Assembly (NCBI RefSeq): GCF_002742645.2
Contig: NZ_CP033875.1
Location: 2,954,001 to 3,018,000 of the forward strand
DNA length: 64,000 bases
Direction of reading: 5' to 3'
Source of the DNA: Caulobacter sp. FWC26
GTDB lineage: Bacteria > Pseudomonadota > Alphaproteobacteria > Caulobacterales > Caulobacteraceae
This document shows positions 1-64,000 of this stretch, in pieces. The notes below the pieces were generated by a model. It did not search any database. It was given only the letters and a program-made list of their open reading frames with translations, and was not told the DNA's origin. A program made the position numbers and the translations under genes. Position 1 is the first letter of the stretch. Each line of letters begins with the position of its first letter.

Positions 1-260
1 TCAAGCCAGGCCTTCAGCTCGGCCATAGGCCCAGGCCTCAGTCGATACAGCCGCACCCGGGCGTCGAACTCGGGGTGGCTCTCCTCCACCAGGCCCGACT
101 GACGCAGGGCCCGTAGATGACGGCTCATGGCGGGCGCGCTGAGACCCAGGCTGTCGGCCAGCTCTCCCGCCCGCCGCGGTCGCTCGCGCAGCAGATCCAC
201 CGCGCGCCGGCGATGCGGGTCGGCCAGGGCGGCCAGGGTGCGATCTAGCGCGTCGCTCAT
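1..260 (-). CDS. ArsR-family transcriptional regulator (3' part missing)
   Basis: A winged helix-turn-helix regulator of the ArsR type, cut by the left edge of the window after about 86 residues. The visible part opens MSDALDRTLAALADPHRRR, a typical ArsR first helix, followed by a recognition helix around SAPAMSRHLRALRQSGLV at residues 40-57 and the start of the wing. No metal-binding cysteine pair is visible, so a metal sensor role is not supported. Many such regulators without cysteines sit beside SRPBCC or VOC genes. Its ATG overlaps the stop of the YjbR-like gene by four bases, so the two are probably co-translated with the VOC gene before them. The ligand is unknown. Confidence 0.85.
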   Translation of the reverse strand, partial: MSDALDRTLAALADPHRRRAVDLLRERPRRAGELADSLGLSAPAMSRHLRALRQSGLVEESHPEFDARVRLYRLRPGPMAELKAWL

Positions 261-592
261 GGCGCGGCGTCCAGCAACGTCTTCGGCGCGACGTTGCGCC
301 AGGCGTCGAGCAAGGCCCCGCGCGCCGTCGCCTCATCGCACGCCGACAGACGCAACCGCGTCGCCCCGCCCCTTCCCCAGCCGCCTGGCACGGGAACAAA
401 CACGTCAGGCAAGGCCGCGACCCGCGCCTCCTGCTGGTCGGGCGTCAGCTTGACCATGGCCCAGGCCGCATCCGGATTGCCCAGGGTCGCGAAGATCTTC
501 CCGCACCGGAAGTCGACCGTGCCCATATGCGACGACTCGACCGCCCGAGGCAGGGCCAGGGCCAGGCGCCGGAAATCGTCCGGCGAGATCAA
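257..592 (-). CDS. MmcQ/YjbR-family protein
   Basis: A 111-residue protein of the MmcQ/YjbR family (CyaY-like fold, often called DNA-binding). Family features are the opening MISPDDFRRLALALP, the central FRCGKIFATLG with the invariant lysine of the family, and the WAMVKLTPDQQ strand. The length is normal. No enzymatic role is established for the family. It overlaps its neighbours on both sides by four bases (ATGA), as the middle gene of a three-gene unit with a VOC protein and an ArsR regulator. Confidence 0.85.
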   Translation of the reverse strand: MISPDDFRRLALALPRAVESSHMGTVDFRCGKIFATLGNPDAAWAMVKLTPDQQEARVAALPDVFVPVPGGWGRGGATRLRLSACDEATARGALLDAWRNVAPKTLLDAAP

Positions 593-1044
593 GGCTTGCC
601 GACCGTGATCTTAAGGCCGCTGCGCGTCTCCATCTCATCCATCGAGACTACCTCGACATCGGCCGAGACCGTCCAGAGATGGCCCTCCAAGTCGCGACAG
701 CGATAGGTGCGCGCGCCGTAAAACTGGGTTTCCGGAGCCTGGAGAATCTCCGCGCCGGCGTCTGCGGCCCGTCGGCAATGAGCGTCGACGTCGCCGTCGA
801 TATAGATGTGCACCGTCTGAGTGACCTTGCCGCCCATCGAGGCCGGGCTGGCATGGGCGGGGCTCCATTCGCCGCCGACCATCAGGCGCGAGGCGCCGTG
901 GGTCATCTCGGCGTGGGCGACGCTGGAGTCCTCGCCTTCGATCAGAAAAGTCAGCTCGAAACCGAAGGCGGCTTCCAGCCAGGCCAGAGCCGCCTTCGGA
1001 TCACGGTAAGTGACAGCCGAAACCAGGCCGGGGGAATTGGACAT
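589..1044 (-). CDS. VOC-superfamily (glyoxalase/PhnB-like) protein
   Basis: A 151-residue single-domain member of the vicinal oxygen chelate superfamily. The N-terminal half carries VSAVTYRDPKAALAWLEAAF, the usual beta-alpha start of a PhnB/glyoxalase-like module. The C-terminal half has the strand TVHIYIDGDVDAHCRR and the closing DLEGHLWTVS, where the glutamate-glycine-histidine resembles the metal-side motif of the fold. Substrate cannot be deduced; members include glyoxalases, bleomycin-type resistance proteins and dioxygenases. It is first in a tightly overlapped unit with a YjbR-like protein and an ArsR regulator, so the three probably serve one response. Confidence 0.85.
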   Translation of the reverse strand: MSNSPGLVSAVTYRDPKAALAWLEAAFGFELTFLIEGEDSSVAHAEMTHGASRLMVGGEWSPAHASPASMGGKVTQTVHIYIDGDVDAHCRRAADAGAEILQAPETQFYGARTYRCRDLEGHLWTVSADVEVVSMDEMETRSGLKITVGKP

Positions 1045-1111
1045 GCGCCACTCCTTCTGAATAGGCGTAATATTTAACGCATATCGAAACTATATCCGCA
1101 AGCCACCGCGC

Positions 1112-2734
1112 TCAGCGGCGATCTTCCAGCACCATCGCCGCGCCCTTCTCGGCGATCATCACGGTCGGTGCGTTGGTGTTGCCGGAGGTAATGGTCGGCA
1201 TGACCGAGGCGTCGATCACGCGCAGCCCCTCAACGCCCCGGACACGAAGACGGCCGTCGAGCACCGCCATTCGATCGTCGTCGGGCCCCATGGCGGCCGT
1301 GCCGACGGGGTGGAAGATCGTCGTCGCCAGCGCCTTGGCGGCGGCGAGAAGGGCCGTGTCACCCTCGACGTCAGGGCCGGGACGGAAGGCCTCGGGCTGA
1401 TAGGCCGCCAAGGCCCCCTGCCCCATGATCCGGCGGGCCCACTTCAAAGAGTCGACCGCCACGCGTCGATCCTCGTCCGTGGCGAGGTAGTTCGGATCGA
1501 TCCGGGGCGGATGCTCAAGTCCAGGGCCCGACAGCGTCACCGAGCCCCGGCTCGTCGGGCGCAGATTGCAGACGCTGGCCGTCACCGCGCCGAACCGATG
1601 CAGACCCTCGCCCCAGCGATCCAGGCTGAGCGGCTGGAAGTGGAACTCCAGATTGGCGGTCTCGGACGCCGGGCCCGAACGGCAGAACATCCCCAGCTGC
1701 GACGGAGCCATCGTCAGCGGGCCCGAGCGGCGCAGCAGATAGTCCAGACCCATGCCGGCCCGGCGAAGGAGATTGGCGTAGTCGGTGTTCAGGGTCCGCA
1801 CGCCCCGCACCTTGAACACCGGACGGATCTGAAGGTGGTCTTGCAGATTGGCGCCAACGCCCGGCAGGTCGTGGGTCACGGCCACGCCGACCTGCGCCAA
1901 GGCCGCGCCAGGGCCGATCCCCGAACGCTGCAGGATCACCGGCGAGCCGATCGCCCCCGCCGCCAGGATCAACTCGCCCGACACCCTGGCGGTCACCGCC
2001 TGACCGCCTCGACGCCCGTGCAGGCCGCGAACCCGCTTGCCGTCGAACACGAGCCGTTCGACCTCAACACCCTTCACCAATCGAAGGTTAGGGCGGCTCA
2101 GGATCGGCTTCAGGAACGCGGTGGCCGTGCTCCAGCGACGTCCCGCGCGCTGGTTGACCTGGAAGTACGACGAGCCCTCGTTATCGCCGCCGTTGAAGTC
2201 GTCGATCTGGGCGACGCCCGCCTGCTCGCCCGCGCGGCGGATGGCGTCCAGCACGTCCCAGCGGACGCGCGGGTGCTCGACCCGGTACTCGCCGCCGGCC
2301 CTGTGGTGCTCGCCCTGAGGGTCGATATGGTCCTCGTGCCGCAGGAAATAGGGCAGCACGTCCGACCAGCCCCACCCGGCCAGCCCGCGCTCGCGCCAGC
2401 CGTCATAGTCGCGAGCCTGCCCGCGCATATAGATCATGGCGTTGATCGCCGAGGAGCCGCCGATCACCTTGCCGCGCGGATAGGCCAGAACCCGTCCGTC
2501 CAAACCCGCCTGCGGCGTGGTCTCCAGCATCCAGTCGGCGCGCGGGTTGCCGATCGCGAACAGGTAGCCGACCGGGATATGCAACCAGATCCAGTCGTCG
2601 TCGCCACCAGCCTCCAGCAGCAAGACCTTATGGCGCGGGTCCGCCGACAGCCGATTGGCCAGCAGGCATCCCGCCGAGCCCGCCCCGACGATGATGTAGT
2701 CGTACTCGCCCAGATCCGTCGTTTCGCTGCCCAC
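1112..2734 (-). CDS. GMC-family FAD-dependent oxidoreductase (choline dehydrogenase-like)
   Basis: A 540-residue glucose-methanol-choline oxidoreductase that would oxidise an alcohol using FAD. The dinucleotide-binding motif GAGSAG is at residues 17-22, followed by the GMC signature [20 protein letters not shown] near residues 80-100. The C-terminal block [13 protein letters not shown] contains the probable catalytic histidine, and [14 protein letters not shown] the partner asparagine. I chose the GTG at 2734 because GGAGGA lies nine bases upstream and the flavin fold begins directly after it; the frame stays open further upstream but those residues look noncoding. No betaine aldehyde dehydrogenase or BetI regulator is nearby, so choline itself is not indicated and the substrate is unknown. 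Confidence 0.92.
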
Positions 2735-2805
2735 GCGTGATGGTCCTCCCCGGCGCCAGACTGCCGCCAGCGCCGCCGCCTGGGAAGCGGCTTGCAGCTT
2801 GCGGG

Positions 2806-4035
2806 CTAGCGCAGCGCTTGGCGAACCACCTTCAGCGAGCCGTCGGTCTTTTCGGGACGAACGCCCGTCACCTTGGCCAGCAGCGCATAGACGTCGACAT
2901 TGTCGAACACCGGCAGCGCGACGCCCGACTTGAACGACGGGCCGTGAGCCACGAAGACCGCGCGCATGGTCGGATCGTAAGGATCGAAGCCATGGGCCCC
3001 GCCGTCCTTGCCGTCCCACTCGCTCGGCTTTCGCTTGGCCGCCGCCGTGGTCGTGTACCAGCCCGTCTCCGACAGGCAGACAATCGCGGGGACCCGAGGG
3101 TTTCGGCCATAATTGAAGCGGGCTGGTACGCGGTTCTTCTTCCAGCAGCTCATATGCGGCAGGGGTTTGGACAGAAACGCCTTCTCGACCGCCCTGCGCT
3201 CGCCCGGCTCGGGCGAAAACGACGTGACAGCGCCAGTCGTCACCAACTGGATCTTCGAGACATCGACAAGATCGTCCAGCACCACGCGATTGGCGGCCGG
3301 CAGCGGAGCCATGCCGTGATCGGCGACGATGACGATGTCGGTGCTCTCGAAACGCCCGCGCGCCTTCAGGCCCTCGACCAGCCGCCCCAAGGCAGCATCG
3401 ACGGACGCGGCCGCAGCGCGGACCTCGGGGGACTCAGGGCCGTAGTGATGCCCCTGGGTGTCGACGATGTCGAAATAGAGGGTCGAGAAGGCGATCGGCG
3501 GGCCATCGGCGCTGTCCAGCCAGGACAGCACCTGATCGACGCGGGCCTCATGAGACATGGTCGCATCGAACTTGACCCAGCGTGAGGGGCGCACGCCGTC
3601 GATCTCGACTTCGGAGCCGGGCCAGAACATCGCCGCCGCGCGTTTGCCCTGCTGTTCGACCGAAACCCAGAACGGCTTGGCCTGGCTCCACCAGCCGGGT
3701 TCCAGGCTGCGCATGGTGAACTTCTCGGCCGAGACGCTGGGATCGATCATGGTGTTGGCCACGATCCCGTGCCGATCAGGCCGCTTGCCTGTGATCAGGG
3801 TGTAGTGGTTGGGAAAGGTCACCGACGGGAACGACGGCCGCATCGCCGCCCGGGCGCCATCCTCGGCCAGAGCCTTCATGACGGGGGTGTCGCCGCGATC
3901 CAGATAGTCGGCGCGGAAGCCGTCGATCGACACCAGGATCGTCAGGTGCGGCGCCTTCTCACGCGCCTCAGTTCCGCCAGCGACGACAGTCAGGCTCAAG
4001 GCCAGAACCAGGGACAGCAGGTGGCGCAGGATCAT
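2806..4035 (-). CDS. Exported type I phosphodiesterase/nucleotide pyrophosphatase (alkaline phosphatase superfamily)
   Basis: A 409-residue ectonucleotide pyrophosphatase/phosphodiesterase-like enzyme with a cleavable signal peptide (hydrophobic stretch [16 protein letters not shown], likely cleaved near residue 24). Metal and catalytic motifs follow the superfamily: [13 protein letters not shown] supplies the first aspartate, [20 protein letters not shown] holds the nucleophilic threonine in [19 protein letters not shown] supplies an aspartate and histidines, and VADHGM the last aspartate-histidine pair. Such enzymes hydrolyse phosphodiester or pyrophosphate bonds in nucleotides or lipids in the periplasm. 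I placed the start at the methionine before the signal peptide; an upstream ATG at 4077 would add 14 residues. It is separated by 71 bases from the GMC gene downstream. Confidence 0.88.
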
Positions 4036-4206
4036 CGTCAGGCTCAATCTGAAACTTCGGTCTCGCCGGTCATCCATGGCCCAGATTGCAGGCGTATGAC
4101 GATCGGCGTTTTCCGGCGGATGACACCCTCTTAACTTGGCGGTCGCGGCCGCGCTCGCCATAGTCGCACCGTCGAGCCGACTCGTTTCGGCGCCCGGAAC
4201 CGCTTC

Positions 4207-5124
4207 ATGTCGATCGCCCTGGAGGCCGCCGGCCTCACCAAGACGTATGGGGCGGTGCGCGCCCTCGACGACTTCTCCATCGCCATTCCCGCCGGCGGCG
4301 TGTTCGGGGTCCTGGGCCCCAACGGCGCGGGCAAGAGCACCCTGTTCCGGATCGCGCTGGGCCTCGTGCGCCCCACCAGCGGCTCGGCGCGCCTCTTCGG
4401 GGCCGCGCCGGGCGACATTACCGCTCTGCGCAAGGTCGGGGCCATGATCGAGACCCCGCGCTATCCGCCCTATCTGACGGCGCGCGACACCCTGAAGATG
4501 CTGGCCCTGGAAAGCGGCAAGGCCGACGCCGACATCGGCGGCTGGCTGGAGCGGGTCAGCCTGACCCACGCCGCCGACCGCGCCACCAGCGGCTTCTCGG
4601 TCGGCATGAAACAGCGCCTGGGCCTGGCCGCCGCCTTCCTGACCAAGCCCGAACTCGTCATTCTGGACGAGCCGACCAGCGGCATGGACCCGGCGGGCAT
4701 CCAGGAAATCCGCGCCCTGATCATCGATCTGGCCAAGATCGAAGGCGTCACCGTCATCCTGGCCAGCCACCAGCTGGACGAGGTCAAGCGCGTCTGCGAC
4801 CGAGTCGCCATCCTGTCGCGCGGCAAGGTCGTGGCCGAGGGCGGCGTGGCCGAACTGACCGCCGGCGAGGCCCGCCTGCGCCTGACCCTGGCCTCTCCCC
4901 TCGCTCCGGCGCTGGCGGTTCTGGGCGATCGCGGCGAAGCCGACGGACGGGACGCCGTTTTGGCCGATATTCCCCGCGCCGAGGCCCCCGCTGTCATCCG
5001 CGGGCTGGTCGAGGCGGGCGTCGATATCATTGAGGCCCGCTGGCGCGAGGTCGATCTGGAGGGCGTCTATCTGAAATCCCTGGGCCAGACGCCGACGGCC
5101 GCCACCTCGGAAGGAGCCGCCTGA
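4207..5124 (+). CDS. ABC transporter ATP-binding protein
   Basis: A 305-residue ATPase subunit of an ABC-2 type transporter. Walker A is GPNGAGKST at residues 37-45. The signature motif is the variant FSVGMKQR, Walker B is LVILDEPTSGMD, and the H-loop is in LASHQLDEVKR. The C-terminal ~70 residues are the usual accessory region of DrrA/CcmA-like ATPases. It shares a four-base ATGA overlap with the following permease gene, so the two surely form one transporter, with homodimers of each in the membrane complex. Cargo is not evident; related systems export drugs, lipids or peptides. Confidence 0.92.
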   Translation: MSIALEAAGLTKTYGAVRALDDFSIAIPAGGVFGVLGPNGAGKSTLFRIALGLVRPTSGSARLFGAAPGDITALRKVGAMIETPRYPPYLTARDTLKMLALESGKADADIGGWLERVSLTHAADRATSGFSVGMKQRLGLAAAFLTKPELVILDEPTSGMDPAGIQEIRALIIDLAKIEGVTVILASHQLDEVKRVCDRVAILSRGKVVAEGGVAELTAGEARLRLTLASPLAPALAVLGDRGEADGRDAVLADIPRAEAPAVIRGLVEAGVDIIEARWREVDLEGVYLKSLGQTPTAATSEGAA

Positions 5125-5954
5125 TGCTCGCCGACGCCATCGCCGCCGAACGTTTCCGCCTGCTGCGCGACCGCGCCGCCGTCTTCTGGGGCTTCTGCTT
5201 CGCGCCGCTGGTGGGCTTTGCCCTCAGCATCGGCGGGGATCTGTTCCTGCGCTTCGTCATCAAAAAGCCGATGCCGGGCCTGACCGTCGGCCTGATCGAC
5301 CAGGTGTTGAAGGCGCTGTCGGACGGCGCGTCGACCTTTGGCGCGCTGTTCCTGATGATCGGCGCCGCCGCCGTGCTGGCCGGCGACTATCGCTGGGAGA
5401 CCTGGCGGCTGCTCACCCCGCGCAACACCCGCCAAAACCTGCTGCTGGCGAAGCTGATCGTCGTCGGCGAGGCGGTGTTCTGGAGCCTGCTGCTGACAGG
5501 CGTCCTGTCGGCGCTGGCGGCCGTGATCGGCGCCGCGATCAACAGCAAGAGCCTGACTGTGTCGATGTTCGACCGCAACCTGTTCGACATCATCGGCGTG
5601 CTGGCCATCACCTGGCTTGAGGCCATGACCCTGGCGTCCCTGGCCGCGTGCGTCGCGATCCTGTCGCGCTCCACCATGGGCGTGGTGATCGCGTGCCTGG
5701 GCTTCCGGTTCGTCCAGACGATCCTGGCAGGCTCTCTGCGGCTGCTGGAGCAAAACGAGGCGCCCAGCTGGAAACTCCTCTCCCTCCCCGTCTACGACGC
5801 CGACCTGCTGCGCGCGGCGCTGCTGGATGCAACAACCCTAGGCCCGGCGAGCGGTTCGGCCGGCGTGGCGCTAGCGGTGCTGCTGGCCTGGGTCGCAGCG
5901 TTGACGGCTGGCGCGGTGTGGCTGTTCCGGCGGCAGGACCTGACGAAGGAGTGA
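5124..5954 (+). CDS. ABC-2 type transporter permease
   Basis: A 276-residue integral membrane protein, the partner of the ATPase encoded just before it with an overlapping stop/start. About six hydrophobic segments are visible, among them AAVFWGFCFAPLVGFALSI near residue 20, GALFLMIGAAAVLAGDYRW, VFWSLLLTGVLSALAAVIGA, and the final VALAVLLAWVAALTAGAVWLF. The segment AGDYRWETWRLLTPRNTR is the coupling-helix-like region common in ABC-2 permeases. The gene ends a two-gene unit; the next gene starts 93 bases downstream on the same strand and looks unrelated. Confidence 0.88.
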   Translation: MLADAIAAERFRLLRDRAAVFWGFCFAPLVGFALSIGGDLFLRFVIKKPMPGLTVGLIDQVLKALSDGASTFGALFLMIGAAAVLAGDYRWETWRLLTPRNTRQNLLLAKLIVVGEAVFWSLLLTGVLSALAAVIGAAINSKSLTVSMFDRNLFDIIGVLAITWLEAMTLASLAACVAILSRSTMGVVIACLGFRFVQTILAGSLRLLEQNEAPSWKLLSLPVYDADLLRAALLDATTLGPASGSAGVALAVLLAWVAALTAGAVWLFRRQDLTKE

Positions 5955-6047
5955 GGGGGCCGCCCAGGACACCCAGGTGGCATCGTGGGCGATAGGCGAC
6001 CCTTGCTCATAACCCCCCGGTTTCGGCCGTGCGACACCGAGAGCAGA

Positions 6048-6989
6048 ATGCGTAACCCAGGACTGACCTTGCTTCTGTGTGGGACCCTGTTGGCGAGTTG
6101 CGCCAGCGCGCCCCGCCCGGACGCCACGCGACTGGCCCCATGGAGTCGGGTGTTGCGAGACCAGCAACCGGACGAAGCGCTCGCGGTCGTCTATCGGTGG
6201 CGAGGACGGAACTTGGTGTTCGTGGGCGCTAAACATTCGACGCGCTCGGATAGCCATACGTTCAAGCTCATCGCAGAGGCTTACGCGCGCGAGCATTTCA
6301 ACGCCCTCATCGCCGAGGGTTTCCCCTATTCGCGAGGGCCGAACGCGCCGCGCACCCTGCGTTGGCTCGAGAGCCAGACCGAGACCGATGGCTTTGTGGT
6401 GGGAGGCGAAAGCGTTCCGGCTTTACGCGGCGCCGTTCAACAGCAGGCGCGCATTTGGGGCGGCGAACCCGACGATAGCGATGTTCGCGATCGCACGCTC
6501 GCGGACGGCATCTCGGCCATTGACCTGCTGGGCTTCTATACCCTCCGCTCCGTGCCTCAATGGATCAGAGAGCAGAGGATCACTGATGGCGGAGATCCCC
6601 GTGTGACGGCGCTCATCGAGAGCGAACTGATCCGCAATAGAAGTCGGCTGGGGCTGTCCGAGGCGCTGCTGCCCGACTACGCCGCGTGGGCGGACTGGTA
6701 CAAACAAGCGAACGGTCAAGCCTTCGACCGCAACTTCAAGCTCGAAGAAGTCGGCCCGCTGGTTGATGGCGACTTCAGCACCAACAAGATTTCGGCGGCG
6801 GTCGGGCGCGCGCGCGACGCGTTCCTCCTGAGCGTCATCGCCGATCATCTCGGCAGGGGCGAGACCGTTCTGGTCGTGTTCGGCGCGAGCCATCTGACGA
6901 TCTTGCGCCCTGCGCTTGATCACATGTTGGGCAAACCCTGCTACGTCGGCGCGAGTCTGGGGCCGGCGCCGACATCCTGCTTCGAATAG
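6048..6989 (+). CDS. Putative lipoprotein of TraB/TIKI/ChaN-like fold
   Basis: A 313-residue protein with a lipoprotein signal (TLLLCGTLLASC, cysteine at about residue 18), so probably membrane-anchored outside the cytoplasm. I do not recognise the family firmly. The order of motifs matches the TIKI/TraB/ChaN/erythromycin-esterase clan: an early strand ending LVFVGAKHS, a helix-strand with NALIAEGFPYSRG, then GGESVP, and near the C-terminus an RDAFLLSVIADHL helix followed by VLVVFGASHLTILRP, like the closing GxxH of TraB proteins. That clan includes metalloproteases and haem-binding proteins; no activity can be asserted. I chose the ATG at 6048 because it begins the signal peptide. Confidence 0.7.
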   Translation: MRNPGLTLLLCGTLLASCASAPRPDATRLAPWSRVLRDQQPDEALAVVYRWRGRNLVFVGAKHSTRSDSHTFKLIAEAYAREHFNALIAEGFPYSRGPNAPRTLRWLESQTETDGFVVGGESVPALRGAVQQQARIWGGEPDDSDVRDRTLADGISAIDLLGFYTLRSVPQWIREQRITDGGDPRVTALIESELIRNRSRLGLSEALLPDYAAWADWYKQANGQAFDRNFKLEEVGPLVDGDFSTNKISAAVGRARDAFLLSVIADHLGRGETVLVVFGASHLTILRPALDHMLGKPCYVGASLGPAPTSCFE

Positions 6990-7035
6990 AAGCCGCCGGG
7001 AACTCGCCCGAAGGGGCTCAGACGCTGAAAGCCAA

Positions 7036-7066
7036 AGAAAAAGGCCCCGGATCGCTCCGGGGCCTT
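7036..7066 (-). terminator. Intrinsic terminator after rplQ
   Basis: On the minus strand, 26 bases past the rplQ stop, a perfect ten-base-pair stem (AAGGCCCCGG / CCGGGGCCTT) with a six-base loop is followed by a T run (TTTTTCTTT). This ends the rpsM-rpsK-rpoA-rplQ unit. It also lies tail-to-tail with the lipoprotein gene on the other strand. Confidence 0.9.
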
Positions 7067-7091
7067 CTTGCTCAGCCGAGGCTGAAATCTC

Positions 7092-7505
7092 TTAGTCTTC
7101 GGCTTCGTTCGCGTAGACCGGACCGGAGTCCTTGCCCTTTTCCGAGACGTCGCGGTCGACGAATTCGATCACGGCCATCGGGGCGTTGTCGCCATAGCGG
7201 AAGCCGGCCTTCAGGACGCGGATGTAGCCGCCCTGACGGTCCTTGTAGCGCGGGCCGAGGACCGCGAAGAGCTTGCCGACTTGTTCGACGTCGCGAACCG
7301 AGCTGATGGCCTGACGACGGGCGTGCAGGTCGCCGCGCTTGGCCAGGGTGACCAGCTTTTCGACGATCGGACGCAGTTCCTTGGCCTTGGGCAGGGTGGT
7401 GACGATCTGCTCGTGCTTGATCAGCGAGGCCGACATGTTGGCGAACATGGCGGTGCGGTGAGCCGAGGTGCGGCCGAGTTTACGGTGAGCCTTACCGTGA
7501 CGCAT
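7092..7505 (-). CDS. rplQ: 50S ribosomal protein L17
   Basis: A 137-residue L17, last gene of the alpha operon. The start [17 protein letters not shown] is diagnostic and the core is followed by the strand [19 protein letters not shown] typical of the C-terminal half. L17 sits near the polypeptide exit tunnel. It follows rpoA by a 188-base gap that is longer than most in the block and GC-rich, with no gene visible in it. Confidence 0.98.
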
Positions 7506-7693
7506 TTTGTATCTCCTGGGCGATCAGCCCGAACGGCGCAAAACCAGTGAGCGCCTGATTGTCACCAATCCTGGTCTGTCCCGACCCGGTCAGAGCGAAG
7601 CGCCGGGGCCCTCCACCGCGTTAGCGGCTTCAAAAGGCCCAGGCCGCATCCCGAAAGACGCGGCCCGGATTAAGCGCGTTAGGCTTGGAAGTC

Positions 7694-8710
7694 TTAGATC
7701 TGGTCTTCGAACTTCTTAGCCAGGTCTTCGATGTTCTCCGGCGGCCAGTTCGGCACGTCCATGCCGAGGTGCAGACCCATGCCGGCGAGCACTTCCTTGA
7801 TTTCGTTCAGCGACTTGCGGCCGAAGTTCGGGGTGCGGAGCATCTCGGCTTCGGTCTTCTGGATCAGGTCGCCGATGTAGACGATGTTGTCGTTCTTCAG
7901 GCAGTTGGCCGAACGGACCGACAGCTCCAGCTCGTCGACCTTCTTCAGCAGGGCCGGGTTGAACGGCAGTTCCGGCTTGGACTCGTCGGCCGACTTGGCC
8001 TTCGGTTCCTCGAAGGTGATGAAGATCTGCAGTTGGTCCTGCAGGATCCGGGCGGCGTAGGCCACAGCGTCCACCGGAGTGACGGCGCCGTTGGTTTCCA
8101 CTTCCAGGATCAGCTTGTCGTAGTCCAGCGACTGGCCCTGGCGGGTCGGCTCGACGCGGTAGGCGACGCGCTTGACCGGCGAGTACAGCGCGTCGACGGC
8201 GATCAGGCCGATCGGCGCGTCTTCCGGACGGTTGCGGTCGGCCGGGACATAGCCCTTGCCGTTGTTGACCGTGAACTCCATGCGCACCGAAGCGCCGTCG
8301 TCCAGCGTGCAGAGCACGTGGTCGGGGTTCAGGATCTCGATATCGGCCGGGGTTTCGATCTGACCCGCGGTCACCGGGCCGGGGCCCGTGGCGCGCAGGG
8401 TCATGCGCTTGGGGCCTTCGGCGTGCATGCGCACGGCCAGTTGCTTGATGTTCAGAACGATGTCGACGACGTCTTCACGGACGCCTTCGAGCGAGGAGAA
8501 TTCGTGCACCACGCCATCGATCTGGATGGCGGTGACGGCGGCGCCTTGCAGCGACGAGAGGAGAACGCGACGCAGAGCGTTGCCGAGCGTCACGCCGAAG
8601 CCGCGCTCAAGCGGTTCAGCGACGATACGGGCCTTGCGGGTCGCATCGGCGCCGGTTTCGATTTGCGGCTTCTCAGGACGGATCAGCTCGTTCCAGTTTC
8701 TTTCGATCAC
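7694..8710 (-). CDS. rpoA: DNA-directed RNA polymerase subunit alpha
   Basis: A 338-residue alpha subunit. The N-terminal assembly domain (about residues 1-235) carries [20 protein letters not shown] and the dimerisation segments; the C-terminal domain (about 255-338) has [20 protein letters not shown] and the helix-hairpin-helix [17 protein letters not shown] that contacts UP elements and activators. The linker is acidic/lysine-rich. It lies between rpsK and rplQ as in most bacteria and is expected to be co-transcribed with rpsM. Confidence 0.98.
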
Positions 8711-8787
8711 GTGGTCGGGTCCCTTGAACGCGGCTCGCCGGCCGCGGTTTACGCAGCCGGCGAAGGAAGATTGTGGTCTAAAAAGTA

Positions 8788-9177
8788 CTAGACGCGACGA
8801 CGCTTGGGCGGACGGCAGCCGTTGTGCGGGATCGGCGTGACGTCGCGGATGGTCGTGATGGTCATACCCGCGGCTTGCAGCGCGCGCAGAGCCGATTCAC
8901 GGCCCGAACCCGGACCCGAAACGTTGACTTCCAGCGTCTTCACGCCGTGCTCGGCAGCCTTCTTGCCCGCGTCTTCGGCGGCCATCTGCGCGGCGTACGG
9001 GGTCGACTTGCGCGAACCCTTGAAGCCCATCATGCCGGCCGAGGACCACGAGATCGTGTTGCCCTGGGCGTCGGTGATGGTGATCATGGTGTTGTTGAAC
9101 GAGGCGTTCACGTGCGCCACGCCCGAGGTGATGTTCTTGCGTTCGCGACGTTTAACGCGAGCCGGTTCCTTGGCCAT
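8788..9177 (-). CDS. rpsK: 30S ribosomal protein S11
   Basis: A 129-residue S11 of the platform of the small subunit. It has the conserved [18 protein letters not shown] block and the C-terminal [20 protein letters not shown], where the HNG is the usual isoaspartate-forming site in other bacteria. It lies 13 bases after rpsM in the alpha operon. Confidence 0.98.
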
Positions 9178-9190
9178 CGGTCAGGCTACC

Positions 9191-9559
9191 TTACTTCTTC
9201 TTGCCGGCGATCGGCTTGGCCGGACCCTTGCGGGTGCGGGCGTTCGTGTGGGTGCGCTGACCGCGGACCGGCAGGCCCTTACGGTGACGCAGGCCGCGAT
9301 AGCAGGCCAGGTCCATCAGACGCTTGATGTTCATCGAGTTCTCGCGACGCAGGTCGCCCTCGACGGTGTAGTCACGGTCGATCGTCTCGCGGATCGCGAG
9401 GACCTCGGCGTCGGTCAGCTGATTGACGCGACGCGCATCCTCGATGCCCACCTTCGTGATGATTTCACGAGCCGACTTTTGGCCGATGCCGTGAATGTAC
9501 TGAAGCGCGATCAAAACGCGCTTGTTCGTCGGGATGTTGACGCCTGCGATACGGGCCAC
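9191..9559 (-). CDS. rpsM: 30S ribosomal protein S13
   Basis: A 122-residue S13, which contacts the tRNAs and L5 at the subunit head. Conserved blocks are [13 protein letters not shown] at the start, the helix-two-turn-helix [10 protein letters not shown] and the basic tail [21 protein letters not shown] chose the GTG at 9559, because it gives the usual S13 N-terminus and AGGAG lies ten bases upstream; an upstream in-frame start would add seven uncharacteristic residues. It is the first gene after a strong promoter-like sequence. Confidence 0.97.
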
Positions 9560-9665
9560 GTCTAATGTTCTCCTAGTCACGCACTAAAGACGCGAACGGC
9601 GCGCCCGGCCGGATCAGGGATCCAAACCGGCGCGCACGGATCGCGCCCTTTCGCGGAAGCGCCCC

Positions 9666-9693
9666 GTTATAGGGATCGTTTCGCTTCCGTCAA
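9666..9693 (-). promoter_or_regulatory. Predicted housekeeping promoter of the rpsM operon
   Basis: On the minus strand TTGACG (9693-9688) and TATAAC (9671-9666) are separated by 16 bases, close to the sigma70/sigma73 consensus. It lies 107 bases before the rpsM start and just past adk, in a 246-base intergenic gap. It suggests that rpsM-rpsK-rpoA-rplQ can be transcribed separately from the upstream spc block. Prediction from sequence only. Confidence 0.7.
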
Positions 9694-9805
9694 CAACTGA
9701 ATCCGGGAGACATCCCCCAAATTCGGGCTTTCTTAATCGACCACAGGCGCGTGAGCAAAGTCACGCTCTCCTCAGAGATGGGGCCCGCTTATCGCTGCCG
9801 GATAG

Positions 9806-10381
9806 TCATCCTGCGGCGACGGGCTCCAGCGCGTTGTCGATCGACGCGGCGACCGTTTCGACGGTCCCCATGCCATCCAGTTCCGTCAGCTTACCCTGCC
9901 CTTGATAGTAGGGCAGCAGCGGCGCGGTCTGAGCGTTGTACGCGGCCAGACGAGTCACGAAGACTTCCGGATTGTCGTCGGGCCGTCCCTGCTCTTCGAA
10001 CCGCTTCTTGATCCGTTCGATCAGGGCCGGCTCGTCTACCTTGAGTCGGAGAACGACGTCGATCTTCTGACCGCGCGCCGCCAGCATTTTATCCAGCGCC
10101 TCGGCCTGAGCGACCGTACGGGGGAAGCCGTCGAAGATCGCGCCGCCAGCCGCTTCGGCTTCGGGCAGGCGATCTTCGATCAGGGCGATGACGATCTCGT
10201 CGGTCACCAGCTCGCCGCGATCCAGCACGCCCTTGACGCGCTGACCCAGCTCCGAGCCCGAGGCGATCGCCGCGCGCAGCATGTCGCCGGTCGAGAGCTG
10301 GACCATGCCACGCTCCGTGACCAGGCGTTTGGCCTGGGTCCCCTTCCCCGCCGCCGGCGGGCCGAACAGGATCAGATTCAT
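9806..10381 (-). CDS. adk: Adenylate kinase
   Basis: A 191-residue adenylate kinase (ATP + AMP to 2 ADP). The P-loop is GPPAAGKGT at residues 7-15, the NMP-binding segment is QLSTGDMLRAAI, and the AMP site includes IFDGFPRTVAQAEAL. It is the short form, lacking the zinc-binding LID insert: the region after RIKKRFEEQ goes straight to GRPDDNPEVFVTRL. Position after secY is the ordinary spc-operon order. The gap to secY is 132 bases. Confidence 0.97.
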   Translation of the reverse strand: MNLILFGPPAAGKGTQAKRLVTERGMVQLSTGDMLRAAIASGSELGQRVKGVLDRGELVTDEIVIALIEDRLPEAEAAGGAIFDGFPRTVAQAEALDKMLAARGQKIDVVLRLKVDEPALIERIKKRFEEQGRPDDNPEVFVTRLAAYNAQTAPLLPYYQGQGKLTELDGMGTVETVAASIDNALEPVAAG

Positions 10382-10513
10382 AAATGCCCCTTCGCGCGTT
10401 GGCGGGTCTCCGCCCGCTCCTCCCTCCGCAGACCTAGATTGCGCCGGGAGAAAACGGAAGTCAGTTTTGCGACAAACCGACTTCCGACGCCTGGTTTCGA
10501 AACAAGTCCGCGT

Positions 10514-11869
10514 TTAGCGGTTGCGACCGCCCCGCAGCTTCGACTTCTTGATCAGTCCCTCGTACTGGTGCGCCAGCAGATGCGACTGGATCTGAGCGAC
10601 CGTGTCCATCGTCACGGTCACGACGATCAGGATCGAAGTGCCGCCCAAGGCGAACTGGTTAGACTTGATCGCCATCATCGCCAGTTCCGGCGCGACGCAG
10701 ACGGCGGTGATATAGGCCGCGCCGATCACGGTCAGCCGGGTCAGCACATAGTCCAGATACTCGGCGGTCCGCTTACCTGGACGGATGCCCGGCAGGAAGC
10801 CGCCGTACTTGCGCAGGTTCTCGGCCGTCTCGTCCGGATTGAACACCACCGAGGTGTAGAAGAACGAGAAGAAGATGATCAGCAGCGCATAGAGGATCAG
10901 AAACGCCGGGTGGCCGTGCTGGAGCGCCCCGACCACGCTCGGCAGCCAGCCGGCCCAGTCGGGCAGGTTGGCTGTCTGGACGAACTGCAGGGCGGTCGTC
11001 GGCAGCAGCAGCAGCGACGAGGCGAAGATCGGCGGGATGACGCCAGCAGTGTTGATCTTCAACGGCATGAACGAGCTTTCGCCCCCGATCATGCGGTTGC
11101 CTTGCTGGCGCTTGGGATAGTGAACCAGCAGGCGGCGCTGCGAGCGCTCCATGAACACGATGGCCAGGATCGCGGCCACGCCGCCGATCACCACCAGGAA
11201 CAGCGGCATGTAGTTGTTGTTCGACTGGCCCTGGGTCAGCATCTGCATCAGGATGATCGGCAGACGCGCCACGATGCCGGCGAAGATGATCAGCGACACG
11301 CCGTTGCCGACGCCACGGCTGGTGATCTGCTCGCCCAGCCACATCAGGAACATAGTGCCGCCGGTCAGCGAGACGATGGTCGATACGATGAAGAACGTCT
11401 GGCCCACGCCGTCGGCGACGACGCCAGGCTGCGCCACGATACCCATGGCGATAGAGGCCGACTGAACAATGGCAAGGATCACCGCCAGATAGCGGGTGTA
11501 TTGGTTCAGGGTCTTGCGGCCCGCCTCCCCGCCTTCCTTCTTCAGCTTTTCCCACGGCGGATACACCGTGCCCATCAGCTGCACGATGATCGAGGCGCTG
11601 ATGTAGGGCATGACGTTCAGCGAGAAGATCGCCATCCGCTCGACGGCGCCGCCAGAGAACATGTCAAACATGCCCAGGATGCCCTTGCTGTTCTGGCTGA
11701 ACAGCGAGGCGAAGGCGACCGGGTCGATGCCGGGGATCGGGACGTAGGTGCCAAGGCGGTAGACGACCAGGGCGATGATCGTGAACCAGATACGCTTGTG
11801 AAGTTCGCTCGCCTTCTGGAACGAGCTGAAATTCATATTGGCTGCGAGTTGTTCGGCGGCCGAGGCCAT
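10514..11869 (-). CDS. secY: Preprotein translocase subunit SecY
   Basis: A 451-residue SecY, the channel of the Sec translocon, with ten predicted membrane helices. Recognisable segments are LGTYVPIPGIDPVAF before the plug, PYISASIIVQLMGTVYP in the second/third helix region, and NPDETAENLRKYGGFLPGIR in the large cytoplasmic loop that docks ribosomes and SecA. I placed the start at the ATG at 11869, with GGGGAT upstream, rather than four codons earlier. The C-terminus KKSKLRGGRNR is the usual basic tail. Confidence 0.97.
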   Translation of the reverse strand: MASAAEQLAANMNFSSFQKASELHKRIWFTIIALVVYRLGTYVPIPGIDPVAFASLFSQNSKGILGMFDMFSGGAVERMAIFSLNVMPYISASIIVQLMGTVYPPWEKLKKEGGEAGRKTLNQYTRYLAVILAIVQSASIAMGIVAQPGVVADGVGQTFFIVSTIVSLTGGTMFLMWLGEQITSRGVGNGVSLIIFAGIVARLPIILMQMLTQGQSNNNYMPLFLVVIGGVAAILAIVFMERSQRRLLVHYPKRQQGNRMIGGESSFMPLKINTAGVIPPIFASSLLLLPTTALQFVQTANLPDWAGWLPSVVGALQHGHPAFLILYALLIIFFSFFYTSVVFNPDETAENLRKYGGFLPGIRPGKRTAEYLDYVLTRLTVIGAAYITAVCVAPELAMMAIKSNQFALGGTSILIVVTVTMDTVAQIQSHLLAHQYEGLIKKSKLRGGRNR

Positions 11870-11951
11870 ACAGATCCCCACGACTCAGGAGCGCGATCGT
11901 CGAAAGCCAATACCGCTTCGGTGGCGATCGCGCTCTGAAATAAGGTTTCCT

Positions 11952-12081
11952 GGATCACGGTGATCCGAGGAGAGCGCCACAAATAGGTGAGGCCCGCCGC
12001 GATGTCACGGCGAGCCTCGTAATTCTGTCATCCCGGTCGAAAACGCGGTCCCGAAAGCGCCAGGCGCTCAACGGGATGACA
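11952..12081. repeat. Hairpin-rich intergenic segment with TGTCATCCCG palindrome
   Basis: The 220 bases between rplO and secY hold three inverted repeats: GGATCA-CGG-TGATCC (11952-11966), GAGGCCCGCCG with CGGCGAGCCTC (11989-12018), and an outer TGTCATCCCG with CGGGATGACA (12026-12081) enclosing AGCGC-CAG-GCGCT. The last has the same terminal sequence as the element at 47922-48037 and is probably a dispersed palindromic repeat. In the transcript these could protect or slow mRNA decay before secY. Confidence 0.7.
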
Positions 12082-12089
12082 TATGCCCC

Positions 12090-12575
12090 TTAGGCTTCGG
12101 CTTGCGCCTTGGCCTTCTTGGTCACGGTGACCGAACCACCGGCGGCCTCGACGGCCTTGATGGCGGCCTCGGTGGCCGAATAGACGGTCAGCTTCAGGGC
12201 GGTCTTGATTTCGCCCTTGCCCAGCAGCTTCACGCCGTCGAGTTCACGACGGATGACGCCGGCGGCGACCAGTTCAGCAGCGCCCAGCTCGGCGCCCTTC
12301 TTGATCTTGCCCGCAGCGACGGCCTGCTCCAGGCGCCACAGGTTCACTTCGGCGAACTCCAGGCGGAAGGGGTTGTTGAAGCCGCGCTTCGGCATGCGCA
12401 TGTGCAGCGGCATCTGGCCGCCTTCGAAACCGTTGATGGCGACGCCCGAGCGCGCCTTCTGGCCCTTCACACCGCGACCGGCGGTCTTGCCCTTGCCCGA
12501 ACCCGGGCCACGGCCGACGCGCATGCGGCCCTTGGTCGAGCCTTCGCGGGGAGCCAGTTCGTTCAGCTTGGTCAT
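12090..12575 (-). CDS. rplO: 50S ribosomal protein L15
   Basis: A 161-residue L15, an early large-subunit assembly protein. The glycine/arginine-rich N-terminus ([17 protein letters not shown]) and RMPKRGFNN are diagnostic. The C-terminus is alanine/lysine-rich. The start has AAGGAG upstream. It is separated from rpmD by 174 bases that contain a terminator-like hairpin, an unusual break in this operon. Confidence 0.98.
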
Positions 12576-12691
12576 ATGTGCCTCTCCTTGGAGATCTGCG
12601 CCCAGCCGGGGGCTGGACTCGGCTTTTGAAAAACAGAGCGCGCTTAAAACCCCAAAACGCGAGAAAACTCAATGGGGCGAATGCGCGAATT

Positions 12692-12725
12692 CAAACGAAA
12701 ACCACCCCGGATCGCTCCGGGGTGG
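12692..12725 (-). terminator. Terminator-like hairpin between rpmD and rplO
   Basis: On the minus strand, 24 bases past the rpmD stop, a perfect nine-base-pair stem (CCACCCCGG / CCGGGGTGG) with a six-base loop is followed by TTTTCGTTT. It has the form of an intrinsic terminator or attenuator but lies inside the spc ribosomal operon. The core of the stem and the loop match those of the rplQ terminator. Confidence 0.75.
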
Positions 12726-12749
12726 CGTAATTCGCATCGCGTAGAAGAA

Positions 12750-12935
12750 CTACTCGACGATTTCCAGCAGGTGCTGGACCTTGCGGATCATGCCGCGGGT
12801 CGACGGGTTGTCCTGCAGGGTCGAGACACGACCCACGCGGTTCAGGCCCAGACCCACGAGCGTGGCGCGCTGGTCCTTTTCCCGACGGATCGGGCTGCCG
12901 GTTTGGCGAACCGTAACGGTCTTAGCTTCAGCCAT
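12750..12935 (-). CDS. rpmD: 50S ribosomal protein L30
   Basis: A 61-residue L30. The sequence [20 protein letters not shown] followed by [19 protein letters not shown] matches the bacterial short form exactly in length. It follows rpsE by three bases. A terminator-like hairpin lies directly downstream. Confidence 0.97.
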
Positions 12936-12938
12936 GAC

Positions 12939-13544
12939 TTAGCCCTCGATGGCTTCCGGCGCCGAAGCGCCGTCGGCGCGGCGGCCGAGGATGTCGCCAA
13001 CCTTCTTGCCGCGCTTGGCGGCGATCTGGCGGGGCGACGATTGCACCTTCAGGGCCTCGAACGTGGCGCGCACCATGTTGTACGGGTTCGAGGAACCCGT
13101 CGACTTGGCCACGACGTCCTGGACGCCCAGGGTTTCGAGAACCGCGCGCATCGGACCGCCGGCGATGACGCCGGTGCCGGGAGGCGCCGCGCGCATCATC
13201 ACCTTGCCGGCGCCCCAACGGCCAGCGCCGTCGTGGTGCAGGGTGCGGGATTCGCGCAGCGGAACGCGGATCATCGTCTTCTTGGCTTCTTCGGTCGCCT
13301 TGCGGATGGCTTCCGGCACTTCACGCGCCTTGCCATGACCGAAGCCGACGCGGCCCTTTTGGTCGCCAACGACCATCAGAGCAGCGAAGCTGAAGCGACG
13401 ACCACCCTTCACGGTGGCGGCGACGCGGTTGATGTGGACGAGCTTTTCGACGATGTCGCTGTCGACCCGCTCTTCGGGGGCGTTGCGGTCGCGACGGTCA
13501 CGGCGTTGACCGCCTTCACCGCGCTGTTGTTCACCACGAGCCAT
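12939..13544 (-). CDS. rpsE: 30S ribosomal protein S5
   Basis: A 201-residue S5 with a double-stranded RNA-binding core ([20 protein letters not shown]) and the second domain with [15 protein letters not shown]. It helps decoding fidelity and mRNA unwinding. The N-terminus carries about 28 extra residues rich in arginine, glutamine and glutamate ([17 protein letters not shown]), probably disordered and seen in related alphaproteobacteria. It follows rplR by ten bases. Confidence 0.98.
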
Positions 13545-13554
13545 TTTTGTTCCC

Positions 13555-13905
13555 TTAGAAGTTCAGGCCGGCTTCGCGCGCGGCGTCGGCCAGGGCTTTC
13601 ACCCGGCCGTGGAAGATGTAGCCGCCCCGGTCGAAGACGACGTCCTTGACGCCCTTTTCGATGGCGCGCTCGGCGACGAGCTTGCCGACCTTGGCCGCGG
13701 CATCCTTGTCCGCGCCCTTGCCTTCGGCTTCCAGAGTGGAGGCCGACGCCAGGGTCACGCCGCGAGCATCATCGATGATCTGGGCGTAGATGTTCTTCGA
13801 CGAACGGAAGACCGACAGACGCGGACGACCGTTGGCGAGGCTCTTGAGGCGGGTGCGAACGCGCTGAGCGCGCTTGGCCGCCGATTCACGAGGAGAGAGC
13901 GCCAT
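13555..13905 (-). CDS. rplR: 50S ribosomal protein L18
   Basis: A 116-residue L18, which binds 5S rRNA. Diagnostic are [18 protein letters not shown] and the closing [20 protein letters not shown]. Length is normal. It starts three bases after the rplF stop. Confidence 0.98.
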
Positions 13906-13908
13906 GGC

Positions 13909-14442
13909 TTACTTCTTCTTGCCTTCCTTGCGGCGAACCTTCTCGCCAGCATAACGCACGCCCTTGCCCTTGTAGGGCTCCGGCGGACGAATGCGGCGGA
14001 TCTTCGCGGCAATCTCACCAACCGCCTGCTTGTCGATGCCGGCGATCTTGATTTCGGTTTGCTTCGGCACCGCGAAGGTGACGCCGGCCGGGGCCGCAAC
14101 GTCCACATCGTGGCTGAAACCGAGTTGGAGGCTGAGGGCCGTGCCCTTCATGGCCGCGCGGTAACCAACGCCGACCAGTTCGAGGCTTTCCTCGAACCCG
14201 ACGGTGACACCGTGCACCATGTTGGCCACCAGCGTGCGGGACAGACCCCACATGCCCTTGGCGCGCTTCGTGTCGACGCGCGGAGCCAGCACGAGCTCGG
14301 AGCCCTCTTGCTTGACTTCGACTTCGTCGGCGATCGTCCACGACAGTTGACCCTTGGGGCCCTTCACCGTGACCGTCTGACCCGCGAGCGTGACTTGCAC
14401 GCCCGAGGGGATTGCGACGGCTTTCTTACCGATACGTGACAT
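13909..14442 (-). CDS. rplF: 50S ribosomal protein L6
   Basis: A 177-residue L6 with two tandem homologous domains; it sits at the sarcin-ricin loop near the factor-binding site. The N-terminus [16 protein letters not shown] and the signature [20 protein letters not shown] near the C-terminus are conserved. Confidence 0.98.
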
Positions 14443-14460
14443 GCTCTTTCCCTCCCGCGC

Positions 14461-14859
14461 CTAGTAGACGCGGCAGAGGACTTCGCCGCCGACGTTAGCG
14501 TCGCGTGCAGCGGTGTCCGACATGACGCCCTTCGGCGTCGACAGGATCGAGATGCCCAGGCCGTTCTTGATCGGCTTCAGGTCCTTGATCGAGGAGTAGA
14601 CGCGACGGCCAGGCTTGGACACGCGGCTGATCTCGGCGATCACGGGCTCACCGTCGAAGTACTTGAGCTCGATCTCGAATTCGGGGAACGCGCCGGGCTT
14701 CTCGACCAGCGAGTAGCCGCGGATGTAGCCTTCGTCGGCCAGCACGTCCAGGACGCGGGCGCGCAGCTTGGAAGCCGGCGTCGAGACCTTGGACCGCTTG
14801 CGTTGGGCGGCGTTCTTGATGCGAGCGATCATATCGCTCAGGGGATCGTTCATCGACAT
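14461..14859 (-). CDS. rpsH: 30S ribosomal protein S8
   Basis: A 132-residue S8, a primary 16S rRNA binder. [14 protein letters not shown] at the start and [13 protein letters not shown] near the C-terminus are diagnostic. The ATG at 14859 is preferred because GAGGA lies seven bases upstream; a longer frame upstream only repeats the end of rpsN. In enterobacteria S8 represses the spc operon; that is not shown here. Confidence 0.97.
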
Positions 14860-14869
14860 CTGATCGTCC

Positions 14870-15175
14870 TCACCAGCTCGACTTGACGAGGCCGGGGATC
14901 TGGCCTTGCGAACCCAGTTCGCGGAGGGCCACACGGCTCATCTTGAGCTTACGGTAATAGGCGCGCGGACGGCCGGTGACTTCGCAGCGATTGCGGATGC
15001 GGATCGCGGCGCTGTTACGCGGCAGCTTGGCGAGCTTGAGGCGAGCCTCGAAGCGTTCCTCGAGCGGCAGGCTTTCGTCGTTGGCGATCGCCTTCAGCGC
15101 GGCGCGCTTCTCGGCGAACTTCTTGACGAGAGCCTTGACGGCTTCGTTGCGGTTGACGGCGCTTTTCTTGGCCAT
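14870..15175 (-). CDS. rpsN: 30S ribosomal protein S14 (zinc-independent form)
   Basis: A 101-residue S14 with [18 protein letters not shown] at the start and [20 protein letters not shown] near the C-terminus. It is the long, zinc-free form: only one cysteine is present in the region where the short form has two CxxC pairs. It helps assemble the 30S head and ends ten bases before rpsH. Confidence 0.98.
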
Positions 15176-15196
15176 GGTTTCTTTCCCTTCCCGCTC

Positions 15197-15754
15197 TTAG
15201 TTCACGAACGGGAACTGGAATTCCTTCAGGAGAGCCTTGGCTTCCTGATCGGACTTCGCAGTGGTGCAGACGATGATGTCCATGCCCCAGATCTGTTCGA
15301 TCTGGTCATAGTTGATTTCCGGGAACACCAGGTGCTCCTTCAGGCCCATGGCGTAGTTGCCACGGCCGTCGAAGCTCTTGCCGTTCAGACCACGGAAGTC
15401 CTTCACGCGCGGCAGCGCGATCGTGACCAGGCGGTCGAGGAATTCGTACATCCGGTCCTTGCGCAGGGTGACCTTGGCGCCGACCACCATGCCTTCGCGC
15501 AGCTTGAAGCCGGCGATCGACTTGCGGGCGCGGGTCGCGACGGGCTTTTGGCCGGCGATCGCTTGCAGGTCCTTCAGAGCGGTCTGGGCCTTCTTGGAGT
15601 CGGCCACGGCCTCACCGATACCCATGTTCAGGACGATCTTGTCCAGCTTGGGGATCTGCATCTCGTTGGTGTAGCCGAACTGCTCCTTCATCGCGGCGCG
15701 GATGCGCTCGCGATAAACGGTTTTCAGCCGGGGCTCGTAAGCTTGATCAGCCAT
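15197..15754 (-). CDS. rplE: 50S ribosomal protein L5
   Basis: A 185-residue L5, which binds 5S rRNA and bridges to S13. Blocks include [17 protein letters not shown], the basic [20 protein letters not shown], and [19 protein letters not shown] at the C-terminus. Its start overlaps the end of rplX by eight bases, so translation is probably coupled. Confidence 0.98.
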
Positions 15755-16061
15755 TGATCACCTCGCCGGTCGTCTTGGCGACGCGCACCTTCTTGTCGCC
15801 TTCGATCTTGAAACCGACGCGGGTGGGCTTGCCGTTGGAGTCCACGACGGCGACGTTCGAGACGTGCAGCGCGGCTTCCTTGTTCTTGATGCCGCCTTGC
15901 GGATCGGCTTGGGTCGGCTTGGTGTGACGCGAAACCATGTTCACGCCTTCCACGACGACCCGGTTGTCCTTCGGCAGGACTTGCAGGACGGAGCCTTGCT
16001 TGCCCTTGTCCTTGCCGGCCAGAACGACGACGCGGTCGCCCTTCTTGATCTTAGCGGCCAT
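15747..16061 (-). CDS. rplX: 50S ribosomal protein L24
   Basis: A 104-residue L24, an assembly initiator. The KOW motif is visible at [20 protein letters not shown], followed by [20 protein letters not shown]. Its start shares one base with the rplN stop (TAATG). Confidence 0.98.
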
Positions 16062-16429
16062 TACAGCACCTCCGGAGCGAGGGAGATGATCTTCATGTGG
16101 TTCTTGGCGCGCAGTTCGCGGGGAACCGGGCCGAAGATCCGCGTGCCGACCGGCTCGCTCTGCTTGTTCACGATCACCGCGGCGTTCTTATCGAAGCGGA
16201 TGACCGAGCCATCCTTGCGCTTCAGATTTTGATTCACCCGAACGACGACGGCGCGAAGCACGTCACCCTTCTTCACGCGACCGCGCGGAATGGCTTCCTT
16301 GACGGAGACGACGATGACGTCGCCCACGCTGGCGTAGCGACGGCCAGCGCCGCCCAACACCTTGATGCACATGACCCGGCGAGCGCCAGAGTTGTCGGCG
16401 ACTTCCAGGTTAGTTTGCATCTGGATCAT
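16061..16429 (-). CDS. rplN: 50S ribosomal protein L14
   Basis: A 122-residue L14 at the subunit interface. The sequence [18 protein letters not shown] and [15 protein letters not shown] are characteristic, and the length is exact for the family. The stop overlaps the rplX start as TAATG. Confidence 0.98.
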
Positions 16430-16446
16430 GGTCTAAACCTTCCAGA

Positions 16447-16686
16447 TTAAGCCGAAGCCTTGGGAAGCACTTCCCAGGTCTTCAGCTTGGACTTCGGAGC
16501 GCACTCGATGATGCGGATAGCTTCACCGGCCTTGTACGCGTTGGCTTCGTCGTGCGCGTGATACTTCTTCGACTGACGCACGATCTTCTTCAGAACCGGG
16601 TGGACGATGGTCCGTTCAACCTTCACCACCACGGTCTTGTCGCCCTTATCGGAGACGACGACCCCTTCGAGGATACGCTTGGGCAT
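16447..16686 (-). CDS. rpsQ: 30S ribosomal protein S17
   Basis: A 79-residue S17, a primary 16S rRNA-binding OB-fold protein. It shows [18 protein letters not shown] and [19 protein letters not shown], then [16 protein letters not shown], all conserved. Confidence 0.98.
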
Positions 16687-16696
16687 ATCGTTCTCC

Positions 16697-16888
16697 TTAC
16701 GCCGCGGCCTTGGCGCGCAGCACGGTCTTGATCCGCGCGATATCCTTGCGGATTTCGTTGACGCGGTGGGTCTTTTCGACCTGGCCCGTGGCGGCCTGGA
16801 AGCGCAGGTTGAACTGCTCCTTCTTCAGGCTGATCAGGGTGTCGGCCAGCTGGTCGGGGGTCATGCCCCGGATTTCAGCGATCTTCAT
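16697..16888 (-). CDS. rpmC: 50S ribosomal protein L29
   Basis: A 63-residue L29, a small helical protein near the exit tunnel that helps bind trigger factor and [22 protein letters not shown] and [16 protein letters not shown] are diagnostic. It sits five bases after rplP. Confidence 0.97.
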
Positions 16889-16893
16889 GAGCC

Positions 16894-17325
16894 TCAGGCC
16901 TCCTGAGCCACGCCCGCATCGATGCGGGTGACAACACGGGTGCGGATCGGCAGCTTGGCGGCGCCAAGGCGGAGCGCTTCACGCGCGATATCGTCCGGCA
17001 CGCCGTCGATTTCGAACATGATGCGGCCCGGAGCCACGCGAGCGGCCCAGTAATCCACGGCGCCCTTACCCTTACCCATCCGGACTTCCGCCGGCTTGCC
17101 AGTGACCGGCACGTCCGGGAAGATACGGATCCAGACGCGGCCTTGACGCTTCATCTGGCGGGTGATGGCGCGACGGGCGGCTTCGATCTGACGGGCCGTG
17201 ATGCGCTCCGGCTCGACGGCCTTCAGGCCGTACGAACCGAAGTTCAGCAGGGTGCCGCCCTTCGAAGTGCCGTGGATGCGGCCCTTGAACTGCTTGCGGA
17301 ATTTGGTCTTCTTCGGAGACAGCAT
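16894..17325 (-). CDS. rplP: 50S ribosomal protein L16
   Basis: A 143-residue L16, located at the A-site tRNA elbow. The N-terminus [18 protein letters not shown] and the loop [19 protein letters not shown] are conserved. In the conserved C-terminal half the helix [17 protein letters not shown] is complete. Confidence 0.98.
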
Positions 17326-17338
17326 GGCGATCTAATCC

Positions 17339-18091
17339 TTAGGCGCGATCGCGACGGTCACGACGGTCGCCCCGGTCGGGACGATCACCACGCTCACGTC
17401 CGCCACCTTCACCGGCCGGGCCGGATTCGGTCGCCAGACGCTTGTCGAGCGCCATCGGATCATGCTCGAGCACCTCGCCCTTGAAGATCCAGGTCTTCAC
17501 GCCGATGATGCCGTAGGTGGTCTTGGCTTCGGCGAAACCGAAGTCGATGTCGGCGCGCAGGGTGTGCAGCGGCACGCGGCCTTCGCGGTACCACTCCATG
17601 CGAGCGATTTCAGCGCCGCCCAGACGACCCGAAACGTTGATCCGGATGCCCTTGGCGCCGAGGCGCACGGCCGACTGGATCGAGCGCTTCATGGCGCGAC
17701 GGAACGCGATACGGCGCTCGAGCTGCTGAGCGATGGACTCGGCGACCAGCTGAGCGTCGGTTTCCGGCTTGCGGATCTCGACGATGTTCAGGTGGACTTC
17801 GCCCTCGGTCATCACCGACAGGTCCTTGCGGAGCTTGTCGATGTCAGCGCCCTTCTTGCCGATGATGACGCCCGGACGGGCGGCATAGATCGTCACGCGG
17901 CACTTCTTGTGCGGACGCTCGATGATGATGCGCGAGACACCAGCTTGGTACAGGCGCTTCTTCAGAGCGGCGCGGACCGCGAGGTCTTGGTGCAGCAGCT
18001 TGCCGTACTGGTTGCCGTCGGCGAACCAACGGCTGTCCCAGGTGCGGTTGATGCCGAGCCGCAGCCCGACCGGATTGACTTTCTGACCCAT
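17339..18091 (-). CDS. rpsC: 30S ribosomal protein S3
   Basis: A 250-residue S3, which forms part of the mRNA entry channel. [20 protein letters not shown] opens the protein, the KH domain carries [19 protein letters not shown], and the C-terminal domain ends near [15 protein letters not shown]. After that, about 35 residues form a charged tail ending in [14 protein letters not shown], an arginine-aspartate repeat probably disordered and common in alphaproteobacterial S3. Confidence 0.98.
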
Positions 18092-18471
18092 TAGGCGGCC
18101 TCACCCAGTTCGCGGACCACGATCGTGATCTCGGAGAACGGCTTCTCAACGCGCGTCGCGCGACCGCGAGCGCGGGGCGAGAAACGCTTCATGATCAGGT
18201 TCTTACCCACATAGGCCTCGGCGACGACCAGGGAGTCGATGTCGAGGTTGTGGTTGTTCTCGGCGTTCGAGATCGCCGAGTACAGCGCCTTGCGGACGTC
18301 CTGAGCGATGCGCTTGTGGCTGAACTCGAGCTCGTTGAGAGCGCGCTGGACGTTCAGGCCACGGATGGACTGAGCGACCAGGTTCAGCTTGCGCGGGCTG
18401 GTGCGCAGGGTGCGAACCTTGGCCATCGCTTCGGCGCCGTCGAGGCGGCGAGCTTGCTTTTGCTTGGCCAT
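18091..18471 (-). CDS. rplV: 50S ribosomal protein L22
   Basis: A 126-residue L22, whose beta hairpin lines the nascent-chain tunnel. [20 protein letters not shown] and [20 protein letters not shown] are diagnostic. It has about ten extra residues at the N-terminus. Stop and the next start overlap as TAATG. Confidence 0.98.
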
Positions 18472-18473
18472 GA

Positions 18474-18752
18474 TTACTTCCTCTTGGCCTTCTTGTCGGC
18501 GGCGTGACCCGGGAAGTTCCGGGTCGGCGCGAATTCGCCGAACTTCATGCCGACCATGTCTTCCGACACGAGCACGGGAACGTGCTTGTGGCCGTTGTGC
18601 ACGCCGAAGGTCAGGCCGACGAACTGCGGCATGATCGTCGAGCGACGCGACCAGGTCTTGATGACGTCCTTGCGGCCCGACGACAGAGCGGCATCGGCCT
18701 TCTTCAGGAGGTACCCGTCGACAAACGGGCCTTTCCAGACGGAGCGGGTCAT
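18474..18752 (-). CDS. rpsS: 30S ribosomal protein S19
   Basis: A 92-residue S19 in the 30S head. [34 protein letters not shown] and [19 protein letters not shown] are the conserved blocks and the length is standard. Confidence 0.98.
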
Positions 18753-18755
18753 GGC

Positions 18756-19595
18756 TTAGCGGCCCTTCTTCGCTTTGTGGCGCGAGCGGATGATGAACTT
18801 ATCCGTGGCCTTGTTGACGCGGGTCTTGGCGCCCTTGGTCGGCTTACCAGCCGGGGTCACCGGGTGGCGACCGCCCGAGGTCCGGCCTTCACCACCACCG
18901 TGCGGGTGGTCGACCGGGTTCATGGCGACACCGCGGACGTGCGGGCGACGGCCCATGTGACGAGAACGACCGGCCTTGCCGAGGTTCTGGTTCATGTGGT
19001 CGGGGTTCGAAACGGCGCCGACGGTGGCCATGCACGTATCGAGCACCATGCGCAGCTCGCCCGAGTTCAGGCGGATCTGGGCGTAACCGGCGTCACGACC
19101 GACCAGCTGGGCGTAGGCGCCAGCCGAACGGGCGATCTGACCGCCCTTGGCGGGCTTCAGCTCGATGTTGTGGATGATCGTGCCGATCGGCAGCGTGCGC
19201 AGCGGCGAGGCGTTGCCCGGCTTCACGTCGACCTTTTCAGCCGTGACGACTTCGTCGCCGGCCTTCAGGCGTTGCGGGGCCAGGATGTAGGCCAGCTCAC
19301 CGTCGGCCTGATACTTGATCAGGGCGATGAAGGCGGTGCGGTTGGGGTCGTACTCGAGACGAACGACCGTAGCCACGCCTTGCTTGCGGCGCTTGAAGTC
19401 GACCAGACGGTACAGGCGCTTGGCGCCGCCGCCGCGGAAACGGACCGCGATACGGCCGTTGCCGCCGCGACCGCCCGACTTGGTCAGGCCTTCGACGAGC
19501 TTCTTCTCGGGGCGACCCTTGTGAAGTTCGCTGCGGTCGATCAGCACCAGGCCGCGCTGGCCGGGGCTGGTCGGGTTAAATTGCTTCAAGGCCAT
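18756..19595 (-). CDS. rplB: 50S ribosomal protein L2
   Basis: A 279-residue L2, required for subunit joining and peptidyl transfer. The C-terminal signature [20 protein letters not shown] includes the histidine implicated in catalysis. The core with [19 protein letters not shown] is conserved. Confidence 0.98.
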
Positions 19596-19598
19596 GTC

Positions 19599-19895
19599 TT
19601 AGAGCCCCGTCGTGATGTCGATCGACTGGCCTTCGGCCAGGGTCACGATCGCTTTTTTGACGTCGTTGCGACGACCCACGATACCGCGGAAGCGCTTGGT
19701 CTTGCCCTTGGTCACGATGGTGTTGACCTTGGTCACCTTGACCTTGAACAGCTCTTCGACGGCGGCGGCGATTTCGTCCTTGGTCGCGTCGTTGGCCACC
19801 TTGAAGACAACCTTGTTCTGCTCGCTGAGCAGGGTCGTCTTTTCGGTGATCACCGGCGACAGGATCGTGTCGTAGTGGCGAGCGGTGGCGGCCAT
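19599..19895 (-). CDS. rplW: 50S ribosomal protein L23
   Basis: A 98-residue L23, the docking site for trigger factor and SRP at the exit tunnel. [20 protein letters not shown] opens the fold and [18 protein letters not shown] closes it. The start overlaps the rplD stop by one base (TAATG). Confidence 0.98.
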
Positions 19896-20533
19896 TAGGC
19901 GGCTTCCTTCTCAGCGAAACGGGCCGAGATCGCTTCGACCGCGTCCTTGGTCAGGACGAGGGTTTGGCGACGCAGCACGTCGTAGACGTTCAGGCCGGCG
20001 TTCGGCAGGACATCCACGTTCGGGATGTTGCGGGCGGCGAGCTTGAAGTTCGCGTCCACTTCCGGACCGGCGATGACCAGGGCGTTCTTCAGACCGATCT
20101 TGTCGAAGTTGGCGCGCAGAGCGGCCGTCTTGGCTTCGGTCAGAACGGCGCTGTCCAGGACGACCAGCGAGCCCGACTTGGCCTTCGACGACAGAGCGTG
20201 CTTCAGGGCCAGGGCGCGGATCTTCTTGGGCAGATCGAAGGCGTGGCTGCGGACCACGGGACCGTGGGCCTTGGCGCCGCCGACGAACTGGGCCGCACGG
20301 CGCGAGCCGTGACGGGCGCCGCCGGTGCCCTTCTGCTTGTACATCTTCTTGCTCGTACGAGAGACCTCGTTACGAACTTGAATCTTGTGGTTACCCGAGC
20401 GGCGCTTGGCCAGCTGCCAGGTGACGACGCGCTGCAGGATGTCGCCGCGGATCTCGTCGATGCCGAAGATGGCGTCGTCGAGATCAACGGAACCGGCCTT
20501 GCCGCCGTCCAGTTTGATGACGTCGAGTTTCAT
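19895..20533 (-). CDS. rplD: 50S ribosomal protein L4
   Basis: A 212-residue L4. The extended tunnel loop contains [18 protein letters not shown] and the conserved [20 protein letters not shown] follows. In enterobacteria L4 represses the S10 operon through its leader; the leader upstream of rpsJ here has a possible attenuator, but L4 control is inference. Confidence 0.98.
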
Positions 20534-21300
20534 TAGCCTTCGCCCTCTTCGGTCACAGCCGCGGGGGCCTCTTCAGCGGGGGTCTCAGCAGCGGCCGGAG
20601 CAGCTTCGCCAGCCTTGCGGAAGGCGCCCGGACGCGGAGCGTCAGCCGGCAGAGCCTTCTTCACGGCGTCGCGAACCTTCACGTAGCTGCCTTCGTGGCC
20701 CGGGACGGCGCCCTTGACCAGGATCAGGCCGCGCTCGACGTCGACCTTCCAGACGGTGACGTTCAGCGTGGTGACGGTTTCTTGACCCAGGTGACCGGCC
20801 ATCTTCTTGCCCGGGAACGTACGACCCGGGTCCTGGCGGTTACCGGTCGAACCGTGCGAACGGTGCGAGACCGAAACACCGTGGGTGGCGCGCAGACCGC
20901 CGAAGTTCCAGCGCTTCATGGCGCCGGCGAAACCCTTACCGACGGTCACGCCTTGGATGTCGACCTTCTGGCCGGCGACGAAGTGGTCGGCCGTCAGTTC
21001 GGCGCCGACTTCGATCAGGGCGTTTTCCTCGACGCGGAATTCAGCGACGACGCGCTTCGGCTCAACGGCCGCCTTCGCGAAGTGGCCGCGCATGGCCTTG
21101 GAGGTGTTCTTGGCCTTCTTGGCGCCAGCGCCCAGTTGCAGGGCGGTGTAGCCGTCCTTCTCAACGGTGCGAACGCCCGTAACCTGGCAACCGTCGAGCG
21201 ACAGGACGGTGACCGGCACGTGCTGACCAGCTTCGTCGAAGAAGCGGGTCATGCCGAGCTTCTTGGCGATGACGCCAGTGCGTTGGGTGGGGAGAGTCAT
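20533..21300 (-). CDS. rplC: 50S ribosomal protein L3
   Basis: A 255-residue L3, an assembly initiator near the peptidyl transferase centre. The tip loop [20 protein letters not shown] is conserved. The C-terminus carries about 30 extra residues of alanine, glutamate and proline ([15 protein letters not shown]), a disordered acidic tail. The ATG at 21300 follows GGAGGG; a 12-codon longer start upstream falls into rpsJ flanking sequence. Confidence 0.97.
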
Positions 21301-21313
21301 GGATCGGCCCTCC

Positions 21314-21622
<309 letters not shown>

Positions 21623-21711
21623 ATCGCTCGGTTTCCTAGTGGGCTGCGCCCGCGTCTCGAACCATTTCAAAGACCAACTCGGAACCCAGGTGGGCTCCGT
21701 ACGCAGCGTCC

Positions 21712-21746
21712 GCAAAACAAATGTCCCCAACAGTCGCCTGTCGGGG
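21712..21746 (-). promoter_or_regulatory. Terminator-like hairpin in the rpsJ leader (possible attenuator)
   Basis: On the minus strand CCCCGACAG and CTGTTGGGG form a nine-pair stem with one G-U pair, closed by a GCGA tetraloop. The stem is followed by ACATTTGTTTTG, a T-rich tract. The G-U pair exists only in the minus-strand RNA, supporting that strand. Form and place suit attenuation of the S10 operon, as known for L4 in enterobacteria, but the controlling protein here is unknown. Confidence 0.55.
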
Positions 21747-21857
21747 GTGATGACCAGATATTGCACCCCTTCCGAGGAAGGTTAGCGGCGCTATGTCCGG
21801 GCGTCTCGCGAACCGCGTTTGAGCCCGAGAGCTCACAGCCGGTCCAACAGAGGCGCG

Positions 21858-21886
21858 CTTGTACGTTCCGGAATCGGTTTCGTCAA
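21858..21886 (-). promoter_or_regulatory. Predicted promoter of the S10 operon
   Basis: On the minus strand TTGACG (21886-21881) and TACAAG (21863-21858) with a 17-base spacer. It lies about 236 bases before the rpsJ start, leaving a long leader. Sequence prediction only. Confidence 0.6.
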
Positions 21887-21982
21887 GCGCTCTGTCCGGT
21901 TCGTCGCGACTTTGTGGGACGCGAGTCGTCGGGCGGGTTCTGACTAGGCCCCTCCCTGCCCCGAAGCAAGCCCTCGAACGCG

Positions 21983-22015
21983 AAAACGCCCCGGCGAGAC
22001 GATCGCCGGGGCGTT
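21983..22015 (-). terminator. Intrinsic terminator after the DUF2807 gene
   Basis: A perfect 13-base-pair stem (AACGCCCCGGCGA and its complement) with a five-base loop, followed on the minus strand by TTTTCG. It lies 34 bases past the stop of the exported GSGD-repeat protein and isolates that gene from the S10 operon. Confidence 0.85.
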
Positions 22016-22048
22016 CCAGTTGTCTCTCTATATATTAGGTCCGTGGCG

Positions 22049-22888
22049 CTATTGGCCGATGATCACGTCGCCCGAGCCCGCTACATGTTTCTTCACCGGG
22101 CCCGTGACCTTGGCGATCTTGACGTCGCCCGAGCCCATCACGGACAGCTCGACCTCGCCCGCTTCACCGTTGAAGGTCACGTCGCCCGAGCCCATCACGC
22201 TGACCTCGACCGATCGGCTACGGCCGCCGGCCACGGTGATGTCGCCGGAGCCCGCGATATTGCCTTCCAGCTTGCCGCCGATGCTGGCGACCCAGACGTC
22301 GCCCGAGCCCGCGATATTGGCTTCGAGGTCGCCAGCGATCGCCTGGGAAGAGACATCGCCGGAACCCGCGATGCTGATCTCGGCATAGGCCGCGGTCCCG
22401 GCCTTGGCGCCACCCGATCCGGCCTGACTGATTTCCAGCTTGCCCTTGGTGTTGGCGATGGTCCAATCGCCGCAACCGGCGTTGCCGAGTTCGATGCTAT
22501 CGGAGCGACCGATGGAGCCAAACACCGCGCCCCCCGCCTGGACCTTGACGTTCATCGGGGTGCGCACCGCGACTTCCGGGAGATTGTCGTAGGACACATC
22601 GCCCACGCCGCGCACCTTCACGAAGACCTTGCCGCCACGGCTGTTGCAGCCGTTGATCCGGCTCATCCGCAGATCGCCATCGATCACGACCTGCTCGCCT
22701 TCCTGGCGCACCGAGAGCGGTAGGGACGCGTTGGTGGTCAGGAACTCGACCTTCACGTCAGCCCGGTTCTCCGGGATGATGACGACGCGAGCGACCGCGT
22801 CCTTGATCTTGACGGAAGGCGCGGCCGCAGCAGCGCCGGCGGCGGTCGTGGCGATGGCCAGAACGGCCAGAGTGGTCAGAGCCCGCAT
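22049..22888 (-). CDS. Exported DUF2807-family repeat protein
   Basis: A 279-residue exported protein with a signal peptide (MRALTTLAVLAIATTAAGAAAA). The second half is a run of about seven imperfect 18-20 residue repeats each ending in GSGDV or a variant (IAGSGDVSSQ, IAGSGDVWVA, IAGSGDITVA, VMGSGDVTF, VMGSGDVKIA, VAGSGDVIIG). This is the pattern of DUF2807 (putative auto-transporter adhesin head), predicted to form a beta-helix. Two cysteines (INGCN and NAGCGDW) may form a disulfide. It stands alone between a terminator and a 110-base gap. Location is probably periplasm or cell surface; no function is known. Confidence 0.85.
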   Translation of the reverse strand: MRALTTLAVLAIATTAAGAAAAAPSVKIKDAVARVVIIPENRADVKVEFLTTNASLPLSVRQEGEQVVIDGDLRMSRINGCNSRGGKVFVKVRGVGDVSYDNLPEVAVRTPMNVKVQAGGAVFGSIGRSDSIELGNAGCGDWTIANTKGKLEISQAGSGGAKAGTAAYAEISIAGSGDVSSQAIAGDLEANIAGSGDVWVASIGGKLEGNIAGSGDITVAGGRSRSVEVSVMGSGDVTFNGEAGEVELSVMGSGDVKIAKVTGPVKKHVAGSGDVIIGQ

Positions 22889-22998
22889 CAGTGTCTCCCC
22901 AGGGATGCGTTGAATTCGATGGGGAGAAGCTACCGACCGCCTGACACCGTTTCGACTTAATTCGAGGTCATGACCCCGAAGTCATGTTCGGCGCAAGG

Positions 22999-24147
22999 TC
23001 AGTCGACCATCAGCGTCAGGCCGACCAGACCGAAGCTCAGGCCGAGCGCCGCGCCCAGCCGGGGATGACGGCGGGCCAGCGCGGTCAGGAAGCCGCCTCC
23101 CCCGCGAAGTTGCCCGACAAGACCCGGCTCGCAGGCCACAATCCGGTCGAAACGCCGCGCCAGCCGCGACGCGCCGATCGTCCGCATCGACTGACCCCGC
23201 GCGCCGCCTCGCCGCTCGATCAAGCCCTCGAAGACAACCTCGGCCGGGTCGGCGAAGTCATGCTTGTAGCTATCGGCGTCAACGCCGAAGTCGACCCGCT
23301 CGACCCCCAGGCCCGCCGCCGCCTCCAGGGTGTCCAGCGTCATCAGCGCGCCGGGGGAGTAGCGCGCGAACGCGGGCTCGTAGATCGGGAACCACAGGTG
23401 ATGGCGCGCACCGGACAACAGTCCGAGTTCCGCCGCGACCATCTTGCCCCCTGCCCGCAACATCGCCATGCGCAGGCCGAAATCCTCGGTCCCGGAGGTC
23501 GCGAGCCGCTCCAGCAGCGTCACGGTCCATCCGCAACCGAACACATCGTACTGATGCGTCCGGGCGATCTGCGCCCGCTTTCGATCCACGATCAAAGCCA
23601 CGTCGTCGAGCGTCGCCGGCGCGAAAGAGAAGGACAGCGGACCGTGATCGCGCTCCAGCGCCCGCCGACGCCGGCGCTTGTCCTTGAGAAAGCGCGCATC
23701 GCGGCCCGCCAAGTATGCGTCGAAGCCTTGCGAAAGGTCGGCCGCCATGGCCGATCGCGGCGACAGGCCCGCCAGGTCCGCAGCGCTTGGGCCGACCAAG
23801 CCGCCAAACCGGGCGCGGCGCGCGCCGGGCAGATGCGGCAGCAGCCGGGCGATCGACAGACCGGGCGCGGCGATCAGGCCGTGGAAATCGCTGAGCGGCG
23901 CGGCCAGGGGCTGCACGAGCGCGCCGCGCCTCTGGAACGGCAGGAAGCCCCGCAAGGCGTCACCGTCGCGCACCACGGCCAGCCTTGCGCCCGGCGCGAC
24001 CTGGGCGGCGACCTCGATAAAGCGAAGGTCGAAGTAAGGGCTGGCCAAGTCCGGAGTCGCCGCACGTAGAGCCGTCCACGCAGACCGCTCGCTCGCCCCC
24101 AAGGCGGCGACGTCGACGATATCGACACGGATGCGATCAGCCTGCAC
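22999..24147 (-). CDS. CelD/BioF2-like GNAT acyltransferase
   Basis: A 382-residue protein with the GNAT-type acyltransferase fold of the CelD/Acetyltransf_6 group, seen in polysaccharide and cellulose biosynthesis. The core runs from FLKDKRRRRRALERDHG near residue 165 to VERVDFGVDADSYKHDFADP near residue 310, the usual C-terminal GNAT block of this family. The last 20 residues (LGAALGLSFGLVGLTLMVD) are hydrophobic and may associate with the membrane. I chose the GTG at 24147 because GGGAGA lies nine bases upstream; a TTG start at 24198 is possible. Caulobacter uses such enzymes in holdfast modification, but no polysaccharide genes are adjacent, so that role is speculation. Confidence 0.75.
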   Translation of the reverse strand: MQADRIRVDIVDVAALGASERSAWTALRAATPDLASPYFDLRFIEVAAQVAPGARLAVVRDGDALRGFLPFQRRGALVQPLAAPLSDFHGLIAAPGLSIARLLPHLPGARRARFGGLVGPSAADLAGLSPRSAMAADLSQGFDAYLAGRDARFLKDKRRRRRALERDHGPLSFSFAPATLDDVALIVDRKRAQIARTHQYDVFGCGWTVTLLERLATSGTEDFGLRMAMLRAGGKMVAAELGLLSGARHHLWFPIYEPAFARYSPGALMTLDTLEAAAGLGVERVDFGVDADSYKHDFADPAEVVFEGLIERRGGARGQSMRTIGASRLARRFDRIVACEPGLVGQLRGGGGFLTALARRHPRLGAALGLSFGLVGLTLMVD

Positions 24148-24191
24148 GCGGCGAAGTCTCCCTAGACTGCGCGCATTTAGACCAAAGCCTC

Positions 24192-26486
24192 CTAACAACC
24201 GCTTTCGTTGAGCGCTGATCGACGAAGGCGGACGGGCGCGGACTTGTAGGCCGGGGTCCCCGAGCGCTGGTCATGGTCGTCCAGCGCGATCACCACATTG
24301 GTCTCGGGATAATAAGCCGCCAGACAGCCGGGCGGGATATCCCTCGCCACCAGGGTAAAGCCCCGCGCCACACGCCGCCCGCCCTCGTCGAATGCCGCCG
24401 CAAGGTCCACCCGGTCCCCCGCCGCCAGCCCGAGGCGCGCGATATCTTCCGGGCTGGCGAACACCACGTCGCGACGCCCGAACACGCCTCTGTAACGGTC
24501 ATCCTGACCATAGATCGTCGTATTGTACTGGTCGTGACTGCGCAGGGTCGTCAGCAGCATCACGTCCCGATCGCCCCGGCGCGGATCCCCCCCCTTGGGG
24601 TCATAGACCAGGAAGTTGGCCTTGCCGCTGGCCGTCCGCCAGACGCGGTTAGAAGGTCCGACCGGCAGACGAAACCCGCCTGGGATCCGGACCCGCTCAT
24701 TGTAATCCGCAAAAGCCGACGGGAAGACGCGCGCGATCAGGTCTCGCACAGCGTCGTAGTTGTCGGCCAGGCCGAACCAATCCACCAGGGGATCCTCGCC
24801 GAACGTCGCCGCCGCGATCCCCGCGACGATCGCCGGCTCGGACAGCAGGTGCTCGGACGCCGGCGCGTTGAGACCGCGCGACGCATGGACCATGGACATG
24901 GAGTCCTCGACCGTCACCGCCTGACGGACCCCGCCCCGGACGTCCATCTCGGTGCGGCCCAGACACGGCAGCAGCAAGGCCGCCTTGCCGACCAGCAGAT
25001 GGGTGCGATTGGGTTTAGTCGCGACATGCACAGCCATATCCAGCTTGCGCATGGCGGCGAAGGTGCGGGTGGGATCGGGGGCGGCCACGGCGAAGTTTCC
25101 GCCCAAGCCCACGAACACCTTGGCCCGTCCCGCCTCCATCGCCCCGATCGCCTCGACCACGGTGTGGCCGTGAGCGCGCGGCGGCTCGAAGCCGAAGACG
25201 TCGCGGATCGCGTCCAGAAGCGCGGTCGGCGGCTTCTCCCAGACCCCCACGGTGCGCGCGCCCTGAACGTTGGAATGGCCGCGCAACGGGCAGATGCCAG
25301 CGCCGGGCCGTCCGATATTGCCCCGCATCAGCAGCAGATTGACCAGTTGCTGAACCGTGCTCGAGCTATCGCGGTGCTGGGTCAGGCCCATGCCGTAGCA
25401 GAGGATCGCCGCCTTGGCCTTAGCGTAGATGGCGGCGGCCTCCTCGATCCGCGCGCGCGGCAGGCCGCATCCTGCCTCGATCGTCGACCAGTCAAGCGCT
25501 TCGACCTGCTCGACAACGGCGTCGAAGCCCGTCGTGTGCTCGGCAATGAAGGCGTGGTCCAGAACCCCGCCGTCCCGCACCTCCAGAGCCAGCAGGGCCT
25601 TCATCATGCCCTGGACCAGCATCGCGTCGCCGCCGATCGTCACCTGGTAGTAGGCCGACGCGATGGGCGTAGAGCCCAGGGTCGCCATCTCGACCGGATC
25701 TTGCGGCGAGGCGAAGCGCTCCAGCGCCCGCTCCTTCAGCGGATTGAAGGCCAGGATCGTCGCGCCGCGCCGGCTGGCTTCGCGCAGGGTCGCCATCATT
25801 CGCGGGTGGTTGGTGCCGGGATTGTGGCCGAAACACAGGATCAGGTCGGCGTGGTCGAAATCCTCCAGCGTCACCGAGCCCTTGCCCAGGCCGATCGAGT
25901 CCGGCAGGCCCACGCTGGTGGGCTCGTGGCACATGTTCGAACAGTCGGGGAAGTTGTTGGTCCCGAACCGCCGACCGAGCAACTGATACAGGAACGCCGC
26001 CTCGTTCGACGCGCGGCCCGAGGCGTAGAACTCGGCCTCGTTCGGATCGTTCAAGGCCTTCAGCGCCGCGCCGACATGCGAGAAGGCGTCCGCCCAGGTG
26101 ATCGCCTTGTAGCGATCGTCGGTCGGGTCATAGGCCATCGGCTCGGTCAGACGGCCCAGATCCTCGATCTGGTGGTCGCTCCAGGTCAGCAGCTCGCTAA
26201 CGGTGTGACGGGCGAAAACCTCAGGCGTGGCGCGCTTGGTCGTCGCCTCCCAGGCGACGGCCTTGGCGCCGTTCTCGCAGAACTCGAAAGACGAGGTGTG
26301 CTTGGGGTCTGGCCAGGCGCAACCGGGACAGTCGAAACCCTCCGGCTGGTTGGCGTGCAGCAGGGTCTTGCCGCCCTCAATCACCGTTTCCTGGTCCGAT
26401 AGCGCGCCAGCGACGGCCTTCAGCGCGCCCCAGCCTCCGGCAGGGGCGTCATAGGTCCGGACGCCGGGAATCTTGTTGTCCGCCAT
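24192..26486 (-). CDS. FdhF/YdeP-family molybdopterin oxidoreductase
   Basis: A 764-residue molybdopterin enzyme related to formate dehydrogenase alpha subunits, of the YdeP group. The N-terminus has only one cysteine pair (CPGCAW at residues 53-58), fewer than the four ligands of a classical FdhF 4Fe-4S site. The molybdopterin guanine dinucleotide region includes LILCFGHNPGTNHPRM and GICPLRGHSNVQGARTVG. The C-terminal domain has MLLTTLRSHDQYNTTIYG, the usual dinucleotide-binding lobe. Overlap with fdhD (its start touches the fdhD stop) fits a molybdenum enzyme needing the FdhD sulfurtransferase. No beta or gamma formate dehydrogenase subunit is present. In E. coli YdeP is tied to acid resistance; the true substrate is unknown. 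Confidence 0.88.
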   Translation of the reverse strand: MADNKIPGVRTYDAPAGGWGALKAVAGALSDQETVIEGGKTLLHANQPEGFDCPGCAWPDPKHTSSFEFCENGAKAVAWEATTKRATPEVFARHTVSELLTWSDHQIEDLGRLTEPMAYDPTDDRYKAITWADAFSHVGAALKALNDPNEAEFYASGRASNEAAFLYQLLGRRFGTNNFPDCSNMCHEPTSVGLPDSIGLGKGSVTLEDFDHADLILCFGHNPGTNHPRMMATLREASRRGATILAFNPLKERALERFASPQDPVEMATLGSTPIASAYYQVTIGGDAMLVQGMMKALLALEVRDGGVLDHAFIAEHTTGFDAVVEQVEALDWSTIEAGCGLPRARIEEAAAIYAKAKAAILCYGMGLTQHRDSSSTVQQLVNLLLMRGNIGRPGAGICPLRGHSNVQGARTVGVWEKPPTALLDAIRDVFGFEPPRAHGHTVVEAIGAMEAGRAKVFVGLGGNFAVAAPDPTRTFAAMRKLDMAVHVATKPNRTHLLVGKAALLLPCLGRTEMDVRGGVRQAVTVEDSMSMVHASRGLNAPASEHLLSEPAIVAGIAAATFGEDPLVDWFGLADNYDAVRDLIARVFPSAFADYNERVRIPGGFRLPVGPSNRVWRTASGKANFLVYDPKGGDPRRGDRDVMLLTTLRSHDQYNTTIYGQDDRYRGVFGRRDVVFASPEDIARLGLAAGDRVDLAAAFDEGGRRVARGFTLVARDIPPGCLAAYYPETNVVIALDDHDQRSGTPAYKSAPVRLRRSALNESGC

Positions 26487-27304
26487 CAGGCCGGCTCCCT
26501 CATCCGATCGGTCAGCCGCTCAGCGCCCGCAAACACCGCGTGGCCATCGGCGCGCGCCAGAGCCACAAGCGTCAGGTTCGCCGTCTGCGCCCGATCAATC
26601 GCCAACGCGGTCGGCGCCGACACCGCCACCAAGATCGGGCAGCCCAGGCGCACGGTCTTTTCGACCATCTCGAACGAGCAACGGCTGGTCACCACGACGA
26701 AACCCTTCGCCGGATCACGCCCCCCGCGCAGCAAGGCTCCGGCCAGCTTGTCCAGCGCGTTATGGCGGCCGACATCCTCGCGTAGCAGGACCAGGTCCCC
26801 CTCCAGCGAGAAGAACGCGGCCGCGTGAGTGGCGCGGGTCAGGCGGCCCAGGGCTTGCTCGACCTCAAGCCTCTCCAGGGCGCGCGGAATGACGGTGTGC
26901 GCCAGGACTGTGTCCGAGGCGGCCAGCGTCGGCAGCGGTCTCACAGCGTCGGCCAGACGCTCCACGCCGCACAACCCGCAGCTGGACCGTCCTTCCAGAT
27001 TGCGCGGACGAGCCTTGCGGGGCCCCGCGCCCGGCGTGAAGCGGACGTCGACCAGGACGCCCAGCTCCTCGGTCCGAACGTCGATCCCGGCGATGTCCTG
27101 AACGGCGGCCACCGCTTCGGTGACGACAAAACCACGCGCCAGATCCTCCAGATCATCCGGCGTGGCCATCAGCACCGTATGCGGGCGACCATCGAACGAC
27201 AGACCGACGGCGGTTTCCTGCGGCGTGATGCGCTCGAAAGGCCGCGCAGCCTGATCGGCGCGCCACTGCAGGGCGGGACGGGGATCGGCGACGGAACGCG
27301 ACAT
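26486..27304 (-). CDS. fdhD: Formate dehydrogenase accessory sulfurtransferase FdhD
   Basis: A 272-residue FdhD, which passes sulfur from IscS to the molybdenum cofactor of formate dehydrogenase-type enzymes. The CxxC is CGLC at residues 109-112, in SSCGLCGVE. The glycine-rich cofactor side includes HNALDKLAGALLRGG and VVTSRCSFEMVEK. It directly precedes and overlaps the molybdopterin oxidoreductase gene, so its client is almost certainly that enzyme. Confidence 0.93.
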   Translation of the reverse strand: MSRSVADPRPALQWRADQAARPFERITPQETAVGLSFDGRPHTVLMATPDDLEDLARGFVVTEAVAAVQDIAGIDVRTEELGVLVDVRFTPGAGPRKARPRNLEGRSSCGLCGVERLADAVRPLPTLAASDTVLAHTVIPRALERLEVEQALGRLTRATHAAAFFSLEGDLVLLREDVGRHNALDKLAGALLRGGRDPAKGFVVVTSRCSFEMVEKTVRLGCPILVAVSAPTALAIDRAQTANLTLVALARADGHAVFAGAERLTDRMREPA

Positions 27305-27395
27305 GCTTGAAGCCTACTCCCACGGCGCCGAGCGGTACAGCGGCCGTCGCGATGTCATCTGGAGGCTGGGTGAAGGCGAGGCGCGCGGATCAGAC

Positions 27396-29372
27396 TCAGC
27401 CTGCGGCCGGCTCCAGGCGCGCAAGTAAGACGCCCTCGCTGACTTGCCCGCCCGTCGTCGCCGACAGCTCGGCGACCACGCCGTCGAACGGCGCGGCCAT
27501 TGCGTGCTCCATCTTCATGGCCTCTAGGGTCAGCAGGGTCTGCCCCTTGCTTACGGCCTCGCCGGCGGTCACCGCGACCGAGACGATCTTGCCCGGCATC
27601 GGCGACAGGATCGCGCCATCCGAGGCGCCGCCTTCACCCGCTCCGCCGACCCTGGCGACGAAGTCGAACTCCACGACGTCGCCACCCTCGAACACTTGGA
27701 TCGGGCCTTTGCCGTAAGTGGTTGGCAGGCGCGTAACCTCGTCGAAGGTCGAGCCGTCGGCGTGGCGGATGTCCCAGGACCAGTCTTCGGTTCCACCGCC
27801 GATCAGGGCGACGCGCAGCGGCGTGGCCTTGCCGTCGGTAGACATCGGCAGATGCATCGTCGCCCGGGGCGCATTCATACGGAAACCGAGCAACTTCGAC
27901 GGGGCTGGCTCCCACGGATCGCGCCGGGCCTCCGCCTCCAGGAAGCTGTCCAAACGCCAGCCGATCGCGGCCATGGCAGGCTCGTCGCTAAAAGTGCGTT
28001 CCGTCAGCTCATCAAGGCGCGCCTCGATAAAGCCGGTGTCCACCGCGCCGTCGACGAAGTCCGGGTGGCTGGCGCATTTGGCCAGGAACGCGGCGTTGGT
28101 CTTGACCGGCCAAACCTCGACCAGAGCGCAGGCCTCGGCCAAGCGCTGGGCGGCGTCCTCGCGGTCGGCGCCGTGGGCGATCAGCTTGGCGATCATCGGG
28201 TCGTAGAATGGGGTGACCTCGCCCCCCTCCTCGACCGCGCTGTCGACCCGGACGTCGCCTTCCGGCAGGCGGAAGTGCTTGAGCTTGCCCGTCGACGGGA
28301 GGAAGCCCGTGGTCGGGTTCTCGGCGTAGAGCCGCGCCTCCATGGCCCAGCCGTCCAGCGTGATCTCGTCCTGCTCCAGCGGCAGCGGCTCGCCGGAGGC
28401 CACGCGCAACTGCCATTCAACCAAATCCTGCCCGGTGACCATCTCGGTCACTGGATGCTCGACCTGCAAGCGGGTGTTCATCTCCATGAACCAGATACGG
28501 TCGGCGCGCAGGCCTTCGCTGGCGTCGGCGATAAACTCGACCGTTCCAGCGCCGACATAGTTCACGGCCTTGGCGGCCTTGACCGCCGCGGCGCAGACGG
28601 CGGCCCGGGTCGCCTCGTCCATGCCCGGCGCCGGCGCCTCCTCGATGACCTTCTGGTGGCGGCGTTGCAGCGAGCAGTCGCGTTCAAACAGGTGGACGAC
28701 ATTGCCGTGGCTGTCGCCGAACACCTGCACCTCGATGTGGCGCGGCCGGGTGACGTACTTCTCCAGCAGCACCCGGTCGTCGCCGAAGGCCGCCGCGGCC
28801 TCGCGCCGGCACGAGCCCAGCGCGGCCTCGAAGTCCTCCGCGCGCTCGACCTTACGCATCCCCTTGCCGCCGCCGCCGGCGACGGCCTTGATCAGCACCG
28901 GATAGCCGATCTTGGCCGCCTCGGCGGTGAGGCGGTCAACCGACTGGTCCTCGCCCAGATAACCGGGCGTGGTGGGCACGCCGGCCTTGATCATCACCGC
29001 CTTGGCGGCGTCCTTCAGGCCCATGGCCCGGATCGCCGATGGCGGCGGACCGATCCAGACGAGCCCCGCGTCCATCACGCTTTGCGCGAACTCGGCGTTC
29101 TCGGACAGGAAGCCATAGCCCGGATGGATCGCCTCGGCGCCCATCTGCTTGGCCGCCGCTAGGATCTTGCGAGGGTCCAGATAGCTGTCCTTGGCCGGCG
29201 CTGGGCCGATCAGGATCGCGGCGTCGGCCTCCATGACGAACGGCGCATTGGCGTCCGCCTCGGAATAGACGGCGATCGTCCGCACGCCCAGATCGCGAGC
29301 GGTGCGAATGATACGGCGGGCGATCTCGCCTCGGTTGGCGATCAGGACGGAAGAGAGCAACGGGAAACCCAA
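27396..29372 (-). CDS. mccA: Methylcrotonoyl-CoA carboxylase alpha (biotin-containing) subunit
   Basis: A 658-residue subunit with an N-terminal biotin carboxylase (ATP-grasp; AGGGGKGMRKVERAEDF near residues 164-180 and EMNTRLQVEHPVTE near 290) and a C-terminal biotinyl domain whose attachment lysine lies in LEAMKMEHAM. It carboxylates its biotin with ATP and bicarbonate; MccB then transfers the carboxyl to 3-methylcrotonyl-CoA in leucine breakdown. That it serves MccB, not propionyl-CoA, follows from adjacency to mccB, liuC and ivd. The start is uncertain: a TTG at 29372 is the open frame, with no strong ribosome site. The gene is also known as liuD. Confidence 0.9.
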   Translation of the reverse strand: MGFPLLSSVLIANRGEIARRIIRTARDLGVRTIAVYSEADANAPFVMEADAAILIGPAPAKDSYLDPRKILAAAKQMGAEAIHPGYGFLSENAEFAQSVMDAGLVWIGPPPSAIRAMGLKDAAKAVMIKAGVPTTPGYLGEDQSVDRLTAEAAKIGYPVLIKAVAGGGGKGMRKVERAEDFEAALGSCRREAAAAFGDDRVLLEKYVTRPRHIEVQVFGDSHGNVVHLFERDCSLQRRHQKVIEEAPAPGMDEATRAAVCAAAVKAAKAVNYVGAGTVEFIADASEGLRADRIWFMEMNTRLQVEHPVTEMVTGQDLVEWQLRVASGEPLPLEQDEITLDGWAMEARLYAENPTTGFLPSTGKLKHFRLPEGDVRVDSAVEEGGEVTPFYDPMIAKLIAHGADREDAAQRLAEACALVEVWPVKTNAAFLAKCASHPDFVDGAVDTGFIEARLDELTERTFSDEPAMAAIGWRLDSFLEAEARRDPWEPAPSKLLGFRMNAPRATMHLPMSTDGKATPLRVALIGGGTEDWSWDIRHADGSTFDEVTRLPTTYGKGPIQVFEGGDVVEFDFVARVGGAGEGGASDGAILSPMPGKIVSVAVTAGEAVSKGQTLLTLEAMKMEHAMAAPFDGVVAELSATTGGQVSEGVLLARLEPAAG

Positions 29373-29420
29373 TCTAGCGAAAACGCGAAGACCAACGGAG
29401 CCTGGCTGAGAGGGCGAATC

Positions 29421-30260
29421 CTATTCGACCCAGGACGGCTTGCGACGGGCCAGGAAAGCGCGCACGCCTTCTTGTCCTTCGGACGACACACGCCGGCGTG
29501 CGATGCGACGCGCGCTCTCTTCGATCAGCCCCTTGTCGAGCTTTTGACCAACGAAGTCGTTGACCAGGGCCTTGGCGTCGCCGATCGCGCCGGGCGCGCA
29601 GGGCGCCATCTCGGCGATCAGGGCGTCACGGGCGGCCTCAAGGCTGGCGACATCCTCGAACACTTCGTCGACAAGACCAAAGCCCCAGGCGTCATCGGCG
29701 TCGAAGACGCGGCCCGTGGCGAACAGGAGTTTGGCGGTCCGAGGGCCCAGGGCTTGGATGACGTAGGGACTGATCGTCGCCGGCGTCAGACCCAGCTTCA
29801 CCTCCGAGAAGGCGAACTTGGCGTCGACCAGCGCCAGCGCATGGTCGCACGCCGCGACAAGCCCCGCGCCGCCACCGAAGGCGGGGCCTTCGACGAGAGC
29901 CACGGTCAGAGCCGGGATATCGTGCAACGCCTTGAGCATGTGCGCCAATTCGAGCGCGTCCTGGCGATTGTCATCCTCGTCCCAATCGGCCGCGTCGGCC
30001 ATCCAGGAGAGGTCGGCGCCGGCGCTGAACGCGCCGCCCACCCCACGCAGGAACACCACGCGGACACCCTCGGCGCCGTGCAGGGTCTCAAAGGTCTGAC
30101 GCAAGGCCGCGATCGTGGCGGCGTCGAAGGCGTTCTTCTTCTCCGGCCGATTGATCCACACGGTGACCGCGCCTTCCGGCGTGCTGTCCATGTGGACCAA
30201 CGGGCTCATCGCGTCAGTGTCGGGCACCTCGACGATGGGATCGGCGATCGGGTTGGTCAT
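29421..30260 (-). CDS. liuC: Methylglutaconyl-CoA hydratase (enoyl-CoA hydratase family)
   Basis: A 279-residue crotonase-fold enzyme. The oxyanion-hole motifs are FSAGADLSWM and FGGGAGLVAACDHA. In the leucine pathway it would hydrate 3-methylglutaconyl-CoA to HMG-CoA. Sequence alone does not separate it from other enoyl-CoA hydratases; the assignment rests on its position between mccB and mccA. It has about 20 extra residues at the N-terminus before the fold. It lies 20 bases after mccB. Confidence 0.85.
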   Translation of the reverse strand: MTNPIADPIVEVPDTDAMSPLVHMDSTPEGAVTVWINRPEKKNAFDAATIAALRQTFETLHGAEGVRVVFLRGVGGAFSAGADLSWMADAADWDEDDNRQDALELAHMLKALHDIPALTVALVEGPAFGGGAGLVAACDHALALVDAKFAFSEVKLGLTPATISPYVIQALGPRTAKLLFATGRVFDADDAWGFGLVDEVFEDVASLEAARDALIAEMAPCAPGAIGDAKALVNDFVGQKLDKGLIEESARRIARRRVSSEGQEGVRAFLARRKPSWVE

Positions 30261-30280
30261 GGGAAGGTCCTTCCTGGAAG

Positions 30281-31873
30281 CTACATCCGGAAAACGCCGA
30301 AAGTGGTCTCGGGGATCGGCGCGTTCAGCGACGCCGAGATGGCCAGACCCAGAACGTCCCGGGTTTGCGCCGGATCAATGATCCCGTCGTCCCAGAGGCG
30401 GGCCGTTGCGTGGTAGGGATTGCCTTCGTCCTCGTAGCGCTGGCGGATCGGCGCCTTGAAAGCCTCGGCCTCCTCGGGCGTCCACTTGGCGGCGTCCCGG
30501 TGGACGGTGGCCAGCACGCTGGCGGCCTGCTCGCCGCCCATGACCGAGATGCGGCTGTTGGGCCAGGTGAACAGGAAGCGCGGGCTGTAGGCGCGGCCGC
30601 ACATGCCGTAGTTTCCCGCCCCGAAGCTGCCGCCGATCAGGACGGTGAATTTCGGGACCTCGGCGGAAGCCACAGCCGTCACCAGCTTGGCGCCGTCCTT
30701 GGCGATGCCGCCGGCCTCGTACTTGCCGCCGACCATGAAGCCCGAGATGTTCTGCAAAAAGACCAGCGGAATCTTGCGCTTGCAGGCGAGTTCAATGAAG
30801 TGCGCGCCCTTGACCGCGCTCTCGCTGAAGAGCACGCCGTTGTTGGCGAGGATCGCCACAGGCTGCCCCCAGATGCGCGCGAAACCGCAGACTAGGGTCG
30901 TGCCATACAAGGCCTTGAACTCGTCGAACTGGCTGCCGTCGACTACGCGGGCGATCACCTCGCGGACATCATAGGGCGCGCGAACATCGGTGGGCACGAT
31001 CCCGTAAATCTCCTCGGGGTCGTAAGCGGGTGGCTCGGGGTCGGCGAGCACCAACTGATCCGGCTTGGTGGTGTTCAGGTTGGCGACGATGGAGCGAACG
31101 ATCTCCAGGGCGTGCTCGTCGTTCTCCGCGACGTGGTCGACAACGCCCGAGCGGCGACCGTGAGTCTCGGCGCCGCCCAGCTCTTCGGCCGAGATCACCT
31201 CGCCGGTCGCGGCCTTCACAAGCGGCGGGCCGGCGAGGAAGATAGTGCCTTGATTGCGAACGATGACCGTCTCATCGCTCATCGCCGGGACGTAGGCCCC
31301 GCCGGCGGTGCATGAGCCCATCACGCAGGCGATCTGCGGAATGCTGGCCGCGCTCATCCGGGCCTGGTTGAAGAAGATGCGCCCGAAGTGGTCGCGGTCC
31401 GGGAAGACCTCGGCCTGGTGCGGCAGGTTCGCGCCGCCGCTGTCGACCAGATAGATGCAGGGCAGCCGATTCTGCGCGGCGATCTCCTGGGCGCGCAGGT
31501 GCTTCTTTACCGTCATCGGGAAATAGGCGCCGCCCTTCACCGTCGGTTCATTGGCGACGATCATCACCTCGCGGCCCGACACGCGGCCGACGCCGCAGAT
31601 CATGCCCGCGCCTGGCGCTTCGCCATTGTAGAGGTCGCAGGCGGCCAGTTGGCCGACCTCCAGGAAAGGCGAGCCCGGATCCAAGAGGCGCTCGACGCGA
31701 TCACGGGGCAGCAACTTGCCGCGCGACGTGTGCCGCTCGCGGGCGCCTTCCGGTCCGCCGAGGGCGGCTTGCGCCACCTTGGCGCGCAGCTCTTCCACAA
31801 GCGCCCGGTTATGGGCGGCGTTCCTGGCGAAGGCGTCGCTGGACGCGTCGATAACGGAGTTCAACTTCGGCAT
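30281..31873 (-). CDS. mccB: Methylcrotonoyl-CoA carboxylase beta subunit
   Basis: A 530-residue carboxyltransferase subunit. The N-terminal half contains [20 protein letters not shown] and the C-terminal half [19 protein letters not shown], with the acyl-CoA and biotin binding glycine motifs [10 protein letters not shown]. It transfers carboxyl from MccA to 3-methylcrotonyl-CoA. First gene of the mccB-liuC-mccA run. The length is normal. Upstream on the opposite strand lies a patatin-like gene, so its promoter is in the ~120 bases between. Confidence 0.93.
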
Positions 31874-31995
31874 GACCGACGCTTAGCCTTTTCCACCCTG
31901 CCCTGAAAGTCGGAGTTTTTTGGACCCCGAACCCAAAGATTCCGAGCCAAAACCGTTCTCGACCATTTCGCTTGTGCGATCAACAGTTGCGCCTG

Positions 31996-33819
31996 ATGGT
32001 GTCCTTGTGGTCAAGCCTGCCGGTTCGGGTTAGCGTTCGCGGCGTGGAAACGCCCCTGCCCGACGACTCGGCCCTGGCCCGCCTCTTCGCCCGCGCGACA
32101 CGAACCGGGGCGGCGGCCTGGTTTTCCCTGCCCGGGGGGGCGACCCTTTTCGAGCCAGGCGAAGCGGCGGACCATCTCTATTTTCTGAAGACCGGACGCC
32201 TGGGCGCCTTCCGCCGCGAGGAAGGCCAGGAATCACAATTCCTGGGCGTGATCCGCCCGGGCGAACCGGCGGGTGAGATGGCCCTGGTCGGGGGCACGGC
32301 GCATTCGGCCAACATGGTGTCTCTTCGCGACAGCGAGGTGCTAGCGCTTCCCCGCGACGACTTCTTCGAGGCGGCGGAGGACGATCCGACGGTCATGCTG
32401 GAGCTCTCCCGGCTGATGATCCGCCGGGCGCGCCAGGCGCAGACCCACGCAGCGATCGGCGATCCGTCGGTCTTCGGCTTCATCGCAGTGGAGCCCGGCG
32501 CGGCGATCCGCCCCGTCGTTGAGCGCCTTGGCCGCTGCATCGAAAGCCTGGGCTACTCGGTCACCGTGGAAGGCGGCGAGTCGTTGCTCGCGCCGACCGA
32601 ATGGTTCAGTAACGTCGAACGTGAGCACGACTTCGTGCTGTACGTGGCCGAAGCCGACGAGACCGCGTGGAAGCATGTCGTTGGCCGTCAGGTCGACCAC
32701 CTATTCCGCGTTGGTCGCGGCGATCGTTCGCCGCCCACGACCATTCCATCCTACGCTTCCGGTCCGCTGCAGACGCAGCGGCTGGTGGATCTCATTCTGC
32801 TGCAGTCCGCCAACCTTGATCGCCCGTCCGGCTCGGCGGCCTGGATGGCGGCGACCCAGGCGGCCAGACTGTTCCATCTGCGCGAGAATGGCGTCGGAGA
32901 CCTACAGCGACTGGCCCGCGTGCTTACGGGTCAGTCGGTGGGCCTTGTTCTCTCCGGGGGCGGGGCTCGCGCCTACGCCCATATCGGCGCGATCCAGGCG
33001 ATGCGCGAACGCGGCATCCCGATCGACTTCGTGGGCGGCGCGTCGATGGGCGCGATCGTCGCGGCTGGTCTGGCCATGGGGTGGGACGACGGAGAACTGG
33101 AAGCCCGTATTCAAAAGGCCTTCGTCGACACCAGTCCGTTGGACGATATCGCTTTTCCGATGATCGCCATGACACGCGGCGAGAAAGTCCGCGACCGGCT
33201 GCACGAGCACTTTGGCGAGGTCGACATCAGCGATCTCTGGCTGCCGTTCTTCTGCGTGTCGTCGAACCTTACCTCCGGCTCCTATCAACTCCACCGCACG
33301 GGCGACCTGCAGGAGGCGTTGCGCGCCTCGATCTCGTTGCCGGGCGTGCTTCCGCCGGCCACCCAGAATGGACAGGTGCTGGTGGATGGCGCGGTGATGA
33401 AGAACTTCCCCGCCGACGTGATGCGCTCATTTCAACTCGGCCCGATCGTCGGCGTCGACGTCACGCGCGGCCGCAGCATCACCAGCGCCGACATCGTCAC
33501 GCCGCCGTCGCTGTGGAACTGGATCGTTTCAGGCGAGTGGCGGAAGGGGCCGCCGATCGTGGCCCTGTTGATGCGCGCCGCGACCGTGACGACGGGACGC
33601 GACCTCGCCGCCGCCCGCGAGGCGACCGACGTCCTGATCACCCCGAAACTGGAAGGGATCGACATCCGGGACTGGCGCGCGTTCGAACCGGCGGTGAAGG
33701 CCGGCTACGTCGCCGCAGGCTTCGCGCTGGACGGCGTGGATCGGCCGATCACCGACCTTCGCAAGCGCCCGAGCCTGATCGAGCGGCGCGCCCAGCACAG
33801 CCCCGCCTGGCAGAGATAA
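31996..33819 (+). CDS. Patatin-like phospholipase with cyclic-nucleotide-binding domain
   Basis: A ~607-residue protein of the neuropathy target esterase/RssA group. The N-terminal ~130 residues are a cyclic-nucleotide-binding-like domain (GATLFEPGEAADHLYFLKTG, then GEPAGEMALVGG). After a middle region the patatin domain begins at LVLSGGGARAYAHIGAI, with the glycine-rich oxyanion loop, the nucleophile elbow GASMGAIV and the catalytic aspartate in VDGAVMKNFPADV. It probably hydrolyses phospholipids at the membrane; a ligand for the sensor domain is not known. The start is uncertain: ATG 31996 is used, but TTG 31972 and GTG 32044 are in frame and none has a strong ribosome site. It is convergent with ivd and divergent from mccB. 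Confidence 0.88.
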   Translation: MVSLWSSLPVRVSVRGVETPLPDDSALARLFARATRTGAAAWFSLPGGATLFEPGEAADHLYFLKTGRLGAFRREEGQESQFLGVIRPGEPAGEMALVGGTAHSANMVSLRDSEVLALPRDDFFEAAEDDPTVMLELSRLMIRRARQAQTHAAIGDPSVFGFIAVEPGAAIRPVVERLGRCIESLGYSVTVEGGESLLAPTEWFSNVEREHDFVLYVAEADETAWKHVVGRQVDHLFRVGRGDRSPPTTIPSYASGPLQTQRLVDLILLQSANLDRPSGSAAWMAATQAARLFHLRENGVGDLQRLARVLTGQSVGLVLSGGGARAYAHIGAIQAMRERGIPIDFVGGASMGAIVAAGLAMGWDDGELEARIQKAFVDTSPLDDIAFPMIAMTRGEKVRDRLHEHFGEVDISDLWLPFFCVSSNLTSGSYQLHRTGDLQEALRASISLPGVLPPATQNGQVLVDGAVMKNFPADVMRSFQLGPIVGVDVTRGRSITSADIVTPPSLWNWIVSGEWRKGPPIVALLMRAATVTTGRDLAAAREATDVLITPKLEGIDIRDWRAFEPAVKAGYVAAGFALDGVDRPITDLRKRPSLIERRAQHSPAWQR

Positions 33820-33958
33820 GACACGCGGCCTTGGGCGAGCGACGGACGATCAGATGTTGCTCCGGAATTGAGCGGCGCACCCCGCAAGCGACCGCGACCT
33901 CGCGTCGCAAGCGATAGCCCCTTCCCTTTCGCCGACGGCGGTCCAATATCCGTCCTGT

Positions 33959-33971
33959 GTTGTTCAACAAC
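33959..33971 (+). promoter_or_regulatory. Short inverted repeat before the small ORF
   Basis: GTTGT-TCA-ACAAC, five perfect pairs around a three-base centre, directly upstream of the Shine-Dalgarno. It could be an operator or a small hairpin controlling access to the ribosome site. Function is inference. Confidence 0.4.
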
Positions 33972-33972
33972 T

Positions 33973-33987
33973 GAAAGGAGGTGATCC
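33973..33987 (+). promoter_or_regulatory. Extreme Shine-Dalgarno, 15-base match to the 16S 3' end
   Basis: GAAAGGAGGTGATCC is complementary over 15 bases to the 3' end of alphaproteobacterial 16S rRNA (GGATCACCTCCTTTC, from general knowledge). Its GGAGG core is seven bases before a GTG start. No other ribosome site I inspected in this window comes close; typical ones here match five to six bases. Confidence 0.8.
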
Positions 33988-33988
33988 A

Positions 33989-34057
33989 GTGTCTCATTGT
34001 CTCCAACCGCGGTCGCAAGTCGTGACCTGGAGCCCGAAGAGCGAGGTCTCCGCCTAA
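33989..34057 (+). CDS. Predicted 22-residue small protein or leader peptide
   Basis: GTG start, 22 residues (SHCLQPRSQVVTWSPKSEVS in the middle), TAA stop. The residues are mixed hydrophilic with one cysteine and one tryptophan, no membrane or signal segment, no obvious domain. I do not recognise a family. Support is the 15-base Shine-Dalgarno at the right spacing and a perfect 12-pair intrinsic terminator 57 bases after the stop, which together define a dedicated transcript on the plus strand. It could be a small protein, a leader whose translation matters more than its product, or a ribosome-binding RNA. Confidence 0.6.
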   Translation: MSHCLQPRSQVVTWSPKSEVSA

Positions 34058-34113
34058 GGCGTTGAGCGCCAAGGGTAAAAGTCACAGGCTGCGAGAGCGG
34101 CTACGACGATGGA

Positions 34114-34145
34114 GGGCCGTCCCGAGCGATCGGGGCGGCCCTTTT
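34114..34145 (+). terminator. Intrinsic terminator of the small-ORF transcript
   Basis: A 12-base-pair stem (GGGCCGTCCCGA with TCGGGGCGGCCC, one G-T pair) with a GCGA tetraloop, followed by TTTT. The T run is only on the plus-strand side, so it serves the small-ORF unit and not ivd, which ends 19 bases beyond on the other strand. Confidence 0.85.
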
Positions 34146-34164
34146 CATGTCTCGCAGACCAGGA

Positions 34165-35325
34165 TCAGCCGCCGATCAACTCACGGCCGATCAGGAAGCG
34201 GCGGATCTCGTTGGTGCCCGCGCCGATGTCGTAGAGTTTGGCGTCGCGCAGGAGCCGCTCGACCGGCCATTCCTTAGTGTAGCCGGCGCCGCCCAGAGCC
34301 TGGATCGCTTCCAGCGACACCTTCACGGCGTTCTCAGACGCCATCAGGATCGCGCCGGCGGCGTCGAAACGCGTGGTCTTGCCCGCGTCGCAGGCCTTGG
34401 CGACGGCGTAGACATAGGCCCGCGCCGAGTTCAGGGCCACGTACATGTCGGCGATCTTGCCCTGCATCAGCTGGAACGACCCGATCGGTTGGCCGAACTG
34501 CTTGCGGTCGCGGACATAGGGCAGAACGATATCGAGACAGGCCTGCATGATGCCCAAGGGCCCCGCCGCCAGCACGGCGCGCTCATAGTCCAGGCCGCTC
34601 ATCAGCACGCCGACGCCGCCGCCGACCGGACCCATGACGTTCTCTTCCGGGATCTCGCAGTCCTCGAACACCAGCTCGGCGGTGTCCGAGCCGCGCATGC
34701 CCATCTTGTCCAGCTTCTTGGAGACGCTGAAGCCCTTCATGCCCTTCTCGACGAGGAAGGCGGTGATGCCCCGGCTGCCCTCGCCGGTCTTGGCGTAGAC
34801 CACCAGCGTGTCGGCGTGGGGCGCGTTGGTGATCCAGAACTTCGTGCCATTCAGGATGTAGCGGTCGCCGACCTGCTCGGCGCGTAGCTTCATCGACACG
34901 ACGTCCGAGCCCGAACCGGCCTCACTCATGGCCAGCGAACCGACATGCTCGCCGCTGATCAGCTTGGGAAGGTAACGGCGCTTCTGCTCCGGCGTCGCCC
35001 AGCGGCGGACCTGGTTCACGCAGAGATTGGAGTGCGCGCCATAGCTGAGCCCCACCGAGGCCGACGCGCGGCTGACCTCTTCCATCGCCACGACGTGCTC
35101 TAGATAGCCCAGGCCCAGACCGCCGAATTCCTCTTCGACGGTAACGCCATGCAGGCCGAGGTCCCCCATCGGGACCCAGAGGTCGCGCGGGAAGGTGTTG
35201 GTCTCATCGATCTTCGCAGCGATCGGCGCGATTTTGTCTGCGGCGAAGCGCGCCGTGGTTTCACGGATGGCGTCTGCGGTCTCACCCAGCGCGAAATCCA
35301 TCGAGGGAGCGAAAGTCATCGACAT
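34165..35325 (-). CDS. ivd: Isovaleryl-CoA dehydrogenase
   Basis: A 386-residue acyl-CoA dehydrogenase, oxidising isovaleryl-CoA to 3-methylcrotonyl-CoA with FAD. The FAD/substrate motif is [18 protein letters not shown] and [16 protein letters not shown] follows. The catalytic base is probably the glutamate in [13 protein letters not shown], which is at the helix-G site used by isovaleryl-CoA dehydrogenases rather than the usual C-terminal site; the C-terminus reads [20 protein letters not shown], with glycine there. This and the nearby mccB/liuC/mccA make leucine breakdown its likely pathway (liuA). Confidence 0.93.
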
Positions 35326-35455
35326 AGTTTCCTTCCCGAGCGCCCGAACGGAAGATGTGGGCGGTTTCAGCGCTTGTCACGCTCTGGCTCAGCACCGAGA
35401 CAGCGTGTGCATCCGATCGCAGTCGATTTCCACCGGAAAACTGTCGAGACATAGC

Positions 35456-35491
35456 AAAAACGCCCGCCGGGCATCGAGACCAGCGGGCGTT
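35456..35491 (-). terminator. Intrinsic terminator after spmX
   Basis: On the minus strand AACGCCCGC and GCGGGCGTT form a nine-pair stem around a partly paired loop, followed by TTTTTGC. It lies 35 bases past the spmX-like stop. Confidence 0.85.
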
Positions 35492-35526
35492 CTTGCTCAC
35501 AGCTTCCGCATGGGAAGCAAAGAAAA

Positions 35527-36810
35527 CTACTCGTCGTCGCTCGTATCGGGACCGGCCAGGCGACGCAGCAACAGATAGGCCGAGACCACAAAGCAGATCG
35601 CGCCGACCATGCTGGCGCCATAGCCGAACAGCTTCACCTGGCCGTCAGAGCCCGCCGCGACGGTGAGGATCCACAGAACGCCGCCGCCGAACAGGGCCAG
35701 GCCCAGGATGCCCAGGCTGATCAGAAGGCTTGCGTTGCCGAAGCGCGGCTGCTCGGGCTCGACCAGAGGCACATCCATCACGCCGACGCTGGCGTCTTCG
35801 CTCGTCGAGAAGCCGTCGAGATTGAACACCGACGAACCCGCGACCGGCGCACCGAACAAGGTCGGCTCGCTGGGAGCCGAACGCACCTGATACGGGGCTT
35901 CGACCGGCGACTCTACCTCTTCGGTCGTCTGCGGAGTCAGGCGGAACGGCGTGAACTCGACGGGCGCGGGCGGCGCTTCGTCCGGAACCGCCTGCGGCTC
36001 GGAAGGGAACAGGGTCGGGGCAGGGTCGACCTCGGCCGGCCGAGTCGGCACGGGCGGCTCGGGCAGACCCAGATCGTCCTGGCGGATCGCCGGCTTGGCG
36101 ATCGGCGCCGGGCTCTCCGGCAGGATGGCTTCCAGGCGGGCGGCGACGGCGGCGGCCGACTGCTCGGTCGCTGTCGGCCCCTCCTCTTCCGGGACGACCA
36201 CGTTCAGCGGCAGCCCGTCCTCGCGCTCGGCGACGACCCGGTCGCCCTCGGTGCGCGTATTGACGGCGGCGGGCGTCTGCCTGGGCACCGCGCAGCTGGC
36301 GTCATAGTCGACCTTGGGCCGCAGCACCGGGCTCGGCGCCGGGACCCATTCGCCGTTGGCCGGCGTGAGGAAAAGCGTCTTTTCGGCGGCGCGGCGGCGC
36401 ACCAGGGCGTCGATGACAATGCGCTCGCCCTCGAAGTCGGCCTTGCGCCACATCTCCATCGCGCACGCGGCTTGCAGCAGCGAGCCCTCGTTGATCCGGC
36501 GCAGCACGCCCGAACGCAGGAAGTTGTCGAGGCCGATATTGAAGGCGAAGCAGACCAGCGCGTCGAACTGGTTCTGATTCAGCGGCGCGTAGGTGTGCTC
36601 GTTCACCGAATGGGCGACCGAGATGAGATCGTAGAGCAGCAGCGCCTCGGCGTCCTTTTCCGAGACGGAGGCCCCTTCACGGGCGGTCAGGGTGTGGCCA
36701 TAGCCGACCGTCCAGCGCCCATCGGGGAGCTGCGCGGCCTTCTGACGGTACCCTTCGAATCTCTTGATGAGATCGACGGCGGCCCGGGAGACCTGATGAC
36801 GCGGTTTCAT
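35527..36810 (-). CDS. spmX: SpmX-like polar muramidase-domain protein
   Basis: A 427-residue protein with the architecture of Caulobacter SpmX, the stalked-pole marker that recruits and activates the kinase DivJ. Residues ~1-150 are a GH24 phage-type lysozyme domain (DLIKRFEGYR, then WTVGYGHTLT). The glutamate is kept, but the residue that aligns with the catalytic aspartate 20 of T4 lysozyme is leucine (KAAQLPDG), as known for SpmX, so murein hydrolysis is unlikely. Residues ~155-345 are a proline/glutamate-rich disordered linker. Two hydrophobic segments (LLISLGILGLALFGGGVLWI and MVGAICFVVSAYLLL) anchor the C-terminus. A sigma54-type promoter precedes it, matching the TacA/sigma54 control described for spmX. 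mgtE lies directly upstream. Confidence 0.9.
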   Translation of the reverse strand: MKPRHQVSRAAVDLIKRFEGYRQKAAQLPDGRWTVGYGHTLTAREGASVSEKDAEALLLYDLISVAHSVNEHTYAPLNQNQFDALVCFAFNIGLDNFLRSGVLRRINEGSLLQAACAMEMWRKADFEGERIVIDALVRRRAAEKTLFLTPANGEWVPAPSPVLRPKVDYDASCAVPRQTPAAVNTRTEGDRVVAEREDGLPLNVVVPEEEGPTATEQSAAAVAARLEAILPESPAPIAKPAIRQDDLGLPEPPVPTRPAEVDPAPTLFPSEPQAVPDEAPPAPVEFTPFRLTPQTTEEVESPVEAPYQVRSAPSEPTLFGAPVAGSSVFNLDGFSTSEDASVGVMDVPLVEPEQPRFGNASLLISLGILGLALFGGGVLWILTVAAGSDGQVKLFGYGASMVGAICFVVSAYLLLRRLAGPDTSDDE

Positions 36811-36830
36811 CGCCTAGATTGACCCAGTTT

Positions 36831-36860
36831 GAGACAGACGCGGATGCGTTCGCCTGTCTC
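36831..36860 (-). repeat. Inverted repeat at the spmX 5' end
   Basis: GAGACAG and CTGTCTC, seven perfect pairs around a 16-base centre, between the predicted sigma54 promoter and the spmX start. It overlaps the expected transcription start. It may be a protein site or form a hairpin; it is not followed by a T run. Confidence 0.5.
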
Positions 36861-36863
36861 GGC

Positions 36864-36878
36864 GCAAGGTCGGCGCCA
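36864..36878 (-). promoter_or_regulatory. Predicted sigma54 promoter of spmX
   Basis: On the minus strand TGGCGC-N5-TTGC, with the GG and GC doublets exactly ten bases apart as sigma54 requires. It lies about 54 bases before the spmX ATG, giving a leader near 42 bases. It fits the published dependence of spmX on TacA and sigma54 in Caulobacter; an enhancer site would be inside mgtE. Confidence 0.75.
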
Positions 36879-36903
36879 GTTTCCCCGGATGAGCGAGAAG
36901 ATC

Positions 36904-38373
36904 TCAGTGCAGCAGCAGCGAGGCGATCAGCAGCACGGCGAAGAAGCCGGTGAAGTCGGTCAGGAAGGTGACGAAGATCGACGACGACACCGCCGGGTCG
37001 CGACCCATCTTCTCCAGCGCCAGCGGCATCAGGATGCCGCCCAGCGCGGCGGTGAAGATGTTGGTGATCAGGGCCGCGCCGACGATGATCGCCAGCTTGT
37101 CGTGGTGGTCGGACGGCCCGAAGAACATGTAGGTCGCCGCGCCCATCACCAGCGCCAAACACAGGCCGTTGACCAGGCCCACCAGCAGCTCCCGGGCCAC
37201 GATGCGGCGGGCGTTGGCCGTGGTCAGCTCCTTGCTGGCCAGGGCGCGCACCGCGACGGCGAGAGTCTGGGTGCCGGCGTTGCCGCCCAATGACGAGACG
37301 ATCGGCATCAGGATGGCCAGGGCCACCAGCTGGGCGATCTCGTCCTGGAAGATGGCCACGCCGCTGACCGCCAGGGTCGCGGTCGCCAGGTTCAGCATCA
37401 GCCACGGCAGGCGCGACTTTACGATCTCGATCACCGAGGCGTCGCGGCCCGCGTCCGACACACCGGCCAGGGCCAGGATGTCTTCTTCGGCCTCGTCACG
37501 GATGACCTCGACGATGTCGTCGACGGTGATCTGGCCCACGAGGCGCCCGCCGGGCTCGATCACCGGGGCGCTGATCAGGTGGTACTTGTCGAAGATGTAG
37601 GCGACCTCTTCCTGGTCCATCTCGACCGGGATTTCGGTGACCGCCTCCATCAGCTCGGCCAGCGGCGTCTCGCGGCGGCTGCGCAGCAGAATGCTGATCG
37701 GGATGGCTCCGACCGGCTTGAAGGTCGGATCGACGACATAAACGTCGAAGAACAGCTCGGGCAGTGAGTCACCGGCCTCGCGGACATGGTCAATCGTCTG
37801 GCCGACGGTCCAGAATTCCGGCGCGGCCAGGAACTCGCGCTGCATCAGGCGGCCGGCGGTCTCGTCCTCGTAGGACAGGGTCGTTTCGATGGCGGCGCGG
37901 TCGGTCTCGCCCATGGCGGCCAGCACCTGGAAGCGCTTGGTGTCGTCAAGGTCGTCGATGACGTCGGCGGCGTCGTCTGTGTCCAGCTCCTCGAGGGCCC
38001 GGGCCAGGGTGACGGACGGCGTCGCCTCCAGCACCTCTTCGCGGATGTTGTCCTCGAGCTCGGAAATGATCTCGCCCAGCGCCTGCGGGTCGAGCAGCGG
38101 GATCACTTCCTCGCGGTAGTCGGCCGTGAGAAAGCCCATCAGGTCGGCGACGTCCGCCGGGTCCAGCGCCGTGATCAGTTCGCCCAGGCGCTTGGTGTCG
38201 CCGCGATCGGCGGCGTCGATCACCATCTCGACGTAGTCGGGATTGAGCGCGTAGTCATCGCCCAGGGCGAGGTCTTCGAGCTCCTCGGGCGTCTCGGTCT
38301 TCGGAAGCGGGATGTGAGCCAGCGGGGTGTCGTCCAGCACGTCGTCGTTCAGTTCGGCGGTGTCCCGGGTCAT
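36904..38373 (-). CDS. mgtE: Magnesium transporter MgtE
   Basis: A 489-residue MgtE. The cytoplasmic N domain (about 40-165) is followed by two CBS domains (about 170-300; VVDPTFKPVGAIPISILL and VGQITVDDIVEVIRDEAEED) that sense magnesium, then five membrane helices. The pore motif is VSSLGGNAGTQTLAV. The long acidic N-terminus (~35 residues) is not part of the conserved core. It lies 93 bases upstream of spmX in the same direction, but spmX has its own promoter-like sequence. Confidence 0.95.
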   Translation of the reverse strand: MTRDTAELNDDVLDDTPLAHIPLPKTETPEELEDLALGDDYALNPDYVEMVIDAADRGDTKRLGELITALDPADVADLMGFLTADYREEVIPLLDPQALGEIISELEDNIREEVLEATPSVTLARALEELDTDDAADVIDDLDDTKRFQVLAAMGETDRAAIETTLSYEDETAGRLMQREFLAAPEFWTVGQTIDHVREAGDSLPELFFDVYVVDPTFKPVGAIPISILLRSRRETPLAELMEAVTEIPVEMDQEEVAYIFDKYHLISAPVIEPGGRLVGQITVDDIVEVIRDEAEEDILALAGVSDAGRDASVIEIVKSRLPWLMLNLATATLAVSGVAIFQDEIAQLVALAILMPIVSSLGGNAGTQTLAVAVRALASKELTTANARRIVARELLVGLVNGLCLALVMGAATYMFFGPSDHHDKLAIIVGAALITNIFTAALGGILMPLALEKMGRDPAVSSSIFVTFLTDFTGFFAVLLIASLLLH

Positions 38374-38461
38374 GGGGGCCTCCTGAGCTCAAGAGCTGGC
38401 AGATTCGTGCTGGTTGGTCCGATGAAGCGACCTTGGGGCGAATCCAAGGCCAGAAACGATT

Positions 38462-38506
38462 AGAGCGCCCCAGGCGAGTCGGAAACCGAATTCGCCGGGA
38501 CGCTCT
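38462..38506 (-). terminator. Terminator-like hairpin after tRNA-Leu(GAG)
   Basis: On the minus strand AGAGCG...CGCTCT encloses GGCGA...TCGCC and a small TCGG/CCGA top, followed by AATCGTTTC. It starts 15 bases past the tRNA 3' end and is the likely end of the tRNA transcript. Confidence 0.65.
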
Positions 38507-38520
38507 ACTCAAGTTCACCT

Positions 38521-38605
38521 TGGTGCGGTCGAGAAGACTCGAACTTCCACGGGTTGCCCCACAGCGACCTCAACGCTGCGCGTCTACCAATTCCGCCACG
38601 ACCGC
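38521..38605 (-). tRNA. tRNA-Leu (anticodon GAG)
   Basis: An 85-base class II tRNA. The acceptor arms GCGGTCG and CGACCGC pair exactly, the discriminator is A and CCA is encoded. The anticodon loop is TTGAGGT, giving GAG (reads CUC/CUU leucine codons). A long variable arm follows the anticodon stem, as in leucine tRNAs, and the T arm has GTTCGAGTC. Confidence 0.95.
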
Positions 38606-38690
38606 TCGTGGTGAGGGGCGGCTGGTAGCAAACTGGATCGGCTTTGGGAAGCCGGAAGTTCGAGAATGTCGAACTCCGCCCCGCGACGGA

Positions 38691-38942
38691 TCAGCTGCCG
38701 CCCGCCATGTAGTCGTAGACGTCGGCCGCGCGCGTCACCTGGATGGCGATGCGATCGTCGCTGATCTGGATTTCGCCGCGCGCGATCGGGTGGTTGTTGG
38801 CCAGAATCCACACCTCGTCATGAGTCTTGGCGTCCAGCGGAATCACCGCGCCCCGGCCCATGCGCAGAAGCTGCTGCATCGGCAGGATCGAACGACCCAA
38901 CAGGACCGAGATCTCGACATTGACGGCGTTGACCTGGCTCAC
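38691..38942 (-). CDS. Stand-alone FliN-like SPOA-domain protein
   Basis: An 83-residue protein made of one SPOA (surface presentation of antigens/FliN C-terminal) domain: VNVEISVLLGRSILPMQQLL, then LDAKTHDEVWILANNHPIAR and GEIQISDDRIAIQV. That is the flagellar motor switch fold, here without the usual FliN N-terminal region and away from flagellar genes. I used the GTG at 38942, with AAGGG nine bases upstream; an in-frame GTG eight codons earlier is possible. It could be a second FliN-type protein, or a partner of the switch complex. Upstream, on the other strand, lies lipB. Confidence 0.8.
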   Translation of the reverse strand: MSQVNAVNVEISVLLGRSILPMQQLLRMGRGAVIPLDAKTHDEVWILANNHPIARGEIQISDDRIAIQVTRAADVYDYMAGGS

Positions 38943-39014
38943 GAAGTAAGACCCTTGAACTGACACGCACGACCCACCCGGTCGCGGCGTCCAGGATTGC
39001 AAGAATAAGGCCGC

Positions 39015-39740
39015 ATGCTTTCGCTCCCGTTAAACCCTGAAAAGACTGGCCTTCCGCGCATGACCCGCGCCGACGGGGCGCCCGTGGGGTGGGCGGTTTC
39101 GACCGGGCCCGTACCCTACCCGGCAGCCGTTGCCGCCATGGAGGCCCGCGCGGCGGCCATCGCCGACGGAACCGCGGGCGAGCTGATCTGGCTGCTGGAG
39201 CACCCGCCGCTCTATACGGCCGGCGTCTCGGCCAAGCCCGGCGACCTGATCCAGCCTGATCGTTTCCCCGTGTTCGAGAGCGGGCGCGGCGGCCAGTTCA
39301 CCTATCACGGCCCGGGCCAGCGCGTGGCCTATGTGATGCTGGACCTGACGCAGCGCGGCCGCGACGTGCGGGCCTTCGTCGCGGCGCTGGAGGCCTGGAT
39401 CATCGACGCCCTGGCCGCCTTCAATGTCACCGGCGAACTGCGCGAGGGCCGGGTCGGCGTCTGGGTAGAGCGCAAGGGCGCCGGCTGGAGCCGCGAGGAC
39501 AAGATCGCCGCCATCGGCGTCAAGCTGCGGCGCTGGGTCAGCTTCCACGGGATCAGCCTGAACGTGGAGCCCGACCTGTCGCACTTCTCGGGCATCGTGC
39601 CCTGCGGCCAGACCGAGCATGGCGTCACCAGCCTGGTGGACCTGGGCCTGCCGGTCGCCATGGATGAAGCGGACGCAGCGCTGCGGGCCAGTTTCGCCAA
39701 AATCTTCGGACCGGTCGAGGACGCTGAGGCTCCGGTTTAA
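39015..39740 (+). CDS. lipB: Octanoyltransferase LipB
   Basis: A 241-residue LipB, which moves octanoyl groups from ACP to the lipoyl domains of 2-oxoacid dehydrogenases. The acyl-binding lysine is in [20 protein letters not shown] and the catalytic cysteine in [17 protein letters not shown], the two signatures of the family. [18 protein letters not shown] is the other conserved block. The first ATG at 39015 is used; a second methionine at 39060 would drop 15 residues that are not conserved. Confidence 0.94.
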
Positions 39741-39767
39741 GAGCATGCGCTTGCCGTCTCTCTGCTT

Positions 39768-39824
39768 CCTTCCCCTTGATGGGGAAGGGCCGGGGCAAAC
39801 AATCCTCCCCCATCGGGGGAGGAT
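39768..39824. repeat. Two adjacent palindromic hairpins after lipB
   Basis: CCTTCCCC-TTGAT-GGGGAAGG (39768-39788) and ATCCTCCCCC-ATC-GGGGGAGGAT (39802-39824). Both are near-perfect stems. They lie 28 bases past the lipB stop and may act as a 3' end or be dispersed intergenic repeats; neither has a T run. Confidence 0.6.
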
Positions 39825-39890
39825 CTAGAAGGCGTGCGTCCGCCGCTTCACGCGGCTATCCGCTGAAGGTCTGGAAAGGGATGCGGAGCG

Positions 39891-40080
39891 CCGGACATCC
39901 GTCCGGAGTGTGAGTTTGTAGATACCGTTTCGACGAAGCCCAAACGCTCCGCGCAGCCGTTTTCCGCCAGCATCCCGTCAGGTGGCCCTGTTCAGGCCTT
40001 ACCGGGACCCGGGCCGCTGGTTTCCCAGATGCCCGACGGTCGGAGGGGACGAGCCACTACAGGCTAAGACACATTCTTTT
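39891..40080 (+). ncRNA. Candidate structured small RNA (6S-like topology)
   Basis: A nested long-range fold spans about 165 bases. Outer arms GTGTGAGTTTGTAG (39908-39921) and CTACAGGCTAAGACAC (40057-40072) pair at both ends. Inside, CTCCG (39947-39951) pairs with CGGAG (40041-40045), CCGT with ACGG, CCAGC (39967-39971) with GCTGG (40016-40020), and CCC-GGT-GGCC with GGCC-ACC-GGG at the tip. Between outer and inner stems lies a wide unpaired region. This is a closed rod with a central bubble, as in 6S RNA, and ATTCTTTT follows on the plus strand. A six-pair hairpin (39891-39906) precedes it. I cannot confirm 6S identity; it shows no tmRNA, SRP or RNase P signatures. Confidence 0.45.
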
Positions 40081-40350
40081 GCCTCCAACCACGCCGACGG
40101 CGGGCGGGCCTGACCAGCATCAGGTCCCCGGACTGTCCGAGTATCCCCCTCGAACCTGTCCCCGCTCGACCGCCCCCCGCCGCCGCAAATGGTCGCTGGC
40201 CATGCGCCCTTTCCTCGCGACGAGGTGGGACCAGTATGGGGCGGGTTTCAACGCCGGGGAAAGTTGGCGCGTAAAAGTGAGAAGTGGTGGATTTCGTTGG
40301 GGTGAACGCCGCCAATTCCGAGCGTTCGCGGCGCCCAATCCCCATAAATC

Positions 40351-40478
40351 GGCCCCTCTCCCAGAGGGAGAGGGTGGCCGCGAAGCGGTCGGGAGAGGGG
40401 TTTCAAAGCCGCCGCTCTGCCGGCGCGCCGGCCAAGGCCGTCTCCCCTCTCCCCGGCCCTCTCCCCATGGGAGAGGGT
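40351..40478. repeat. CCCTCTCCC / GGGAGAGGG intergenic repeats
   Basis: At least four copies, direct and inverted, of an eight- to ten-base purine/pyrimidine unit (CCCCTCTCCC at 40353, GGGAGAGGG at 40366 and 40391, CTCCCCTCTCCCC at 40442, CCCTCTCCCC with GGGAGAGGGT at 40457-40478). Typical of short dispersed intergenic repeats in GC-rich alphaproteobacteria. Confidence 0.65.
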
Positions 40479-40494
40479 GTAGGGCTGCCGCAAC

Positions 40495-40899
40495 CTAGAT
40501 CGAAATCGTCTTCAAGGGATTGGGCCCGTAGCGGTTGGCCCCCTGCTCGCCGCCCATCACGCCCAGCTCGACCACTGACCAGAGGATGACCAGCGAGAAC
40601 AGGAAATCCAGGAAGTGCTCGGGCTGCGGCCAGACCGCGACCACCGCGATCAGGATCAGCATCGACCACCAGCCCGACCGGCCGCGGTCATGCAGCCGCT
40701 TAGAGAGCAGGCAAGCGCCGGTGAACAGCAGGATCGGATAGACGAACCAGCCCGTCAGCCAGTGCAGGGTGTAGTTGGCGATCGCCTCGTAGAACACGGC
40801 GACCCCGACCACCACGGCCGAGGCGATCAGGAACGGCGTGCGCGCCAGCCTGCCGTTCGACGACAGGAACAGTTCCGCCAGTTCGCTACGATCGCTCAT
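40495..40899 (-). CDS. DUF805-family membrane protein
   Basis: A 134-residue inner-membrane protein of DUF805. After an N-terminal FLSSNGRLARTPFLIASAVV the family hallmark CLLSKRLHDRGRSGWWSML is seen, and the C-terminus ends GGEQGANRYGPNPL, both typical. Four membrane segments are likely. Function is unknown for the family. A homologous gene follows upstream; the two probably arose by duplication. Confidence 0.88.
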   Translation of the reverse strand: MSDRSELAELFLSSNGRLARTPFLIASAVVVGVAVFYEAIANYTLHWLTGWFVYPILLFTGACLLSKRLHDRGRSGWWSMLILIAVVAVWPQPEHFLDFLFSLVILWSVVELGVMGGEQGANRYGPNPLKTISI

Positions 40900-40971
40900 T
40901 CGCCTGCTCCGAGTCGGTGGATGCACCGCTCGCGGCAATCTAGGCGTTGACGGACAAGGCTGGAAGTCCGC

Positions 40972-41427
40972 CTAGGCGACAGCCGGCGTCTCCGAGGGCG
41001 AAGGCTCGCGCGGCGCCTTCGGCGACGGCCCGAAGCGGTTGTCGCCTTGAGTCCCGTCCAAACAACCGAAGTCGATGAAGAACCAGATCGCCACTAAGCC
41101 GCCGACAATTTTAGCTGACATCGAAATCTCCAAAGGGAGACCGATGATCGCGTCGAAAGAGCCGACCAGATCGGGGACAAGCAGCAGCAGCGCCCACCAA
41201 GCCGATCGGTTACGATCATGCATGCGTTTGGCGAGCAGCGCAAAGCTCGGCCAGACCGTCAGCAGGGTCAGTATCCTGGAGCGGTGCTCAGTCAAATCGA
41301 GCCCAAGCAGGCGCTCCAACAGCACAAAGAGGGTCGCGGCCACCACCAACAACCCGATCCAGTACATCCAAAGGTCGCGACGACGAAGACGCCCCTGGAA
41401 GCTCAGCATCGTCTGCGTGAAGGTCAC
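40972..41427 (-). CDS. DUF805-family membrane protein
   Basis: A 151-residue second DUF805 member. FQGRLRRRDLWMYWIGLLVV, FALLAKRMHDRNRSAWWALL and DGTQGDNRFGPSPK follow the same order as in its neighbour. A proline-rich tail extends the C-terminus. The GTG start at 41427 has GGGGAG nine bases upstream. Role unknown. Confidence 0.88.
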   Translation of the reverse strand: MTFTQTMLSFQGRLRRRDLWMYWIGLLVVAATLFVLLERLLGLDLTEHRSRILTLLTVWPSFALLAKRMHDRNRSAWWALLLLVPDLVGSFDAIIGLPLEISMSAKIVGGLVAIWFFIDFGCLDGTQGDNRFGPSPKAPREPSPSETPAVA

Positions 41428-41468
41428 ATAAGTTCTCCCCGGCTATCAAACCGAGGAGAAAACATCGT

Positions 41469-43466
<1,998 letters not shown>

Positions 43467-43627
43467 CGGCAACTTCCGCCCGCAGATTTTTGTGCTTTGC
43501 AGCATGGCCTATCAGGCCCCGCCGGGTTTGCAAGCTTGCCCTTACGGCGCTACACCGGGCCCCAGGCATGACACCGGTTACCAAGAGTAGGGTCCGAGAT
43601 GTTCGCCATCGGGAGGAGACGGTCGTC

Positions 43628-46600
43628 ATGAAGTCGATGTTCCTGGGCTCGGCTTGCGCCTTGATCCTGGCCAGCGCCACGAGCGCGGCGCCGACCGGCG
43701 AGCCGGGGCTGCTGTTTCGTCTGTCGGGCGACAAAGGGCTGGTCCCCGACATCACGGCCGGCGATCCTGTCCCCAACTTCGCCGACAAGGTGACATCAAT
43801 CGAAGGCAAGGCCGGCAAGGGCTTCCGCGCCGCCGACGATGGAATCGTCTCTTGGAACGCGCCCGGCAATATCCAGGCCCAGCGCGGAACCCTCGCCTTC
43901 TTCTGGAAGTCCGGCTACCCGGCCGGCGTCGCGCCGTTCGTGATCTTCCGCGTCGGCTACGCCGATCATTCCAGCTGGGACATGGCGTTCCTGCGCATCG
44001 ACTGGAACGGCCAGGGCTTCGACGCCTTTGTCACCGACAATGGGCTGGCGCGCACCCGTGTCTCGTTCAAGGTCGACAAGAACCCCGCCCCGGACGCCTG
44101 GACGCATCTGGCCTTCACCTGGGACGAGACCACCGGCGTCCAGCTCTATGTCGACGGCAAGCTGGCGGCCAAGAAGGAGGCCAAGGCGGTCTATGACGCG
44201 GGCCTCGATCAGTTCGGCGTCGCCGGGCGGGTGATCGCGCCCCACCAGGTGCAGAGCCGCTACAACTTCACGCGCGGCGGCGATCTGGACGAGCTGCGGA
44301 TCTATGACCGCGCGCTGGCCGCCGACGCCATCACCGCCCTCGCCCGCAACCAGGCGCCCGCCATCGCTGCACCCGTCGCCACGCTTGAGGACCCGGCCGT
44401 CCGCGCCGCCTGGAAGCAGCGCTACGGCTGGACCAAGGAGGTCCCGCCGCTCCTCGCCGACGAGAAGACCACGATCCGCAAGGTCGAGATCACGGACGCC
44501 AAGGACATCAAACAGTGGATGTGGCGGGCCAATGACGGCATCCCGGAAACCACCTGGCCTGGCGTCTACAACCGCTCGCGCCTGCCCGGCCGCGACGACT
44601 ATTTCCCGTTGCCCGACTGGAACGTTTATGTCGACGGCGGCAAGGCGCTGACTGTGGCTCTGCCCGACGAGCCGATCAACCGGATCGAGATCCAGGGGCC
44701 GGCCTACGGCGCGCTCTCCTGGTCGGCCAAGGCCGGCGACAAGCAAGCCAGCGTCGGAACACGCGCCAAGGACCAGCAGCGCACGGTCACCCCACTGGCC
44801 CAGCCGCTGACGGGCGGCGTTCTGACCTTTACCAACGTGGCGCAGGAAACTCCGATCCAGGAGCTCTGGGCCTACAACGTCTCGGCCGGAGGCGAGCCGA
44901 GGGACGCCTTCAAGATGAGCTACACGGTCCGCGCCGACGTGGCGCCGGACTATCTGAATCTGGCCGATCTCAACGCCTACATCGCCGGTCGCCATCCGGC
45001 GGGCGAGCGCGCCACGGTCGTGGCCGTTCCGGAGGGCGCGCCGACCCGGCCGCGTCCCGCGACCGACCTCACGGCCAAGGGCCTGCCGATCGTCCACGTG
45101 CTGATCCCGTCGGGCTTCGGCGACGCGCCGGCGGCCAAGCCGCTGGCCCGCAATTGGGCCTATGGCTGGGAGAACGCCCGCGACGGCCTGGACGGGATCG
45201 CCATCGACATCCCCGCGCTGCCCGGCGCGGCGGGCACGGTCATCCCGCTGAACATCCAGGTGAAGGACCCGATCTGGCCGGGCCGCAACATGATCGACGT
45301 CAGCGTCTCGGTGAAGGCCGGCGAGGCCCGCACAGTGTGGCTCGACCTGCGCGACCGCATCCTGACCGCCGACAGCCTGTATCTGACCCTGGCCGCCGAC
45401 AGCGCCGCCTTCAGCCCCAAGGCTATGGACGGGACTAAGATCCGCCTAGTGCTCAAGGACCGCGACAAGGCCAAGGTCGAGCACATCCAGGATCGTCTGA
45501 ACCAGGTGAAGGACAACTGGGCGTTCCTCGTTGAGGAGCACACCACCTCCAAACGCCAAGGCCTTTATCGTCGCCTCTACGCCGACATCACCGATCTGCT
45601 GCGCGTTGATCCCGACAACCCGGTTGGCCGCGAATACTGGGGCGACATCACCTATGGCAGCCAAGGCTGGCCGGCGTTCGAGCAGCCCAAGCCCAAGGAC
45701 GACACACCGCTGTGGGCCTTCCGCCAACTGGAGGACCTGAAGCTGGTCTCCAGGTTCGTCAACTGGTGGATCGACGAGCGCCAGGCCGACTTCGGCGACT
45801 TCGGCGGCGGCTTGTCGGATGACAGCGACCTCTTGCAGCAATGGCCGGGCGTGGCGCTGATGGGCGTGCAGCCCGACAAGATCACCCACTCGCTGAACCG
45901 CCTGACCGACGCCGTCTACAGGAACGGCATGTTCACCGACGGCCTGTCGACCATCGCGACCGACGAGCTGCACGCCTATGAGGAAGGCATCAACTCCAAT
46001 TCGGAGGCGATGTACGTCAACTACGGCGATCCGCTGGCGGTCGAGCGCCTGTTCACGACCGTGAAGGCCCTGCCGCGCGTCATCGACCAGAACCCGGCCG
46101 GCCACGTCCACTTCAATACCAACTGGTACAGCGGCAAGATCGCGTACCGCGAAGGCCCGTGGGAGTGGCAGAAGCCGTATTCGTTCGGCGTCACCCACCC
46201 CTCGATCCTGATCGCCGACTACAATGGCGACGCCACCGCCAAGGCTACGGTGGTGGGGCTCGCCGATGGCTATCTGGCCCACGCCAAGCCGGACGGCTCC
46301 CTGCCCAACGAAATCAACTGGCGCAGCGACGCCGAACGCGGCGGCACGGTGCTGCAAGGCTCGGGCGCGGACGGTCCTTTCCAGGTGTTCTGGTCGGCCT
46401 GGCGCATCACCGGCGACGCGAAGTATCTGGCCCCGATCACCTGGCGGATCGGCAAGAACGGCCTGAAGTCTCTGGCGGCGGTCAACGAAAACGCCCTCAC
46501 TGCGCTGAACCTGGGCGAGGCCAACAAGGACGCGCTCCTGAAAGCCGCAGCGAAGGGCGGGGCGTTCGAGCGCTATGCGGCCTGGACCCTCACCGGCGAC

Positions 46601-47401
46601 AAGACCCACCTTGAGGACCTCTACGCCGACGAGATCCAGTGGAACGCCCAGCACATGTACATGCACACCGAGGGCCACTGGTGGTCCGACCGGGTGGAGC
46701 TTCCATCCGACTATCTGCAGCGCACCCGGCTGGGCGGCATCGCCAACAAGCGCGGCCAGATGAACCCGGGCCACACCGTCTCCTGGCGCTTCGACGGCGC
46801 CGACGGCACGGCGGTCGCCCTGCTGGTCAAGAACGCCACCAAGACCGGCTTCAAGGTCATCGCCTACAACACCACCGACAAGCCGGTGACGGCGACCATG
46901 ACCGGCTGGACCGTCACGCCCGGCCAGTGGAGCTTGACCCAAGGCCTCGACTCCGATGGCGACGACGCGATCGACGGGACAAGCCAGACCCGCACCCTCG
47001 CCTTCGAGCGCAGCCTGGGGACCAAGGTCGTCCTGCCCCCGCGTCAGACGACGATCATCGACATGAGCCTGACCAAGGCCGGCGACGATCCCGCCCGGCG
47101 CGCCGATCTGGGCGTGGGGCGCGGTGACGTCACCTTGAAGGGCTCGGTCGTCACCGCCAAGGTTCACAGCCTGGGCGCCCAGGACACGTCCGCCGCCCAG
47201 CTGGAGCTCGTCGGCGCCTCGGGCCAGGTGCTGGCCACCGCCGCGATCCCGCCGCTGAAGGCGCCCCGCGACTTGCTGCCCAATACCGCTTCGGTGAAGC
47301 TGAAGATCCCGGCGGGCGCCAAGCCCTCGGGCCTGCGGGTCCGCATCGTCTCGGATCACCCCCAGAACACCGCCCTGAACGACGAGGTCGTGCTGCCATG
47401 A
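43628..47401 (+). CDS. Large exported LamG-domain protein, function unknown
   Basis: A 1257-residue exported protein. A signal peptide (SMFLGSACALILASATSAA) is followed at about residues 28-245 by a concanavalin/LamG-like lectin domain (DAWTHLAFTWDETTGVQLYV; ends DLDELRIYDRALAADAI). The middle (~300-600) is beta-rich and looks like carbohydrate-binding modules. From ~620 to ~1050 a helical region has the motif DFGGGLSDDSDLLQQWPGV, then NSNSEAMYVNYGDP, and WWSDRVELPSDYLQRTR, resembling the alpha/alpha toroid of polysaccharide lyases and GH127-type enzymes, though I cannot name the family. The C-terminus is an immunoglobulin-like domain. The GGAGGAG ribosome site supports the start. It is translationally coupled to a GlcG-like gene. 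A glycan-degrading role is inference. Confidence 0.8.
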   Translation: MKSMFLGSACALILASATSAAPTGEPGLLFRLSGDKGLVPDITAGDPVPNFADKVTSIEGKAGKGFRAADDGIVSWNAPGNIQAQRGTLAFFWKSGYPAGVAPFVIFRVGYADHSSWDMAFLRIDWNGQGFDAFVTDNGLARTRVSFKVDKNPAPDAWTHLAFTWDETTGVQLYVDGKLAAKKEAKAVYDAGLDQFGVAGRVIAPHQVQSRYNFTRGGDLDELRIYDRALAADAITALARNQAPAIAAPVATLEDPAVRAAWKQRYGWTKEVPPLLADEKTTIRKVEITDAKDIKQWMWRANDGIPETTWPGVYNRSRLPGRDDYFPLPDWNVYVDGGKALTVALPDEPINRIEIQGPAYGALSWSAKAGDKQASVGTRAKDQQRTVTPLAQPLTGGVLTFTNVAQETPIQELWAYNVSAGGEPRDAFKMSYTVRADVAPDYLNLADLNAYIAGRHPAGERATVVAVPEGAPTRPRPATDLTAKGLPIVHVLIPSGFGDAPAAKPLARNWAYGWENARDGLDGIAIDIPALPGAAGTVIPLNIQVKDPIWPGRNMIDVSVSVKAGEARTVWLDLRDRILTADSLYLTLAADSAAFSPKAMDGTKIRLVLKDRDKAKVEHIQDRLNQVKDNWAFLVEEHTTSKRQGLYRRLYADITDLLRVDPDNPVGREYWGDITYGSQGWPAFEQPKPKDDTPLWAFRQLEDLKLVSRFVNWWIDERQADFGDFGGGLSDDSDLLQQWPGVALMGVQPDKITHSLNRLTDAVYRNGMFTDGLSTIATDELHAYEEGINSNSEAMYVNYGDPLAVERLFTTVKALPRVIDQNPAGHVHFNTNWYSGKIAYREGPWEWQKPYSFGVTHPSILIADYNGDATAKATVVGLADGYLAHAKPDGSLPNEINWRSDAERGGTVLQGSGADGPFQVFWSAWRITGDAKYLAPITWRIGKNGLKSLAAVNENALTALNLGEANKDALLKAAAKGGAFERYAAWTLTGDKTHLEDLYADEIQWNAQHMYMHTEGHWWSDRVELPSDYLQRTRLGGIANKRGQMNPGHTVSWRFDGADGTAVALLVKNATKTGFKVIAYNTTDKPVTATMTGWTVTPGQWSLTQGLDSDGDDAIDGTSQTRTLAFERSLGTKVVLPPRQTTIIDMSLTKAGDDPARRADLGVGRGDVTLKGSVVTAKVHSLGAQDTSAAQLELVGASGQVLATAAIPPLKAPRDLLPNTASVKLKIPAGAKPSGLRVRIVSDHPQNTALNDEVVLP

Positions 47402-47895
47402 ACAAGACGCTTGCCCTGATCGCCGCCGGCCTGGCTCTCTCAGGCGGCTACGCTTCGGCCCAGACCGCGCCTGCGGCGCCGGCGGCCCCAGCGCCCGCCT
47501 ATTCCAGCCGCGTCATCACCCTGGCTGAGGCCAAGACCGTCGCGGCCGCCGCCGAGGCCGAGGCCCGCAAGAACGGCTGGACCATGGTCATCGTCGTGCT
47601 GGAGTCGAACGGCGCCCAGGTGCTGGCCCAGAAGATGGACGGTACGCAGTACGGCTCGAACGAGGTCGCGGTGAAGAAGGCCCAGACCGCCGCCCACTTC
47701 CGCCGTCCGACCTCGGTGTTTCAGGACGCGGTGAAGAGCGGGACCCTAAACGCGATCTTCACCGGCGCCACGGCGGTTGAAGGCGGCGAGCTGCTGCTGG
47801 TCGACGGCAAGATCGTCGGCGCCATCGGCGTTTCGGGCGGCACGGCGGCCCAGGACGGCGTGGTTGCGCGCGCGGGTCAGACGGCGCTGAAGTAG
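47398..47895 (+). CDS. Exported GlcG/HbpS-family protein
   Basis: A 165-residue protein with a signal peptide and alanine-rich linker (MNKTLALIAAGLALSGGYAS then about 20 residues), followed by a GlcG/HbpS (DUF336) domain: LAEAKTVAAAAEAEARKNGW, VVLESNGAQVLAQKMDGTQ and GGELLLVDGKIVGAIGVSGG. The family includes the haem-binding HbpS of Streptomyces and GlcG near glycolate oxidase. Its ATG overlaps the stop of the large LamG protein by four bases, so the two are co-translated and presumably work together outside the cell. Confidence 0.9.
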   Translation: MNKTLALIAAGLALSGGYASAQTAPAAPAAPAPAYSSRVITLAEAKTVAAAAEAEARKNGWTMVIVVLESNGAQVLAQKMDGTQYGSNEVAVKKAQTAAHFRRPTSVFQDAVKSGTLNAIFTGATAVEGGELLLVDGKIVGAIGVSGGTAAQDGVVARAGQTALK

Positions 47896-47921
47896 AACCT
47901 TCCGCCAAATCAATCACCTCT

Positions 47922-48037
47922 GTGTCATCCCGGCCGTAGCGCGCAGCGCGGAGAGCCGGGACCCAGGGGGTGTCGAAACGCGGTGCGCGCGGCCCCTGGG
48001 TCCCGGATCGCCTCTAAGAGGCGTCCGGGATGACAAG
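47922..48037. repeat. Palindromic intergenic repeat with TGTCATCCCGG ends
   Basis: Nested inverted repeats: GTCATCCCGG / CCGGGATGAC at the ends, CCGGGACCCAGGGG / CCCCTGGGTCCCGG inside, and a CGCCTCT-AA-GAGGCG arm. About 116 bases, convergent ends of glcG-like and DJ-1-like genes on both sides. It is like the dispersed RPE/REP elements of alphaproteobacteria. The same terminal sequence occurs at 12026-12081. Confidence 0.85.
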
Positions 48038-48073
48038 TGTTCCGACCTTGTGGGAATGGCGCTGAGGCACCCC

Positions 48074-48649
48074 CTAAGCCCCAAACTCGCGCGCGAACAT
48101 CGCTTCATAGCCTGCGATCAGCGCCTCCTGCTCCGGCGCGATCAGGCGCGCGACAGCGGCCGCGAAGGTCACTGGCGCCAAGCCTGACGCGCTAACCAGC
48201 TTGCCGTCGGTCACCGCCTTGGGCGTGTCGACATAGTGCTCGCCGCCCGCATAGCCCGGGACAACGCCGTCCAGCCAGTCCTTGCCGTTCGAAGTGTGGC
48301 GGCGTCCGGCGAACAGGCCCGCACGGGCCAGGGCCGTCGTGCCGGCGCAGATCCCGCCCACGATCTTGCCGTCGGCCAGCGCCTGGCGGATCAGCGCCGA
48401 GATCGCTGGATTTTCGCCTTCGCTCCAGGCGTCGCTGCCGATCAGCAGGAAGACGTCGGCGTCACTGAGCACCGGGTCGTCAAAGCGATAGTCCGACGCC
48501 GCTAGCACCCCGCCGATCGAGGTCTCGGGATCGCCGGTCGGGGTAGCGATCTCAATCTGCACCTTCAGGTGCTCGCGCAACAGAGCCAGCACGCCGCCGG
48601 CCTCCCAATCGGCCCAGCCCGGCTGCAGAAAGGCGACGGCGACGGTCAT
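48074..48649 (-). CDS. DJ-1/PfpI-family protein
   Basis: A 191-residue class I glutamine amidotransferase-like protein of the DJ-1/PfpI group. The nucleophile elbow is GGICAGTTALARAG, with a cysteine at about residue 101. The first half has the Rossmann strand VAVAFLQPGWADWEAGGVLA with an acidic residue that would polarise the cysteine. Activity may be glyoxalase, chaperone or protease-like; none can be picked. Divergent from msrB with about 50 bases between the two starts, so a shared oxidative-stress role is possible. Confidence 0.85.
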   Translation of the reverse strand: MTVAVAFLQPGWADWEAGGVLALLREHLKVQIEIATPTGDPETSIGGVLAASDYRFDDPVLSDADVFLLIGSDAWSEGENPAISALIRQALADGKIVGGICAGTTALARAGLFAGRRHTSNGKDWLDGVVPGYAGGEHYVDTPKAVTDGKLVSASGLAPVTFAAAVARLIAPEQEALIAGYEAMFAREFGA

Positions 48650-48701
48650 GTGGGGCTCCTGGTGCTACCGAAACAGCGCCGAAACGCTTACATTGGCCTT
48701 C

Positions 48702-49181
48702 ATGACAGACGCAGCCACCCTTTCAACCGCCGGCTTTGACCTGACGCCGCCGACCGAGCCCGAGCGCGAACGCCTGGAGGCCGACCTGACGGCCGAGGAA
48801 GCCCGCGTTCTCCTGCATCACGGCACCGAAGCCCCGTTCTGCGGCGGCCTGCTGGGCGAGAAGAACCCCGGCGCCTATTGCTGCCGTCTCTGCGGCCTGC
48901 CGCTGTTCAAGCACGAGACCAAGTTCGAAAGCGGCACCGGCTGGCCCAGCTTCTACGCCCCGTTCGCCGAGGATCACGTCATCGGCGTGCGCGACACCTC
49001 TTACGGCATGGTTCGCATCGAGACCCGCTGCGCCCGCTGCGACAGCCACCAGGGCCACGTCTTCCCGGATGGCCCGGCGCCGACGCGGCTGCGCTACTGC
49101 ATCAACTCGGTGTCGCTGCAGTTCGTGAAGTCCGGCGATCCCCTGCCCGACCCGCTGCATCGAGGCGATGCGATCGCCTGA
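48702..49181 (+). CDS. msrB: Peptide methionine (R)-S-oxide reductase
   Basis: A 159-residue MsrB, which reduces methionine-R-sulfoxide in damaged proteins. The zinc ligands are two cysteine pairs (CRLCG and CARCD), the substrate loop is SGTGWPSFYAPF, and the catalytic cysteine is in RLRYCINSVSLQF. The N-terminal ~30 residues are not conserved. The ATG at 48702 is used; an earlier ATG in the same frame lies inside the divergent promoter region. Confidence 0.95.
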   Translation: MTDAATLSTAGFDLTPPTEPERERLEADLTAEEARVLLHHGTEAPFCGGLLGEKNPGAYCCRLCGLPLFKHETKFESGTGWPSFYAPFAEDHVIGVRDTSYGMVRIETRCARCDSHQGHVFPDGPAPTRLRYCINSVSLQFVKSGDPLPDPLHRGDAIA

Positions 49182-49261
49182 CCCAAGGGGAAGTTTGACG
49201 GCGAACCTATTTCGGCATTCCCTCTGCCAAAAGCTCCGAAGCGAGCGATGGCGGAGGGAAC

Positions 49262-50302
49262 ATGTCGACGAACGCCAAAGCGCCGCTCGCCCTGCTGGGC
49301 GCGGCCGGATCACCCTACACCCGCAAGATGCTGGCGTTGCTGCGTTTTCGGCGCATCCCGCACGCGATCCACTGGGGCAGCCACCGCAACCCGCCACCGG
49401 GCCTGCCCGAGCCGAAGGTGAAGCTGCTGCCCACCTTCTACTTTCCCACCGCCGATGGCGTCGAGGCGGTGACCGACTCCACCCCGATCATTCGCCGACT
49501 TGAGCGCGAGCACGCCGGCCGCTCGGTGATCCCGGACGATCCGGTCGTCGCCTTCCTCAATGACCTGATCGAAGACTACGCTGACGAGTGGCTGACCAAG
49601 GCGATGTTCCATTTCCGCTGGGCGCACGCGGCGGACATCGCAAACGCGGGGCCGATGCTGATTTTCTGGCACGACCCCACCCTGCCCGGCCAGGTCGCCG
49701 AAGCGGCCGCCCGCGAGATCTCCAAGCGCCAGATCGACCGCCTCTATGTGGTGGGCTCCAACCCGACCACCGCCGCCACCATTGAGGCCAGCTACGCCCG
49801 CTTGGTCGAGGTGCTGGACGGCCTGATCGAGCGCCAAGGCTATGTGCTGGGCGCCCGCCCCTCGGCGGCGGACTTCGCGATCCAGGGCCAACTGTCGCAG
49901 CTGGCGATCATCGAACCGACCTCGGCGGCGATCACCGTCCAGCGCTCGCGCCGGGTTCGGGCCTGGCTCGATCGGGTGGAGGACCTGTCAGGCCTGGAGC
50001 CCGACGCCGCCCACTGGGCCTCGCGCGCCGACCTTGCCGACACGCTGCGCCCGCTGCTGACCGAGATCGGCAGGGTCTATGCGCCGTTCTTGCTGGCCAA
50101 CGCCAAGGCGACGATGAGCGGCGTCGAAACAGTCGAGGCGGTCATCGACGGCCGCCCCTGGACCCAGCCGACCTTCCCCTACCAGGCCAAGTGCCTGATG
50201 GCGCTGCGGCAGGCTCATGCCGCGCTGTCTGCAGCCGATCGCGCGGCGGCTGACGCCCTGCTGGCGGGGACGGGGTGTGAGGCGCTGTTTGGGGGGATAT
50301 GA
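49262..50302 (+). CDS. Glutathione S-transferase-family protein
   Basis: A 346-residue GST-like protein, longer than the usual ~210. A thioredoxin-like N domain has APLALLGAAGSPYTRKMLAL (serine at the place of the active-site residue) and the cis-proline region VKLLPTFYFPT, then TDSTPIIRRLEREHAGRSVI. The C domain is helical (YVLGARPSAADFAIQGQLSQ), typical of GSTs. Extra sequence lies in the middle and at the C-terminus (KATMSGVETVEAVIDGRPW). The cognate substrate is unknown. Confidence 0.82.
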   Translation: MSTNAKAPLALLGAAGSPYTRKMLALLRFRRIPHAIHWGSHRNPPPGLPEPKVKLLPTFYFPTADGVEAVTDSTPIIRRLEREHAGRSVIPDDPVVAFLNDLIEDYADEWLTKAMFHFRWAHAADIANAGPMLIFWHDPTLPGQVAEAAAREISKRQIDRLYVVGSNPTTAATIEASYARLVEVLDGLIERQGYVLGARPSAADFAIQGQLSQLAIIEPTSAAITVQRSRRVRAWLDRVEDLSGLEPDAAHWASRADLADTLRPLLTEIGRVYAPFLLANAKATMSGVETVEAVIDGRPWTQPTFPYQAKCLMALRQAHAALSAADRAAADALLAGTGCEALFGGI

Positions 50303-50410
50303 GGAAAGCCCATCAGCTTTCCTTAAATCCTACTCAATTGATATGAATTGAGCTGCAACCCCGCCGCGCCCTAGAGATCGCTTATCAGCGCTCAATCCCG
50401 GCGGACCACC

Positions 50411-51118
50411 ATGACCTTGCAAGCCCGTGACGCCACGCCGCCGATCCTGATCGTGCCGGGCCTCTACAACTCCGGGCCCGATCACTGGCAAACCCATTGG
50501 GAACGCGCGCTGCCGGGCGCGGTGCGCGTCGAGCAGCAGGACTGGGAGCGCCCCCTGCTGGGCGACTGGACCATCAGTCTGGCCGAGGCCGTACGCCAGC
50601 GGCCCGGCGCGATCCTGGTGGCTCACAGCCTGGGCTGCGCGCTGGTCGCCCACTTCGCCCAGGTGACGGGCGGGCGCGGCGTGGGCGGGGCCATGCTGGT
50701 GGCGCCGGCCGACGTCAATCGCGAGGGGCCGGCGGGCCGCCTGCTGGTCGGCTTCTCGCCCATTCCCCGCCAGCGCCTGCCGTTTCCGAGCCTGGTCGTG
50801 GCCAGCCGCAACGATCCCTATGTCGAGATCGAGCGCGCCGAGGCCTTCGCGCGCGGCTGGGGGTCCGAGTTCGTCGACCTGGGGCGAGCGGGCCACATCA
50901 ATGTGGCCTCCGGTCACGGTGCATGGCCAAAGGGGCGAGCCCTGCTGAACCGCCTGGTCCGGCGCGTCACGGAAGACGCTCGACAGAAGGAAAGGAAGTT
51001 GGTGCGGGCGGTCGGGGTCGAACCGACACTCCTTTCGGAACCGGATTTTGAGTCCGGCGCGTCTACCAGTTTCACCACGCCCGCACATCTTCGCCTGCGC
51101 GAAGGGTGGTCTTCCTAG
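50411..51118 (+). CDS. RBBP9/YdeN-family alpha/beta hydrolase with tRNA-antisense C-terminus
   Basis: A 235-residue protein. Residues 1-190 form an RBBP9/YdeN-type serine hydrolase: the nucleophile elbow is AILVAHSLGCALVAHF, the aspartate region is VVASRNDPYVEIERA, and the histidine is in GRAGHINVASGHG. The family usually ends there (~185 residues). The last ~35 residues are encoded by the antisense strand of the tRNA-Leu(CAA) gene at 51000-51084 and its flank, with no stop earlier. Whether the tail is really made is unclear; transcription could also end within the tRNA region. Confidence 0.75.
   Translation: MTLQARDATPPILIVPGLYNSGPDHWQTHWERALPGAVRVEQQDWERPLLGDWTISLAEAVRQRPGAILVAHSLGCALVAHFAQVTGGRGVGGAMLVAPADVNREGPAGRLLVGFSPIPRQRLPFPSLVVASRNDPYVEIERAEAFARGWGSEFVDLGRAGHINVASGHGAWPKGRALLNRLVRRVTEDARQKERKLVRAVGVEPTLLSEPDFESGASTSFTTPAHLRLREGWSS
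51000..51084 (-). tRNA. tRNA-Leu (anticodon CAA)
   Basis: An 85-base class II tRNA. Acceptor stems GCGGGCG/CGCCCGC pair, the discriminator is A and CCA is encoded. The anticodon arm CCGGA-CTCAAAA-TCCGG gives CAA (reads UUG). A long variable arm with a GAAA loop marks it as leucine type. It lies inside and antisense to the end of the alpha/beta hydrolase gene. Confidence 0.95.
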
Positions 51119-51185
51119 CAGGCGTTCGCGGCGAATTCCAGAGGCGCGATGGACGGTTTAGCATCGCTCCACACGGAGATTCTCG

Positions 51186-52178
51186 ATGCTGCGCCCCGGC
51201 CCCCGCAACCTGATCACCGACGTCGCCGGCCTGAAGGTGGGCTGCGTCGAGGACGAGGCCGTCCGCACCGGCGTGACGGTGGTCCTCTGCCCCGAGGCCT
51301 GGACCGCCGCCGTCGACGTGCGCGGCGGCGGCCCGGCGGTGCGCGAGACCGACACGCTGCGCCCCGAGAACAGCTTCTCCAAGGCCCACGCGATCTGTCT
51401 ATCGGGGGGATCGGTGTTTGGTCTTGGCGCGGCCGATGGCGTGGCTTCGGCCCTTTCGAACCGCGACGTGGGCCTGCGAATCACCGCCGGCACGCCGGCC
51501 ATCCCGATCGTGCCGGCGGCGTGTCTGCATGACCTTTCCAACGGCGGCGATAAGGCCTGGGGCCTGGACCCGCCCTATCGCGCCCTGGGCATGAAGGCGG
51601 TCGAGGCGGCCGGCGAGGATTTCCCGCTCGGCCCGGTCGGCGCGGGACGCGGGGCGATGGCGGGCGTGCGGCCGGGCGGACTGGGCTCGGCCTCGATCGA
51701 CCTCGGCGACGGGCTGATCGTCGGTGCCCTGGTGGCGGCCAATCCGGTCGGCTCGGCCTACATGGCCGACGGGGAAACCTTCTGGGCCTGGCCGTTCGAG
51801 ATCGACGGCGAGTTCGGCGGCCACCGCCCTGGCGCCATGCCGTCGGCGGTCGAGCCGCTTCCGGACGACTCGAAGCTCGGCGCGCGCCTCAAGGCCGGGG
51901 CCAACACGACGCTGGCCCTGGTGGCCACGACCGCCGATCTGTCCACCGCTGAGGCCCAACGCATGGCGATGATGGCGCATGACGGGATGGCGCGCGCCGT
52001 GCGCCCCGCCCATACGCCGTTCGACGGCGATGTCGTCTTCGCCCTGGCCTCGGGCGCCAAGCCGCTGGGCGAGGATCCTGTGCGCGGCGTCCTGCGGACC
52101 CGAATCGGCTCGGCGGCGGCCGACTGTCTCGCGCGGGCTATGGCCCGGGCGGTCTACGAAAGCCGAGAGCGCCGCTGA
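51186..52178 (+). CDS. P1-family (DmpA-like) peptidase
   Basis: A 330-residue member of the P1/DmpA peptidase family, self-processing N-terminal-nucleophile hydrolases that cut N-terminal residues from peptides or beta-peptides. NLITDVAGLKVGCVEDE starts the fold and GLGSASIDLGDGLIVGALV contains the likely glycine-serine processing site and nucleophile. GGSVFGLGAADGVA and HDGMARAVRPAHTPFDGD are other conserved blocks. No signal peptide is visible, so it is probably cytoplasmic. Confidence 0.9.
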   Translation: MLRPGPRNLITDVAGLKVGCVEDEAVRTGVTVVLCPEAWTAAVDVRGGGPAVRETDTLRPENSFSKAHAICLSGGSVFGLGAADGVASALSNRDVGLRITAGTPAIPIVPAACLHDLSNGGDKAWGLDPPYRALGMKAVEAAGEDFPLGPVGAGRGAMAGVRPGGLGSASIDLGDGLIVGALVAANPVGSAYMADGETFWAWPFEIDGEFGGHRPGAMPSAVEPLPDDSKLGARLKAGANTTLALVATTADLSTAEAQRMAMMAHDGMARAVRPAHTPFDGDVVFALASGAKPLGEDPVRGVLRTRIGSAAADCLARAMARAVYESRERR

Positions 52179-52181
52179 GCC

Positions 52182-52691
52182 TTACGGCGGCGTGATCGTC
52201 TCGCCGCCGGCCAGCTGGATGGCGGCCGTCTCCAGGTGATCGAGCAGACGCTTGAAGGTGGCCACCTCGCTGGGGGCCAGTCCCGCCAGCAGCGTCGCCT
52301 CATAGGCCAGGGCCAGGGGGGCGATCTCGGCGAACAGCCGTCGCCCGGCGGCCGTGAGCTCCAGCGTGTGAGAGCGCCGATCTGTCCGCACCGTGGTGCG
52401 CGCCACCAGCCGGCGCACAACCAGCTCCTGAGCGGCGCGGCTGACCCGGACCTTGTCCATCGCGGTGCGGGTGACGGCGGTGTGCGGGGTCAACGCGCCC
52501 TCGGCGAGCACCGACATCAACCGCCACTGCGGGATCGTCAGACCAAAGCGGTCCTCATAGGCCCGCGCGATCAGACGGCTCACGGCGGCCGAGGCCGTCG
52601 CCAGGCGATACGGCACATAGTCCGAGAGGCTGACATTGGCCTCGGGCGCTGCGGGCGCGCCAGACGTGATCGGAGAGACCGTTGCGGTCAT
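52182..52691 (-). CDS. MarR-family transcriptional regulator
   Basis: A 169-residue MarR-type winged helix protein. The DNA-binding helices are in LTIPQWRLMSVLAEG and the recognition segment KVRVSRAAQELVVRRLVART, with the wing TDRRSHTLELTAAGRRL. The dimerisation helices at both ends are present, with ~20 extra N-terminal residues. It ends three bases from the P1 peptidase stop on the other strand; no operon partner is seen. It may control its own promoter in the ~225-base gap upstream, which contains no clear gene. Confidence 0.88.
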   Translation of the reverse strand: MTATVSPITSGAPAAPEANVSLSDYVPYRLATASAAVSRLIARAYEDRFGLTIPQWRLMSVLAEGALTPHTAVTRTAMDKVRVSRAAQELVVRRLVARTTVRTDRRSHTLELTAAGRRLFAEIAPLALAYEATLLAGLAPSEVATFKRLLDHLETAAIQLAGGETITPP

Positions 52692-52916
52692 GTCCCTTCC
52701 TTTCGTCCTTCCCCGGCGCGGTCGCCTTCGGAAGGAGCGACCTTTCGCTTGATCCGTTCCCGAACGAGGCCCTGGCTAGGGCCCCATCGGTCCTGTCTGT
52801 TTGGGCATCGCCGCCGCAGGAGCTCAATGCTCGTTACGATCCGCGTCGAATACACGTCATAATCGCACGTCACTTGGGCAGAGAATAGCCGTCTCGCCTT
52901 CCTGAACAGCGATCCG

Positions 52917-53684
52917 TCAGTGATGGGCTGCGGCGGCGAGCTTGTCCTTGGGCGGCTCCGGCGTGGTCAGCAGCGCCTTCTGGCAGGCGCGCAACTCGTC
53001 GAGGCAGGTCTTGCGATTCCAGAAGTCGGAGAATTCGGCGACGGCCAGACGCAGGAGCTGGATATGCTCCTTGTATTCAACGGGTTTGGGCGCGTCGTCA
53101 TGATCGTCGTGGTCGCCGTGGGCGGGCTTGGCGTCGGTCAGCAGCACCGTCTGGGAGCCCACGATCGTCACATTGCGACTCAGGACCTCGACGCCGGCCT
53201 TGGCGGGCGCGGCCTTGGGGTCGTCGTGATGACCGCCGGCGGCGTGGTCGTGTTCCTTGTCGTGGCCCTTGGCGTCATGACCCTTGCCGTGGCCGTGCTT
53301 GTCGGCCTTGCCGTGGTCGTCCTTCTTCTCCTCGGGACGCTCGCCCTTCATGCCCTTGTTGAGCTGCTCAAAGGCCTTGCCGCACGGTCCGCCGAACACC
53401 AGCAGCGGACCGATCCGCAACTGAACTTCGTCGATCAGGTCCTGGGTCTTGGCCACAAGCTCGCCGGAGTGGGCGCTGCTGGCGGCCACGCACTTGGCCT
53501 TGATGGCCTCATGAATGATCTTGGGCGTCTCGCCGTGCTTCTCGCCCTTGTCGCCGCGCCCCGTCAGCCGTCCGGCGAAAAAGGCCAGGCCGATGATCGC
53601 CAGGCCGGCGAGCACCAGAAGGAAAACCAGCGTCGGATCGAAGACCGGCACAGGTTGGTCGACCGGAAATTCTGACTGGTACAC
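52917..53684 (-). CDS. Histidine-rich single-pass membrane protein, function unknown
   Basis: A 255-residue protein with one N-terminal membrane helix (residues ~18-37, LVFLLVLAGLAIIGLAFF). After it comes a folded-looking region (~55-110) with paired cysteines, then a low-complexity stretch of histidine, aspartate, lysine and glycine (about 115-160; KADKHGHGKGHDAKGHDKEH), a short conserved-looking segment and a second HGDHDDHDD run. The C-terminal part has cysteines in NRKTCLDELRACQKA. I do not recognise the family. The histidine-rich segment suggests binding of zinc, nickel or copper; that is inference from composition. No metal transporter is adjacent. Confidence 0.7.
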   Translation of the reverse strand: MYQSEFPVDQPVPVFDPTLVFLLVLAGLAIIGLAFFAGRLTGRGDKGEKHGETPKIIHEAIKAKCVAASSAHSGELVAKTQDLIDEVQLRIGPLLVFGGPCGKAFEQLNKGMKGERPEEKKDDHGKADKHGHGKGHDAKGHDKEHDHAAGGHHDDPKAAPAKAGVEVLSRNVTIVGSQTVLLTDAKPAHGDHDDHDDAPKPVEYKEHIQLLRLAVAEFSDFWNRKTCLDELRACQKALLTTPEPPKDKLAAAAHH

Positions 53685-53772
53685 GCTGATGTCTCCGCCC
53701 CACGCGACACGCCATTCTCATGACGCTTCGTATGGTTAACGCAACAGCATTATTGATGCACGGCCAAGGTGC

Positions 53773-54015
53773 TCAGGACGGCCGATAAATGATCGCCGAA
53801 ACGCGGGCGCCGTGCTCGTAACGGGCGGGCCCGCCGTAGACGGCGACCTCGCAGAGGATGTCCCCGCCGGCCTCCCCGCTCCAGATGTAGCTTCGCTCGA
53901 CCTCGACATAGCGGCCGGCGGGCGAGATGCCCTCGAAGGTGTCACCCCAGGGGACCACGCCCTTCAGGTCCTGCCAGCGCAGCGTGACGGCGCGGGACAG
54001 CTCGTCGCGCGCCAT
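53773..54015 (-). CDS. Small conserved hypothetical protein
   Basis: An 80-residue soluble protein without a recognised domain. It has features of a real gene: a beta-rich pattern (GRYVEVERSYIWSG, ILCEVAVYGGPARYEHGARV), no low complexity, normal codon use, and close spacing after the DUF3297 gene. The ATG at 54015 has GGAGG only two bases away, so the true start may lie slightly upstream at a non-ATG codon. Function unknown. Confidence 0.6.
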   Translation of the reverse strand: MARDELSRAVTLRWQDLKGVVPWGDTFEGISPAGRYVEVERSYIWSGEAGGDILCEVAVYGGPARYEHGARVSAIIYRPS

Positions 54016-54049
54016 CGCCTCCAGGTCAGGATCGCTCGTCGACAGCGCC

Positions 54050-54298
54050 TCAGCCCTCGGCCGTGTCGCGGAAATAGGCCTCGACCTCGCCCTGCAGCTT
54101 GATCGTCATCGGATTGCCCTTGCGATCCAGGGTCTTGCCGGCCGCGACCCGCACCCACTTCTCGCTGATGCAGTATTCCTCGACATTGGTCTTCTCGACA
54201 CCCTTGAAGCGGATGCCGATGCCGCGTTCCAGGAGATCGGCGTCGTAATACGGGCTATCCGGATTGACGGAGAGGCGGTCGGGGGGCGTGTCGCTCAT
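54050..54298 (-). CDS. DUF3297-family protein
   Basis: An 82-residue protein of DUF3297. The sequence SDTPPDRLSVNPDSPYYDAD then RGIGIRFKGVEKTNVEEYC and KGNPMTIKLQGEVEAYF is that family's pattern and length. No function is known. The ATG at 54298 is chosen because the family starts here; the frame is open upstream without conserved sequence. Confidence 0.88.
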   Translation of the reverse strand: MSDTPPDRLSVNPDSPYYDADLLERGIGIRFKGVEKTNVEEYCISEKWVRVAAGKTLDRKGNPMTIKLQGEVEAYFRDTAEG

Positions 54299-54419
54299 GG
54301 TCTTCAGCTTTCGGTGCGGGCCGCGCGGCCCCTGTCTTGGCCGGCGGTGATAGCTACGAAACGCGCAGAAGCCAAATCCTGAGGGACATCCCCTCCCCTG
54401 GCCGGACTTTCGTCGGCGC

Positions 54420-54887
54420 TCAGGTGGTCTGGTCGCTCTTGATCGGATCGGCGGCCGAGACCACCCCGTCATTGTTGGTGTCGTGGGTCACGAACATCCG
54501 CCAGCCCGAATAGTCGAACTCGGCCTTGGTGATTCCGCCGCTCTTGTCGCTGTCGAGCACCCCAAAGCGGATATCGGTCTGCCGCATCTGGCGCATCCGC
54601 TCCTCGTCCTTCTTGTCAGGCGTCATGTCCGAAGCGGCCAGCTTGGCCTCCAGCCGCGCCTTGAACTCGGCGACGTACTCGGCTTGCGACAGCGCGCCGC
54701 TCTTGTCGGTGTCGGTCTTGGCGAACTGAAGGGCGCGGGTGGCGGCGTACTCGTCCTTGGTGACGACGCCGTCGCCGTTCTGGTCCTGCTCCTTGATGAA
54801 GATGTCGCGGGCGTGCGAGGCGGCTTGGGCCACGCCTGCGATCAAGGACAGGGCCGCGGCGGCGGTCAGGAGGGTGCGGGTCTTCAT
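54420..54887 (-). CDS. Exported EF-hand calcium-binding protein
   Basis: A 155-residue exported protein (signal peptide TLLTAAAALSLIAGVAQAAS) with four EF-hand loops: DQNGDGVVTKDE, DTDKSGALSQAE, DSDKSGGITKAE and DTNNDGVVSAAD. Most calcium-coordinating positions are filled; the last loop ends in D instead of E. Probably periplasmic, perhaps calcium-buffering or a regulatory partner. It lies 14 bases after the DUF4198 gene and next to a TonB receptor, suggesting a common role in uptake. Confidence 0.88.
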   Translation of the reverse strand: MKTRTLLTAAAALSLIAGVAQAASHARDIFIKEQDQNGDGVVTKDEYAATRALQFAKTDTDKSGALSQAEYVAEFKARLEAKLAASDMTPDKKDEERMRQMRQTDIRFGVLDSDKSGGITKAEFDYSGWRMFVTHDTNNDGVVSAADPIKSDQTT

Positions 54888-54901
54888 GAGGGGTCTTTCG
54901 C

Positions 54902-55687
54902 TCAACGGAGGGATTCGAAGGTCAGGGCGTAGGTGAAGCTCTGGCCCGGCTGGCCGGGGGCTGGCGCGGCGACGCGGTAGCGCGACTGGATCTGGTAGAC
55001 GCCGGACCGATCGACCCGCACGGCGAAGCGGCCGTTGGCGTCGCTCTTCAGCGTCTTGGGGGTCGCCTTGGTGTCGGCGTAGCGGTCGTCGGCCCCGTGC
55101 AGGGTGATCGGCTGACCGGCTACGGGCTTGCCGTCGAACAAGACCTCGAACACCGCGTCCTGGCCGGTGACGATCTTGCTGGGATGAGTCACGGCCCGGA
55201 ACTCCAGACCCTTGCCGTGGGGCGCCAAGGCCTGGTCGCTGGGCGCCCCGCGCGTGACATAGACGTCCGCCAGGGTCAGGCTCTGCATGTCGATAGCGTC
55301 GGCCGGCGCCTTGGAGCCTTCGAAGAACGCCCACTCGCCATTGACCAGCGCCGCCTTGGCGACCCGGCCGGCGCGCAGGCCGGTGGTGATCCGATAGGTG
55401 CCGGGCTTCTCGGTCGTCGCCTCGACCAGCGCGAGCTCGCGCGTATAGACCGGAACCAGGGCGGTGCGCACGCCATCGGGACCGATCACGGCGTAACCGT
55501 CCGACTTCATTGCCACTTCAGGCGTGAAGAAGCTCTCGGTGAAGGCGCCCTGCACCGTCACGATCTTGCGGTCCGAGGCGTCGAACACGGTCGGCAGCAG
55601 ATACGGCGAGTGGGCCTGCGCGGCGGGCCCGAGCAGGGCGAACAGCAGCGCGCCGCCTGTCAGGCTGGCGCGAAACGAACGGATCAT
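54902..55687 (-). CDS. DUF4198-family exported protein
   Basis: A 261-residue exported protein with signal peptide (LTGGALLFALLGPAAQAHS) and the DUF4198 pattern HSPYLLPTVFDASDRKIVTV near the start, then a C-terminal immunoglobulin-like domain (KSDANGRFAVRVDRSGVYQI). DUF4198 proteins often accompany TonB-dependent receptors and metal uptake genes. Here it is divergent from such a receptor with 164 bases between starts, so both probably share the control region. The substrate is unknown. Confidence 0.85.
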   Translation of the reverse strand: MIRSFRASLTGGALLFALLGPAAQAHSPYLLPTVFDASDRKIVTVQGAFTESFFTPEVAMKSDGYAVIGPDGVRTALVPVYTRELALVEATTEKPGTYRITTGLRAGRVAKAALVNGEWAFFEGSKAPADAIDMQSLTLADVYVTRGAPSDQALAPHGKGLEFRAVTHPSKIVTGQDAVFEVLFDGKPVAGQPITLHGADDRYADTKATPKTLKSDANGRFAVRVDRSGVYQIQSRYRVAAPAPGQPGQSFTYALTFESLR

Positions 55688-55721
55688 TGAACAAAACCCC
55701 AAGCGCCGCGACGGCTGCGGC

Positions 55722-55824
55722 GACTCCGCTTTATTGCGACTGATTCTAAGAATCAATCTTAATTAGCTTGACCGCGCCCCTATCGAACCTTAGGCCCCTC
55801 ACCGTCAGTTGCGAGTCATTCGCA
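55722..55824. promoter_or_regulatory. Control region between the DUF4198 gene and the TonB receptor
   Basis: This divergent region holds four GANTC sites, targets of the cell-cycle methylase CcrM in Caulobacter, within 96 bases (55722, 55742, 55750, 55813). The middle pair lies in the palindrome GATTC-TAA-GAATC (55742-55754). Another inverted repeat, TGCGA-GTCAT-TCGCA (55810-55824), overlaps the fourth and resembles a Fur-type operator in spacing. None of these is proven. Confidence 0.5.
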
Positions 55825-55851
55825 TATCAAAATATTAAGAAGGGGATCTCG

Positions 55852-58053
55852 ATGTCGCGCCTGAAACTCGCCGCCCTCGCCGCCGCGTCCACCGCCGCCT
55901 TGCTCGCCACGGCCGCTCGCGCGGACGACGCCAAGCCCGAATCCGACGCCGTCGAGTTGGACAAGGTCACCGTTACCGCCACCCGCTCGGAAAAAGCCCT
56001 GTCCAAGGCCCCCGCCAGCGTGACCGTCATCTCAGCGCAGGAGATCGAGGACGGCTTGATCAAGGACATCAAGGACCTGGTGCGCGGGGAGCCGGGCGTT
56101 TCGGTCCGCAACGCCCCCGCCCGGTTCACCGCCGCCGGCGCCTCGACGGGGCGGGACGGCAATGCAGGCTTCAATATTCGGGGCCTGGAGGGCAACCGGG
56201 TGCTCATCGTCGTGGACGGCGTGCGCGTGCCCGACAGCTTCGCGTTCGGCGCCCAGTCGGTCGGACGCGGCGACCAGGTCGACCTCGACACGCTCAAGTC
56301 GGTGGAGATCGTTCGGGGCCCGGCCTCAGCGCTCTATGGCTCGGACGGCCTGGCTGGATCGGTCAGCTTCATCACCAAGGACCCGTCGGACATTCTAAAG
56401 GGCGGTGACGCGTTCGCGGGTCGGGCGCGCATCGGCTATGCGTCGGCCGACGAGAGCTGGACCGAAAGCGCGCTGCTGGCGGGCCAGGTCGGCCGCTGGG
56501 AGGGCCTGCTGACCTACACCCGCCGCGACGGCGAGGGCCAGAAGACGGCCGGGACCAACGCCTCGGCCAACACCGACCGCACCACCGCCAACCCCGAGGA
56601 CAACCAGTCCAACGCGATCCTGGCCAAGCTGATCTACAGCCCCGATGACCATAACCGCTTCCGCCTGACGGTGGATCATCTGGACCGCGATGTGGATTGG
56701 ACGGTCCTGTCGGCGATCGCCAAGCCGCCCCTGGCCGCAACCAGCGTGATCGGCCTGACCGCCTTCGACAAGGTGAAGCGTGATCGTGTCAGCCTGGATC
56801 ACCGGTTCGACGGCGGCCAGGGCCTGATCGATAGCGCCCACACGACCCTCTACTGGCAAAAGAGCACGACGCGTCAGTTTTCGGCCGAGGATCGCAACAC
56901 CGCCGTCGATCGCACGCGCGACGCCACCTTCGACAACCGGGTGCTGGGCGCCAGCGCCGAACTGCACAGCCGCTTCGACCACGGCGCGCTCACCCACGAC
57001 ATCGTCTGGGGCGGCGACGCGTCGATCACCCGCCAGCGAGGCGTGCGTGGCGGTACGGTTCCGCCCGCCGGCGAGACCTTCCCCGCTAGAGCTTTCCCGA
57101 CCACGGACTTCACCCTGGCCGGGCTCTATGTTCAGGACGAGATCAAGGCCGGCCGCTTGGCGCTCTACCCCGCCCTTCGCCTCGACTACTACAAGCTGGA
57201 TCCGAAGACTGACCCGTTGTTCCACGCCGCGACCGCCGGCCAGAGCGACACGCACCTGTCGCCCAAGCTGGGGCTGGTCTGGGAAGCCAGCGACCTCGTC
57301 ACGGTCTTCGCCAACGCTGCGACAGGCTTCAAGGCCCCCTCGCCATCGCAGGTGAACACCGGCTTCAGCAACCCGGTCTCGAACTACCAGTCGATCTCGA
57401 ACCCCGACCTCAAACCCGAAACCAGCCGCACCCTGGAAGCGGGGCTACGCCTGGGCCGGGAAAGCTGGCGACTGTCGGTGACAGGGTTCACCGGCGACTA
57501 TGACGACTTCATCGAGCAGGTCCAGGTAGGCGGGAACTTCACCGCCGCCAGCCCCGCCGTCTATCAGTATGTGAACCTCACCGGCGTGACGATCAGCGGC
57601 GCGGAAGCCAAGGGCAGCGTCGTCCTGGGCGCCGGCTTTACGGCGCGAGCGGCGGTCGCCTACGCCAAGGGCTCGTCCAAGGCCAAGGGCGTCAGCACGC
57701 CGCTCGTGTCCATCGATCCTCTCAAGATCACCGGCGGCCTCGGCTACCGCGCGCCGTCAGGCCGGTTCGGCGGGGATCTTTCCGTCATCCACGCGGATCG
57801 GAAATCGGCGAGCCGAACGGGCGTCACCTGCGCGGGCGGCTGCTTCACGCCGGCGGCCTTCACCGTCGCCGACGCGACGGCTTGGTGGTCTGTCACCGAG
57901 GCGGTGACGGTGCGCGCGGGCGTCTTCAATCTCACGGACGAGAAATACTGGTGGTGGAGCGACGTCCGCGGCCTTTCCGACACCTCGGTGGTCAAGGACG
58001 CCTACAGCCAGCCTGGCCGGAACTACAGCATATCCCTGGCGCTGAAGTTCTGA
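55852..58053 (+). CDS. TonB-dependent outer-membrane receptor (haemoglobin/transferrin/lactoferrin type)
   Basis: A 733-residue outer-membrane receptor. Signal peptide ends near TAARADD. A TonB-box-like segment DKVTVTATRSEK is followed by the plug (GEPGVSVRNAP and NIRGLEGNRVLIVVDGVRVP), and a 22-stranded barrel to a C-terminal phenylalanine (YSISLALKF). The plug pattern matches the haem/transferrin receptor subfamily, so haem or an iron chelate is a candidate; cysteines in CAGGC near the C-terminus are unusual. AAGAAGGGG precedes the ATG. It would take the ligand with TonB-ExbBD energy encoded elsewhere. Confidence 0.9.
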   Translation: MSRLKLAALAAASTAALLATAARADDAKPESDAVELDKVTVTATRSEKALSKAPASVTVISAQEIEDGLIKDIKDLVRGEPGVSVRNAPARFTAAGASTGRDGNAGFNIRGLEGNRVLIVVDGVRVPDSFAFGAQSVGRGDQVDLDTLKSVEIVRGPASALYGSDGLAGSVSFITKDPSDILKGGDAFAGRARIGYASADESWTESALLAGQVGRWEGLLTYTRRDGEGQKTAGTNASANTDRTTANPEDNQSNAILAKLIYSPDDHNRFRLTVDHLDRDVDWTVLSAIAKPPLAATSVIGLTAFDKVKRDRVSLDHRFDGGQGLIDSAHTTLYWQKSTTRQFSAEDRNTAVDRTRDATFDNRVLGASAELHSRFDHGALTHDIVWGGDASITRQRGVRGGTVPPAGETFPARAFPTTDFTLAGLYVQDEIKAGRLALYPALRLDYYKLDPKTDPLFHAATAGQSDTHLSPKLGLVWEASDLVTVFANAATGFKAPSPSQVNTGFSNPVSNYQSISNPDLKPETSRTLEAGLRLGRESWRLSVTGFTGDYDDFIEQVQVGGNFTAASPAVYQYVNLTGVTISGAEAKGSVVLGAGFTARAAVAYAKGSSKAKGVSTPLVSIDPLKITGGLGYRAPSGRFGGDLSVIHADRKSASRTGVTCAGGCFTPAAFTVADATAWWSVTEAVTVRAGVFNLTDEKYWWWSDVRGLSDTSVVKDAYSQPGRNYSISLALKF

Positions 58054-58159
58054 CCCGGCGGAGCGGCGCGCGCGGGCGGGAAGCCGCGCGCGCCGACATC
58101 CTTGCGGACAAGCGCCCCGGCCCCTGCTAGCTAGTCGCGGTCACGACACCGGAGTTCGC

Positions 58160-58768
58160 ATGCTGCGTCGCCTTTACGACTGGGTCATGGGTCTGGCCGC
58201 CTCGCGCCACGCCGAAAAGAGCCTGTTCGCCGTCTCGTTCGCCGAGAGCTCCTTCTTCCCCGTTCCGCCCGACGTGATGCTGGCGCCGATGTGCCTGGCC
58301 AAGCCGGAGAAGGCCTGGCGCTATGCGGCCCTCTGCACCCTCGCCTCGGTTCTGGGCGGCATCCTCGGCTATGCGATCGGCTTCTTCCTGCAGGATCTCG
58401 GCATCTGGCTGATGAAGATCACCGGCCACGCCGGCGGGCTGGAAGAGTTCCAGTGCTGGTACGGCAAATACGGTGTCTGGGTCATCCTGGCCAAGGGCCT
58501 GACGCCCATTCCTTATAAGCTGGTGACCGTGGCCTCCGGTCTTGCCGCCTTCAGCTTCCCGATGTTCATCGCCGCGTCGGTGATCACCCGGGGCGCGCGC
58601 TTCTTCCTGGTGGCTTTCGTCATCAAGAAGTTCGGCCCCACGCTGCTGCCGGTGATCGAGCGTCGTCTCGCCTTGTTCGCCGGAATTTTGATCGCGCTCC
58701 TTGTCATCGGTCTCGGCGCCAGCCACCTCCTGGGCGGAAGTGGAAGCGCTGGAGCCTGCGTCGCATGA
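58160..58768 (+). CDS. DedA/YqaA-family membrane protein
   Basis: A 202-residue membrane protein of the VTT/DedA superfamily, YqaA-type. The hallmark is FAESSFFPVPPDVMLAP, and GKGLTPIPYKLVTVASGLAA is the second conserved block with the re-entrant helix. Five to six membrane segments. DedA proteins are thought to move lipid carriers or lipids across the membrane; the substrate is not known. It overlaps the dsbB start by four bases. Confidence 0.88.
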   Translation: MLRRLYDWVMGLAASRHAEKSLFAVSFAESSFFPVPPDVMLAPMCLAKPEKAWRYAALCTLASVLGGILGYAIGFFLQDLGIWLMKITGHAGGLEEFQCWYGKYGVWVILAKGLTPIPYKLVTVASGLAAFSFPMFIAASVITRGARFFLVAFVIKKFGPTLLPVIERRLALFAGILIALLVIGLGASHLLGGSGSAGACVA

Positions 58769-59394
58769 CGAACGAGGACCCGAAGGTCGAAGACACCGCC
58801 CCTGTGGGCGAAACCCCGCCAGCGGCGACGCCTGTGCGCGGTCCCACGCCGGCCGCCCCCGTGCAGCGCTCCGTCATCGCCACGACCTATGACCTCGTGA
58901 CACGGCACTGGCCGCTGGTGGCGCTGCTGTCGAGCGCGCTGCTGCTGGTCATCGCCCACGCCTTCGAAAAGTTCGGCGGCCTCGCGCCCTGCCACCTGTG
59001 CCTGAAGCAACGCGAGGTCTACTGGGTCGCCGGAACGGTCGGCCTGGTCGGACTGGCCTTGCAGCGCACGCCGTTCTGGTCGCGCCTGCGCCTGCCTTTG
59101 GCCCTGCTTCTCGGCGCCATCTTCCTCTACGGCGCGGGCCTGGCGACCTATCACGCCGGCGCCGAATGGAAGTGGTGGCCAGGACCCAAGACCTGTTCCG
59201 GCGGTGACGCCGCAGCGGCCTCCAATCTCGAGGCGATGCTGAAGGGAACGGCGGCTATCAAGCCGCCGGCCTGCGACAAGGCCGCCTGGGTGTTCCTGGG
59301 CCTGTCGATGGCCGGCTGGAACGTCCTGATCTCGCTCAAGCTGGCCGTCTGGTCCGTCCTGGCGGCGTTCCGCAAGTCGGAGACCCTGGCATGA
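58765..59394 (+). CDS. dsbB: Disulfide bond formation protein DsbB
   Basis: A 209-residue DsbB, which reoxidises DsbA and passes electrons to quinone. Four membrane segments. The first redox pair is CHLC (C76 and C79), the second is C144 and C170 in separate periplasmic loop positions. The N-terminal 40 residues are a proline-rich extension absent from E. coli DsbB. Overlaps its neighbours on both sides by four bases. No dsbA is adjacent. Confidence 0.9.
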   Translation: MTNEDPKVEDTAPVGETPPAATPVRGPTPAAPVQRSVIATTYDLVTRHWPLVALLSSALLLVIAHAFEKFGGLAPCHLCLKQREVYWVAGTVGLVGLALQRTPFWSRLRLPLALLLGAIFLYGAGLATYHAGAEWKWWPGPKTCSGGDAAAASNLEAMLKGTAAIKPPACDKAAWVFLGLSMAGWNVLISLKLAVWSVLAAFRKSETLA

Positions 59395-59951
59395 CCCGTC
59401 CCATCCCCCCGCGTCCCGGCTCATCGGCCTCGGCCGCGCGCCTCGCGGAAATCCTGCGCGTCGACCAGGCCGGCGAACTGGCCGCCGTCCATATCTATCG
59501 TGGTCAGGCGGCGGTCATGCGCGCCGCGCCCGGCCGTGAACGCATCGCCGAGCAGCTGCGCGAGATGGAAGGTCACGAGCAGGTCCACCTGTCCCGCTTC
59601 AACGAACTGCTGACCGAGCGCGGCGTACGGCCGACGTTGATGTCGCCGGTCTGGCGCGCCGCCGCCTTCGCGCTGGGCGCCGGCACCGCCCTGCTGGGCG
59701 ACAAGGCCGCCCATGCCTGCACCGAGGCCGTCGAGACGGTGATCGAGAAGCACTACGCCGGCCAGATCGAGGAGCTGAAGGACCGCGATCCGGCGCTGGC
59801 GGCCGAACTCAGCCAGTTCCGCGACGACGAGCTGGCGCATCGCGACATCGCCATCGAAGAAGGCGCGCATGAGGCGACGGCCTATCCGCTTCTGACGGCG
59901 GTGATCCAGGCCGGATGCCGCGCCGCCATCAAGATCAGCGAGAAGATCTGA
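59391..59951 (+). CDS. coq7: Demethoxyubiquinone hydroxylase Coq7
   Basis: A 186-residue Coq7, a di-iron monooxygenase for the C6 hydroxylation late in ubiquinone synthesis. The ligands are in DQAGELAA (glutamate 29), EMEGHEQVH (60-66) and, in the second half, DDELAHRDIAIEEGAH. The four-helix-bundle repeats are complete. It overlaps dsbB by four bases and could be co-regulated with quinone use. Confidence 0.93.
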   Translation: MTRPIPPRPGSSASAARLAEILRVDQAGELAAVHIYRGQAAVMRAAPGRERIAEQLREMEGHEQVHLSRFNELLTERGVRPTLMSPVWRAAAFALGAGTALLGDKAAHACTEAVETVIEKHYAGQIEELKDRDPALAAELSQFRDDELAHRDIAIEEGAHEATAYPLLTAVIQAGCRAAIKISEKI

Positions 59952-60049
59952 GCCGAAGACGAAGGTCCCGCTTTCGTGCAAGCGCTTGGCGCCCCGCGCG
60001 GACGAGCCTACCCATAGGCCCTCTATGGGGTCGGGTGGGGAGTCGTCCG

Positions 60050-61819
60050 TTGTCGCATCGCTTTAGCCTTTTCGCCGCCTGTGCGGTCTCATGCCTGGCG
60101 CTAGGCGTCGGGCAAGTCGGCGCCCAGACGGTCAAGACCAGCGAACTCACGCTGGAAACCGGCGGCGCGATGCCGGAGGCGCAACGCGCCCTGGCGTTCG
60201 ATCACGCCGACCTCAAGCTCAAGATCCTCCCCGAGAAGAAGGCCATCGAGGGCGAGGCGACCCTGACCTTCACGGCTAAATCCCGGCTCGACAAGCTGGT
60301 GGTCGACTTCGATCGCGTCTTCACGATCCGTAGGCTGACGATCGACGGAAAGGCGCTGAAGCCGACATCCTGGAGCAACCCCGAAGGCCGGCTGACGATC
60401 ACCCTGCCCCGGACGGTGGCCAAGGGGAGACAGGTGACGCTCGCCGTCACCTATGACGGCGTCCCTCACGAGGCCAAGCGCGCGCCGTGGGACGGCGGCT
60501 TCGTGTGGTCCAAGACCGAGACCGGCGAGCCGTGGATCGCCACGGCGGTCCAGGGCGACGGCTGCGATCTCTTCTGGCCCTGCATCGACTACCCGACTGG
60601 CGAACCCAAACTGGTGGACCTGCACATCACCGTGCCCGCACCCCTAGTCGCACCGGCCAACGGCGTCTTCAAGGGCATGACCGAGAAGGACGGCTGGCGC
60701 ACCTATCACTGGCGGGCCAAGCAGCCGAACACCTACGCCATCGCGCTGGATGTCGGCCCCTACGAGGAGTTGACCGGGACCTATGAGAGCCGGTTCGGCG
60801 ACAGCATTCCGCTGTCGTTCTGGCACCTGAAGTCCAGCGCCGCGCCGGCCAAGGACCTGTTCGCCGAGTTCACGCCGATGCTGGACTTCTTCGAGCAGAT
60901 GATCGGCCCCTACCCGTTCCGCGACGAGAAGATGGGCGTGGTCGAGACGCCGCATCTGGGCATGGAGCACCAGACGATCAACGCCTACGGCAACGCCTAT
61001 AAGAAGGACGGCTTCGGTTTCGACTGGCTGCTGCAGCACGAGTTCGCGCACGAGTGGTTCGGCAACCAGCTGACCAACGCCGACAACGACGACATGTGGC
61101 TGCACGAGGGCTTCGGCAGCTACATGCAGCCGCTCTACTCGCAGTGGCTGCACGGCGACATGGAATATATGAGCCGGCTGAACACTCAGCGCCTGGCCGT
61201 GCGCAACAAGTTCCCGATCGTCTCGGATCGCCCGCTCAAGGAGGACGCGGTCTATAACGGTGATCGCGGTCCGGGGAACGACATCTACTACAAGGCCTCG
61301 AACGTCCTCCACACCTTGCGCGCCCTGATTGGCGATGAGGCGTTCTTCAAGATCACCCGGATCGCTGTGTACGGCCGCGATGACCCCAAGCCCGGAAACT
61401 TCTCGCCGCGCTATTTGAGCACCCGGGACTTCGTGCGGATCGTCAACGAGGTCACCGGCCAGGACTTCGGCTGGTTCTTCGACGTCTATCTGTACCAGGC
61501 CGCTCCGCCGGAACTGATCGAGCGCCGCGACGGGGCCGACCTCGTGCTGCAATGGAAAACGCCGGCCGACAAACCCTTCCCGATGCCCGTGGACGTCAAG
61601 ATCGGCGGAAAGCTGGTGACCTTGCCGATGGCCGGCGGAACCGGCCGCGTGACGGTGGGCGATGCGGTTCCTGTCATCGTCGATCCCGCGTCCAAGGTTC
61701 TGCGTCGCCAACCCTATGTCGAGGCGTTCCAAGCCTGGAAACAGGCGGCGGACAAGGCGGCGGCTGAGGCGCGCAAGAAGGCCGAAGCGCAAAAGGCTTC
61801 GCCCAGCCCGGGGTCTTGA
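60050..61819 (+). CDS. Exported M1-family aminopeptidase
   Basis: A ~589-residue zinc metallopeptidase with a signal peptide (FSLFAACAVSCLALG then AQ). The zinc motif HEFAHEWFGNQ pairs with the third ligand glutamate in MWLHEGFGSY. The exopeptidase motif is GMEHQ, a variant of GxMEN with histidine for asparagine, seen in related M1 enzymes. A beta-sandwich N-domain and a C-terminal ~70 residues with basic helices complete it. Probably periplasmic, removing N-terminal residues from peptides. I chose the TTG at 60050 because GGGGAG lies seven bases before it; upstream in-frame GTG (60035) is an alternative. Confidence 0.88.
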   Translation: MSHRFSLFAACAVSCLALGVGQVGAQTVKTSELTLETGGAMPEAQRALAFDHADLKLKILPEKKAIEGEATLTFTAKSRLDKLVVDFDRVFTIRRLTIDGKALKPTSWSNPEGRLTITLPRTVAKGRQVTLAVTYDGVPHEAKRAPWDGGFVWSKTETGEPWIATAVQGDGCDLFWPCIDYPTGEPKLVDLHITVPAPLVAPANGVFKGMTEKDGWRTYHWRAKQPNTYAIALDVGPYEELTGTYESRFGDSIPLSFWHLKSSAAPAKDLFAEFTPMLDFFEQMIGPYPFRDEKMGVVETPHLGMEHQTINAYGNAYKKDGFGFDWLLQHEFAHEWFGNQLTNADNDDMWLHEGFGSYMQPLYSQWLHGDMEYMSRLNTQRLAVRNKFPIVSDRPLKEDAVYNGDRGPGNDIYYKASNVLHTLRALIGDEAFFKITRIAVYGRDDPKPGNFSPRYLSTRDFVRIVNEVTGQDFGWFFDVYLYQAAPPELIERRDGADLVLQWKTPADKPFPMPVDVKIGGKLVTLPMAGGTGRVTVGDAVPVIVDPASKVLRRQPYVEAFQAWKQAADKAAAEARKKAEAQKASPSPGS

Positions 61820-61898
61820 ACCCTCGCTAACCTTGTCGCTTTACCCGATGGCGCGATCTGGCCTCTAGGGTCAGAGGTCTGTGTTGGAGACCGCGTCC

Positions 61899-62420
61899 GT
61901 GTTGAAGCCAAGCCATTTCGTGATCGCAGCGCGCGGGGCTCTGCTGATGGGCGGCCTCGCGGTCGCAGTCCTGGCGCTGGGTCCTTTCCAAGGCGCCGAG
62001 CGGCTGATCGGGCTAAGCGACAAGACCGCCCACGCCCTGGCCTTTGGCGGGCTGCTGGCGGTTTCGTTCCTGGCCTTCCCGCGTTCGCGCCGCAGCGATC
62101 TGGCCATCGCCGCGCTGATCCTTGGCGCGGGCGTCGAGGTGGCGCAACTTTTGGGCCATCGCAGCGCCAGCCTGCTGGACTGGCTGGCGGACGCGGCCGG
62201 CGTGGCGACGATCTACGGCGCGAGCATGATCGAGACCGTTCGGAAGATGGCGCGTGACCACGGCGACAAGACCTTCGCCGAGATCGCGGCCTTGAACCGC
62301 CGGCGCACGCCGCGTCGCCCGTCAATCAGCTTCGCCCCTGCTCAGACCAAAGCCGAAAACGCGAGCCCCGGTTACGACACCTTCGCGCAACGCGCGGCCC
62401 GCCGCTTTCCGGTCAGGTAA
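61899..62420 (+). CDS. VanZ-like membrane protein
   Basis: A ~173-residue protein with a VanZ-like core of four short membrane segments (LLMGGLAVAVLALGPF; ALAFGGLLAVSFLAF; DLAIAALILGAGVEVAQ; LDWLADAAGVATIYG), the usual order for the family. The C-terminal ~65 residues are basic and hydrophilic. The GTG at 61899 has GGAGA nine bases upstream; GTG at 61881 is also in frame. Function is unknown, with teicoplanin resistance known for VanZ itself. Confidence 0.78.
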   Translation: MLKPSHFVIAARGALLMGGLAVAVLALGPFQGAERLIGLSDKTAHALAFGGLLAVSFLAFPRSRRSDLAIAALILGAGVEVAQLLGHRSASLLDWLADAAGVATIYGASMIETVRKMARDHGDKTFAEIAALNRRRTPRRPSISFAPAQTKAENASPGYDTFAQRAARRFPVR

Positions 62421-62697
62421 TCCGTTTGACGCTGACCGGGTCGCTGCCGGGGAAGCTCTCTTCCAGGCCTTCGTCGAGCAAGGCCTCCTGGCGGTTTTCC
62501 GACTGGGCGACCCTGCCCGCGAGCTGATCGTGCTTTTCACCCTCGGCCAGCGGTTCGTCGGCTTCCCGCGCGTGGGGCGCGTCGAAGGACTTGTCCTCGG
62601 GCCGGATCTTGCCCTCTGCGGCCATGTCAGCCGTCGATGCGGCCGTCCCATGCGTGAAGTGACGCTTGTCAGCGTCGTTGGCGGGGTTCTGGTTCAT
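62413..62697 (-). CDS. Small acidic hypothetical protein with ESFPGSDP motif
   Basis: A 94-residue hydrophilic protein rich in glutamate, aspartate and alanine and likely disordered. The C-terminal segment LDEGLEESFPGSDPVSVKRI is a motif I recognise as widespread among small bacterial proteins of unknown role. Its 3' end overlaps that of the VanZ-like gene by eight bases on the opposite strand. Function unknown. Confidence 0.65.
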   Translation of the reverse strand: MNQNPANDADKRHFTHGTAASTADMAAEGKIRPEDKSFDAPHAREADEPLAEGEKHDQLAGRVAQSENRQEALLDEGLEESFPGSDPVSVKRIT

Positions 62698-62784
62698 CTT
62701 CGATCTCCATGACGACTGTCATGGGAAGAACCCGCGCCTGGCGGCTCCGGTTGCATCGGGCGACCGGCGGGCCGGAAGCTCGCC

Positions 62785-63345
62785 TTACGCCTCCAGCTCG
62801 ATGTCCCAGTACAGATAGTCCAGCCAGCTCACATGCAGCCGTCCCGGCGGGAACCGGCGCCCGCGTTCCTGCAGCTCGTACATCGACGGCCGGCGCGCGG
62901 TGTGGAACGTCTGCATTCCCGCCTCGCGCGGCGTTCGCCCGCCCTTGCTGAGGTTGCAGGGCGCGCAGGCGGTGACGATGTTCTCCCAGGTCGTGCGGCC
63001 GCCCCGCGAGCGCGGGATGACGTGGTCGAACGTCAGGTCGTCCGGAGATCCGCAGTACTGGCAGCTGAAACTGTCGCGCAGGAACAGGTTGAAGCGTGTG
63101 AAGGCCGGCGGGCGCTCCTGCGGCACATACTGCTTCAGAGCCACCACGCTGGGCAGCTTCATCTCACAGGAGGGCGAGTGGATGACCTGGTCATAGCTGG
63201 CCACGACATCGACGCGGTCCAGAAACACCGCCTTGATCACCTCCTGCCAGGGCCAGAGGGACAGCGGATAGTAGCTCAACGGCCTGAAGTCCGCGTTGAG
63301 GACCAGAGCGGGCATGCCCGACGGCGGGCGGGTGAGGACCTGCAT
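62785..63345 (-). CDS. HNH endonuclease-family protein
   Basis: A 186-residue protein with a C-terminal HNH nuclease domain: CQYCGSPDDLTFDHVIPRSR, then GGRTTWENIVTACAPCNLSK, giving the two cysteine pairs and the HNH triad. The first 90 residues (LVLNADFRPLSYYPLSLWPW) match the N-terminal region common in this type of chromosomal HNH protein. A role in restriction or repair is unknown. The ATG at 63345 is preferred. Confidence 0.9.
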   Translation of the reverse strand: MQVLTRPPSGMPALVLNADFRPLSYYPLSLWPWQEVIKAVFLDRVDVVASYDQVIHSPSCEMKLPSVVALKQYVPQERPPAFTRFNLFLRDSFSCQYCGSPDDLTFDHVIPRSRGGRTTWENIVTACAPCNLSKGGRTPREAGMQTFHTARRPSMYELQERGRRFPPGRLHVSWLDYLYWDIELEA

Positions 63346-63509
63346 CAAGTCCTCCTCTCGAGGCGGCCAGGGCCTCGGACGATGGGGTACGCGACAGGAC
63401 TGAAGACGGGCCTCCTTCCTACGCTATTCAGGGAATCGCCATTCATTCCCGAACGCATGAGAAGGATGATCCGACTCAGCGACAGAACCAAGACATCCCT
63501 GGCTCGTTT

Positions 63510-64000
63510 TCAAAAAGGCGCGATTTCGCGTCGTTTCACGGCGCCGTAGCAGGCCCACAGCAGGTGAGCGGCGACGCTCCTGTAAGGCCGCCAAAGCTCG
63601 GCCCGGGCGTAGGCCTGCTTCTCGGTCGGACGGACATCGGCGCCGTCGACCCAGCGCAGGGCTTCCTGCAGCGCCACGTCCCCGCCGGGAAACAGGTCCA
63701 GCCGGCCTTGGGTGAACATCAGGAAGACCTCGGCCGTCCATCGGCCCACGCCGGTGATCGCCGTGAGGGCCGCCACGGCCTCCGCGTCGGAGAGGCTCCT
63801 TAGCGCGTTGAAATCGCAGGCGCCGTTCAAATGGGCCTCGGCGATGGCCCGGGCATAGCGCGCCTTGGGCCGGGAAAGGCCCAGCGAGAGCAGGTGAGCC
63901 TCTTCCAGCCCCGCCACCGCCTCCGGTGTCATGTCCGGCAGCCCCGCCTCGACCCGCGCCCAGATCGCCGCAGCGGAGGCAAGCGACACCTGCTGCTGGA
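63510..64000 (-). CDS. alkA: DNA-3-methyladenine glycosylase, AlkA type (5' end missing)
   Basis: The visible 163 residues of a HhH-GPD DNA glycosylase that runs off the window end. QQQVSLASAAA at the start is the alkA helix that normally has IVGQQVS, then GLSRPKARYARAIAEAH, the hairpin-helix ITGVGRWTAEVFLMF, and the catalytic aspartate in PGGDVALQEAL. It removes alkylated bases. The C-terminus WRPYRSVAAHLLWACYGAVK is typical. The 5' third is outside the window. Confidence 0.88.
   Translation of the reverse strand, partial: QQQVSLASAAAIWARVEAGLPDMTPEAVAGLEEAHLLSLGLSRPKARYARAIAEAHLNGACDFNALRSLSDAEAVAALTAITGVGRWTAEVFLMFTQGRLDLFPGGDVALQEALRWVDGADVRPTEKQAYARAELWRPYRSVAAHLLWACYGAVKRREIAPF

Follow-up and report, generated by a model that had tools for sequence, protein, structure and literature searches.

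Which function can a tiny reading frame have whose ribosome site matches the complete 3' tail of 16S rRNA? Such a frame is located in a 64,000-nt stretch of the Caulobacter sp. FWC26 genome, which was analysed as a whole and is called the window here. Its upstream neighbour encodes a patatin/cNMP protein on the + strand, its downstream neighbour an acyl-CoA dehydrogenase on the - strand. A first-pass annotation made from the letters had considered the unit separate from both, and this view holds. The best explanation, to which we assign a probability of roughly one half, is a translated regulatory RNA that would engage 30S subunits and be gated by its own structure. The following features are relevant:

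33943..33949, + strand: possible -10 element CCAATAT, weak, inferred
33959..33971, no strand assigned: short inverted repeat GTTGTTCAACAAC, of which the family keeps the CAACAA part alone (33965-33970, plus the T before it)
33965..34141, + strand: match to the full model (1-159) of RF01867 (CC2171), 136.7 bits, E 1.1e-28
33973..33989, + strand: extended Shine-Dalgarno sequence GAAAGGAGGTGATCCAG, 17-nt complement of the 16S 3' end
33989..34057, + strand: 22-codon ORF MSHCLQPRSQVVTWSPKSEVSA, GTG start, TAA stop; frame kept, amino acids not
33995..34001, + strand: 5' arm CATTGTC of the long-range stem, codons 3-5 (Rfam structure, MFE, swap test)
34026..34031, + strand: CCTGGA, candidate 16S-tail mimic facing TCCAG of the site (pairing excess at family level, weak here)
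34105..34111, + strand: 3' arm GACGATG of the long-range stem (Rfam structure, MFE, swap test)
34112..34145, + strand: intrinsic terminator with GCGA loop and T tail (sequence, Rfam structure, MFE)

The ribosome site and its RNA family

The ribosome site begins with GAAAGGAGGTGATCC at 33973-33987, followed by AG. Together, these are 17 contiguous nt that pair with the 16S 3' end of the same genome, and the last base of GAAAGGAGGTGATCCAG is the G of the GTG start codon (33989). The first-pass annotation had rightly recognized a full complement of the tail but had set its length at 15 bases. Since the host 16S gene ends with ...GGCTGGATCACCTCCTTTCT, the complement comprises 17 nt, i.e. the whole free 3' tail and slightly more. 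The computed energy of the duplex between site and tail is -35.0 kcal/mol. GGAGG is found within the site at 33977-33981, and seven bases separate it from the GTG; this distance and the 22-codon ORF (33989-34057) had been read correctly from the beginning. The 14-nt core AAAGGAGGTGATCC occurs twice in the 4.87 Mb genome, once at the site itself and once antisense to the 16S end. The earlier statement that the site goes far beyond an ordinary ribosome site was right. When up to two mismatches are allowed, the core has 35 genome sites vs. 5 for the reversed-pattern control; the other 33 all carry exactly two mismatches. A 13-mer scan of the site across the 64-kb window, again with up to two mismatches, was unremarkable (2 matches vs. 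1.04 expected).

The locus is a full-length member of the Rfam family RF01867. Its score clearly exceeds the gathering score of 75 bits, it has the same 5' motif, and alignment and MFE structure both display the long-range stem and the terminator of the consensus structure. Therefore, the existence of the locus is not new: It belongs to a described RNA family. The CC2171 RNA was reportedly first described by Landt et al. in 2008. The structure printed by Rfam differs from our model in that it contains no site-mimic pairing and no marked ORF. Another difference concerns the range of the family. At E ≤ 1e-3, RF01867 is present in 148 of 299 genomes of the order and in 61 of 289 genomes of the class, above the cut-off in just 41/299 and 10/289. 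Forty matches, most of them below the cut-off, were read individually. In each of them, AAAGGAGGTG is accompanied by a start codon and a short ORF. The start codon is followed by TC in 38 of the 40, and a start-proximal stem of lineage-specific sequence and a terminator can be recognized by eye in most.

Motif searches extend this range. A strict motif was found in 47 of 250 class genomes, in 46 of them with a single match. With a looser motif, for which the matches were read in part, 24/51, 43/49 and 38/51 genomes of three other families of the class were positive. In a draw across the phylum, the looser motif was detected in 29 of 50 in-class vs. 2 of 150 other genomes, and both out-of-class matches have non-canonical spacers. 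Reversed-pattern controls yielded no match for the strict motif, 1, 0 and 0 matches in the three families and 4 in the phylum draw, which rules out a chance motif. False matches antisense to 16S were rejected, too: The pattern demands TGTC after the site, where 16S antisense reads AGCC. The RNA must be absent or diverged in many class genomes, as 203/250 lack the strict and 21/50 the looser motif. Judged by these counts, the family is wider than the Rfam cut-off shows and frequent in some alphaproteobacterial families. The window copy belongs to an RNA family that is widespread in Alphaproteobacteria and covered in part by Rfam CC2171.

The matches listed, at least 120 stretches, come from hosts such as Phenylobacterium, Brevundimonas, Methylobacterium, Bosea, Microvirga, Rhodopseudomonas, Roseococcus, Belnapia and Acidisoma. 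The comparisons below are mostly based on a set of 276 members without near-duplicates (identical first 90 nt), without sequences shorter than 120 nt and without L208 and L210, a pair of ordinary gene start and non-family match. Three true members with 26 codons (L202, L206, L207) were left out by hand. Two genomes (G001 and G006) carry true members with a short spacer, and one genome (G310) has two copies of different subtypes (L183, L184). The only other Rfam matches of the window at gathering thresholds are two tRNA genes on the - strand (38524-38605 and 51003-51084).

In the literature searched, CC2171/RF01867 turned up as a single entry among the structure improvements tabulated for Rfam 15 (PMC11701678) and as a predicted sRNA in Mesorhizobium huakuii (PMC5596092). 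Literature searches that had most subscription journals outside their scope yielded no functional paper on CC2171/RF01867. Within the same scope, we did not find in print the 17-base 16S complement as the core of the RNA, nor its wide reach in the class, the conservation of a frame without its peptide or the site-mimic pairing.

Open frame, long-range stem and terminator

In none of the 276 members does frame 0 meet a stop before codon 14, and in all of them it has ended by codon 35, so that the ORFs examined span 14-35 codons. For the remaining two frames, an early stop was found in 124 and 95 members. Among 50 non-redundant members (< 70% identical), early closure was found in 0 cases for frame 0 and in 27 and 20 for the others, and shuffled bodies close early in 16/50 on average with a minimum of 8 (200 rounds). 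Hence, the frame is kept open beyond chance. The first-pass annotation had proposed a search for motif and reading frame in related genomes, and its outcome is positive: The motif is conserved in relatives and the frame open in 276/276 members.

The encoded amino acids behave differently. In 82 independent ORF pairs of equal length, 219, 230 and 202 substitutions after codon 5 affect codon positions 1, 2 and 3 (p=0.40), and an earlier set of 50 pairs gave 119, 137 and 123 (p=0.49). The synonymous share of codon changes equals that in both wrong frames. Thus, no purifying selection on amino acids beyond the RNA constraint was detected in these 82 and 50 pairs, although an overlapping RNA structure constraint could mask weak amino-acid selection. 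The pI of the member peptides ranges from 4.05 to 12.0 and their GRAVY from -1.46 to 1.14. A very highly made peptide as the selected product, one of the options raised from the letters, is not borne out by these data. In these comparisons, translation looks selected, whereas the peptide does not. An open frame without peptide conservation suggests that ribosome loading and not the peptide is the job of the RNA. One ORF variant has 14 codons (MSxxKRCHLxxxAR; L108 from Rhodopseudomonas, L142 and L322-L324), and in L322-L324 the stem appears by eye to be shifted to CTCGCTGG:CCAGCGAG.

The long-range stem links the first codons to the bases directly 5' of the terminator. It reads CATTGTC:GACGATG in the window, and elsewhere CATTGTC:GACAATG, GTGAG:CTCAC, CATGGTC:GACCATG, GCGATTTC:GAAATTGC or ATGAGATT:AATCTCAT. 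In a swap test with one member for each of 43 distinct 5' arms (the non-family sequences L208 and L210 included), arms pair with their own partners at 12.80 vs. 9.71 ± 0.31 for swapped partners; 0 of 1000 swaps reached the score of the own partners. By this comparison, the stem from the first codons to the foot of the terminator covaries. Compared with shuffled sequence, folding of the entire element is better by 5.3 standard deviations. L011, a copy from the same genus, has an insertion of about 85 nt 3' of the ORF (match of 263 nt vs. about 177) with both stem arms kept.

In the MFE structure, the terminator is a 14-pair hairpin with a GCGA loop (34112-34143) followed by a short T run. The first-pass annotation had reported terminator and loop properly; its 'perfect 12 pairs' are approximate, as the 14 pairs include G-U. 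A consensus terminator scan listed a weaker terminator upstream (33937-33954) and missed the one at 34112..34145 because it asks for 5 T in 8. The inverted repeat noted in front of the site exists at 33959-33971. However, the palindrome is not a feature of the family: A comparison of 49 non-redundant relatives singles out just TCAACAA and the CG in front of AAAGG. In the same 49 relatives, promoter-like boxes seen by eye would place the transcript start about 15 nt before AAAGG; a consensus promoter scan of the window called no promoter. The predicted free-standing transcript has roughly 180-190 nt.

A candidate mimic of the 16S tail within the RNA

If the site can bind the 16S tail, it might also bind an imitation of this tail in its own RNA. 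In 146 non-redundant members, the mean energy of the pairing between site and body is -17.0 kcal/mol vs. -14.1 kcal/mol with reversed bodies. For 47 such members, -16.7 vs. -13.7 kcal/mol was obtained with shuffled bodies; this run drew on every terminator-bearing representative and on half of the remaining members, chosen at random. Tests that depend on the terminator comprise the 253 of 276 members in which a crude finder saw one. When the spacers of 139 non-redundant members were permuted, the own spacer paired better, and 0 of 5000 permutations matched it. In several members, spacer and mimic have changed together: CCUG/CAGG in L187 and L222, CCCG/CGGG in L191 and CCGAU/AUCGG in L173 and L229. 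A plasmid copy from Skermanella mucosa (L353) has, by eye, CUUG:CAAG instead of the usual CCAG:CUGG.

The effect is unevenly distributed. A second permutation run gave 0/3000 family-wide. Within the subtypes, the numbers were 202/3000 (CHC), 213/3000 (SSx), 462/3000 (Rhodobacter-like) and 720/3000 (sphingomonad-like), corresponding to p values of about 0.07-0.24, except for the mixed remaining group with 0/3000, which carries the spacer effect. The Rhodobacter-like subtype shows almost no pairing excess (13 members, mean z -0.42, 0/13 at p ≤ 0.05). For 17 members with a CCAA spacer, the own spacer (-14.69) is not better than CCAG (-15.09) or CCGA (-15.62). In the window copy, the duplex between site and body has -12.9 vs. 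-12.3 kcal/mol for shuffled sequence, which is not significant, and the best duplex lies elsewhere in the ORF. Nested folding revealed no difference in site accessibility from shuffled downstream sequence, and the position of the mimic correlates at most weakly with that of the stop codon (rho 0.15, p 0.07). In summary, family-wide pairing of an internal mimic with the site is moderately supported by these energies and permutations; in some subtypes and in the window copy, support for it is weak or absent. Since the site-mimic helix crosses the long-range stem, both together would form, as a model, a pseudoknot around the start codon.

Possible functions and competing explanations

All subtypes have in common the 16S-tail complement, the start codon, an open short frame and the start-proximal stem. 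The sequence comparisons establish the family with its motif, the open frame, the long-range stem and a peptide free of detectable constraint. Selection would keep a landing site, a start, an open frame of 14-35 codons and the stem, but not the peptide, and the capture of a 30S subunit with a short run of translation is likely the function itself. In the idle state, the long-range stem would hold the start region, and in many lineages the crossing pairing with the internal 16S-tail mimic would also hold the site. The tail of a free 30S subunit is predicted to out-compete this pairing (-35 vs. about -17 kcal/mol), and translation would then open the RNA structure. Once transcribed and translated, the RNA might sense or titrate initiating ribosomes, serve as a ribosome-driven self-switch or self-stabilizing device, or work by exposing a pairing region. 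A titrator would need high abundance. Among the options of the first-pass annotation, a ribosome-binding RNA or one that sequesters ribosomes would be the best fit.

A more specific version can be put forward only tentatively: The RNA would read the supply of free, correctly finished 30S subunits. Paired with its own imitation of the tail, it would flip upon binding, and the ORF would carry the ribosome through the switch, which would account for a conserved frame without a conserved peptide. If a translated, 30S-engaging RNA is indeed present, a catalogued, apparently uncharacterised sRNA family from Caulobacter would represent the visible portion of an RNA gene that is widespread in Alphaproteobacteria, and translation would be under selection without selection on its product. 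The RNA would be a concrete candidate for how Alphaproteobacteria monitor or buffer initiating ribosomes. In addition, an open frame on a small RNA would not have to mean a functional peptide.

Several other explanations have to be weighed. The one that comes closest, possible but on balance doubtful, is a dual-function sRNA that base-pairs in trans and whose ORF is translated just to modulate stability or the exposure of the pairing region. Size, own terminator and stand-alone location of the RNA agree with this idea, Rfam classes CC2171 as an sRNA, and dual-function sRNAs are known in the class, with rnTrpL as an example (PMC10117765). Yet, no conserved single-stranded seed was identified, and the bases that never vary are those complementary to the 16S tail. 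It appears unlikely that an ordinary tiny gene uses an exceptionally strong ribosome site to make a functional micropeptide. Its frame would be always open and its length range narrow, as found for the members examined, and of 154 CATTG-like members, 119 have their first CTGG in phase 2, the Trp phase. However, codon positions are unbiased, pI and GRAVY vary as widely as described above, and neither Pfam nor NCBIfam contained a match for the five peptides tested. Moreover, 20 of the 139 members with a CTGG have the first one in another phase, although at least one of these (L104) also possesses an in-phase copy; 15 members lack it. A peptide reading based on a TW motif was rejected, since the conserved Trp codon coincides with the CTGG in the internal stretch.

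No likelier than a micropeptide is a passive 30S decoy or a stabilizer near the 5' end that works without gating by a mimic, an explanation that overlaps with a translated, 30S-engaging RNA. STAB-SD sequences are 5' mRNA stabilizers in which an SD-like site near the RNA 5' end binds 30S and protects from decay; GAAAGGAGG is the STAB-SD sequence of Bacillus cry3A. Our RNA has a site of the GAAAGGAGG type that is expected to hold 30S and would lie about 15 nt from a 5' end inferred from promoter-like boxes alone, and a version without gating agrees with the weak or missing mimic signal in the Rhodobacter-like subtype and the window copy. In contrast to STAB-SD, the 16S match is much longer here and followed by a start codon, and the RNA is free-standing with a conserved short ORF. 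Stabilizer or decoy alone would leave unexplained why the frame is open through codon 14, why the stem covaries and why site and body pair in excess family-wide. Improbable is a sponge for sRNAs with anti-Shine-Dalgarno loops, of which the alphaproteobacterial R8 family with its core UUUCCUCCCU is an example. CCUCC would be a pairing partner of GGAGG, and CrfA is reported to do such sponging in Caulobacter (PMC12559287), but conservation spans, by eye, the bases matching the 16S tail (GAUCC, 5' GAAA) and not the R8 core. Least probable by far is a leader-peptide attenuator. A short ORF followed by a terminator is compatible with it, but the downstream gene in the window is located on the other strand, and according to crude ORF calls the nearest downstream ORF is co-oriented at 100 and opposed at 130 of 230 loci. 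Clustering of 201 loci (the non-family L208 and L210 included) yielded lineage-specific neighbours with a largest cluster of 30, and a Pfam scan of 30 of the 84 neighbour ORFs returned 25 with a match and no common theme. Conserved synteny was not seen in these three comparisons. With lineage-specific neighbours in mixed orientation, the RNA does not look like the leader of another gene, so that an attenuator is largely refuted.

The preferred reading, an RNA that is translated and gated by its own structure, has parallels in other systems. SAM-II and preQ1 riboswitches are pseudoknots that gate a Shine-Dalgarno site. Similarly, the site is part of a predicted crossing helix near the start codon here; different from these riboswitches, no downstream gene is controlled, and the proposed competitor is the 16S tail instead of a ligand. 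Short translated ORFs on small RNAs are also known from Alphaproteobacteria: rnTrpL/peTrpL, Pos19 and, in S. meliloti, SEP1. Of these, peTrpL is reported to act as a peptide; the peptide sequence of the RNA described here is not conserved. SEP1 comprises 23 aa, is conserved in Rhizobiaceae, has a pI of 4.18 and ranked first in translation efficiency among 54 unannotated candidates (PMC10117765). SEP1 may be the same gene, in which case translation would be shown. Nine members of one group (f177) encode 23 aa peptides that start with MSS; their pI values of 4.56-9.17 do not include the pI published for SEP1. Schrader 2014 states that two earlier ncRNAs, unnamed in that passage, are translated.

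A few copies have noteworthy locations. No match was obtained on plasmids when L317 or members of three further subtypes (L263, L301, L315) served as queries. The Skermanella mucosa copy mentioned above (locus 2501-2551 of plasmid pSM-3, NZ_CP086109.1) follows directly after the genes for ribonuclease J and the GTPase HflX, and the search lists a second place for the family in the same plasmid record. On plasmid pNYY1_1 of Methylobacterium radiotolerans (L354, NZ_CP090580.1), a copy lies in a region for which no genes are listed, and umuD is about 2 kb away. Another copy (L149) adjoins a gene for an exoribonuclease with an RNB domain.
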